Below, piece after piece: positions 1 to 64,000 of a stretch of DNA of 64,000 nucleotides. Origin of the DNA: Amphiura filiformis (lineage: Eukaryota; Echinodermata; Ophiuroidea; Amphilepidida; Amphiuridae). Each line of letters opens with the position of its first letter. Within the stretch, counting starts at the first letter, position 1. The notes beneath the pieces are model-generated. The model made no database searches. It had not been told where the DNA came from and saw only the letters and a program-made list of their open reading frames with translations. Location of the stretch: contig NC_092641.1 in assembly GCF_039555335.1 (NCBI RefSeq), positions 38,830,437 through 38,894,436 on the forward strand, written 5' to 3'. The position numbers and the translations under genes were made by a program.

Positions 1-869
1 CGGTATTGTACAAAAAGTGCAGTTATTTCACGTTGAATCCAAAATGCGCTTAGAATCGTGACATTTAAAGCTATACGGATTTGTGTGCATCCAATCTTAG
101 CACAGAAAGGGTTAACCTCATTACAGAGTACTATCATGGTTTATACATTATGTTGTGGTTGAATATGATTTGTTAATTTATAAGCTAATTGTCATGAAGA
201 AGACGATGAGGTGATCTGATGTCTTCTAGAGTAGAACTGTTCATAAATATTCATAATCCTTACAGAGGTTGCATCTTTTGGAGACGGAATACAATTCCAA
301 TATTTGATCTGAAGTATGTCGGTTAAAATTTTCACCGCAAAATCGAGCTGTCTGAGATTCAGTTTAAATTTGATAAAAATAATTTATAACAAAATTGATC
401 GAAATGTTGTCAACATCAAATATGTAACATGGCGGTGCTGTGTACATGTAATATGCTATGCTGATAATTGCGCACAATGTAACTCACACTAATTGTCGCA
501 GTGTTGATGAATACAACATGATCGTGCTTTCATGAATCAATTCTGTGAGGTAATCACAATTTTTTTGTTACCGATATCATTTATAATGAAATTCAACAGT
601 GGGTGTAACATGAGTGTCTGCAAAACAAGCAAATTTTATTTCAAATAAAGGCTTATCTTGACATCACATGAAGTGCTAAATTGATAAATTTGGACAAAAA
701 CACAAATCAGTAATAGGAATTGAACACTTTCACAATAGAAAATGAATACCAACATAACAAGTGTTAGATGAGTGGGTCTTGGTACATCATAATGATACTA
801 GTGGATATATCATAATACCTACAAAAAGTGAAATTAAATGGCAGTGTTGCTTGATCAGAATCATGTTAA

Positions 870-1265
870 AAATAATTCACTAATTTTAAATCAACTTTTT
901 TCATTTTTACCATTTTTGATAAATATATGTAAGTTTATTTGTTTCTTATTGATTGTTTTACTTCATTCCTAATGATTCTACAACTTTTGGATACAATGAA
1001 AATATTTACATGATGTCATTTTATCTATTGCTAAAAATTCATCTTCAAGGTGCAGAATTCAACAGGTTTTTCCCATTATTTTACCTTTTTTTTTCTCTGA
1101 CAATTTCACGTTGTAAAAACACATTTTGAGTTTTTGTAAATACTTGATAGGATTGACCATAATGTCTAGCATTCCGCTGGTGTCTTTGGACGTTATCGCA
1201 GGGTATTACAGTTTTTGGAATAAAAAAATCCGATTTAAATCAAATAAATCAATTAAAACTTTTTT
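870..1265. repeat. Dispersed repeat, inverted relative to 63580-63862
   Basis: The block around 1010-1090 (AGGTGCAGAATTCAACAG and flanks) is the reverse complement of 63630-63700. Similarity continues into a region rich in GATTTAAATC motifs at both places. Two copies in opposite orientation show a dispersed repeat; its class is not clear. Confidence 0.55.
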
Positions 1266-3048
1266 TAAATCAAGACAATTGCCAACCCTGATTAAGTGGC
1301 AGGAGATACATAAATAGAGTCCAATAACACAAACGTCATCACTTTCACTTCCCATATCTGACTTGGCTTGTACGTATTTAACCATTAAAATGACCGGTAT
1401 GGATGGCCAGTTTCCTTCCGATATGGATAATTTTAGAAAGTTGTGTCCAGAAATTGTGTTCAGTCTGAGCGAAAAGTATTGGTACGTCACAAAAGAACTT
1501 CTCTTTGGAGTGAAAGTGCGTCAGTAACGAACTAGTTCTTGTTAATGTTGGTACAAAGTAGCTGGCGGAGGAAGTATTGTGGGCCAATGCTTTTCCTTCT
1601 GTCTGTAAAAGTAAAAGTTACCCAAACATGAGACTTGGCTGGGTTTGCTACCGTTTTTTGTTATTTTGTTGAAGGTAAATGTACCGATTAAATAGTGCAA
1701 AACCTCATCTCTAGAAGCCAAAGTTTTAAGGTGTTTCAGTGATAACACTAAATGTGGTAGTGATAATCAGTTGCGCAGAGGGCAAAGTTTAGGATATACT
1801 AGATTAGATTGATTGAATTACATGTAAAATGATACCTGGGGATGAGATTTTAATAATTTTGTACCAGCCAATCAAACAAGTGCTAATATCAAATTACCAG
1901 TGATATAGGGACATCAGGAAACTGTACAGGAAGTTGCCAAGCATAAGTTGCCAAGGGGGTTACATTTTGCACCCAAAACAAAAGAAGAAAAAATGAAAGT
2001 CATTATCTGGTCCCATTGTTTTGTCCTACCAAATGAGGTACTTCCTTGTTGTAATAGCTTGTAATTGGGTGGGAGGGCGTGGCTAGTGGTAGGACACTGG
2101 TATCTAGTCTTAGCACACTTGGACCTCTGGTAGTGGATTTCCACCTAGCTTCCTGTACGTCACAGTAGAACACCAGACTGGTGCAACTGATAAGAACTGT
2201 TTTGGTAGAAAGAATGGTGGTATACCGGGTGTGATAACAGCAAAGTGATCAGTCACAGATTGGTAGCTTCAGAGACAACATTGGTCACAATTTGGTTAAT
2301 AGTTTTCCAAAGAAGTTTGTACATCATGACATAGTGAAACTGCTGCGAACACTTTCACCGCCGTTGTGTTGAAATATAGTGGGTTGTTTTTTGATACCAG
2401 TGGATTCGTATGGTCTTGTGTGCTTTTGTTGGTTACCAACTTGGATACGATAGAAACTACCAAGGACCGGCCATTTTGTGCTATTATAGTACTATTTATT
2501 AATAGTATTTATTTTGTAAATGGTGGTTAGGACCTAGTGTCCTATTATTAGAATACTAAATGTTTTGCCATGTGGGAACGCCATATCTCAACAAACCAGT
2601 GATGGATTTTGATTTTGGTGAGTTTGATTGATAAGAAGTTATTGTGTTTTCATGCAGGCAGGCGTCGTCTGCTCCCAGCCCACAGGTAGAAACACAGTAT
2701 TTGCTTTGCTATTTCATAGCAGATACTATATTACTTTGGGAGCAGACTACTTGTGGCCCTTGAACATGTGTAAAACAAACCTGCCAAGAGCTTACATGGT
2801 AAGTTTTGCTTTAAACATGTTGAGGGGCCAATGACACATAAGAGGTTTTAACTGCCCAATGACAATTTTTACATCAAAGCAGACTTGTTCAGAAAACACA
2901 TGATCCCAGGTTAAAAGGAAGTATGTGATGTGTTATTTATCTACAGATACTCTGTTTTTTACTTTGAAAGGAAGCAGTTTGCACATGTAATTGAAGCACA
3001 ACAACAACTGCTAGTCATAGAAACCTTTGCCAATGTGTTAATTAATAG

Positions 3049-3296
3049 GTATTCCATTTAAAATCCACACTCCTCACTGTAGAAAATTCAAGATAGATCT
3101 TCCACAGAGGGAGTATGTTTTTCAAATTGAATTGGCTTGGGTCAGTTATTTTGAAACCCATACTCTCTCTCTCTGTATTATGGCTTTACCTATTTAAATA
3201 TCTTGAGCAACTGTAGTGAGTAATTCAAATGTAAGTTACCCGATTGTCTATTCTATTTGAAACTCATCTTAGGGGCGTGTGGATTTCAATTGGAAT
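3049..3296. repeat. Degenerate fragments of the GTTGAAATCC palindromic MITE family
   Basis: ATTCCATTTAAAATCCACAC near 3050 and GTGTGGATTTCAATTGGAAT near 3276 are the two ends of the ~180 bp family described at 46722-46902. Between them are a CTTCCACAGAGGGAGTATG block, also present at 52070, and a short CT run. Confidence 0.5.
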
Positions 3297-3704
3297 AATG
3301 CAACGGGACACATGCTGAACTTATGAACGTCAGTAAGGTTCATTTCATGGGCCATTTCATGGCAAAGAGCGGTTTGATGTGTATGCTTGTGTAGATACAT
3401 GTATTTCTTTAGTCGAAAGATGGGTCTTCAATAGCAGTACAATTGTAATTGTACAAAGTGCTGAGCAAATTGTCCTCAGAAGCAAGGAGTGTTTATGCAT
3501 GGTTTTGTGCATAGACAGTTCTTCTATACTGTTCTTAGTTTACGAGTCCAAAGAAACATCGTCAACATCAGTGGAATTGTGCGCAGACAGTTCTTCTGCA
3601 CTGTTTATGATTCTTCACCATTATTACAATCGTGAGCTTAACTTACTGAGCGAATCGTTTTAGTGAAAAGTTGTTGTCAATCAACAAATTTTGACCTGCA
3701 GGCG

Positions 3705-4339
3705 GCCATTAGTGCCGTCGTCGACATGCCTTATGTCGACATAATGTCGACGTCGGCACGTATCCCGACATGTCGACATCAAAAAAAAAATTCTAAAAAA
3801 TTTTTTTTTTTTTTTTTTTTTTTAATTTTCAAAAATATTTTGGCCAGAAAAGTAAGTTATAGGCCCAAAATTACTTGTTATTCAAGGTTGGAAACCAGAG
3901 AAATACTGCTACTAAAAAATTTTAAAAAATGCCAATTTTTTTTTCCAAAGTTGGATAAATTTGTTTATTTTGATTACCTTTGCTTCTATTGAACAGTCAG
4001 GGACACATTGAATTAGTATGCATTGCTAGCTGTTCAATAGAAGCAAAAGTAATTAAAATATACAAATGTATCAACTTTGTAAAAAAATTGGCATTTTTTT
4101 TTTTTTTTTTTTGAGTAGCAGTATTTCTCTGGTTTCCAACCTTGAATAACAAGTCATTTTGGGCCTATAACTTGCTTTTCTGGCCAATTATTTTTTTTTT
4201 TTTTTGAAAAAAAAAAAAAAAAAAAAAAATTATTTTTTTTTTAGAATTTTTTTTATGTCGACACACTGTCGACGTCGGTATACGAATTTTATCGACATGT
4301 CGACATTAAAAAACGGTGCCGACGACGGCACTAGCGGCC
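3705..4339. mobile_element. Foldback/MITE with GTCGAC-rich termini and poly-T arms
   Basis: The left end GGCCATTAGTGCCGTCGTCG is mirrored by CGACGACGGCACTAGCGGCC at 4321-4338. The subterminal zones repeat GTCGAC several times and inner arms of long A/T runs pair across a centre near 4010. TIRs and palindromic arms without coding capacity fit a non-autonomous DNA transposon. A target duplication could not be assigned. Confidence 0.75.
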
Positions 4340-5044
4340 ATACAGCCAAGGTTGCTGCCGCCATTGTTCATATTCATGGATGATATTTTTAACTTGCAGC
4401 ATGTCATACAATCTTTAGGACTCAGTTCCTTAACCCCAATATACTTCTACATCTATACTCTAAGAATGACCTTTGGATTTATTGGGTACAAAAACTCATG
4501 TCCCACAACTTAAGGTCAAATTTCGTTCAGCGAGGGTCATGAACTATGCCATCGGGTATGAGATTATTACAGCTCGCAGTCTGGCTATGTGGGTGTTGTT
4601 CTTAGTGCATCATAGGTTAACTGAATCAATGGCCATCGGTCTCTGAATTCATCTGAATAATTGTCATTTTACTTTGTGTTTTTTATATGCACAAAATATA
4701 TATATGCAATCAACAGGGAAATTGAATCAAAGAAAGTTCAAATCAATCACACGCTAAGATTTAATTTTCTACTATGGTAATCAGTCACGATATTGTATGA
4801 ATTTCAATGCAGTGTATAATTTTAGGACTTTTCTTTTGTTTTCTTCTTTTCAATTTGTAAAAGAGATGATTGCTTTCTGACACGAAGTACTTTGTAAGAG
4901 TCATTTGCAATAATGCCACACCCACCACGCCTTAATACGCTTTCCCATTACTTAACACTTACGGTTTGTTAAAAGAAACTTCAAATAAGCAGACACGTAA
5001 TAATAATTTTCTATTTTTATTTTTACTCTCTTCCCATGCTACAG

Positions 5045-5341
5045 GATTCAGTGTTGAGCAGCCCCAAGCCGTGCCAGTGTCAACACCGCAGTCGACATTC
5101 AGCGACGGCGGCTTGTTTTCCGTGTCGGAATCGCTGCAGACGCTCAACGAATTCAACGCAGAGGAGATCCTCGTGAAGCAGGAAGATGCGGCCAGTAGCA
5201 GCTCAGATTATTACAGTCTGGAGTCGTCGCCGAGCTCCAACAACTACTTGGAGGCGGCCACGCCGGAATTCTACAATAACCCAATGATGTTTGATCCGTC
5301 CATGGTGGGGTATTTCCAGCAGAATAGCAATGGCTACAAAG
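5045..5341 (+). CDS. ETS1/2: ETS1/2 exon A: serine-rich/transactivation-linker region
   Basis: The acceptor CTACAG precedes the exon and the donor is AAAG|GTGATT. The 297 bases encode an acidic and serine-rich stretch with LVKQED (sumoylation consensus), [15 protein letters not shown] and an [12 protein letters not shown] tail. Composition is much more GC-rich than the flanking introns, supporting coding use. Confidence 0.88.
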
Positions 5342-8300
5342 GTGATTATTGCACAATCTGTTGACCAAAGACCATGTGTATTATCTGCTAACCCTCCAAT
5401 TAAAACAAGAAAAAATCTTTGATAAATTCAATTTTTATTTTTCAAAATTTGACAACTTATAGGAACAATGCCAGATCCCCCACCCCCCATATTCACATAG
5501 CTTCCCTTACTCCCTTACTCCCTGTGCGGTTTATCATATCCATCTTAAACTAAGGTTGTTCATAAAAAGCAAATCTAGTAGTAATGCCACTCAATGCAAA
5601 TATGGCCCCTTCATTAAAATTTCAGTCCTTGATCAGATCCACGCAACTTGCATATTATAATAAGCTTCATAAATGTTAGACAGAGCAGTATGATATTCAT
5701 TTTGAAACTGAAACAATGAAAAGTTCACGGTGTCATATATGAACTTATGAAGAGAACAAGGCAAAAACAAATGTCTGATTAGCATGGTGAAAGTTTCAGT
5801 GGTATCTATGTCGAGATTGTGGATATATTTTGAAACTGAAAATGATGAAAAAGGTTCATAGTGGTGCACATGTAGCATCAAAACAAAATTGACTTGCATT
5901 TTGGGAATACAATGTTGAGTAAACATTCATTGTTGAACATTCATTTAATATTTATACTCCTTTGTTTTGACCCAAAGCTGTTAAGTTTTTAATTAGCAAA
6001 TAATCTACTTCCACTCCATAAAAATCTGTGCCTGGTAAATTTGTTATGACAAAAACATATAGATTAATGAAATTGTGATAAAGTAATAAAACACTAAGAG
6101 ACAATTAAAACCGATTTTATTTATAAATCGTGTGGGTTTAACTAAACGGGTTATTAAGGGTATTAACAAGCCTTGATGCTATTTTAACTTCATATGATAG
6201 GTTAACCCTATCCATGCCATTGCCAATATGGTTAAATAAGTTCAAAAGTTTGACAAAAACTTTCAAAAACTTTTTTTTTTATTACTAAAGTGGTTCGTAA
6301 TTTTAGGCGTTTTGAAATTTGATATTTTGATAACATCATAGATAGACTAATAGCTACCTTCACATGCTTAAAAAAACATGTAACCACATTCACAGGGTTT
6401 TGTGTGACCCATACATTGTAAAATGCTTCAGCATCAAGCCATGTAGTAGCAAGTAGCAAGACCCATAAGGAAGTGACGTCATGGCCACTTTCCGGGACCG
6501 AGTTTCCGTTTTGGCTCACTTTCTTTCCTGTGTATGTGTATTTGTGCACTAAGCGCTATCCTTCCCTTCACCGGCAGACCCTAGTATTTCATTCAGAAAA
6601 AAAACAAGCGCATAATTTATACAAGCGGTCTTTAGAGGTAGTTATGACTTAACTGTAAATTATTTCCTTCCAGAAGTTTTATGAATGACATCAATTTGTT
6701 GTTAGTTTTATTACTTGGGTGTTGTTGGTACATGCTCTTGAAACCGTCAAATGCAAAAATTGTGGGTTTTTCTGAAGTGGGAGATTTGTTATAGACTCAG
6801 TTTCTTAATAAATTGGGGGTTTTTTTGCGTTAATTTAGAAGGCTATTGTATGTGAAATGTTTGCTGCAGGCCCGTACGCAGGGGGGGTGCGGAGGGTGCG
6901 ACCGCACCTCCCCAAATCTGCAAAAGTATAACTAAAGTCCCCAAATTTAATAATTTATGAAAGCGTAGCGAGCAAAAAATCAGGTTTTTTACGTTTTTTT
7001 GGTCATAAAAGGTCCAAATTTGGGGGGAAAAGTCCACTTTTCACAAATTCACCCCCCCCCCCTTTGGAAAAAGTCCACTTTTTCAAAATCAGCACCCCCC
7101 AAAAAAAAATCCTGCGTACGGGCCTGGTTTGCTGCGATGTAAGTGGATGCTCATCATGGATTTTTGCTCTTGATTTTATATTAAATCTGGCACTATTACA
7201 TTTCTTACAGAGCTCCCGATTGGTTAATTACATATGATCCTCTTGAGTAACCAATCAAAATAGTTCATTGAAAATAGTTCTTAGATAATTGCCCCTGGGT
7301 TAAAATTATTGTGTGTGAATTGTTTGCAATGCTGTACAATAGCTGAGAGGTTATGAAATTTCAATGCATTATTCAATTGCAAACTTTATCAAAACAATTG
7401 GGGGGGGGGGGGTCTATATGCATTTTTAACTACCACTACATACTATGTTATGTGTTCTGTTGTCCATAGACATTGTTGTAATTATACATCTCGATTTTGT
7501 TAAATATTTATTTATTTGAACACTTTATTTTGCTAGCTATTGTTTTGCTAACCATTTGTTTGTTTCCACTTTGTTTTCTCCACTCAGGTCAGTATGGCTC
7601 TTTCGACAGCTTTGACAGCAACAACTCAGGCTATCAACAAGTCCCAATGTGCAAGTCTCTCTCGGACAGTTGCTCAAGCACAGATCTGGCTGGTCTGAGA
7701 CCCCCTTCATCAAGATCAACGTCCCCTCTTGACGTCCCAGAAGTTGTCTCAAACCCCGTCATCCCTGCTGCTGTCCTAGCTGGCTACTCAGGTAAATATA
7801 ACAACTGGTTGTAAATTTTGTAATGCAGAATGGTCTTTAAGCTTTATGAAAGCCAATCAGGAAAACAATAGCTGTTGAGTTTTAAACCACAAACCCACAG
7901 TGTATTGTGCTGAACTTGTTTCACCGTTGGGCGTGAATAAATCATGAATGCTCCTCAATCAAACGATATTCATGGGTGTATAGAAGTTATTGCATGGATT
8001 CCTATGGTCAATGATATTCCAGATTAAAAACAATTTGAAATGTTTTAGTTGGATGCACTCCAAACGTTTATAAGCTTACTAGCCGTTGGCCAAAATGCAC
8101 GGTTGAGTGGATGACCTGAAGGCTTGGCGTCAGGACAATGAGGAGAGGGTCACCATCGGTCAAATCACCTTGAACGCAGAATGAAAGAGGCAATAATGAA
8201 ACTGTACCAGTTTATATTATTTCTTGTAACTCCATGTCTGCAAAAACCCAAAATATTAACAGGCTGCTACAGTATAAATATATCTTCCATGTTTTGCATA

Positions 8301-8689
8301 AGTTTTCTAATGTGTATTTTTTTCGTCTATATTTATTTTCTCCTCATATAGGAAGTGGGCCCATTCAGTTGTGGCAATTCCTTCTTGAACTTCTCACAGA
8401 CAAAACCTGCCAACACATCATCAGCTGGACTGGCGATGGCTGGGAATTTAAACTATCAGATCCTGATGAGGTCGCACGTCGCTGGGGCAAGCGCAAGAAC
8501 AAGCCCAAGATGAACTACGAGAAACTTAGCCGCGGACTCAGGTACTACTACGACAAGAACATTATTCACAAAACAGCGGGTAAACGATATGTGTACCGCT
8601 TTGTGTGCGACCTCCAGAGTTTGTTAGGCTACTCGCCGGAAGAGTTACACGAAATGGTTGGAGTCAATCCCGCGCGGGATGACGACTGA
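5045..8689 (+). CDS. ETS1/2: ETS1/2-type transcription factor, C-terminal 3 exons (5' partial)
   Basis: Class I ETS factor that binds GGAA core DNA and regulates transcription in the nucleus. Visible exons are 5045-5341, 7588-7791 and 8352-8689; all junctions are AG/GT with matching phase (2 bases in, 1 base out). About 279 residues are encoded here. A serine-rich segment with a VKQE sumoylation-type site comes first. Then come FDSFDS, resembling the SFDS phosphorylated region of ETS1, and [11 protein letters not shown], matching the autoinhibitory helix HI-2 region. The complete winged-helix ETS domain follows (LWQFLLELL through the recognition helix GLRYYYDKN), with a short ETS1/2-style tail ending RDDD. 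The Pointed domain and start codon are not in the window. In echinoderms and other animals this family acts in mesoderm and vascular or skeletogenic programmes; that role is family knowledge, not visible here. Confidence 0.93.
6467..6481 (+). promoter_or_regulatory. Composite ETS-CRE motif in ETS intron
   Basis: AAGGAAGTGACGTCA joins an ETS core (GGAAGT) directly to a full CRE palindrome (TGACGTCA). This arrangement is a known high-affinity composite for ETS and CREB/ATF factors. No initiation site or conservation is visible, so function is only a possibility. Confidence 0.35.
6867..7126. mobile_element. hAT-like MITE, family H1 copy 1, perfect 8 bp TSD
   Basis: The ends CAGGCCCGTACGCAGG and CCTGCGTACGGGCCTG are perfect mirror images. 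The element is flanked by identical 8 bp GTTTGCTG (6859-6866 and 7127-7134). CAGG termini plus an 8 bp duplication indicate the hAT superfamily. No transposase is encoded. A second copy lies at 42065-42298. Confidence 0.9.
7588..7791 (+). CDS. ETS1/2: ETS1/2 exon B: SFDS motif and autoinhibitory helix region
   Basis: 204 bases after CACTCAG and before GTAAAT, phase-compatible with both neighbours. It encodes [14 protein letters not shown], comparable with the phosphorylated YDSFDSED of vertebrate ETS1. It then gives a serine/proline segment and [14 protein letters not shown], the conserved element just before the ETS domain. Confidence 0.93.
7792..8351 (+). other. ETS1/2 intron between exons B and C
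   Basis: 560-base intron with donor GTAAAT and acceptor CATATAG after a pyrimidine-rich tract. No repeat or RNA gene was recognised. Confidence 0.8.
8352..8689 (+). CDS. ETS1/2: ETS1/2 exon C: ETS DNA-binding domain and C-terminus
   Basis: The exon encodes [15 protein letters not shown], the helix-turn-helix with [10 protein letters not shown], the recognition helix containing the two DNA-contacting arginines in RGLRYYY, and the terminal helix [19 protein letters not shown]. Translation stops at TGA 8687-8689. The whole winged-helix domain sits in this last exon, as usual for ETS1/2. Confidence 0.96.
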
Positions 8690-8882
8690 GCTACTGAGTG
8701 CAAATGGCGTTGATCGTCAGCGCCAGTTTTAAAAAAAAAACACTTTTCTGAGTCAGTGCTATTTGATGTTTTGAACTCTAGCCAGTTTTGGGGCTTGGAT
8801 TTAGGCCAGAATAGTGTGTTGTGTGGAGACAGCTGGACTGTCCATTTTTGTATGACCAGAGCATTTGTTGTACTGTCAACTT

Positions 8883-8928
8883 GTCGCCATGGTAACTTGT
8901 CACCATGGTAACTTGTCACCATAGAGAC
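8883..8928 (+). promoter_or_regulatory. Tandem RFX X-box motifs (two perfect, one degenerate)
   Basis: GTCGCCATGGTAAC (8883-8896) and GTCACCATGGTAAC (8899-8912) both match the X-box consensus GTHNYYATRRNAAC exactly. A third copy, GTCACCATAGAGAC (8915-8928), is decayed. The repeat period is 16 bases. The consensus is established; use in this UTR is inferred. Confidence 0.5.
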
Positions 8929-9520
8929 ACCATGTTGCTTTTTTTGTGATATAGTATTGTGAACCTGTTGTCAGTCAATACTGTGCGATGTAATGTGTGG
9001 CAGTACATAATAGTACCTGGAGATAATCCCCAACCCTCCCCCCTATTTGCTGAAGTGCAATGTACTGTTTTTTAAGTATATGTTACACAACCCACATGCT
9101 TTCATATGTTGGATATACTGCATAATTGGATTGATACATTCCTTTACAAGGGGGGTTTACTTGTAAAAACATTCCAGCAAAAGGATGATGGGTAACAAAA
9201 TAATGCTTCCAACGTTCAAGCGAGACTAATCCTGTGTAACAGGGGGTGCACATCCATGAGTGCACATGACTACTCCTTTTTGAAATATTTAAATTGGTGC
9301 TTTTTAAGAAAAAGGAAGTTTTTTTTAGATGTGTTGGCTTACAGTAGGCCAAAAAGATAACTAATATGTGTGACTTTGACAAACTTTTTTTTTTGTATTT
9401 ATTGTACATTTTGAAGAAAGATGACTATAAAGTGCTCTATGTGGATCACAACATAACTTTTTTGTATAGTATTTTTCATACTGACGTTAAACTGTTAGTA
9501 GCATAAGAGTGAGTCGGCGC

Positions 9521-9768
9521 CAGGGTTGCCAAATATTTTTTGAACCAAATTGCGGGTCAAATCATCGAAAAAGTCACCCATTTTTTCTCTCAACTATTTG
9601 TTTTCTATGGGACATGATGCTACCGAAAGTCGTGGGTGCCAATGTAGAAATAGTCCCAATTTTTTTCTCAAAACTATTGGATTCTATAGGCAAAAAATTG
9701 TCAAGTCGTGCGGAAAATGTTCAAAAGTCGCCCAATTGGGCTACCAAATCACGGGTTTGGCAACCCTG
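9521..9768. mobile_element. CAGGGTTGCC-ended MITE in ETS1/2 3' UTR
   Basis: The ends CAGGGTTGCCAAA and TTTGGCAACCCTG are inverted, about 248 bases apart. CAGGG termini suggest hAT, but the flanking octamers (GTCGGCGC and GTCAGATT) match only partly, so the insertion is old or the class differs. It contributes spurious open frames at 9509-9895. Confidence 0.75.
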
Positions 9769-10004
9769 GTCAGATTTCATCACTGGCTACATGCAGCTTA
9801 CTGAAGAAGTGCAGTATGAGATGTTTCTGTCTAGAAACACTGCTTGGGCTGTATTTAAGTATATGTTTGTAACAAAAGTTCTAACTAAATGTTAATTTAA
9901 ACTATCTTTTTTTTTTTGCATTGAAAATGAGAAATATATTTTAAACGGAACCTCGGCAGTATTCAAAGATGATGTTGATAATTTGTATTTTGTTCTGCAT
10001 TTTT

Positions 10005-10012
10005 TGTAAATA
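10005..10012 (+). promoter_or_regulatory. Pumilio-type response element in 3' UTR
   Basis: TGTAAATA matches the PUF-binding consensus UGUANAUA, about 80 bases before the poly(A) signal. A single 8-mer is weak evidence. Confidence 0.25.
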
Positions 10013-10087
10013 TTCTAAGTTTGTTTGGTATTTTTTTCCGTGGAAATTTAACAACGTTATTTTTTTCTGTTGTTCTTGTAATTATTA

Positions 10088-10093
10088 AATAAA
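10088..10093 (+). terminator. ETS1/2: Candidate ETS1/2 polyadenylation signal
   Basis: Canonical AATAAA followed 20-40 bases later by a run of T. It is the first clear AATAAA after the MITE in the UTR. Confidence 0.55.
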
Positions 10094-10514
10094 AGTGGAT
10101 ACTTTCATGCTACCTTTTTTTTTTTTTTTTTTGTTGTGTTCCAATCAGCTCTCGCGAATATAAAAATATGTGAAAAGAAGCTTAGAACCATGAATTTAAA
10201 AACCAGTGAAACGGTTCAAAATTAGCAAAGCGTCAAAAATTTACCCTACATGAAAATTTCCACTTTTGTATTAAAAAAGTTTAGTGTTTAGTCAGTTATG
10301 AATTAGGCAGTGGTCAAAACTGCTTGACTCTGTAACGTCCAAGGAATTTTTTTTTGTATGTCTTCAGCTTTTTATACTGTTTTAATGTGTTGCCAAAAAT
10401 TGGAGATCAAGCAGTTTTTCCCCCCACATACTAGTACAGCAAGAGAAGTTTGACTCCCAATGAATAGCACTATACAAATCTCTTCTTTCCTAGAGTCGAC
10501 TAAGGAAGAAAATT

Positions 10515-10590
10515 GAAATTGATAGCTCAGTTGGTTAGAGCACTGGCTTGAAATCCAGTGGTCCCAGGTTCAAATCCTGGTCATGGTTGA
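10515..10590 (+). repeat. tRNA-like sequence, probably a SINE head or tRNA pseudogene
   Basis: Box A (TAGCTCAGTTGG), a D arm GCTC/GAGC, an anticodon-like hairpin CACTGG/CCAGTG, and a perfect T arm CCAGG/CCTGG with box B GGTTCAAATCC are present. The anticodon loop would have 8 rather than 7 bases, and only three of seven acceptor pairs form. A functional tRNA is therefore unlikely. Confidence 0.65.
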
Positions 10591-12224
10591 AAAGTTTTGT
10601 TCCTTTGCCGATTCCAGGAAAGGAGTTGAAACCTCTCTTTGCACTGTACTGGATGTTTTAGGCGTTTAATGTCTTTCATCATATTTTAACCATCTGACGC
10701 TCAGGATCCAGTGAAACATCACAATATCTATGTTATGATTATTATTATTTTCTTCTAGAAACACTGTACAGAGAGTTTATAAATAGAAACACTTATTACA
10801 TTTATCGCTGCCTAATCTTAACCATACTACTTTTTTTTATTTAGTTGTATAGCTTTATTAATGTGCACAATTGTACAAAAGGGGTAATATTTTTAAGGAG
10901 AAAAGGGGAAGTAAAAAGAAAAGAGAGAATATGTTGCAAGGTACTATGTGGAGCATGAGTAACGGAGATAGAGAAAGCTTTTGATATGATTGATCACATT
11001 GCATTTGTGTTGTAGAGTTGCCTGTTTAGTATGATTTTACACCATTAAAAAAAAGTGAAAATGTTGCAAATTTGTATGCGATACATTTTAAAAATAGATA
11101 TTCAATTATGTTAGAACATCCAGATCTGCAACTTTTTTCCGTAAGTTTTCCATTTTTCAACACTAAAAAGAAATTACTGATCCTAACTTGAACTTCTTCC
11201 TAAGTTGTGTACAAAAAAGTATTTCTTTAGAGATTAAAAAAATCACTCATTATATTTTGCGATTTAAACATGATTTTTCAGGTTTTCCAATTTGTGGCTT
11301 TATGTTTGTCTTGCCTTGTTCAAATATAAGTATATTGATCATGAAAAGTCTAGAATCGTCGTGTCATTGTGATATCTTTATTGCTTTAAAATATCTTTAT
11401 TGCTTAAAAAATTATCTGATATTATTAAATGTCCAACTCATTGATATTTGTGTGTGGTTTGACCTACTTAATGTTAAGATTTTTAAATGTGCCCAAAGTC
11501 TATTATAGTTTGTTCAGTTCCAAATACATCAATAGATTCATCTCGCTATCATTTCACTAAGTCAATTTAAAACAAAATAATGTTATAATGTGTGTTAAAC
11601 AATTGTGCTTATCACAATTGTGTGAAACAAATTTGGCCTGTGATGCTTCAACAAACCTGCCGATTTAGTCCAAAACTTACTGTAGCATTGTATTAAGTGT
11701 ACTGTATTGATTGATAAGTGTTATTTTTCAACAAATCTTAAAAGAAAGATATTATCATCAGCTGGCTAAAGGGTCTGATGTTTATGTATACTTATAATGT
11801 GGAGTGGACTTGTACTTTGTAAACACTGTATCATAATGTAACAAGATAACTTGAAATCCTATTTTCCAGATCTGAAACTTTTTTGCTAGTATAAATGCTT
11901 GAATGCAAAATCCATCATGAAATCACATTTCTTCTACTTCTATAGTACCACTACACTGGTTGTGTGGGCTTTGATACAGACTTTATATAAAGATTTTACA
12001 TAATGATTTTGTTGATCAAAAATCAAAACTTTTTTCCATTACAAGAAGTAGCATAACTGGCGCTGGCGCTAGTTTAAATACTAGTTATGATTTTGTTAAC
12101 TTTGTAAAAATTTAAAAGGCTACGAGCAGCACTATGCTAAATAATCATGTTCAAGGTTATATATAATTTACCAATTCAGTAAATTATATTCATACATGAT
12201 GGGAATAATAGCAAGTATATATAG

Positions 12225-12238
12225 GTCGCTATGGTAAC
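12225..12238 (+). promoter_or_regulatory. Perfect X-box motif match
   Basis: GTCGCTATGGTAAC fits GTHNYYATRRNAAC at all positions. It lies intergenically about 2.1 kb after the ETS poly(A) signal with no adjacent gene start. Confidence 0.3.
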
Positions 12239-12472
12239 TACTCAACAGATCAATCATGTTTGTTTGCTCGTGCTTCTTTTCTCCACTTCTGTATCAGTAC
12301 GAGCACTATGTGCCTTCTATTTTGTAATTATTAAAAGCGTGCACAGTAGACAGAAAATAAATCATTGTAAATTGTGAAACACAGTATTTGAATTGTCCAT
12401 TCTTTTGTACTCCTGATCATAGATATTGTAGCAGGAAATTCACATCAAAACCTATGTCCTGCGTGGACCAGC

Positions 12473-12780
12473 TATAGGGTGTCCCTGGAAGAATTGTATC
12501 ATCGGGTACTTTAACGCATAAACCAACCGTAACAAAATAATTGATGATGTTGAGGAACATCAGCTATCACATACTTTTTTTAATTTTGACAATCGACCGC
12601 TCCATTTTTGAAATAAAATAATTTCAAGAACGGTATGGTCAATTGTCAAAATTCAAAAAAGTATGTGACAGCTGATTTATTCCTCAACCACACTAAATAT
12701 TTAGTAATGTTTAGTTGTGACGTTAAAATACCCAAACAATTAAGTTTCCGAAGATACAGTTCTTTCAGGGACACCCTATA
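12473..12780. mobile_element. Palindromic MITE with TATAGGGTGTCCC ends
   Basis: TATAGGGTGTCCCTGGAAGA is mirrored by CAGGGACACCCTATA at the right end. Subterminal blocks also pair (TGTATC.TCGG with CCGAAGATACA; CACATACTTTTTT with its mirror). The TA-bounded ends suggest a Tc1/mariner-like MITE. Confidence 0.8.
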
Positions 12781-13832
12781 TCTTGACAACAAACGTATTG
12801 AGGAAAATTTCGGGGGATAACTTAACATTTTAAAATATGCACAAAAGTTAATACTAGTAAAGGTGTCAAAATGGCTCCAAATCAGTCTTTTGGGCTGTAA
12901 CGGGGCTGGAGGAAAACGTTAATTGCAAATTTTGGTTAATGTTGTCCCGCTATTTCATGCTAAGCTGCTTCTATTTAATGGGCCCTATGTGTCGTAAAGC
13001 AGGGGGGTATACACGAGTTTGGGTCTGAAGGAAGGTATGCAAAAAAAAGTGGACATATCGCCTATTTTCCACTATATGTTTTGATGAATCCAAGTGTGTA
13101 AAAATATTATTAGACTCAAACGTAAAATTGGATGTTTTACGCCCAATATGTGTTGGGTCTCGCTATGAATTTTACAATATTGGACTCGGCTATGTCTGGT
13201 CCACTATTTTAAAACTTGTTGTAGCTCGGCCAATAAATATGGGCTCAATCAATCCCAATTTTATATGGCCTCAGATTCCGTCAAATTTGAATAATGACCC
13301 CATACATAATTACACAAAATTGACTTCGAAAAACGAGTCATTGATACAGTCGAAAATGAGACCCATGTTTGAGGAAGCCCCCATATTTTTTATGGAGTAA
13401 CCCCCTCCCCGTGTTAAACATCTTATTAAATCACAATAGTAACTTGAAAAAAAAATTAAAATATTCTGTTTTGTTAGATGAAACAGCTGAATCCTAATCG
13501 TTTAATTCGGCCTTATTGAGAATAAAAGTTGAAATAATTATTCCATATTCAATTAACTTTCAGGAAAAAGGGTCAAAACCCTTTATTTTGCATATCGCAC
13601 AATATTAAACAGGCACAGAATTCAGCCCAAGTGTAAACATTCAAAATCACGCGAATAAGCCAAGTTTGCTATCATTCTTAATTTCACTATTGTCTATGTT
13701 ATAAGATCACTTTTGCCCCCCCCCCCCTAAAAGTTGATGGAATATAGAAATTGAACTCGGCAGTTTTGGTCGAATAGATGGATTGATATTGAACTATGTT
13801 TCATGGTAAAGCAGAATTATACTGGTTAAATT
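12781..13832. other. Intergenic stretch, no gene recognised
   Basis: It holds an open frame at 13128-13400 without recognisable domains and a poly-C run near 13720. Nothing else could be assigned. Confidence 0.45.
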
Positions 13833-13886
13833 TTTAAAGGAGTATTTCGTGATCCTATCATCCTCTTTTTATGACATTTTTCAGTC

Positions 13887-14396
13887 TATAGACGAATCTA
13901 AATTCACGCATTCCTACACCTGACTAGCAGCCTTTAGTTGGGTAGCCGTCGGCTACAATGCACTCAAAATGTGAAATGATTCAGCCTTGGCGGAAATTGT
14001 AAACTGCATTCCATCACCCGTTTTACACCTTCCGCGAAAACACAGGTAGACAAAAGAATAACACAATACAGTTCCCTTCGACAAAACACACAGCATGGTC
14101 TATTCGCTGTTGAAGTGACATAATAATCGGATTAACTATACGCGGTATCTATGCATTGATGTACTTGCGAACAAAAGGACTAAGTAGATGCGACGGGATT
14201 ACCTGCGGAATTATCTCCATTATATACATTATTAGCTATTATTCTATTAACCCTCCTCGTCCTTACATCTTCTCTAGGTGTTAGGCGGCTTTTATTTGCA
14301 CAATTGGACGCTCAAAACACCAGGTTGGTGCTAGCGGCTACCCAAAGATGTCCGACCAAATCCTGACCATGACTTGGCTACTTGGATTCGTCTATA
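13887..14396. mobile_element. MITE with GACGAATC ends, nested in family A, TATA target duplication
   Basis: TATA flanks both sides (13887-13890 and 14393-14396). The ends GACGAATCTA and GGATTCGTC are inverted, with subterminal GGGTAGCCG / CGGCTACCC. Family A copy 2 lacks it at the corresponding site, which confirms insertion. Confidence 0.8.
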
Positions 14397-14829
14397 TCCA
14401 CGAAAAAAGCTTACTCCCAAATTTTCAGTTGATTCCGATTTTGCGTTTGCGAGTTATGCATGAAATTATGTGTATTACACTGCTCCATAGGCTGTTGTAA
14501 TTTCGTTCTGGTATACCAGAACGAAATTCAAATATGACGATATTTTTGCTAAACGAAATAATCTGCAAGAAATATTGGGTACATAAATAGACTGGGAGCC
14601 CAGACAATTTATTCAGCTCAGAAGAGACAAAAGGTTTGATGGTCTGATTATGTTAGTATATGCCCAAGATTCAATATTCCATATTGCTGCCGGGTCACAG
14701 CCTGTACGTTCAGCCTGGGGTCACAAAGTAGGGGCCAAAAAATGCATTTATTCAGCTCAAGAGAGACATGGACAAAACTTGTTGGATATCACTCCCAGGA
14801 GGATACTTTTCATGCCTATAGCAATGACA

Positions 14830-16800
14830 GCAATTTTGGCCTGTACGGGGGGCCCAGACAGTAGCCCCAAAGGGGCCCGCCCATATGGTGTTATTCAGCT
14901 GAAGAGAGACAAGGATGAATCTTTTTGCATTGGAACTATTACACATTGGGGCGCACAAAAATACCAATGACAGCAACTTTTTCCTGTACGGGGGCCCAGA
15001 CAGTAGCCTCAAAGGGCCCAATGTCCCATAGCTGATTTATTCAGCTGAAGAGAGACATGGATGAATCTTTTTGCATTGGAACTATTACCCATTGGGGTTT
15101 ACAAAAATACCAATGACAGCAACTTTTTCCTGTAAGGGGGCCCAGACAGTAGCCTCAAAGGGCCCGATGCCCCATAACAGGTTATTCAGCTGAAGGAAGA
15201 CATGGATAAATCTTTTTGCATTGGAACTATTACACATTGGGGTGCACAAAAATACCAATGACAGCAACTTTTTTCCTGTACAGGGGGCCCAGACAGTAGC
15301 CTAAAAGGGCCCAATGCCCCATAACAGGTTATTCAGCTGAAGGAAGACATGGATAAATCTTTTTGCATTGGAACTATTACACATAGTGGTGCACAAAAAT
15401 ACCAATGACAGCAACTTTTTTCTGTTCGGGGGCCCAGACAGTAGCCTCAAAGGGCCCAATGTCCAATAACTGATTTATTCAGCTAAAGAGAGACATTGTT
15501 GAATCTTTTTCAATTGGAACTATTACACATTGGGGTGCACACAAATACAATGACAGCAACTTTTTCCTGTACGGGGGCCCAGACAGTAGCCTCAAAGGGC
15601 CCAATGTCCCATAGCTGATTTATTCAGCTGAAGAGAGACATGGATGAATCTTTTTGCATGGGAACTATTACCCATTGGGGCTTACAAAAATACCAATGAC
15701 AGCAACTTTTTCCTGTACGGGGCCCAGACAGTAGCCTCAAAGGGCCCGATGCCCCATAACAGGTTATTCAGCTGAAGGAAGACATGGATAAATCTTTTTG
15801 CATTGGAACTATTACACATTGGGGTACACAAAATACCAATGACAGCAACTTTTTCCTGTACGGGGGCCCAGACAGTAGCCTCAAAGGGCCGATGCCCCAT
15901 AACAGGTTATTCAGCTGAAGGAAGAAATGGGTGAATCTTTTTGCATTGCAACTATTACCCTTTGGGGTTTACAATAAAACTAATGACACTACATGACGGC
16001 AACCTTTTCCTGTACAGGGGCCCAGACAGTAGCTTCAGAGGAAAGGGCCCGATGCCCCATTACTGGTTATTCAGGTGAAGAGACACATGGGTGGATCTGT
16101 TTGAATTGGAACTTTTGCACATGGGGGTCAACAAAATACCAATGACAGCAACCTTTTCCTGTACATGGGCCCAGACAATAGCCTCAAAGGGCCCAATATC
16201 CCATAACTTTATATTCAACTGAAGAAACATAGACATGTGAGTGGATCTTTTTGAATTGGAATTATTGCACATTGAGGTCTAAAAATACCAATGACAGCAA
16301 CTTTTTCCTGTACGGGGGCCCAGACAGTTGCCTTAAAGGCCCGATGTCACATAAGTGATCGATTTATTCAGCTGAAGAGACACATGGATGAATCTTTTTG
16401 CATTAGAACTATTACCCATAATTAGCATGATCATGATGGCTAGGGTTTACACACTTTTCCTGTACATGGACCCAGACAGTAGCCTGAAAGGGCCCGATGT
16501 CCCATAACTGGTTATTCAGCTGAAGAAACACATGGATGAATCTTTTTGTAATGGAAGTATTACCCATTGGGGTTTGTAAAAATACCAATGCCAGCAACGT
16601 CTTCCTGTACGGGAGCTCAGACAGTAGCCTCAAAGGGCCCGATGTCCCATAACTGGTTTATTCAGCTGAAAGAAACACATGGATGAATCTTTTTGCAATG
16701 GAACTATTGCTCATTGGGGTTTGCAAAAATACCAATGCCAGCAACTAATTTCCTGCACGGGAGCCCAGACAGTAGCCTCAAAGGGCCCGATAGCCCATAA
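14830..16800. repeat. Left-arm tandem array, ~147 bp unit, about 13-14 copies
   Basis: The block CCCAGACAGTAGCC recurs at 14857, 14995, 15141, 15287, 15435, 15585, 15723, 15868, 16021, 16169, 16320, 16470, 16617 and 16764, spaced roughly 140-153 bases. Units share TTATTCAGCTGAAGAGAGAC and GCAACTTTTTCCTGTAC. The minus-strand open frames here are repeat read-throughs. Confidence 0.9.
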
Positions 16801-17818
16801 ATTCTAACACCCTGTCTGGTAAGTCCATCAGAGTTGATATACCAGTGTTGCAGAATGGGCGTCAAGTCTACACTACATCAAAAGTCAGAGCTGAAAAATT
16901 TTGCCAGACCTTTGCCGCTATAAAATGTTAGCTTCCCCGCACAGAAAAATCTGCTCCTGAAGTTCAGCTTCAGCAACATGCTCAAAGGTCCTGATGAAAT
17001 CATTGCAAGCCTCCTGAAGGAATACAGCACAGAACTGGCAAGACCACTCAGTCTGCTGTTTGAGCTTTGCTTCTCCAAGGGAGCTTTTCCAAGCCAATGG
17101 AATACTGCATTTTCATCCCTATTTATAAGAGATGCGAAGTCTAATTCATCTATGTACCTCTGCTCTGCATCACCAGCAAGAGCAAGGAGGCTGTTGTACA
17201 GAACAACTTCAGAATTACCTCCTTGAAAACCAACTGATATCAGATAGACAGTTTGGATTTAGGCCATACCAGAATATAACTAACCCAAGAGTGGTCCAAC
17301 TTCCTGGACAGAGGCAACGACCTGTGTCTGACTGCCCTGGATATCAAAGGAGCATTCAATAATGTCTGTCATAATGGAATATGATCATGGCAAAAGGAAT
17401 ATACGGCAAGCTGCTCATCTGGATTAGTAGCTACCTGACAGATCATTCCATCAAAGTTGTCTGTATCTGGCCATCCTCCATTACGGGACAATATTGAATC
17501 CACTTTTATTCTCTGTCTTCATTGATGACCTGGGTGATGAGTGTGAAACCCAATTCTACATCTACGCAGATGGTTTCACCTTGTTTTGTGAGGTTACATC
17601 TAGAGACAGCCCGGCTAGCCTAAACAGAGACCTGGAGAAAATGAGGATCTGGGCAGATGACAGACGGATGGTGACCTTCGAGACATCGAAACGTAAGGCA
17701 ATGGCAATACGGTATCAAGAAAGAGGAATCCAACCAATATAAATATTCTGTTTGGTACCACCACACTGGGTGAGAAGGAGGAGCTGGAGATCCGGGGAGT
17801 CACAGTCGACAGAAAACC
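16800..17818 (+). pseudogene. Decayed CR1/L2/Jockey-like non-LTR retrotransposon reverse transcriptase fragment
   Basis: Three frames carry RT blocks in the right order. KGPDEI..SLLKEY and PLSLLFELCFSKGAFPSQWN form the conserved N-terminal RT block. NQLISDRQFGFRP follows, then ALDIKGAF in another frame, NPLLFSVFIDDL with YADG where the catalytic YADD would be, and EIRGVTVD near 17790. Frameshifts and stops separate the blocks and the catalytic aspartate pair is broken. No ORF1 or endonuclease was seen. It sits exactly in the loop of the foldback element. Confidence 0.85.
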
Positions 17819-17829
17819 CCAATGTACAA

Positions 17830-18960
17830 TAGTTCCAATTCAACAAGATCCATCCAAGTGTCTCTTCAGCTGAATAACCAGTTATGGGATATCGGGCCCA
17901 TTGAGGCTACCGTCTGGGCCCCATAACAGAAAAAGTTGCTGTCATTGGTATTTTTGTGCACCCCAATGTGTAATAGTTCCAATGCAAAAAGATTTTTCCA
18001 TGTCTTCCTTCAGCTGAATAACCTGTTATGGGGCATCGGGCCCTTTGAGGCTACTGTCTGGGCCCCGTACATTAAAATATGCTGTCATTGGTATTTTGTG
18101 CACCCCAATGTGTAACAGTTCCAATGCAAAAGATTTATGCATGTCTTCGTTCAGCTGAATAACCTGTTATGAGACATCAGGGTCTTTGAGGCTACTGTCT
18201 GGGCCCCTGTACAGGAACAAAATGTTGTCATTGTATTTGTGTGCACCCCAATGTGTAATAGTTCCAATTGAAAAAGATTCAACCATGTCTCTCTTTAGCT
18301 GAATAAATCAGTTATTGGACATTGGGCCCTTTGAGGCTACTGTCTGGGCCCCCGAACAGAAAAAAGTTGCTGTCATTGGTATTTTTGTGCACCACAATGT
18401 GTAATAGTTCCAATGCAAAAAGATTTATCCATGTCTTCCTTCAGCTGAATAACCTGTTATGGGGCATTGGGCCCTTTTAGGCTACTGTCTGGGCCCCCGT
18501 ACAGGACAAAGTTGCTGTCATTGGTATTTTTGTGCACCCCAATGTGTAATAGTTCCAATGCAAAAAGATTTATCCATGTCTTCCTTCAGCTGAATAACCT
18601 GTTATGGGGCATCGGGCCCTTTGAGGCTACTGTCTGGGCCCCTGTACAGGAAAAAGTTGCTGTCATTGATATTTTTGTAAACCCCAATGGGTAATAGTTC
18701 CAATGCAAAACGATTCATCCATGTCTCTCTTCAGCTGAAAAATCAGCTATGGGACATTGGGCCCTTTGAGGCTACTGTTTGGGCCCCCGTACAGGAAAAA
18801 GTTGCTGTCATTGGTATTTTTGTGCGCCCCAATGTGTAATAGTTCCAATGCAAAAAGATTCATCCTTGTCTCTCTTCAGCTGAATAACACCATATGGGCG
18901 GGCCCCTTTAGGGCTACTGTCTGGGCCCCGGTACAGGCCAAAATTGCTGTCATTGCTATA
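17830..18960. repeat. Right-arm tandem array, same ~147 bp unit inverted, about 8 copies
   Basis: GGCTACTGTCTGGGCCC or close variants recur at 17905, 18050, 18190, 18343, 18479, 18625, 18770 and 18908. This is the left-arm unit in reverse complement. The + strand open frames at 18467-19020 are repeat read-throughs. Confidence 0.9.
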
Positions 18961-19639
18961 GGCATGAAAAGTGTCCTCCTGGGAGTGATATCCAACAAGT
19001 TTTGTCCATGTCTCTCTTGAGCTGAATAAATGCATTTTTTGGCCCCCTACTTTGTGACCCCCAGGCTGAACGTACAGGCTGTGACCCGGCAGCAATATGG
19101 AATATTGAATCTTGGGCCTATACTAACATAATCAGACCATCAAACCTTTTGTCTCTTCTGAGCTGAATAAATTGTCTGGGCTCCCAGTCTAAAACAGTAT
19201 ATAGCCAGAGGTTTCCAGTGGTATAAAAATCTCAACTTTATTTGAGAAAAGTGGGAGATGATGCTGTGGATCAGGAAATGCCCTTTTAAATAGTAAAAGG
19301 GTTTTTGTTGAAAGAACACCAAAAACAAAATCTGGCCTTTCAAGAACTTTTTAAAAAGGTCTATTAAATGGTTCTTTCTAGCCTTTTCAGAACCTTTTGT
19401 GTTCTTCGTAGAACTATTTAAAGTTCTACTTCCAAGACAGCTAAAAACAAACAAACAAAAACTTTTAGGTTATTCTTTGAACCTAAGATCAGAGCGTGTA
19501 GCCATAATCGCGCCGAAATTAATTTCCGAATTTCAATCAAAACAGTGCTCATAACTTGGTCTTATATTAAAATATTTTGTGGGTCCGTATTTAAAAAAAA
19601 AAACACGTCTCCAAGTTGCCGCGCGCGTTGGTTTAGCGT

Positions 19640-21610
19640 ACCGCGTAAAGCCAAGAATTTTCGCGTTGCGGAAATTCCGCGAAATAGACCATGGGACAAG
19701 GCTTGCTAAGTGCTTCAGAAAGTAGTTTTCGTTCTCCCTTTCTGGGTAGAGGATGGTTTATACATGAAAATATAGCTATTATATCACTGATCAATAATAT
19801 AACATTTCCCACTTTCAAAAGTTGCACGTTACTGTGTAATTTAGGAGTTATTTGGGGTTAAAAATGTGTTTTTCGTGATTTTTTCCATTTTGCCCAAAAA
19901 TGTCAAATATTAAAATAGCTGTAACTTTCAAAATAAATTGAGTAGAAATTTCATTTCTATTGTAGATGTTACATATTACATGGATGTCTAACACTGGTGA
20001 ATAAAAATGTCACAGCACAACTCTAAAATATAAAAAAAATGGCAAAAACCATATTTTTGTGCTATTTCGGCCATTTTTGAGCTAAAAATGTAATTTTTGC
20101 ATGGGGAAAAAATAAATATAAAATTCTATTGATTTAAAAAATATGTCATTATGTCAACCTAGTTATTCTGAACAAAAAAGTTAATGATGGTGAATGTCTG
20201 TGACCTATAGTTTTTTGATCTATGGCCCTTTCAAATTCATATATGGACTAAAATAGCATGTTTTTGTTCAATATTTCCAATATTAAAAAAAATGGTCCTT
20301 TATGGCCATTTTAACCAACTTGTTAGTTTTTGGAAAGTGGGAACTTCACTTAATAATATGAACATGTAATTGTACTTTAATGTTAAGCTATTTCAAGATC
20401 CACTAGTATGCCCACTACCGTGGTAGCAGCAATTTTATCTACTTTCAATGCAGTAAAATGATGACTAAAATGATTTTGCTGCATTGAAAGTAGTAAAATT
20501 GACGATATAATTGCTTCTGCCATGGAAACCGAGCTACCAGTGGATCTACAACTAGCTTAAAATGAAAGTACTATAATATATCCATAATATATGTGAAGTT
20601 CCCACTTTCCAAACACTGAAAATTTTGTTAAAATTACAAAAAGTACCATTTTCAGCCTAATATTGGAAAAATTGACAAAAACATGCTATTTTAGTCCATA
20701 TGTGAATTTGAAAGGGCCATAGATCAAAAACTATAGGTCACAGACATTCACCATCATTAACTTTTTTGTTCAGAATAACTAGGTTGATATAATGACATAT
20801 TTTTTAAATCAAGAAAATATATATTTTTTTTTTTCCCATGCAAAAAATACATTTTTAGGTCAAAAATGGCCAAAATAGCACAAAAATATGGTTTTTGCCA
20901 TTTTTTCATATTTTAGAGTTGTGCTGTGACATTTTTATTCACCAGTGTTGGAAATCCATGTGACATGTAACATCTACAATAGAAATGAAATGTCTACGCA
21001 ATTTATTTTGAAAGTTACAGCTATTTTAATATTTGACATTTTTGGGCAAAATGGAAAAAAATCACGAAAACACATTTTAACCCCAAATAACTCCTAAATG
21101 AGTAAAGTAAAACTTGGGAACTTTTTGGAAATTAATTCAGACATATATTTACTCTTGATTTGTTATGTTTTTATGTTCTGCCCAAGAGTGGACTACGGAA
21201 GTGAAAGATAAATGCCCATGTCCCATAGTCTAAAAATCGCGGAATTCGGCGGTAAAGCGGAAAACACATTTTTGAGAAAAAAATTAAAAAATAAGCAAAA
21301 ATGACCTAGAAAAAGGAAAACAATACAATTGAAAAGAAATAAATAAAATACTAAATGAAATGGGTCTTCAAAATTCATCAAAATAAAGTAAAATCCGTCA
21401 TAGATTTACCATACAACGCCTGTCCTACCTCCCATTGCAGCCACGATACCCAATCACCCATCCCAACTTTGCAAATCGCAATGATCGTCACAAGATTCTT
21501 GTAAAATTTTATTATGTCAGAAATGTGCTAAAATTACAAAGCGGAGAAAAGCGGAATTTAGCATTTGTAAAGCAGAAAATTCTTGGCTTTAGTTTAGCGA
21601 TGCGAATTAG
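19640..21610. mobile_element. Large imperfect foldback element
   Basis: The core arms 19841-20460 and 20480-21097 are nearly perfect mirrors; TAGGAGTTATTTGGGG pairs with CCCCAAATAACTCCTA, and the centre lies near 20470. Looser outer arms also pair: AAAGCCAAGAATTTTC near 19650 with GAAAATTCTTGGCTTT near 21575, and ACCATGGGACA with TGTCCCATAGT. No coding content was recognised. It is probably a non-autonomous foldback transposon. Confidence 0.75.
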
Positions 21611-21866
21611 TCTCGGGGAAATTGGACATTAATTTTTTCAAACAAAATTATCGGTAAAAATATAAAACGCATTTGTTGGAAGGAGTTGTATGAGTAAAAC
21701 TTACAACTAGTGAAAATGTTTATGTAATTATGCCTATAAATAGTATAAGAATGTAAATTTTGAATTTGAAAGTTTCGAGCATCCCAAGCGTGGTTTGACT
21801 GAGTTTGAGTTGGTTGCGGGAGGAGGGGGGATGCCGGATGAGCAATCCGCGTAGTATTTTAAAATC

Positions 21867-22235
21867 TTAAGGGGGCACTACACCCCTGGCCAATTTTGTG
21901 CCTATTTTTGCATTTTTCTCAAAAATTAAAGTGCATTGGTGACAATTAAGATATGCATGTTGTAGGGGCAAGGACTACAACTATTGCTCTGAAAATTCTG
22001 CAACTCATGCAAGGCAAGTAGTTATTGATTTATTGATCAAATACTGGTTTTCCCTCATTTTTGACTGCAACTCCAGAACTGCTGTCTGTGCCGAAATAAA
22101 ATTTCCAGTGCAGTAGTTGCAGTCCTTTCCCCTATAAAGTATAATATACATATCTTACTTGTCACAATGCGCTATAGTTTTTGGCAAAAATAAAAAATAA
22201 GCGCAAAATTGGACAGGGGTGTAGTACCCCCTTAA
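21867..22235. mobile_element. TTAA-flanked MITE family P1, copy 1
   Basis: TTAA bounds both ends. TIRs are AAGGGGGCACTACACCCC and GGGGTGTAGTACCCCCTT. The copy at 42951-43291 shares both ends and much of the interior. TTAA target sites are typical of piggyBac-type MITEs. Confidence 0.85.
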
Positions 22236-24511
22236 CTGCACGATCATACACACGCTTCTTTTGCCCTTTGATGATGGGAATGTTTGTGTTCATCCCTTTA
22301 TCTATTTCTGTAATCACCGGGGATTTTTCAATCACAAAACGACTTTTGATACTCATGGGGACTCTTACCTTAATTAAATTCATTATTTTGCCTTTGTACG
22401 CCCAAATTTACCCTCAATGTGTCTGAAATTAGATAAAATTATTTATATAATCACAATGAAATCTCATTATTGACATAATTCACTAAATAGGAGAATTTGA
22501 CGACAGAGCTGTATGGTTGTTGTTTGTTATTTAAGGCCAACGCAATTCAATTCGTTGTTTCCCATTCGCGTCACAACTTCCCTCTACATGTAAATTGATT
22601 ATTGTTGTCAAAAACACCTTTCATGTCTTAAACATGTTATTTGAACAGCGATAGAAATATTTGATTGTTTGTTCGTGACGTGTGGGTGTTAACTTACTGT
22701 ATGTTTCTTTGAGTGTTCCGTTTACTCAAAATACCGTGATAAAAAAAAATAGCCAAAAAATAGCGAGATGACCTTAATCCACATTGACTGTTAGCAAATA
22801 GTGTTACGTGTTGTATGTGATCGCGAGTTTGTCCCGATAAAGTAGGCTAGGTTTGGGAAAATATTGTAACTTTGTGTGGCTGGTCAGGCACTGGTCTGCG
22901 GCAAATTTGCAACCCCCCAAAAAAAAAAAAAGAACAGGCTTTTGAAAAAGCGTGCTCTCCTTTACTGAAAGAAGCGGCAAACTAATGAATAGGCCTACAC
23001 ACATTTTGACCTCAAGTTGTGATTATGAGTTTTTGTGCTCGATCAAAACTGACATCCAAATATCAGTCTTTGAGCCTGCAGAAACATAATTAGGAGGGAT
23101 GAAATCAAAACTCGACCGGCGGTTGACCACCGGTTCCGCCTGGTTTCGTCCTGTTTCCATTGTTTAGAACAATAGAAACCGGACGGTACCGGCCGTCAAC
23201 CGCCGGTCGCGTTTTTATTTCACCCCTAAGGGTCCAGTTAGTAGGGATTGTCATGTTCGAGATCATAGTGCATGCTATATATTTTCAAACCAGGGGCGGT
23301 GGTTTTTCCTTGTGCCGTGGTGTGGGCGTGGATTTTCCCCGTGATTTTCAACAATTTGGGTAGCTAGCCCTTGCATATGAAAATGATAGTTTCACGAGCA
23401 GAGACAAATGCGCCCAATGTACAACAAATAGGCGCATTTAGTCAATTTCCCGCTTAAAAACCGCAAAATTTGGTGATTTTTGTGAAAAGTAGGCCTATAG
23501 GTGGTCTGTGTGTGCATGTTGATTGGTCTAAAAAAATTAGGCCCACTTCTGAATAGGAATAAAATAAAGTTAAAATTCCAGAGGCCGATTGCATGGCACA
23601 CCCACTTACAAAAATATTTTGAAGAACACCCAAAATTCGTGAAAAAAACAGTAAAAAAAATACCGTGAATTTGGGAAAACAACGAATACAATTTCATTGG
23701 CCTAGTCATAATTTCCATCATGTTAGTGCAAAACTTTGAGACGGATTATATACAAAATGTAAGCAGAATTCGGAAACTCCTTGTTAGCCCTGTTTCCTGT
23801 TCCCTACAAGATACGCGAGTCAAAACAAGTGCAACTCTCAAGATGGAGTATGATATCCCACAATCCCATGGGCTTAAACAGTCAACTTTTTAATTTTGGT
23901 CCAAGTTTGGAATAATTTCCGGGAATAATTCCGAAAGAACCACCATGCACCATAGCCCTAAATATAAGTAAACCCATACCCAGCTTCTATTGCCCTCTAA
24001 CCCTAACCATGCTAACTCTAACCCTACCTTAGGCATGTCAGGTTGGGCAGAGTAGGGCCTAGTACATGTAGTACGTGCATATTTTCGTTACCATTCACAA
24101 AATACCCGAGACGGATATTGTTTGAAACAAAATAGTGTACAATCTGGAATGCATTGTGGGTATAACCAAAATAAATATTTGAGTATATCCCAGTCTCTTA
24201 TACAAACTCTTTTAAATATAATGTCTCTTCATCATTGTTCACAATATGCCATAGATGTGAGGATGGTGATGAGACTTGTTTTTTTCAAGACTTAAACTTG
24301 ACAAGAGCAAAATGTCCATAAAGTTTATCAGACCGTGATGACCGCCGTCATAACCCGCCACCGCCACAAACTAGCTTAATTTATTAAGGGTTATACTCGA
24401 GCTTGCTTGAACATGCTCAACTCCCCCTCCCAAATCGGTGGAACCACCTTCGCAATTATTGGCATAAGGCATTGTAAGGTGCGAAAATATTTCCTTACGG
24501 TCCGTCCATAC
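22236..24511. other. Intergenic stretch with a small palindromic element
   Basis: Apart from the element at 23090-23229, no gene or RNA was recognised. The open frames at 22162-22426 overlap the end of the P1 MITE and have no family resemblance. Confidence 0.45.
23090..23229. mobile_element. Short palindromic MITE, CCGGCGGTT-rich
   Basis: TTAGGAGGGATGAAATCAAA at the left pairs with TTTTTATTTCACCCCTAA at the right; CTCGACCGGCGGTTGA pairs with TCAACCGCCGGTCGC. A partial copy lies at 28838-28888 (AACCGCCGGTCGAGTTTTG). Confidence 0.75.
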
Positions 24512-24674
24512 TACGCCGCAATTGCTTTGCGGTGCGGTGCGTTAATTGCCGATATATCAATTACTTTTTGCCGCAACTCACAACTTACTCGCCGCATTTC
24601 ATAGCTAAAAGGTAAAACTTTATCGCGAAACCGCAATGCAGTGCGGCACCGCACCGCAAAGCAATTGCGGCGTA
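24512..24674. mobile_element. Palindromic element with TACGCCGCAATTGC ends
   Basis: TACGCCGCAATTGCTTTGCG is mirrored by CGCAAAGCAATTGCGGCGTA. Its right terminal TA is the insertion point of the next element. Confidence 0.75.
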
Positions 24675-25283
24675 CACTGCAAAAACTCCGGCGCTGAATA
24701 TGCAACACCGAGCTGGTGTTGAAGCTTCTGGTGTTAATTTACGGTGCTAGATTGTTAGATTAACACCAATATGGTGTCAATACAAAATCTTAAATGTGCA
24801 CTGCATGGACTTTTTGTAGATCTAAGTGATCTATTATTTGGGTGGAAACCAATTAACAGAAGCAACAGAAACAATTCACGCTCATTGATTAAGATGTTAA
24901 CAATGATTAAAGATGATAATTTCAACACCCGTACCAGTGTCACTTCTACACCAAAGAGTGTGGACCTCTCAGAACACCGCCGCAGTGTTAAATATGTTCC
25001 ATCAACACCCAGTGGTGTTAAAGTTACATCACATTGGTGTTGAATATAGAAAATTCAGGCAAAAGGATCAAATCAACACCCAGCGGTGTTGAATATGAAA
25101 TTAACACCGGAAAAAGGATCAAATTAACACCAGGATACAGTGTCAAAATAACACTTCGTAGTGTCAAAATAACACCTAGCAGTGTTTCATTTAACACCGA
25201 AAAGTGTGGACCTCTCAGAACACCACGCCGGTGTTGAAATCAACACCCTCGGTGTTACTTTTAACACCGGCGTTTTTGCAGTG
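24675..25283. mobile_element. CACTGCAAAAAC-ended element with AACACC/GGTGTT internal repeats
   Basis: The ends CACTGCAAAAACTCCGGCG and CGCCGGCG-like TTTTTGCAGTG are inverted, bounded by TA on both sides. Inside, short AACACC...GGTGTT hairpin units recur at irregular 20-60 base spacing. The open frames crossing it are made of these units. Confidence 0.8.
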
Positions 25284-27715
25284 TATAGCGGTTAGTCAGA
25301 GATACTTGGTTGAAATGAATGCCCTCATGCATGCCCGGGGGGGGGTCTCTTCAAACAATATTGTATGGGGATGTGCACGCAGACTTTCGGAAGCTGACTT
25401 TCTCTATGCCTACTTTTTGCTGTTTTTGTTATAGGCCTACCCATCAGTATTTTTTTAAATCACCCAAATTTGTCCTAATCGCTGAAAAGGTAGGCCCCCT
25501 ACCCCAAAACCGTGGCACATCCTCGTATACCTTCAACCAGGGAGACCCGGCATGCATGCTGCACATGTAGCTTCAAACTCGGGCTGTTGTCGAGTAGAAC
25601 TTACATTGTCGACAATCAGCAAATCTCAATATCTGACGTCGACAAGTTGTCGACAAAGCAATATAGCAACAAAGTCCAAATTAAGTTAAGTTCAGAGACC
25701 ACATGTGTGTCGTTTATTAACACTGAAATATTGAGGCCTATAACATACCACGTACGCATCATCAGAATATTGGAATTGTAATGGGAAGGTAGTCAGCACC
25801 ACTTCGAATAATATACATTATAGAAGATTATTTATGGTGATTAATGGTGATTTCAACCATTTCTTGTATAAGCTTATCTCTAGTATTTTAAGGACAATAT
25901 TTTTAGCAGTCGACTCTCTAATTTCTATTTTAAGACACTTGTTTTTTCCTGCTTTAAGAAATGGGGGTATAGGCATGATACTGGGTATGGTCATTTTCAG
26001 TCCGTTGACCCCCGGGTGTATACTCCTTAAGGCGTTGTCCGTTCACGTGTCAGTCTTGACCCTCAGTGTACCTGATGTTTACGTCGATGTTTACGGGGGA
26101 AACTACTCAACACTGGAGACCTAGGAAGGAAACAGGGGGAACTATTTTGGTCCTATACTCTGCAGTCATATGTTAGCTCGCGGGGGTGACCTGAAATAAA
26201 AGAGAATTCACTTTGGGCAAATTGAAAGTTAATTCAATCGATAGTGACACCAATCGAAATCGTGTGTGAACAAAATTAGATTTGTAGATTTCTTTTTAAA
26301 TATATTTTTGATCACAATTTTGTTTGTTCGTTTATTTGTTTCTTCATTTGATTTTTTATAGGTCTAACGTCAAAATTGCGCCAATTAGGGGGGGGGGGGT
26401 GGCGCACGGGGATCAATTTGTCTCCGGCGTAATCTTGGGGCCCCATGCAGTTGCCCCACAATCAAATAAAACAAACATTATTGAACAATTTCTACTTTTG
26501 TGGGGAAAAACGTTTAGGCCGTATAAAATTAATGTTTTGGTTCTTGACCCCTCCCTCCCGCCTCAATTTCTGGGATTTGAGAGATTTTATTTTTTTAGAT
26601 TAGTCAAAAACAAGACTTTTACATGCTTTAGGAAAACTTATACAGTGTGATTTATCTGTATAATACAGATAAATGCGGTCATTTCTGTATCGAATGTCGT
26701 TATCAATTGTCAATGAATGACGTCATTTATTTCTCAAGGGGTGTGATCGGAAGCCAACACATACACTAAGATCCTAAGTTCAAGAGATTGGAAGTGCCGT
26801 ATCTTTTCAGTCTTTTTGGTTGGAAAATGTTCTTGATTATAGTATAGGGCACTTTTTGGCATGTTTGGTGACCGAACTAAGTTTATACATTGCATGACAA
26901 ATGCGACAAACTTTGCCTTATTGAAGCTAAAATGGTGAATGGTAGGGCTACAAAAGACGGTGAAACACATTCGCCCGAAGAGCGCAAACATTTGCAGTTT
27001 TTAGGCTAAAATGGCCAATATGATGTTAATTTGGCCAGGAACTACAGGCTTCAACATTTTCGCATATTTTCCATGTAGTTCGGATGATTTCTTTGGTACA
27101 CCGAGACGCGGGACACCCGAGTTCGAATTTTGTCAAATTCTCCATCTTGTCATCACGGGTCATCACTTCCGCGTTACGTGTTTAGAATGTTTTTCTTGAC
27201 ATTTTGCGATAATTATGAAAGACCTAAATGTGCCAAATTAGATTTGATTGCAGTTTAAAATGTGTACTTAAGGATTTTACCAGTCTAGATATAATTATTT
27301 GAAAGATGAAGTCACATAAAAACATTGATCAAAACGTGCAGTAGTATTGTGGGCGCCACAAAAAAAAAAACCACCAAATTTTCACGTGTATCATGTACAT
27401 GTCATATACCTGATTATATCGAACTGGAGAATATTATCAGTCTAAACAATCTCGGACTAGGAATTAGACGCTCGAAGCGCGCTACTCAGTGCCAATTTTT
27501 ACCTGACCCTAGCGGGTTTCCACCTCACACCCCATGCCTCATGACGCTTTCGGTACACGATAAGACGGACATTTTTCATGTTTTTTTAATTTTTTTAAAA
27601 ATAAAAATGAATTTTAACTAAAGATGTTTTCTCTCATTAACATGATTAACAAATCTTACTCAGAGTCTTACCGGTCTCACCGAGATCAAGCACTTGCACC
27701 AGGCATGCAAAGCAT
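25284..27715. other. Intergenic stretch, no gene recognised
   Basis: Several 60-110 codon open frames (25319-25781, 25834-26124, 26324-26650) show no domains and differ in no way from the flanking AT-rich DNA. A G-run at 26388-26398 and a CRE octamer near 26719 were noted. Confidence 0.4.
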
Positions 27716-28103
27716 TAGGCCAAGTAAAAAATAAAACATGTTTCACGTCCGGGTTTTCAAAAAAAAGGAGGAAGAGGGGACTTTTTATTTTCTATTTTTT
27801 ATCGCAAAATTGATGTAAATACCCATACTTGAGCTGTTTTAGCGTACATACAATAATGCCTGGAAAAAGGAGGAGGCCCTTTTTTATTTGTTGTTCTGAG
27901 AGTTACACCCCTCTAATGATCACAAAACCTTCCTAAAATGTTTCTTGTATCTTAAAAAGGCTACAGAAAGCATCCCAACTTCCTAGACATATTTTTTGAA
28001 AAGTTATAAGTGAATTTCAAAAAATAAAAATATATTTCAGGAAACCTCAAAAAAGGAAGCGGGAGGGGACGTGAAACATGTTTATTTTTTTATTTGGCCT
28101 TAT
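27716..28103. mobile_element. MITE with AGGCCAAGTAAAAAATAAAA ends
   Basis: AACATGTTTCACGTCC in the left arm pairs with GGACGTGAAACATGTT in the right arm; terminal TTAGGCCAA pairs with TTTGGCCTTA. The interior is AT-rich without coding potential. Confidence 0.8.
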
Positions 28104-29092
28104 CCTACTTATAATCTTTTTTTAAGATCATGCATGTGCACTTGAAACCGAACAAAGCTGTCATAGGCCCTGAAGAATTCTCGGGCTAAACTGCAAAAGC
28201 TGTTGGGGAAGTTTTTTATTTCCGAAAATGGAAGTTTTACAATCTGTTTAAATTTAGTAACACCTAACTCTATACTGCATGCATGGTGTCTGTCATTATG
28301 AAGATTGGCAAATTAAAGGCACATTTGCTGCATAATACGAGTGCGTTTTGAAAAATTTTCAAAACTTGCTCAACATGGTAAACGGAACAACAAATTTAGG
28401 ACGAATATAATTATCATGATTATCATGATTATAGTTCAATGTATGCTTGATGCGTTCCACCCGGACCAATTGCGCAAATATTGCGAAGCGATTATGTTAA
28501 TTTGCACGGGCCGGGGCTCAGTCCCGGCTCCCGTCCTTTCAAAAACCTAGGTCCGTATATATTTACTTCGCCATCTAAGGCTATTATTTAAAGTGCTCTA
28601 ACCCCTACAGCTCCCTACAACGAATGACCAATCTCATGAATGGATCAGGTACAGAATGTAGACGGCAAAGAGAAAAGTGGCCTTAAAATGACCAAATAAT
28701 TATAAGATTTGGCTTTTCCCCTCACACTAAAATTCTGGCTGCGCTGTTAAATGTTGGTTTCCCGCCCCTCAGCCCCGCTGGAGCAGGCACGCAGCCCTCA
28801 GTCTGCACCCGACCTCTATGGCAATTTGTGGTATTTTGGGCGGAACCGCCGATTAACCGCCGGTCGAGTTTTGCTTTCATCCCTTATCAAATTGGGAAAT
28901 ACATTAGCCTGCAATTCTGCAAACTTGTATGGACTTTGAAGTGGATTTTCCTTTCCTGAAATATTACGCACAAGCACGTTCCATTTTGTGATAAATACTA
29001 CACATAACACACATGTCCAAATAGAAATATCATGGGGTGGGAGGGGGCATAAAAGTTAACTTTAAATTTTAAAAGCATTGCACTGCTATAAC
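28104..29092. other. Intergenic stretch
   Basis: It contains a fragment (28838-28888) of the palindromic family seen at 23090-23229. The small frames at 28341-29010 have no recognised family. Confidence 0.4.
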
Positions 29093-29800
29093 ACTGGGTA
29101 AAAAAACTCCGTTGTGTCAATATTGGGTAAATTCACTTTTATTTTCATGAATTTACCCAAGAGTGCACGCATCGGTGGAGAGATATGTATACGGACTTGA
29201 CTCATAATAAATCGGAAGGTTGTAGGTTCGAACCTCGGATGGTGCTATCGTGTTGTGCCCTTAGACAAGGCTCTCTATTGCAATATTGTCTCTCGTCAGT
29301 TCAGCCAGATGTATATTACTTGGGCACCGGCATTATTCGGCATATTTGGAAGGTAAACAGAAGCTAACAGACTCACCGTGCATGGGAGGAGTGGAGAAGC
29401 CCAACCTGAAAAACAAGTGAATGCAGGGAAGTCTGGCCCAAACGCCAAGGAATTGAAAGAGATGGCCATTTTGGCATGAGCGTTGCACCGGCGTAACTTT
29501 ACCTGTATCTTTTTATCTTACCCAATATTGGCTAAAACTTTAACCAACATCGGGTAAGAAAACCCCGGGAAAAAAACCTTGCCAAACCTCTAGGAGGGTT
29601 GTTAGCAGTTGGATAAAATGAGACTTTTTACCAACTTCGGTAAATTGTTTTACCCAGCAATGTTGTTGGAAGTTTTATCCAACATTAATTGGGTAAATTA
29701 CTGAAAATAAAGATGAACTTTCCCAATGTTGGGTAAAATTTACGCAATGTTGGGTAAAAAAATACCCAACAGATTGTACCCAATGTTCTAACAATGTATA
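29093..29800. mobile_element. Putative element with TGGGTAAA repeats, interrupted by a SINE
   Basis: ACACTGGGTAAAAAAACTCC at the left and a GTACCCAATGTT-type right end are roughly inverted. TTGGGTAAA or TTTACCCAA recurs more than ten times near both ends. The middle carries a tRNA-derived SINE. The exact borders are uncertain. Confidence 0.5.
29166..29335 (+). repeat. tRNA-derived SINE, copy 1
   Basis: Box B GGTTCGAACCTC is followed by GGTGCTATCGTGTTGTGCCC and TTAGACAAGGCTCT. The same module is at 52586-52690 in a V-ATPase intron. A tRNA-like head joined to a conserved core fits a SINE. Confidence 0.65.
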
Positions 29801-30000
29801 TATGTAATATTCGAAAATAAAGTAGGGCCTACTTGTTCTCGTCACGCATGCATAATTTTGTGGTTCAAAATAGGGAATTCCTTTTTGGGGCAAAAAAAGC
29901 ATGTTTTTGGATAAATTGTCTCAGCCATTTATGCACATTCGATTCTCTTTAAAATGTCAAGAATGAGTTGACATTTTTCGTACGATGAATAGTTCTATTC

Positions 30001-30014
30001 GTTTCCATAGTTAC
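30001..30014 (-). promoter_or_regulatory. Perfect X-box motif match (minus strand)
   Basis: The reverse complement GTAACTATGGAAAC fits GTHNYYATRRNAAC. No gene start lies nearby. Confidence 0.25.
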
Positions 30015-30360
30015 CGCACTGTGTCGATTAATCACGTTTTGCCTCAAACGTTATGATTACTTAAGTTAGACATGCTTTTAAGACCTATACATTTCCCATT
30101 CAAAACTTGCTAAAAAGTGCACCTCGGGTTGAAATGCTTGAAAATAATAATCATGATGAATATTATAAACCTTCTGTCATGTAATATGGTAATAATGTTC
30201 AAACAAAGTATTCTTGGTTCAAAGTTCACTCATCATGGCGTGCAACATGTGAACTAAGCTCGATGTTACCAACATTTTGTACGGTGGCGGGAAGGGGCAT
30301 TCAAGTCTGCAAAATTTTCCGACTCACGGGTACGGGTCATTTGGTCGGCCTCCTCCCCCA

Positions 30361-31341
30361 CACTGTAAAAAATTGTGGACGCCTGATGTTGAAAGAATAA
30401 ACACCATTAACACACATTTAAAAACACCTCTTTTGTAATATATCCCACTATTGAACACCGGTGTTCCAATAATATGAACAGCAGTGTTCAAGGTGGTGTT
30501 CCAAATATGAACGGCAGTGTTCAAGGTGGTGTTTTAGGTCTGTTCCACTATTGAACACTGGATGTTCAAACCTAGAATACCACCTTGAACACTGCCGTTC
30601 ATATCTGAAACACCACCTTGAACACTGCCGTTCATATATTTGGACACCACCTTGAACACTGCCGTTCAGTTGGAACACCACCTTGAACATTGCCGTTCAT
30701 ATTTGGACACCACCTTGAACACTGCCGTTCGGTTGGAACACCAGTGTTCAATAATGAGTGGAACATATTATGGTGTTATACACTGTATAACACATGAAAC
30801 GCGTTCATTAATATAACGGGTTTTTTAACACATGACATGCATGTCACGTGTTCAACTTATTTAGAGAACACTAGTGTGAACACCTGAGACGTGTTTATAA
30901 GATACAGTTGAACACATGACACATGTGTAAAAAGTGTTCTAAAATATTTCAGAACATAGTGTTCAAACTACAAGAACACCAGTGTTCAAATGAAACAAAG
31001 AAAGACATAAGGACATTTTGTGTCAAGTGTTCAAAAGGTGTTAATACATAATGTATTGAAAATGTTGTCTTATTTTTCAAAATCAAATATTAATGTAACA
31101 ATTATGTTTCCTTTTAGTGATAGTGCTAGGTAAGGAGACACTATTTAAGGCAAATTTTAGTATGGATATGCAGACATCTTTTCATAACTAATCTTGGAAA
31201 CAGAGACAGAACACTAGTGTCAAGTGTTCTATGAATTTTACAGTGTACTGTTGAAGGTGTTTAATTAAATGTGTGTAGGCCTAAATGCCGGGCCTAAAAT
31301 GGTGTTCATTCATTCAACATCAGGCGTCCAATTTTATAATG
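30361..31341. mobile_element. CACTGTAAAA-ended element with ~35 bp tandem repeats
   Basis: The left end carries GGACGCCTGATGTTGAA, mirrored by TTCAACATCAGGCGTCC at 31313-31330. Between 30430 and 30740 the motif CACCTTGAACACTGCCGTTC recurs in both orientations. GTGTTCAA/TTGAACAC words continue to about 31030. The architecture resembles the 24675-25283 element (CACTG ends, short hairpin repeats inside). Confidence 0.75.
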
Positions 31342-33609
31342 CATGTTGAAAATCTTCAAAGTCTCTGTTCTGTCAGTTTCATCAAGGTTAAAGCCTTACA
31401 ACAACAATATCGAACTTTTTGCTGAAAGGTTTCTATATAAGAATAAAGGGTGACATTTACTGCAAAAACGTTGGGCTTCAATACTCGCGCCGACGTTGTC
31501 TAAAATTTAATGACTTTGGATATAAAGCCATTTGTTTTTTCGGAAAATGGACATATTATCTATTTTTTAAAGGCGTCTTTTTTTACAAAAATCTCTAAAA
31601 TACTTAGGCCTATAGCAGAATTTGAATCAAGTGCCTTTTCAAAAACTTCGGTAAACATATAAATAATAGGCATGGTAATTATAGGGCTGTGCAATAATTA
31701 TAAATGAGCTCTGGTGGGATGGTAAAATGGGGGTGGGGGGAGAAATTTTGGCACGTCGAAGGGGGGGGATTTTTGGCAAGCCGAGAGGGTGGGGGGTGCA
31801 AGCGATTTTTGTCACATGGGGCGCCTTATAAATAAAACGCTCTAAGGCTTAGGAAAACAGCACGGAAACGCTTAGATTTTAATGCAAATTTTCCTGCTCG
31901 CTGCAGCGTTTAGCTGCTTTCTATTAAAACTCTATTTAAGTTCATGTGTGATTTTATTTCGATTTTGTTTGCAACTCCGAGTTTGTTATCTCGACCACTC
32001 GGCATTACACAATATCTTGGTTTCGAGGCAATCTCCAACCACCATACATTGTTGATGATAATAATTGTTCATTCTTAGGCCCTATATATCTCATTCCAAT
32101 TGGTGTTTATAAAATAAAGTTCTTATCTTTGGTGGAACAGGCGACCTTAAACAGGGTCGTTGCGGGGTTATACGGTGCATGCGGTGGTTATCTGATCCTA
32201 TCTCTCTGGCCACGCGAACCTGCCACGCGACCCTTACCCGTCACTCGACAGGGGGTTACAAAACCGTGCTTTTGACAAACTGCTTGTTCCAACTCCCAAA
32301 ATAACAATACAATTATCATGATTATATTACAAAGAGGTGATTTGTAGACCAGAGGAAGAATTAATAACAATAATTTGCAGGAAAATATGTCAATCTTGAT
32401 TGTTCAATTAAGGTTCAATTATAAGCTTTTTCTTTTGCAAAAGTTCGTCTGACTTTCCTGGTGCATGGTGTTCAAGTTGATAACGTCAAACTCTGATGCA
32501 ATTACTGCAAATCTACCGTATAGATTAACTAACAATATTGCGAACAAAAATAAATACGATATAAATTTGAAAGAAATTATACCTGGGGCGACTTTGTGTT
32601 CTTTTGTTTTCCTATTATTTTCTTGCAATTAAAACCACAAAAAATAAAATTATGTTTTAGTTGGCGTTTCGTTCGCTATAGTCCGCTTAGCGAAAACCAG
32701 GCTGATGATGAAACGAAATGAAATTCTTGTAAATTTCTTGTAAGTAGGCTCGGCTTTATACAAAATACTATATGTCAGAGCATGGAAATAGTATATATCC
32801 TGTTTCCATGGTCAGAGATATAGTTCATCATATTGCAAACACTGATGCTCAACAAAAATTAGAAATTTGTTTAAGAAACCTGTTAATATAAAACGCTATG
32901 GCTGATAGCCTACGTTATAAATTAAACCTTTTAACCCCCTTCAGATTCTGTGTTATTGAGGGGGAGTGTGTTTTATAAGTTTTCCTACTTTACAAGTATT
33001 TTATGTATTATTGTTTAACTGTGTTGTGAAGGTGAAGTTTGTATCGTCCCTTTCCTTCCGGGAAGCTTCCGGAGGATATCCACCGATTGACGCGGTTGAC
33101 AGCTTGGCCGAAGATTAAAATACGTGATGATACGGAAATATAGGGGGGTGAATTCAAATCCGGAATACGGATTACACCGTCATATCGGCACATAAATGCA
33201 TGCCAGGAACCATAGCTGGCAGGTCCAGTCCAGTCCTATTTTCCTTGAAATTGCCCGATAACCCTGCTGCTGATTTTGATCAAAACTGCATGATGCGTGA
33301 ACAATGTCAAAATGTGTCAAAATGATAACGATTTTGTGGTCAAGTACTTGAGCTTGTGCCAAAGTAGTAAGATAATTTAGGCCTTACTAGACTTTTTTTT
33401 CTGATATACATGATATAAAACTTTGTCCATGTAAAAATGGTGTCTTGCGGCAGGCATAATAGACATGTCCAGCGTTGGATTTACTTTGAAAAATTGCATA
33501 GCAGTTTTTTTTGCGAAAAACATATTGTAATAATATTACCATCAAGCTCAATATAGCGCGCGGGTTGCCCAATTTGAGGATCATTTTGCTCTGCTGCAAC
33601 AGGTAACGC
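31342..33609. other. Intergenic stretch
   Basis: 31684-31930 resembles the element at 55331-55660 (GGGCTGTGCAATAATTAT, GGCAAGCCGAGAGGG, CGGAAACGCTTA). No gene was recognised in the remainder. Confidence 0.45.
31684..31930. repeat. Degenerate copy of the GGGGCTGTGCAATAATTA repeat
   Basis: It shares GTGCAATAATTAT, the G-rich TTTTTGGCAAGCCGAGAGGG block and ACGGAAACGCTTA with 55331-55660. Confidence 0.6.
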
Positions 33610-33612
33610 TGG

Positions 33613-34050
33613 ACATGTCCTGCAGGGCCGGATTTACCTTTTTGAAGGCCCTGCCTGGGCCAGACCAAAATTTGGAGGCCCCCAAACTCCCCGTGAGGAA
33701 GGCAAGTACACTCAAGTCCAGTTTTGGTTTAGGTATAACGTATAAAGGTCAATAGTGGCGGCGGAGAGACGAGCATAGGTGTTAAAGGGATATTTGCGCG
33801 AAGCGCGCGAAAAATACATTCAAGACTAATTTAGACCCAAAATGAAGGTGCATTTTGCTATGGAAAGGCCCAGTGCGAGCGAAGCGCGCAAAATTGTGCA
33901 ATTTTGCCCTATTTTGGTCCAAAAATGTTTCCGGGCTAATAAAAATGTTTCCAGGCTAAATATGCACTGGGCAATTCTGGGGGCCACCAACATTTGGAGG
34001 CCCTGGGGCCCGGGCCCATCTGGCCCAATGGTAAAATCTGGCCCTGCATG
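33613..34050. mobile_element. CAGGGCCGGATTTACC-ended hAT-like MITE
   Basis: CAGGGCCGGATTTACC is mirrored by GGTAAAATCTGGCCCTG. The flanking octamers ATGTCCTG and ATGTCCAG differ at one base. CAGGG ends with a probable 8 bp duplication fit hAT. Confidence 0.75.
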
Positions 34051-34181
34051 TCCAGCGTCTTAAATTAAACCGTGCATGGTCACTGGGGCCTAAAGTGGGA
34101 CATTTTAGGGATTGTTTTATACTAGGGCTTATCTTCATTATAAGTCATAAAATACATTTCAGACTAGACAGGGTGCAAGGC

Positions 34182-34601
34182 AAGTAATCCAACTAGCAGA
34201 ATGAGCAGTTTTGTGAAAAAAAAAAGCGCCAAATTTGATTTTCCATGTCAATTTTTTATCGTCCACCATGATACTATAGGGCCTTTATGTTCTATAAAGA
34301 CACAACTGGTTTCTCAATTTTTTGAATTAGAACCTTATAGGCCTACAGACATTTTAGCTTCATAGCAATTTTACCCGAGAAAAAAAATTGAGAAACTGCA
34401 GTAACTAGTTTTGTTTCTTTAGAACACAAATAATTATGCAGTTTTCATCGATTTGGAAATTTAAGGTAAGTTGTGTCATGGTGGACGAAATAAAAGTATG
34501 GTTATGGACGAAATAAATTCAGAATGGAAAATCGAATTTGGTGCTTTTCTTAAAAACTGTTCATTTTGTAAGAAATTTGCTGTGCTAGTTGGATTCCTCG
34601 C
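34182..34601. mobile_element. Foldback/MITE
   Basis: AGTAATCCAACTAGCA at the left pairs with TGCTAGTTGGATTCCT at the right. CAAATTTGATTTTCC pairs with GGAAAATCGAATTTG, and TCGTCCACCATGA with TCATGGTGGACGA. There is no coding content. Confidence 0.75.
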
Positions 34602-35823
34602 ATCATTTTCTTTCAGGAATTGTATATTTAGTTTTATACCATAGTTTTTAAAGATATACAATGCAAAACAATGCCTAAAATTGCCCACTTTAAAAGTCCT
34701 AACAAATTGTTTGATTGGCGTAGCCTAACATAGAAAAACAATATAGGGTAGGTAGGTCGGGATTTGTTTTACTTTTAAAGCTGTAAATTGCGTTTGATAA
34801 AGGCATTGGAACTTCTTCTTCTTTATTTTTTCATTATTACTATTTGGCCTATTATAATTTATTTATTTTTTCAAAAAAAAAAAAAAACCACACCCCAAAA
34901 AACAAAACAAAACAACAACAACAGCAACAAAGCCTAGGGTCGGGCCTACTTTCGGGGTCGGTCCGGGTTACGCCAATCAACTTCAACTCAAGATCCGCAG
35001 TTAAATGGAAACAGATTACCGGTACATCAATTGGAGAAAAGTTATTCTCTTTCTAAAATAATTAGAAATGTTGTCATGGGCGTGCCCAGAAACCGGGGGG
35101 GGGGACGAAAAATGTTGAACGGTTTAACATCGGCGCGTCAGCGCCGCAGTCGCGCTTCGCGACAGGGGGTTGTCTGAGGGGGGATGTGCCCATCTCAAAG
35201 TGAAAGCCCCAAAGTGGAGCCTATTGGTGCAACATTTTTCAAGTAGGCCTACACCGATTTATTTTCGCCATTTTTCGGAGCATATATTTTAACAGATTAC
35301 CAATATGAACACGCATGCTCGGTTTTTTTAAGACCCGGGGGGTTGCAGCTCCCAAAGCCCCCCCCCCCGGGCACGCGCCTGAACATTATACTATAAATAC
35401 GGCACTTATGTTGAAATTTAAGGTACAAATTGAATATACTATAGTAAGCGTGTCGCAATCCCACTGACTTTAAATTCAGATTGCAATTGTTATAGCGCCC
35501 TCGTATAGGGAATTTCCAATCAATAATCATTTGTCTAAATGCAGCAGAGTAAATGACAATAACCGTATTTCTCGGTGGTATTTTTCATTCATTTTAACAC
35601 AACAAAACACGTTGAACCCATGTCGTTCTAATCCCTTGTGTTTCTCTTTAATAAGCTACTATTAAAAATACTGTCGATATTAACATACAGCCAGTGAACC
35701 ACTGAACTGCATGTCAGATTCAGGGCTATGGTGCGCCTTATTATGCTGCATTTAGACGAAGCGACATCATAGAACTATTTTTAGACTATGACAAGTTGTT
35801 TACAATAAAGCTTCAGTGCAGCG
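34602..35823. other. Intergenic stretch with a GGGCGTGCCC-ended element
   Basis: 35077-35384 has inverted ends (ATGGGCGTGCCCAG and CCGGGCACGCGCCTG) and poly-G/poly-C subtermini, probably a further hAT-like MITE with decayed flanks. Nothing else was recognised. Confidence 0.5.
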
Positions 35824-35895
35824 TATTATAAAACTGATGCAACACTTTGAAATCCTCACTCAAAATACAATATGTAGAAAATTAGCATCGCCATA

Positions 35896-35962
35896 AACTG
35901 TCAAACCAGGGACCTTGTAAGCTGTAGACTAAACGGCAATCCGCTCGGCCAGTAAGTCTACC
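35896..35962 (-). repeat. tRNA-related SINE head (minus strand)
   Basis: On the minus strand, ACTGGCCGAGCGG gives a box A like Ser/Leu tRNAs. A box B-like GGTCCCTGGTTTGA follows after about 45 bases. The duplicated copy lies at 37692-37758. Confidence 0.5.
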
Positions 35963-36019
35963 AAAATAATATTTTAAGATGAATATCTAACGATGTTTTG
36001 AAAAATTATCGTTATTAAA

Positions 36020-36584
36020 ATGACTCGATTAGTACGATCCCCACCACGGATGATCTCCACTCAAACCAGAGTTACGCCACAAACCACAAGACTCTCAAAT
36101 GGGACGCCCAAATCGAATACAATAACACAAGAAAATCTTCAGAATCCTAGCATGAGCATAAGAAGACAGAAAAGAGAAATACACGGAGTAATTTTATCGG
36201 GCACCACCCCAGCGACCACCAGACCATGAGAGTTCCTCAAGAACATCTCCAAACCTACGAAGGCAGCAGGTTCTTTGCTCCTGGCAGCACCAACGGGAAA
36301 GTTGCACGGAAGGCCAACAGAAACCGAAGAAAAAACGCAAGGACTCGGCAAAATGTTAAAATTCGCAAGAGAACTGTGTTATATTTAGGTGAAAACTTTG
36401 CTGTGAAGCTTTTCAGTGATTTCAAATTTCAGCGATTTGTTGAAAATTTCAATGAGAGAGGACTTATCTATTGTCAGTTTGAAACCTTCCGTCATTTCAA
36501 CGATATGAATTTGTCGCTGTTGGGGCAGAAGTTGCTTGATTCGCCAAATGCTGGTGGCAACTCAGTAGAATCTGAAGTATTGAG
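36020..36584 (+). pseudogene. Upstream duplicate of unknown-gene exon 1, frameshifted
   Basis: It matches exon 1 at 37816-38381 but differs by A4 versus A5, C4 versus C5 and A6 versus A5 in three homopolymers. As written, the frame from the ATG ends near 36229 and the conserved C-terminal part is open in another frame (36226-36584). The donor TTGAG|GTAATT is intact, so it could serve as an alternative first exon if the indels are sequencing errors. Otherwise it is a decayed duplicate. Confidence 0.7.
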
Positions 36585-36773
36585 GTAATTGAACTTTTCT
36601 TTTCATTGAACATTTTTATAATTATCGAAAAAGTGTCTTTTTAACATATTTTGACCATAATTAACTTTCCTGTACCAGGATTTACTTTTATTACAATTTT
36701 CCCGGCAATTTTCACAATCACATGTCTTGTTTTATTTTCTTTGACACGTTTAAACATACACCTCTTTGATTAC

Positions 36774-37173
36774 TTCAATACACTACTCTAAACACTGGTC
36801 AGTAACCAAACAGTTGTCCAACTGACACAATAGCAAAATGCACTGACATGGAACAGCTTCCTGGACCACATTCACAGCCCAATAATTGGCACCCAACACA
36901 AGAAATCTGCGAGTAAATGGAATAGTGTGGAACAAGACCTGTTTCTTAAAGAAAGTGTGTGAATAGCAGAAGCAGCACCATTCCACACTAGTCCACTTAC
37001 TCTTTTGAAATAATCACCTGTGTAAGGAACTTGTACGCATTCTCACAGATTTCTTTTGCTGGGTTCAATTATTCGCTTGTGAATGTGGTCGGGTTCCGTG
37101 TCAGTGCATTTTACTATTGTGTCAATTGACAACTGATTGGTTACTGAAATTTGTTTAGAGTAGGATATTGAAG
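36774..37173. mobile_element. Foldback in intron 1, duplicate copy 1
   Basis: The left arm, from TTCAATACACTACTCTAAAC, pairs with the right arm ending GTTTAGAGTAGGATATTGAA. CACAATAGCAAAATGCACTG pairs with CAGTGCATTTTACTATTGTG. Arms are about 150 bases each. The minus-strand open frame at 36783-36986 lies on an arm and is not a gene. Confidence 0.8.
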
Positions 37174-37460
37174 TATAAATCCTGTGTGTAATTTTTTTTT
37201 TTTTTTATGGACATGATTTTAAGATATGACTTTGTGAAAATTTATAAGTTTCTTTTTGAGGCCAGTTTATAATAGTTACATTTATGGATGGATATTCTCT
37301 CCCAACCATATAGAGCACATGCAGTAACAGCTAGTAACAGCAATCTTGACATCAATGTTGATTTTCCTGTACCAGGATTACAGAGCTGTATTTGTGACAC
37401 TGAAACAAATACACATATACGGTACTATTGACTGCTCGATCGATTGTTTGATTTGTTTAT

Positions 37461-37619
37461 ATGTGACGTGTCATGTCAAAAGGAGACACTTTTGGGCAGG
37501 TTATGAATTTTGAGTTTTTTACATATATCTTAAATAAAGAGATATTTTGCTTCACAACGCCATTTCCCCCAATGAAATCGGACATTCCTAAGCGAAGATA
37601 TTGAGTTCGAAAGTTATGA
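37461..37619. mobile_element. Truncated copy of the ATGTGACGTGTCATG MITE at the duplication junction
   Basis: It has the left end of the element at 39258-39684 but stops at the duplication breakpoint (ATGATATTATAAAA), where copy 2 begins. Confidence 0.8.
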
Positions 37620-37691
37620 TATTATAAAACTGATGCAACACTTTGAAATCCTCACTCAAAATACAATATGTAGAAAATTAGCATCGCCATA

Positions 37692-37758
37692 AACTGTCAA
37701 ACCAGGGACCTTGTAAGCTGTAGACTAAACGGCAATCCGCTCGGCCAGTAAGTCTACC
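37692..37758 (-). repeat. tRNA-related SINE head (minus strand), duplicate copy
   Basis: Same sequence as 35896-35962. It lies about 60 bases before the ATG of the unknown gene, so the promoter must be farther upstream or SINE-derived. Confidence 0.5.
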
Positions 37759-37815
37759 AAAATAATATTTTAAGATGAATATCTAACGATGTTTTGAAAA
37801 ATTATCGTTATTAAA

Positions 37816-38381
37816 ATGACTCGATTAGTACGATCCCCACCACGGATGATCTCCACTCAAACCAGAGTTACGCCACAAACCACAAGACTCTCAAATGGGA
37901 CGCCCAAATCGAATACAATAACACAAGAAAATCTTCAGAATCCTAGCATGAGCATAAGAAGACAGAAAAAGAGAAATACACGGAGTAATTTTATCGGGCA
38001 CCACCCCCAGCGACCACCAGACCATGAGAGTTCCTCAAGAACATCTCCAAACCTACGAAGGCAGCAGGTTCTTTGCTCCTGGCAGCACCAACAGGAAAGT
38101 TGCACGGAAGGCCAACAGAAACCGAAGAAAAACGCAAGGACTCGGCAAAATGTTAAAATTCGCAAGAGAACTGTGTTATATTTAGGTGAAAACTTTGCTG
38201 TGAAGCTTTTCAGTGATTTCAAATTTCAGCGATTTGTTGAAAATTTCAATGAGAGAGGACTTATCTATTGTCAGTTTGAAACCTTCCGTCATTTCAACGA
38301 TATGAATTTGTCGCTGTTGGGGCAGAAGTTGCTTGATTCGCCAAATGCTGGTGGCAACTCAGTAGAATCTGAAGTATTGAG
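37816..38381 (+). CDS. Unknown gene exon 1 (intact copy)
   Basis: 188 codons plus two bases, open throughout, with donor TTGAG|GTAATT. The N-terminus (MTRLVRSPPR) is basic and Thr/Ser-rich, and the last 70 codons look conserved-type (FAVKLFSDFKFQRFVENFNE). The reading frame in the middle differs from the upstream duplicate because of three homopolymer indels. Confidence 0.7.
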
Positions 38382-41300
38382 GTAATTGAACTTTTCTTTT
38401 CATTGAACATTTTATAATTATCGAAAAGTGTCTTTTTAACATATTTTGACCATAATTAACTTTCCTGTACCAGGATTTACTTTTATTACAATTTTCCCGG
38501 CAATTTTCACAATCACATGTCTTGTTTTATTTTCTTTGACACGTTTAAACATACACCTCTTTGATTACTTCAATACACTACTCTAAACACTGGTCAGTAA
38601 CCAAACAGTTGTCCAACTGACACAATAGCAAAATGCACTGACATGGAACAGCTTCCTGGACCACATTCACAGCCCAATAATTGGCACCCAACACAAGAAA
38701 TCTGCGAGTAAATGGAATAGTGTGGAACAAGACCTGTTTCTTAAAGAAAGTGTGTGAATAGCAGAAGCAGCACCATTCCACACTAGTCCACTTACTCTTT
38801 TGAAATAATCACCTGTGTAAGGAACTTGTACGCATTCTCACAGATTTCTTTTGCTGGGTTCCAATTATTCGCTTGTGAATGTGGTCGGGTTCCGTGTCAG
38901 TGCATTTTACTATTGTGTCAATTGGACAACTGATTGGTTACTGAAATTTGTTTAGAGTAGGATATTGAAGTATAAATCCTGTGTGTAATTTTTGTTCATT
39001 TTTATGGACATGATTTTAAGATATGACTTTGTGAAAATTTATAAGTTTCTTTTTGAGGCCAGTTTATAATAGTTACATTTATGGATGGATATTCTCTCCC
39101 AACCATATAGAGCACATGCAGTAACAGCTAGTAACAGCAATCTTGACATCAATGTTGATTTTCCTGTACCAGGATTACAGAGCTGTATTTGTGACACTGA
39201 AACAAATACACATATACGGTACTATTGACTGCTCGATCGATTGTTTGATTTGTTTATATGTGACGTGTCATGTCAAAAGGAGACACTTTTGGGCAGGTTA
39301 TGAATTTTGAGTTTTTTACATATATCTTAAATAAAGAGATATTTTGCTTCACAACGCCATTTCCCCAATGAAATCGGACATTCCTAAGCGAAGATATTGA
39401 GTTCGAAAGTTATGATATTATAAAATTGTAAATTGAGATATCAGCCTTTAAAAATATTATTGACTATGTTGAGAGTAGGAATTAACTTGAAAAATGTCTC
39501 AAAAAATACAAGATGCCAGTTAAATTACGGTCTGAAACTATCAGACAATATTTTTAGCATTTATAACATCACAAATTCGCAACAAACCCAAATTGTGAAA
39601 AAATCACCCACCGGCAGATTTTTGGCTATTTCTCCATTTATGATCCTGCCCAAAAGTGTCTCTTTTTGACATGACACGTCACATATGTCTCTTTATGTAA
39701 TATATATATATTTGCACCACATAAATGGAGCTCTGAACACACATGGAATCTACCCGGACATGCATCACTCCAGACAATCCCGCAGACGGAAATTTGTTCC
39801 ATAAACATGCTAAGGCAAATCTTCTTGCCAAATTAGTGTACCTTTATATAGTTGATATTATTATGTCAATATTTATGCATTTACCTTTTGACTTTGAATT
39901 GGGTTCATGTGATTTAGTAACTTTATGGAAACCTCCCCCCACTCAAACACATTTGATTAGATTTTGTATCTTCCCCTCTTGCCTAGGAAAAAATCATTCT
40001 AACTGTCCTAAAAATTCAATATCATCAAATGCTTTTTACATATCTACAGTTATGAACTTCTCCACCGTTGCTATGGTGCTCGACTGGCGAAGACCGAGAT
40101 GGAAGTCGTGTATTTTCCGGAGGGCGGGTCGATTACCGATTACACGTGTGAGATGTTCGGTACGTTACTCGGTGTATCGGTAACCCGAGCTATGAAATAC
40201 AAAGGAGATTTCACACTTGAAGATGCCGACAAGTTACTCAATAAGAAGCTAAATGGTAAGTGTAGTGAATGCATCATTTTCTGATCAATTTTCTAAACAA
40301 CTTTTATGTTAAAAAACAATACTTAGCTTTATTAAATCCCCTCTTATCCTCTCTGTGAGCTACTGTGTATGAACATCATTTTTAACTTAAACTATTTGGT
40401 CAAAATCCACAAGCATGTACTCTATCATGTCTATAGTCCTTTCCTAAAATGATATGATAGTTGTTAAACCTGTGAGTACTGAGTTTGTGTGAGGAACTTT
40501 ATTTTCCTGCTCTCAGACCATCATCAAAGGCTGCACAAATTAATTTGGCAACGTTTTCCCACTGCTAAAAAAAGTTACCAATATAGTAACCAAAACCGAG
40601 ACATACTTTCTTAGATATGCTCAGAACCAAAGTTGTGCTCTAAGAAGGGGAACAAAAAACAAGCAAATAAAAAACCCATAAAATAAAAACGCTCAAACCA
40701 TGACCCTTTGAAATTAATGTAAAATCAAATTTTGTGACAAGGGCTATATTAAGGGATCTAAAATGAGCGTTTATTGCGTTTCGACAGTATTGTTTGTGGG
40801 ACATGAGAGCACCTCAGACCTATCGAATTGCATTCTGAATACGAAGCATGTCTTTCTGATATCAAATAATTTTCATTTTTGAAAATCACAATATAATACA
40901 AATTTTATGACAAATTATAAAAATTTGATATTTTTCAAATTTTGATATATAACAGTCCTCGAAGTAAATTATATAAATCTAATGATATATTCTTAAAGTG
41001 TATGTAGCAGGGAGGAAAAGCCGACGGTCAATTGAAAATTTTGACCTTTCATGTTGAAGATATAGATTTTTTTCCCAAAAAGACCTAATTTTTTTTGGTG
41101 TTTTGGGAAAAAAGATCCATATCTTCAATACGAAAGGTCAAAATTTTCAATTGATCGTCGGCATTTCATCCCACCTACATACACGTTAAGTATAAATCAT
41201 CAGATTTATAAAGTTTACTTCGAGTACTGTTAAATATCAAAAATATAATTTTTAATGATTTGCCATAAAATGTGTATTAAATTGCGAATTTCAAAAACCA

Positions 41301-41748
41301 AAATTATTTGATATCAGAATGACATTCTTCGTATTCAGAATGCAATTCGATATGTCTGATGCTCTAATGTCCCACAATAAATACTGTCCAAACGTTCATA
41401 CCCCAGCCCTTAATTGATATAAATACATTAATATTTAAACTGCAATGAAATTTGAATCACATAGCTTAAATGAATTCACTGAAAGTCCTTGAATGAAATG
41501 AAATTCCGTGAACAAAAATATTTATTTCTCTCCTCTTCTTTTTCCTCCGAACAGGCATTGTCAACTCTACCCAGAACACATTAGAGAAATGGTCTAAACA
41601 AATTCTGCACGTTTGGGCTACGTCACATCACGTAGCAAACATGGTAACACAAGCCTACAGACACCTCCCTACAGACATCCAGTCTAACACAGTAGTCTTC
41701 ATTACAGTCGTTGTGACTTCCAATACCACCATTTTCTGTAATTCATGA
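37816..41748 (+). CDS. Unknown three-exon gene, possible restriction-endonuclease-like fold
   Basis: Exons 37816-38381, 40050-40255 and 41555-41748 join in phase through GT-AG junctions (AG+T, then G+GC) into 321 codons ending at TGA. No family was recognised. Residues 1-120 are Arg/Lys/Thr-rich and look disordered. From about residue 115 the pattern is ordered: a strand/helix segment (TVLYLGENFAVKLF), helix SYELLHRCYGARLA (189-202), strand EVVYF, ITDYTCEMFG with Asp219, and LGVSVTRA (Ser232, Thr234, Arg235). A helix, ILHVWAT, a second helix and VVFITVVV follow. That order resembles a PD-(D/E)XK core with an altered catalytic triad; this is inference only. The start is the first ATG of the exon; residues about 52-100 depend on homopolymers that differ between duplicate copies. 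Confidence 0.7.
38569..38970. mobile_element. Foldback in intron 1, duplicate copy 2
   Basis: Same inverted arms as 36774-37173, carried along by the tandem duplication. It lies within intron 1 (38382-40049). Confidence 0.8.
39258..39684. mobile_element. MITE with ATGTGACGTGTCATG ends, in intron 1
   Basis: GTGACGTGTCATGTCAAAAG is mirrored by CTTTTTGACATGACACGTCAC, with CACTTTTGGGCAGG / CCTGCCCAAAAGTG next to it. The right breakpoint of the 1.8 kb duplication lies inside this element. A diverged inverted relative is at 43685-43905. Confidence 0.8.
40050..40255 (+). CDS. Unknown gene exon 2
   Basis: 206 bases between ATCTACAG and GTAAGT. It is clearly GC-richer than the flanks and encodes YELLHRCYGARLAKTEMEVV and TDYTCEMFGTLLGVSVTRAM, then LEDADKLLNKKLN. 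The acceptor phase matches exon 1 only through the AG|T serine codon. Confidence 0.82.
40749..41413. mobile_element. TTAA-flanked palindromic MITE family P2, copy 1, in intron 2
   Basis: TTAAGGGATCTAAAATG at the left pairs loosely with CAGCCCTTAA at the right. Arms pair over most of the length (GAATTGCATTCTGAAT with ATTCAGAATGCAATTC). Copy 2 at 62659-63324 is highly similar. Confidence 0.9.
41555..41748 (+). CDS. Unknown gene exon 3 and stop
   Basis: The acceptor CCGAACAG follows a strong pyrimidine tract. The exon gives GIVNSTQNTLEKWSKQ, ILHVWATSHHVANMV and a final hydrophobic strand (TVVFITVVV), then TGA at 41746-41748. Confidence 0.8.
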
Positions 41749-41758
41749 CACAACCCCG

Positions 41759-41772
41759 GTTACCATGGTTAC
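41759..41772 (-). promoter_or_regulatory. Perfect X-box motif match just after the unknown gene's stop
   Basis: The reverse complement GTAACCATGGTAAC fits GTHNYYATRRNAAC. It lies 11 bases after the stop codon, in the 3' UTR. Confidence 0.3.
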
Positions 41773-42064
41773 ATGGGGATGGAGATGCGCAGCAAAATTG
41801 TGTCATATTTTTGGTTATTTGGTATCAATGACCCAAATTTTTTCTCGACACATTAGCCCAATTTAACCTCATTTTATCACAAATTTGCCAACATTTTTGG
41901 GAAAAGATTCTGCTAATTTGCGTATAAATTTGGTTGAAAATTTGGATTTTAGTATGGGTTCACTTTTGGATACACAACAGCATCTCCCTCTACCAAAACC
42001 CCACTTGACTTTATCCACTGGACACAACCCTGTGCCATATCTGATATAGCAACATGCCAACATC

Positions 42065-42298
42065 CAGGCCCGTACGCAGGATTTTGTTTGGGGGGGTGCT
42101 GATTTTGAAAAGTGGACTTTTTTCCCAAGGGGGGTGCCAATTTTATGAAAAGTGGACTTTCTTTCCAAAATTTGAAATTTTTGACGAAAAACCCGTAAAT
42201 AACCTGATTTTTCAAATATTCAAATATTTTGGGACTTTTTGTACACTTTGGCAAATTGGGGGGGGGGGGTGCGATGCACCCACCCTGCGTACGGGCAT
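42065..42298. mobile_element. hAT-like MITE, family H1 copy 2, perfect 8 bp TSD
   Basis: CAGGCCCGTACGCAGG and CCTGCGTACGGGCATG are the ends, the same as the copy at 6867-7126. CCAACATC flanks both sides (42057-42064 and 42299-42306). Confidence 0.9.
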
Positions 42299-42391
42299 GC
42301 CAACATCACATCAAACAAGATGGCATCTCTAGACTATACCTGCAGAAGTCCAAACCTATTCAATCCACAGAAGCACCATGCAGTTTTGTAA

Positions 42392-42397
42392 AATAAA
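42392..42397 (+). terminator. Candidate polyadenylation signal of the unknown gene
   Basis: AATAAA about 640 bases after the stop, past the inserted MITE. A second AATAAA is at 43607-43612; transcript data would decide. Confidence 0.35.
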
Positions 42398-42950
42398 CTA
42401 GATGCCAAAAGTAACGTTAGCGAAATTAATCTACACAATTGAAGATTTGTTCCTTCATTATTTTCTACACCATTTTATATTATACTTTTAGTACTCATAG
42501 TTTATCAATATGAATGTGCATAGTGATGTGTATATCTTCGATATGACCAAAAAACATGGATGTTAATTTATTGAGAAAAGGAAATAAATTTTACGATCTA
42601 TTGTTGTTCATGATAAGGACATTTAAGTTCTTATGGGGTCAAATGTTAGAGTATGCCCAATTGGGCTTAAACATGGCAAAAAGAATGTCAGGAACATGTC
42701 ATAAAGTCAAAAAAGGGTCATCCGGGGTCAAGCAGTATCTCTATCATGCACCTGGTGCCCTAATAGCTACAGTGCCATTATAGCTGCAGGTGCACTAGTG
42801 TTACAAACAACCAGAGGTCCTCCAAGATCAGAAGTTACCTACAGGTCAAAGAGTAAAGAATATCAAATCAAATAAAACTTGGCACACCATATTAGTTTGT
42901 GGATGATTTAATTAATCCGCAAGAAATAGTTTTACTTCCTGGAAATTACA

Positions 42951-43291
42951 TTAAGGGTACTACACCCTGGCCAATTTGTGCCTATTTTTGCATTTTCTCA
43001 AAAATTATAGCATAATGGTGACAATTAAGATATGCATGTTGTAGGGGCAATGACTACAACTATAGCAACTCAAGGCAAGTAGTTATTGATTTATTGATCA
43101 AATACTGGTTTTCCCTCATTTTTGACTGCAACTCCACAGCTGCTGTCTGTGCCGAAATAAAATTTCCAGTGCAGTAGTTGTAGTCCTTGCCACTATAATA
43201 TACATATCTTACTTGTCACCAATGCGCTATAATTTTTGAGAAAAATGCAAAAATAGGCACAAAATTGGACAGGGGTGTAGTACCCCCTTAA
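42951..43291. mobile_element. TTAA-flanked MITE family P1, copy 2
   Basis: TTAAGGGTACTACACCC at the left and GGGGTGTAGTACCCCCTTAA at the right match copy 1 at 21867-22235, as does the interior (GATTTATTGATCAAATACTG). Confidence 0.85.
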
Positions 43292-43684
43292 GGGGTTTCC
43301 TTCTTCAGAGCAAATAATGCATTTCTGTGAATGCTCAGTTCAGACGAGGCTGATGCACCAGGTGCTCTTGTTGCTATAAAAATAATATCCTATTTAGATT
43401 TCAACTCTACTGGATGATTAATCATTTTTATTGTCACACTTTCTGAAATGTGGAACTATTTTTATTGTCACACTTTCTGACATGTGACCTGTCACTCATT
43501 TATGTTCACAATACACTGTTGGAGAACCCTTGGTGGATCTGATGACAATTATTTCAATTTTTGTATCTAACATTTTATGTGCAATATTATACAATTTCTA
43601 TATGTAAATAAAAACAAGCAATTTATCATATTGTTGTGTATGTGTGTAATGGTATGCCCATGAAAACCTGCTGGAGCAGTTTAA

Positions 43685-43905
43685 CTCAAAGTCTGGAATA
43701 AGAATATGTGATCGTAAATAGAGAAATAGCCAAATCAGACCGGAATATAACTGGCATCTTGTATTTTTTGAGACATTTTTCAAGGTAATTCCTTCTCTCA
43801 ACATTGTTAATAATATTTTTAAAGGCCGATACCTCTATTTCCAATTTTATAATGGCATAACTTACAAACTCAATATCTTCACTTAGGAATGTGCAATCAG
43901 ACCAA
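43685..43905. repeat. Diverged inverted relative of the 39258-39684 MITE
   Basis: GGCATCTTGTATTTTTTGAG and AATATTTTTAAAGGC are the reverse complements of blocks at 39450-39520. The open frames in both copies translate this repeat and are not genes. Confidence 0.7.
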
Positions 43906-44019
43906 CAACCTCAAAATTCTCTAATGACCAACTACAGGAGGCAACTTCATTGACAAAGTCCATTAACCCTAACGCTAAACGTGGTTTTGGCTATCGGAAA
44001 GGAAAGAAGGAGCGAAAAA

Positions 44020-44800
44020 TGAGAGAAGATGAACCAATAAGTTCCTTGGCACCCCCTGGATTCGAACCTTAGACCCTCGGTTGCTCTGCACAAGATCACT
44101 GACTTGTAGCCACGGGGTTTTGCAGCCCGGCCAGCGATTCCATGGGTATATATGACTTGGACTGATTACGTCATGCTATCACGTGCAATGCATGCATGCA
44201 CATTGGTTTTCTTTGTAAGATTTTATAGAGTTAGGGTTAACCCCACAGAATTAAAACCAGAGAACCAGGACTCGACCCCCATCTTGATACAGACATGGAG
44301 CAAAAATTGGGGGTATTCGGTTTCCCTCGGAATGCGCTCGAGGCATTCGTTGTCATGCAAGCGCGACATAGATGATGGGCGCATTTGAGAGACGCACTTG
44401 ATGCGACCTGCCAAAATGCTGCAGATGAGACACTGAATTGTTTTCGTTCGTCTCCGCGCACCGTTGGCAAGGACCCGAATACCCCCAATTTTCTCCCCAT
44501 AGCTGACGGCGCGATAGTACGTGGCGGTATAGGGAGTCCCGGTTCTCCTTCTCTAATTCTGTGGTTAACCCTAATACGCCCACGTACTACAAAATTCTAC
44601 CAGGTTGTGTGTGCATGCATCCTATGTGATGTGATGATGCAATCACCCTTAGTTAAATATACACATACTTTCATTGGCCAGGCCAGCGAAAGCCCTTTGA
44701 CTACCGGTCACCAATCTGGTGGTTAGTACGGCGAGGGGTCTCGGGTCCGAACCCTGATCCGAACAAACAACCTCTATGTTTGTTTTCTCTCTTCATTCAT
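44020..44800. repeat. SINE-like pieces flanking a foldback
   Basis: GGATTCGAACC near 44058 (minus-strand box B) and GGTCCGAACCCTGATCC near 44740 are tRNA-like heads in opposite orientation. Between them, 44230-44575 is a foldback: TTAGGGTTAACCCCACAGAA pairs with TTCTGTGGTTAACCCTAA. The several overlapping open frames here are artefacts of the palindrome. Confidence 0.55.
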
Positions 44801-44898
44801 TCCTTCTTTCCCAAAAGCCCTTGGGGCATTAGGGTTAATGAGTGGGCAAGTTACGTGCCATTTAAACAACTTTTCACCTAGTCTTCATTTACATCACA

Positions 44899-45126
44899 TT
44901 AGGCCAAAAAAAAAAAAGGTTTGTCTCAAAGCTCACGAGAAATTTAAAAACAAATGCGAAATGCGATTTTTTTTTTTTTTCGCCGATTTTTTCTTGAAAA
45001 AACTATAAAATTTTTTTTTTTTTTTAAAATAAAAAAAATTTCCGCATTTGTTTTTTGTCAAATCGTGGGATTTTACAAATGCCCGCTAAAGATTTGCGTC
45101 GAACCGTTTTTTTTTTTTGGCCTTAG
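44899..45126. mobile_element. MITE with TTAGGCCAAAAAAA ends
   Basis: TTAGGCCAAAAAAAAAAAA is mirrored by TTTTTTTTTTGGCCTTA. AAAAACAAATGCG pairs with CGCATTTGTTTTT in the interior. The termini resemble those of 27716-28103. Confidence 0.75.
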
Positions 45127-45194
45127 ATTGCATGCAATATCCTTGAAAGTAGAGCATGTCTCTACTTTTCTGCACGTTGCTCCGGGTATAAATT

Positions 45195-45403
45195 TCAGGG
45201 ACTGCCTTTTGAGGAGAGCGAAAACAATCACACTCTACTGCTCTCCTTAAATCTGATATAGGAGAGTGATTTTTATCTCTCCTCAGTTGACCATTCTCTC
45301 CATAAATTCTATTGTAAATGCTCTACACAGCTCTCCTTGAAGGCACCAGAAGAGCAATTTAATGCTCTCCTGCAAATTCCAAAATACAGTCCCTGCAATT
45401 TCA
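45195..45403. mobile_element. Short MITE with CAGGGACTG ends
   Basis: CAGGGACTG at the left and CAGTCCCTG at the right are inverted; AGGAGAGC/GCTCTCCT words recur inside. The flanking octamers do not match, so the class is unsettled. Confidence 0.6.
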
Positions 45404-46008
45404 CCTTGCAAATCCAAAATACATGGCGCAATGCTCCGAGGTGGTCTGCAACAAGCATTTGCTTCGGAAATTGCATCATGTATTTTGGCCACTAGAAATA
45501 AATAATTATTAATAACAAATTACATAATTTCATATTCTATATTTTATTTGGCCATACATGTAATTACCATAACACATGGTAATGATAATAATAATATATA
45601 TATATATATATCAACAATGATTGATGCAACAGGATAATTTCAACACATATCCTGTTTATTATTAATATACAACATAGATCTTTCACATAATTACAACACA
45701 CAGAATAATTAACTATTAACACAAAATTAAACAATGTTAAATCAAAGTGTTTCCAGTGTCATCTCACTTGCCGTATTATTTGGGCTGACGTGTGTATTCG
45801 CTGACATAGTGAACGTTATAATATGTCCGTTGCTTGGTCAGTGGTTACGAAAACCACTGATCGAAATGATCACAACACAAAGCCTATGCCATATCAAAAT
45901 TCGCAACAGGTGTATGAGCCCAGGCTTGAACCATTAACCAATGGTACTAACATGCACTACGGCAGCAAATTTCATGAACAGAGAATGCTGCAACATGCCT
46001 GAGATAGT

Positions 46009-46190
46009 GGGTTTTTCTAGTTGAAATCCATAAACCCTGTATAGAAGACATTACCGTAATAACCCACACAGCAGGTACAGCTTTCAGATGGAGTCACCCA
46101 TTCAGGTAACCCATTAATTTGAAATTCACCGTGTGTGGATGATTAATGTCATGTTTTCCACAGGGGTGGGGATTTCAACTGGAATAGCCC
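46009..46190. mobile_element. Palindromic MITE family M, copy 1
   Basis: CTAGTTGAAATCCATAAACC at the left pairs with GGATTTCAACTGGAATAGCC at the right. The middle has AGATGGAGTCACCC / GGTAACCC blocks shared by all copies. Confidence 0.75.
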
Positions 46191-46721
46191 ATTGAGCCTG
46201 TGTCCCTTGTAGGGAGGGAAGGTAGGGGTGGGGAGAGGAAAAGATCAATCCCCTATTCCCACCCACCCATCCCTTATGGTACTGTCACAACTGATAACAA
46301 CATTGTTTACCCATATAACATGAACACTTAAGATTCTTTGGCAAAACCAACATTATTCAGATTATTCAACAAAAATCACCTTTTGAAAGATAGGAGTAAA
46401 TAAGTTCTATAACTATTTAGGTCTTAAAGCGTATATTTATGATACTACGCTAAACACACAGATCTGTTTGGAAACAATAATGAGGTTTTACATGCCAACA
46501 TGCAGTAATACTGTTTTCTCGTAACTGGAATAAAATTGGCCTTCAAATTATGTGACCGTTTGCATAAAAGAGAAACTTTTGAGCACGAAGGCAATGGAGT
46601 ATTAATAATGACTAGCCTCGACACTCATCGAATTATTACGCCAAGGGGGCTCTCTAATAATTACATTGAAGAGAACCCAATCAGAATAATATGAAATTTG
46701 GAGAAACAAGACTTAAGATCT

Positions 46722-46902
46722 GGCTATTCCAGTTGAAATCCATACACCCCTTATAGAAGACATGACCTTAATCTCCCACAGAGCGGTGTAGATTTCAAAT
46801 GGAGCAACCCATTTAGGTAACCCTATTCAAAATTCAAACTCCCTGTGTGGAAGATTAAGGGTTAGGTCTTCCACAGATGTATGGATTTCAGCTGGAATAG
46901 CC
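46722..46902. mobile_element. Palindromic MITE family M, copy 2 (best preserved)
   Basis: GGCTATTCCAGTTGAAATCC and GGATTTCAGCTGGAATAGCC are near-perfect inverted ends of a ~181 base element. CACCCCTTATAGAAGACATG and TAGGTCTTCCACAG are mirrored inside. Confidence 0.85.
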
Positions 46903-49900
46903 AAATATCCATTACCATTAGGCAAACATTGTGAGCTTCAGACACAAATGATGCATCTTGGGTTTACTATGATAGCATGTCATATGGGTTACAAAATCAC
47001 CAAACTGTATACCTTAAAAACACATTTTAGTTCTCATATTAGGAATGAATAATTAGTCAAACTTCACCAAATTGTTGGCCAAATTAGGACAAAAACAAAA
47101 CTGTATCTTTTTTTCACACCCTACATGTACAGAAGATATTTTACCATTCCCAGAATGCTTTGCAACATGATACATCACCTCATTTCATCAAATGACACTG
47201 CCATTACTTTGTACATGTTCCCTTTGTTTTCATTTTGAGAATAGCATGGGTTGATAGTCAAGAAAAACATACTTTCCAAGATCAGGATGTGCTCTGTTCG
47301 TTAAGGTACATTCGTCATTATTGACCCATGTAAGATATCCTCTGTGCCCTAGTCTCAAAATTTGGACACTGACTGAGACAACTTGAATTTTACCCAACTA
47401 GATTGTTCACAGAATTCTGACTGCGGAGCGCTAGTAAGAGCATAACATTGAACAACATTAAAGCCCTTCTTGCATACAACTATTGAGATATGTATATGGA
47501 GGCACATGCACAGAGGTATACCCATGATGGTACAATACGGTGGAAGCCTTCTGCGCAAAATAAACCAAAATACAAATTTTAGGGGGGTGACTTCAGATCA
47601 CCCTGAATATCTGAGATATCATCAACATGTAATGCTCCTGGAGCTGGTGCTTCTTGTGGCATCCACATTTAATCCGTAAACCTCCCAGAGAATAACATGT
47701 TGTAGACATCTCAATTTTACACTTGACCCTATACCTCGTATAGAGCCACCCAGGTCACACCATAGAGCTACACAATACTGGAATGATTACACTATTTAAA
47801 ATCATCAGATTTGACAATAACATAGAATCAAGCATTATAACAGAACCAATAATCTTTCAATTCTAGGACATCCATACCATACATCTGATGACATTTTGTT
47901 ATAACATATACATCTAAACCAAATATGTACATCACACATAATTCATATCATAATTGTTTCATATTGCTTTTGATATCAGCCAACACATGTACTACTAAAA
48001 AATAGGGTTTCATTTACTATGACGGCACAATAAATGTGTTCGCAAAATTGCATATAACATCTATATAATTATTTCTACCTAGTTCTACCAATTTCGTACA
48101 TGTTTTTGCTTTCAAGCACAAGCAGGGTCCATGAGAAAATAAACTTGGTAAAATTTTTTAAAATGAAAACAGGATCACGAGTGTGATCTTGCATCAAATC
48201 ATTTTGCAGTTCAAGTAATAATTAGATTAAAAAGAAGAATACAGCTTCCCTCCCAATTAAAAACGCTGTATCAGTGAACAAGCTGCAAAACGGATACTGC
48301 CTTCTTCCTTGGGGACAGTTGCGTTTGAGTCCCTCTGCTCGCAAAGTCAAAATGATGTATCTACATAGCACTTTGACTTGGGACGCAAATATCCTAAATC
48401 AGCTTTAAAACATTTGAAGAGTTCATGGGCAACATTGATACACCAAAAGCTGTCTTGTGTTGTAGTTGACTGATATTTCATTAGCTTGGTGTTTATTTCT
48501 TTTTTACAGATTTGATCGTATAATGCTGGCTTCATACTTTCTGCCGCTTTACGCTTTATCATGCTACTTGCACTTTCCTGCAAACGGAGCGGCACGTCGC
48601 TGAGTGGCATGATTCTGAAAGCCAATGTTGTTGCTCAGCTTAGCCAAAAATCCTCAAAAATTGCTCCCTAGCCGACTCAAATTCAACATGTATTGGTTCA
48701 CTGCTTTGGACAAAGGGGTGGAGTGATTAATATATCGGGCTTGCCGCTGGTCAGTGCTAGCATTTCTGATGCTACTGCGCAGTGAAGCAAAATTGTTGTC
48801 AGAGCGACAGGAAAGTATGAAACCAGCGTAACACTGTATCCATACCAGAGCTCAGAGAATATGGCAGCGGAAATGGGGCGATTTACCATATTTTCTGTAA
48901 AATGACCAATAGTCAGTGGGTAGGGGCAATTTTTCTATAAAAAATTGATTAAATAATCCCATAAAGATACAGATTCCTTGTGGCCTAATTCGTAATTATC
49001 ACCACTTTCTAATAATCAGATATGCCAAAGTATCTCTTCACATTAAGAATTATTTAAATGCCAAAACACATAAGGTAGCCTTGTGATTTTTTTTTTGAGA
49101 TTGCAAGAGCGTTGCAATTAAGTTGTGATATATCGACATTCTTGAATTCTCAAATTGATTTGATTAATTCCCGAAAACCACAAAATTTCAGAAGAAAATA
49201 AAATAAAAAGTGGAGAAATAAGTAATCCTATCACAAACACCCATTACCGATACCATTAAGAAAATGTACACTTTACCAGCTAGTACTGAAAACGGTAGAG
49301 GGAGATTTACATACCACAAGTTACAATGAGATGTGGGACACATGTTTTTTTGTATTGGTGAATTTTGCTGACAAGGCAAGTTGTGCTGAATAACAGGTAG
49401 AATACAGCATCAAATATATACTCACTTTGTGCTTTATAAATGTAAACAAAAGAAGAAAAAAAAACACCTGAAAAAAGTGAATTTGGGGTCGTAATTTCTC
49501 AAATACTCTGAATGAGGCAGATACATGTATAGTCGACATATGAGGTACATCTATAGTATACATATAAACTTAATCGTGTGGCATCACCAATATTTTGGAA
49601 AGCATGAACAGCTGTTGCCGAGATACATACACAGTTTAAACAGGCAAAGATTTTCTCCCAGCAAAGATTCTTCCCTCCCCTCAAAATGCTTTAATTTCTC
49701 CCTTGCCTTGACTTTGACAAAAATTGACTAATGAACCACTGACAGGATCGTGGGCAGAATGTAAGACCATCCTAAGTGCAGTAGAATGTAATAGCTGCAT
49801 AAAAAACCCCAACTACATATAAAGGTGATATCTTGGGTTAGCTTAGTGGCTATTAGGAAAGTAATACATAACATCAATTAACAATGAGGTTGTGTTGAAA

Positions 49901-51253
49901 ACAATAGGTTGTCCTGCACTTACGATGGTCTTGTACTCTGCCCATGCATTGGAATGTTCTGATATCATTTCATTTTATATACAGCTGGAGCAAATATTTA
50001 GGCTTATTCACAATATATATTTAGTTCATGTCAAGTGTTCAGTCGTTACATGTATTTCTTAACACTGGCTTTCGATGGGTTCAATTCAATTTCACCGAGG
50101 ACAATTGTAACAAAAGAACAATACTTTTTTCTGAATATCTACTTGCTGCATTCAGTAATTATTCGTAACCTTTCAAGTTCAACCCGGTACAATTGTTAAT
50201 GTTTTAAGTCAATGTTGAGTGCGTTTATACTAAGCACCTCACCTTACCGCACTTTTGCTCGCGTGGATTTTTAATCCTCTCACCGTTAAACGGGTCATTT
50301 CTACTGCACTGCAGATGCAGGGTAATGATTTACTCAGTAGAAACAAGCTCAATGACTACTAATTTGGTCATGATTACCCCCACATGACCCACTACTAAAC
50401 CTAACCAAAACTACCAGCCACAGTGAATGACATTTTACTTGCCGTAACTTTACCATGTGATCTTGTTCTTGTTACAAGTCCCTATTACTTGCGATGTGTT
50501 TCAATGGAAGTTTAATATGTCGTAGTGAAATACACCCCAGAATCTCCAGCAGGGGTGCTCTCAACCATTTGGGGTCACAAGTTCAACACATTGGGTCAAT
50601 CAAGAGAATACTCTAGAAATAAGGTGGAATATGTGACACAATTTCGACAAGGGGTGCTCCCAATTTCAAGAAACAGCTTTGCTCACAAAAAGTGTTGGGA
50701 AACCCCTACTGTGCAGTGTTGACCAGTAATTTGGTCTTAATAACTATCACATGACCAAACCATGGCAAATGTCTCTCAAGTTTGATAAAGAACTGGGAAA
50801 CAGGTTACAATCGGAAATTTTAATTCAGCTTTCAGTTGTAAACCGTAGACCTGGTAGATCACAGACGGAGTAAATTGGAAAGAATCTATCGATTCTCTGT
50901 ACATTTGATTTCCTTACATAAATCTGCATCCCTTGAAATTGCATCGCCTTAATATGAAATTGCATCCCTTTATTTGGATTGGATAAACTCGAACACTAGA
51001 TGATGTCCAATATGATCACAACAAATTCAAATTTCCTCCCTCATTGTGCCGATTCTCTGCCTTGATATGAACCATTCCATATTCCACAAATTCTTTGGTA
51101 TGGGCTATAATAGCTATGGGATAAATAAGCCACAAGGATGGCAGTCTATACGTCTACATTAATATAACACAGTACAACTATACTGTACTTGGCCTCTTAT
51201 ACAAGGGTCTCAAACTTTTTTGATTCATGACCAATATCCACAGAATAAGTTGA

Positions 51254-51423
51254 TCGATCAATCAATCAATCAATCAATTAATCAATCAAACAATATAACA
51301 ATCAATCAAGTGATAAAGAAATTCAGCAAACTTGATTAGTAAGTTGACTTATCAAGGTATTGAATTAAGCGATAAACTGATCAATCCACTGATCAATCAA
51401 TTGATCAATCAATCAATCAATCA
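51254..51423. repeat. TCAA tetranucleotide microsatellites
   Basis: Two (ATCA)n-type tracts, 51254-51290 and 51381-51423, separated by related degenerate sequence. Confidence 0.9.
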
Positions 51424-51847
51424 AATATCAGGAAATCGCCACAATGTACGACATCATCAGATTGATATATAGTAAAGCAACAAATGTAATACAAATACAC
51501 TGCCATGTGCATTGACTGATACATGTACAACCCACAGCACTAGCAATATTTTGGTTATTTCTTAACAAAATAAAGAAGATAATCACCCTAAATGTAGGGA
51601 CATGCTTTACCAATCCTTTACTGAACTGCAAAGTACATGTACACAATAATCACTGAGTTGAAACACTTCTTGTGGCACCCATTTCATGATCCATATTCAA
51701 TGGTCCAGTACTAAGTTTGAGAACCTTGCCCCAAATTAAAACACATATTCTATCCGTTACTCATTCTCTAAACAGCACCAGAGTTGGTCAGTGAGTGAGT
51801 CAGTTATAAATATATTCTATGTTAAAACTATTAATTGCCTTGGTTGT

Positions 51848-64000
<12,153 letters not shown>

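Follow-up and report, generated by a model that had tools for sequence, protein, structure and literature searches.

Structure of the element

In the window, the whole 64,000-nucleotide stretch of Amphiura filiformis DNA analysed here, a 4604 bp element with long inverted ends made of tandem repeats lies within a repeat that we call repeat X. The locus is composed as follows (position, strand, feature):

14394..14584, + strand: left half of repeat X, recipient of the insertion (87% to 62496-62662 over 14394-14561; joined alignment)
14585..14587, + strand: left copy of a putative 3-bp target duplication, AAA (best empty-site score among symmetric-tip configurations)
14588..19191, 4604 bp, no strand: whole element, very probably a non-autonomous foldback-type transposon (symmetric ends and paralogous empty site)
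14588..14743, + strand: left terminal domain, sharing two blocks with the 145-bp unit within the first 43 nt
14744..16802, + strand: left array of 145-bp units, 13 of them full and 2 partial (profile matches; TRF)
16803..17812, 1.0 kb, + strand: spacer, apparently a decayed reverse-transcriptase fragment (translation; sub-threshold Pfam RVT_1)
17813..19032, − strand: right array, mirrored, 7 full and 2 partial units (profile matches)
19033..19191, − strand: right terminal domain, almost the same in sequence as its left counterpart (arm alignment)
19192..19194, + strand: right copy of the putative target duplication, AAA (best empty-site score among symmetric-tip configurations)
19195..19291, + strand: right half of repeat X (89% to 63348-63447 over 19192-19291; joined alignment)
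62496..63447, + strand: second copy of repeat X, a paralogous empty site without this element

Alignment of the two arms showed that the outermost 73 nt, beginning with the tip TAGACTGGGAGCCCAG, are identical in both, and from the ends inward the best 25 of 89 inverted pairs by length in the region 14000-20000 include mirror-ordered pairs of 133 nt (99%), 124 nt (98%), 190 nt (99%), 235 nt (98%) and 338 nt (96%). An earlier sequence-only reading had placed a foldback transposon at 14589..19190; the element was borne out, with each end one base too short, as the symmetry spans 14588-19191. Its description as a 4.6 kb near-palindrome fits the outline, though not the unequal arrays or the non-palindromic spacer at 16803-17812. 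A similarity search (E 0.01) found no further copy in the window outside 14500-19250. Five exact-pattern scans of virus and prokaryote collections gave 0 matches, which says little because none would be expected in such collections.

TRF reported a period of 145, counting 13.5 copies over 14818-16800 and 7.9 over 17816-18959, and a profile search of the element recovered 24 unit matches, 15 in the left arm and 9, mirrored, in the right. The two opposed arrays of one unit read earlier, at about 13-14 and 8 copies, agree with both methods, and the unit length then given as ~147 bp is corrected to a consensus of 145 bp (141 to 154 bp across the 20 full units). A DNA hairpin formed by a single unit was rejected as a functional feature: with a z of 0.74, unit 15141-15286 folds no better than its shuffles, 152 of 200 of which equalled or bettered it.

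The spacer contains frame breaks, and coding-like sequence runs to both of its ends. One of three spacer pieces matched Pfam RVT_1 (E 6e-5) at 23.3 bits, where the curated cut-off is 29.6; the match recurs on the open frame 17431-17739, and we take the spacer to be probably the remnant of a non-LTR retrotransposon reverse transcriptase. The Pfam scan (E 0.1 / E 0.01) covered 11 of the 19 open frames of at least 60 aa in the element and found no transposase among those 11; besides RVT_1, ten of them gave LARA_dom (E 0.07) and Rad26-like_N (E 0.044), both weak and below cut-off. Elsewhere in the window, a DDE_Tnp_4 match at 44226-44552 is weak (E 0.039, below cut-off) and gained no strength from six open frames neighbouring it, among ten scanned, which gave weak zinc-finger matches only.

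Insertion site and putative target duplication

Joining the flanks across the element restores repeat X, and judged from these flanks the element is an insertion into that repeat. The possibility raised earlier, that two unrelated arrays were joined in assembly to give the palindrome, is disfavoured because the flanks are two halves of one repeat. The second copy of repeat X contains a different nested palindromic element of its own, at 62659-63324.

Target duplications of 0-10 bp were scored against the empty site with the tips moved over eight bases per end, and the 15-nt symmetric configurations were ranked. The top symmetric-tip configuration has a perfect AAA duplication and an element of 14588-19191 (score 418). 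Readings with 5-, 7- or 9-bp duplications, each carrying 2-3 mismatches, come close (414) and were rejected as lower, as was the TA reading (409). Insertion probably duplicated 3 bp, read from a single copy in which AAA lies in A-rich flanks and the score margin is small.

Blocks common to tip and unit

The 43-nt tip scores 32.0 against the 145-bp unit, a value reached by none of 1000 shuffles (top shuffle 29.5). Longer terminal pieces show only marginal likeness to the unit, the scores of 14588-14735 and 14588-14743 being reached by 3 and 1 of 1000 shuffles, respectively; as a control, the outer flanks score 27.0 and 25.5, against 41.5 for 14588-14735. Across the 20 full units, the 34 columns aligned to the tip agree at 0.941 and the other columns at 0.895, and 0 of 144 circular shifts of the tip-aligned pattern reach 0.941. 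Of the stretches in which every column agrees at 95% or more, the two longest, CCCAGACAGTAGCC and TTCAGCT, each overlap the tip blocks.

Counted over the two arms and the window outside the element, exact CCCAGACA faces inward at 14 places in the left arm and 7 in the right, and exact TTATTCAGCT at 13 and 9; neither occurs outward in either arm, or outside the element. Considered one window at a time, the shared blocks have equals elsewhere in the unit: of its 145 windows, 6 are as conserved as CCCAGACAGT, 17 as TTATTCAGCT and 38 as TTATTCAGCTGAAGA. Conservation of the tip-like columns could reflect shared descent instead of protein binding.

Likeness of the two arms

The left and right arms match mostly unit for unit, at 96% overall and ~98% in the outer 900 columns. 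The 7 full right units average 96.4% to left units of the same rank, compared with 86.5-90.9% in six shifted registers, and when left units 1-7 were permuted only 11 of 20000 arrangements did as well as the mirror-rank pairing. Departures from a simple mirror occur: R6 is closest to L3 (92.2%), R7 is slightly nearer L3 (97.2%) than L7 (96.5%), L3 and L7 tie for R3, and R2 is nearly tied between L2 (96.6%) and L6 (96.5%). Within the left arm, L6 is 97% to L2 and L7 98% to L3.

Differences between the arms are unevenly spread. Over the first 900 columns (14588-15485) there are 11 substitutions and 6 columns with gaps, and none of the nine 100-column blocks has more than 4 differences. The next four blocks hold, as substitutions and gap columns, 6 and 0, 14 and 6 (15586-15684), 2 and 4 (15685-15782), and 6 and 2; the final 93 columns have 13 and 16. 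Arm identity is therefore patchy, as expected of conversion tracts. For this one step, it is also possible, if rather unlikely, that a single inverted duplication made the mirrored arms with no later conversion between them. High mirror-rank identity along most of the shorter arm would follow from such an event, but the patchiness (at most 4, then 6, then 20, then 6 differences per 100 columns) requires extra events, which could themselves be local unit replacements within one arm, as the pairs L6 and L2, and L7 and L3, would allow.

Comparison with known elements

The architecture is unusual yet already known, having been described in fruit flies. FB of D. melanogaster and TU of sea urchin have the same foldback outline, with long, internally repetitive inverted ends, but their internal units are much shorter and their duplications differ in length. 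The earlier reading's contrast, that such elements carry much shorter units, does not hold in general, given units of ~220 bp in Tetris and of ~140 or ~210 bp in Galileo. Tetris, a foldback transposon of Drosophila virilis, has long inverted ends in which an outer flanking domain is combined with long tandem units, variable in number, around a variable non-coding middle; a short stretch is common to unit and outer domain (37 bp, ~80%), and no transposase was found (PMC4079207). Compared by description only, Tetris differs in its ~220-bp AT-rich units (145 bp here, with 7-13 full units), in the 3 and 4 units at the left end of two compared alleles, in its fly host and in target duplications of 8-9 bp, or 9-10 in rearranged copies, compared with a putative 3 bp here (PMC4079207); among the configurations listed here, 8- and 9-bp readings carry at least three mismatches.

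Galileo, as far as the excerpts describe it, likewise lengthens its inverted ends by direct tandem units whose number can differ between ends: among the D. willistoni copies only the longest has such repeats, its inverted ends, 4246 and 4680 bp long, containing up to 9 units of ~140 bp per region (PMC4168063), and subfamily F of D. mojavensis has a ~210-bp repeat (PMC3573991). The same excerpts place secondary transposase binding sites in the tandem repeats and assign Galileo to the P superfamily, with a P-type transposase and 7-8 bp target duplications (PMC4168063, PMC3573991, PMC3688188). The present element differs in its putative 3-bp duplication, with at least three mismatches in the symmetric-tip 7- and 8-bp readings among those listed, and no P-type (THAP) transposase was found in 11 of its 19 open frames; the spacer resembles a reverse-transcriptase remnant, and a non-autonomous copy may lack the gene. 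Tm1, a Mutator-like element of root-knot nematodes, also has composite inverted ends with internal repeats, in groups with and without transposase, but its motif is ~14 bp, compared with a 145-bp unit here, and its target duplications 9 bp, compared with a putative 3 bp (PMC3169594).

The element's tips read TAGACTGGG, which argues against CACTA/EnSpm. Elements of that group have CACTA/G tips. Its target and tips show no obvious match to those usual for PIF/Harbinger. The putative 3-bp duplication would fit that superfamily, for which 3 bp is described (PMC2213677), and no transposase was found in the 11 of 19 frames scanned.

Origin of the locus and proposed mechanism

A foldback-type transposon is the reading that best fits the symmetry of the ends, the mirrored tandem-unit arms, the paralogous empty site and what is probably a short target duplication. 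We consider it very likely, from the sequence, that the locus is a DNA transposon of the foldback type, non-autonomous, with arms probably amplified from subterminal sequence and kept alike by arm-to-arm copying. Two opposed arrays with a foreign spacer might also be expected of a dispersed satellite array, part of which was inverted by ordinary rearrangement without transposition; that origin is very improbable given the same tip at both boundaries, flanks that are halves of one repeat meeting exactly there, and terminal domains mirrored beyond the arrays. Near-identical inverted arms are also a common form of assembly artefact, in which a read or haplotype is folded back on itself, yet here the arms differ by scattered substitutions, indels and six full units, the spacer is unmirrored and the two flanks together make up a single repeat, so that we find an artefact hardly credible.

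Helitrons and Helentrons have asymmetric rolling-circle ends and are not known to duplicate their target, and the long symmetric inverted ends rule against them. A HINE, or non-autonomous Helentron, bearing a satellite-like array at its centre is most improbable: the arrays are two and opposed, not in one direction, the long inverted ends are fully symmetric, and there is an apparent 3-bp duplication, where to our knowledge Helentrons make none. Cg_HINE elements of the Pacific oyster do resemble the element as mobile carriers of short satellite-like arrays, with units mostly of 140-180 bp, but these lie between two end modules, not within long symmetric inverted ends, and the inverted repeats of the elements are subterminal, with a palindrome on the 3' side (PMC7492417).

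Under the preferred foldback reading, a transposase supplied in trans by a partner would cut at the tips and insert the element, probably duplicating 3 bp. The units may have arisen by tandem amplification of subterminal sequence carrying the end-like block pair CCCAGACA...TTATTCAGCT, a putative transposase binding site, so that each arm would present many sites oriented inward like the tip. Unequal exchange would alter the number of units per arm, and gene conversion or hairpin-templated repair, copying one arm to the other, would keep the outer parts alike. The central reverse-transcriptase fragment may have been captured in gap repair, since neither of its ends resembles a natural retrotransposon end.

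A literature search by description, which cannot query a sequence, showed among the titles and abstract openings listed no account of this element and no foldback element with a 3-bp target duplication. It is conceivable, though doubtful, that it represents a foldback family of a DNA-transposon superfamily not yet tied to such architecture (3-bp duplication, TAGACTGGG tips), with arms that are an amplified transposase-binding end module; were this true, the element would recruit transposase in multiples and seed a 145-bp satellite in the host genome.

Among satellite-armed transposons, Tetris has been suggested to give rise to new satellite DNA and Galileo implicated in chromosome inversions. 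The recurrence of the tip motif in the units, together with arms mirrored unit for unit, offers a direct way to study how such arms lengthen and keep their symmetry, and the finding would gain in importance should the family prove abundant in its host and the 3-bp duplication hold.

Structure and boundaries of the element

The element at 14588-19191 (4604 bp) is a genuine non-autonomous insertion of the foldback type, with clear boundaries and arms built of long units, laid out as follows.

Organisation of the foldback element
14588-19191: whole element
14588-14743: left terminal domain
Inward of the left terminal domain: left array, 13 full and 2 partial copies of a 145-bp unit
16803-17812: spacer separating the two arrays, reverse-transcriptase-like in translation, with broken frames
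Inward of the right terminal domain: right array, 7 full and 2 partial copies of the 145-bp unit
19033-19191: right terminal domain

The outermost 73 nt are identical between both ends in inverted orientation. By eye, each tip (14588-14603 and 19176-19191) carries a small hairpin-like sequence, CTGGG-AG-CCCAG.

The insertion splits a repeat, repeat X, whose second copy serves as a paralogous empty site: the left flank (14394-14561) aligns to 62496-62662 at 87% identity, and the right flank (19192-19291) to 63348-63447 at 89%. This second copy is itself interrupted at 62659-63324 by a different palindromic element, some 25 bp from the insertion point; once that element is taken out and the sequence on its two sides brought together, the second copy runs in one alignment across the foldback element's two flanks, likewise joined. 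Empty-site scoring varied the element's start and end over 8 positions each and the duplication length from 0 to 10 bp, and the configurations with 15-nt symmetric tips were ranked. The top-scoring configuration with symmetric tips was 14588-19191 with a perfect AAA duplication (score 418), followed by readings with 5-, 7- and 9-bp duplications and 2-3 mismatches (414), while a TA duplication scored 409. With so narrow a lead in score and A-rich sequence on both sides, a 3-bp target duplication is likely but not proven. The empty site (63343-63359) reads TACATAAACATTATGTA, by eye a palindrome with a 3-nt centre; the insertion point lies just off that centre, a single insertion that gives no basis for a target preference.

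No transposase was matched among the 11 of 19 open frames (at least 60 aa, within the element) scanned with Pfam. One of three typed spacer pieces matched Pfam RVT_1 (E 6e-5, 23.3 bits), short of the curated cut-off of 29.6, and the open frame at 17431-17739 returned the identical RVT_1 match; in the two remaining pieces Pfam recognised no reverse transcriptase. Judged by eye from its motifs, the spacer is probably a fragment of a non-LTR retrotransposon; both of its ends seem to lie within coding sequence, as would be expected of a captured piece more than of a fresh retrotransposition.

Symmetry of the arms and similarity of tip and unit

Aligned arm to arm, 1,316 of 1,370 ungapped positions are identical (96.1%). 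In columns 1-900, substitutions number 11 and gap columns 6; the corresponding counts are 6 and 0, 14 and 6, 2 and 4, and 6 and 2 in the four 100-column blocks that follow, and 13 and 16 in the final 93 columns. When full units are ranked from the outer ends inward (left L1-L13, right R1-R7), R1, R2, R4 and R5 each match their equally ranked left counterpart best, with L6 almost as close to R2 as L2 is. R3 is equally close to L3 and L7, R6 is nearest to L3 (92.2%), and L3 (97.2%) resembles R7 a little more than L7 (96.5%) does. Mean identity of mirror-ranked units was 96.4%, compared with 86.5-90.9% in six shifted registers, and was equalled by 11 of 20,000 permutations. Within the left arm, L6 matches L2 at 97% and L7 matches L3 at 98%; unit blocks have therefore been duplicated or copied inside one arm. 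L8-L13, present in the left arm only, are more diverged.

Alignment of the element's first 43 nt to the unit gives two shared blocks, GGG.GCCCAGACA and TTATTCAGCT, with a score of 32.0 that none of 1,000 dinucleotide shuffles reached (best 29.5). Longer pieces of the terminal domain were weaker, with shuffles scoring as high in 3 of 1,000 cases for 14588-14735 and 1 of 1,000 for 14588-14743. The adjoining 14744-14851 is clearly a diverged unit (90.5 versus a highest shuffle of 45.5). Across the 20 full units, the 34 tip-aligned columns agree at 0.941 versus 0.895 in other columns, a level matched by 0 of 144 circular shifts, and the longest two runs of at least 95% column agreement are CCCAGACAGTAGCC and TTCAGCT. 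Taken singly, equally conserved windows of the unit numbered 6 of 145 for CCCAGACAGT, 17 of 145 for TTATTCAGCT and 38 of 145 for TTATTCAGCTGAAGA. The left arm has 14 exact copies of CCCAGACA and the right arm 7, all pointing inward, and the window beyond the element has none. The blocks shared by tip and unit may be sites of protein binding; shared descent of the two, without binding, would yield an identical pattern.

Genomic surroundings

Host gene exons in the window
8174-8686, + strand: ETS1/2-like exon (ETS domain, Pfam PF00178, E 1.6e-36)
60539-60829 and 62188-62526, - strand: inner V-ATPase subunit A-like exons, both matches under the Pfam cut-off
63863-63997, - strand: V-ATPase subunit A-like exon (catalytic subunit A match, E 3.8e-12)

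In a comparison with solved structures, the open frame at 8174-8686 is most similar to c-ETS-1 chains. Because ETS factors belong to animals, the domain marks the window as probable animal DNA.

An imperfect 1.26-kb palindrome (19839-21099, 87.7% self-complementary) lies ~650 bp right of the element and by eye has no clear target duplication. A palindromic element with TTAAGGG tips, probably targeting TTAA, has two copies (94%) at 40748-41414 and 62658-63325, the second nested in repeat X. The sequences at 21867-22235 (palindromic, with TTAAGGGGG tips) and 42955-43291 are related (87% over 21873-22235), and 30460-30743 is a 33-bp tandem repeat with inverted copies. A 1.8-kb tandem duplication (35824-37629 and 37620-39425, 99.3% identity) is either recent or an unmerged haplotype. 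An Rfam tRNA match at 10520-10583 (46.8 bits), with no ARAGORN call, is possibly a tRNA-derived SINE.

Comparison with known foldback elements

Tetris of D. virilis is described with ~220-bp units, 37 bp shared between outer domain and unit, duplications of 8-9 bp and no known transposase (PMC4079207). For Galileo, the longest D. willistoni copy has inverted ends of 4,246 and 4,680 bp and ~140-bp direct repeats, among them regions of 6.8 and 9 repeats (PMC4168063), and D. mojavensis Galileo F has a repeat of ~210 bp in at most three copies (PMC3573991). The sequence-only reading held that the foldback elements FB and TU carry much shorter units, a contrast that does not extend to the units of Tetris (~220 bp) and Galileo (~140 and ~210 bp). 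What would set the element apart from both is its apparent 3-bp duplication and, possibly, its sequence. The putative duplication length does not fit membership in the Galileo or Tetris family. Since Tetris and Galileo have units of this kind, the long-unit foldback architecture found here in Amphiura filiformis is one already known.
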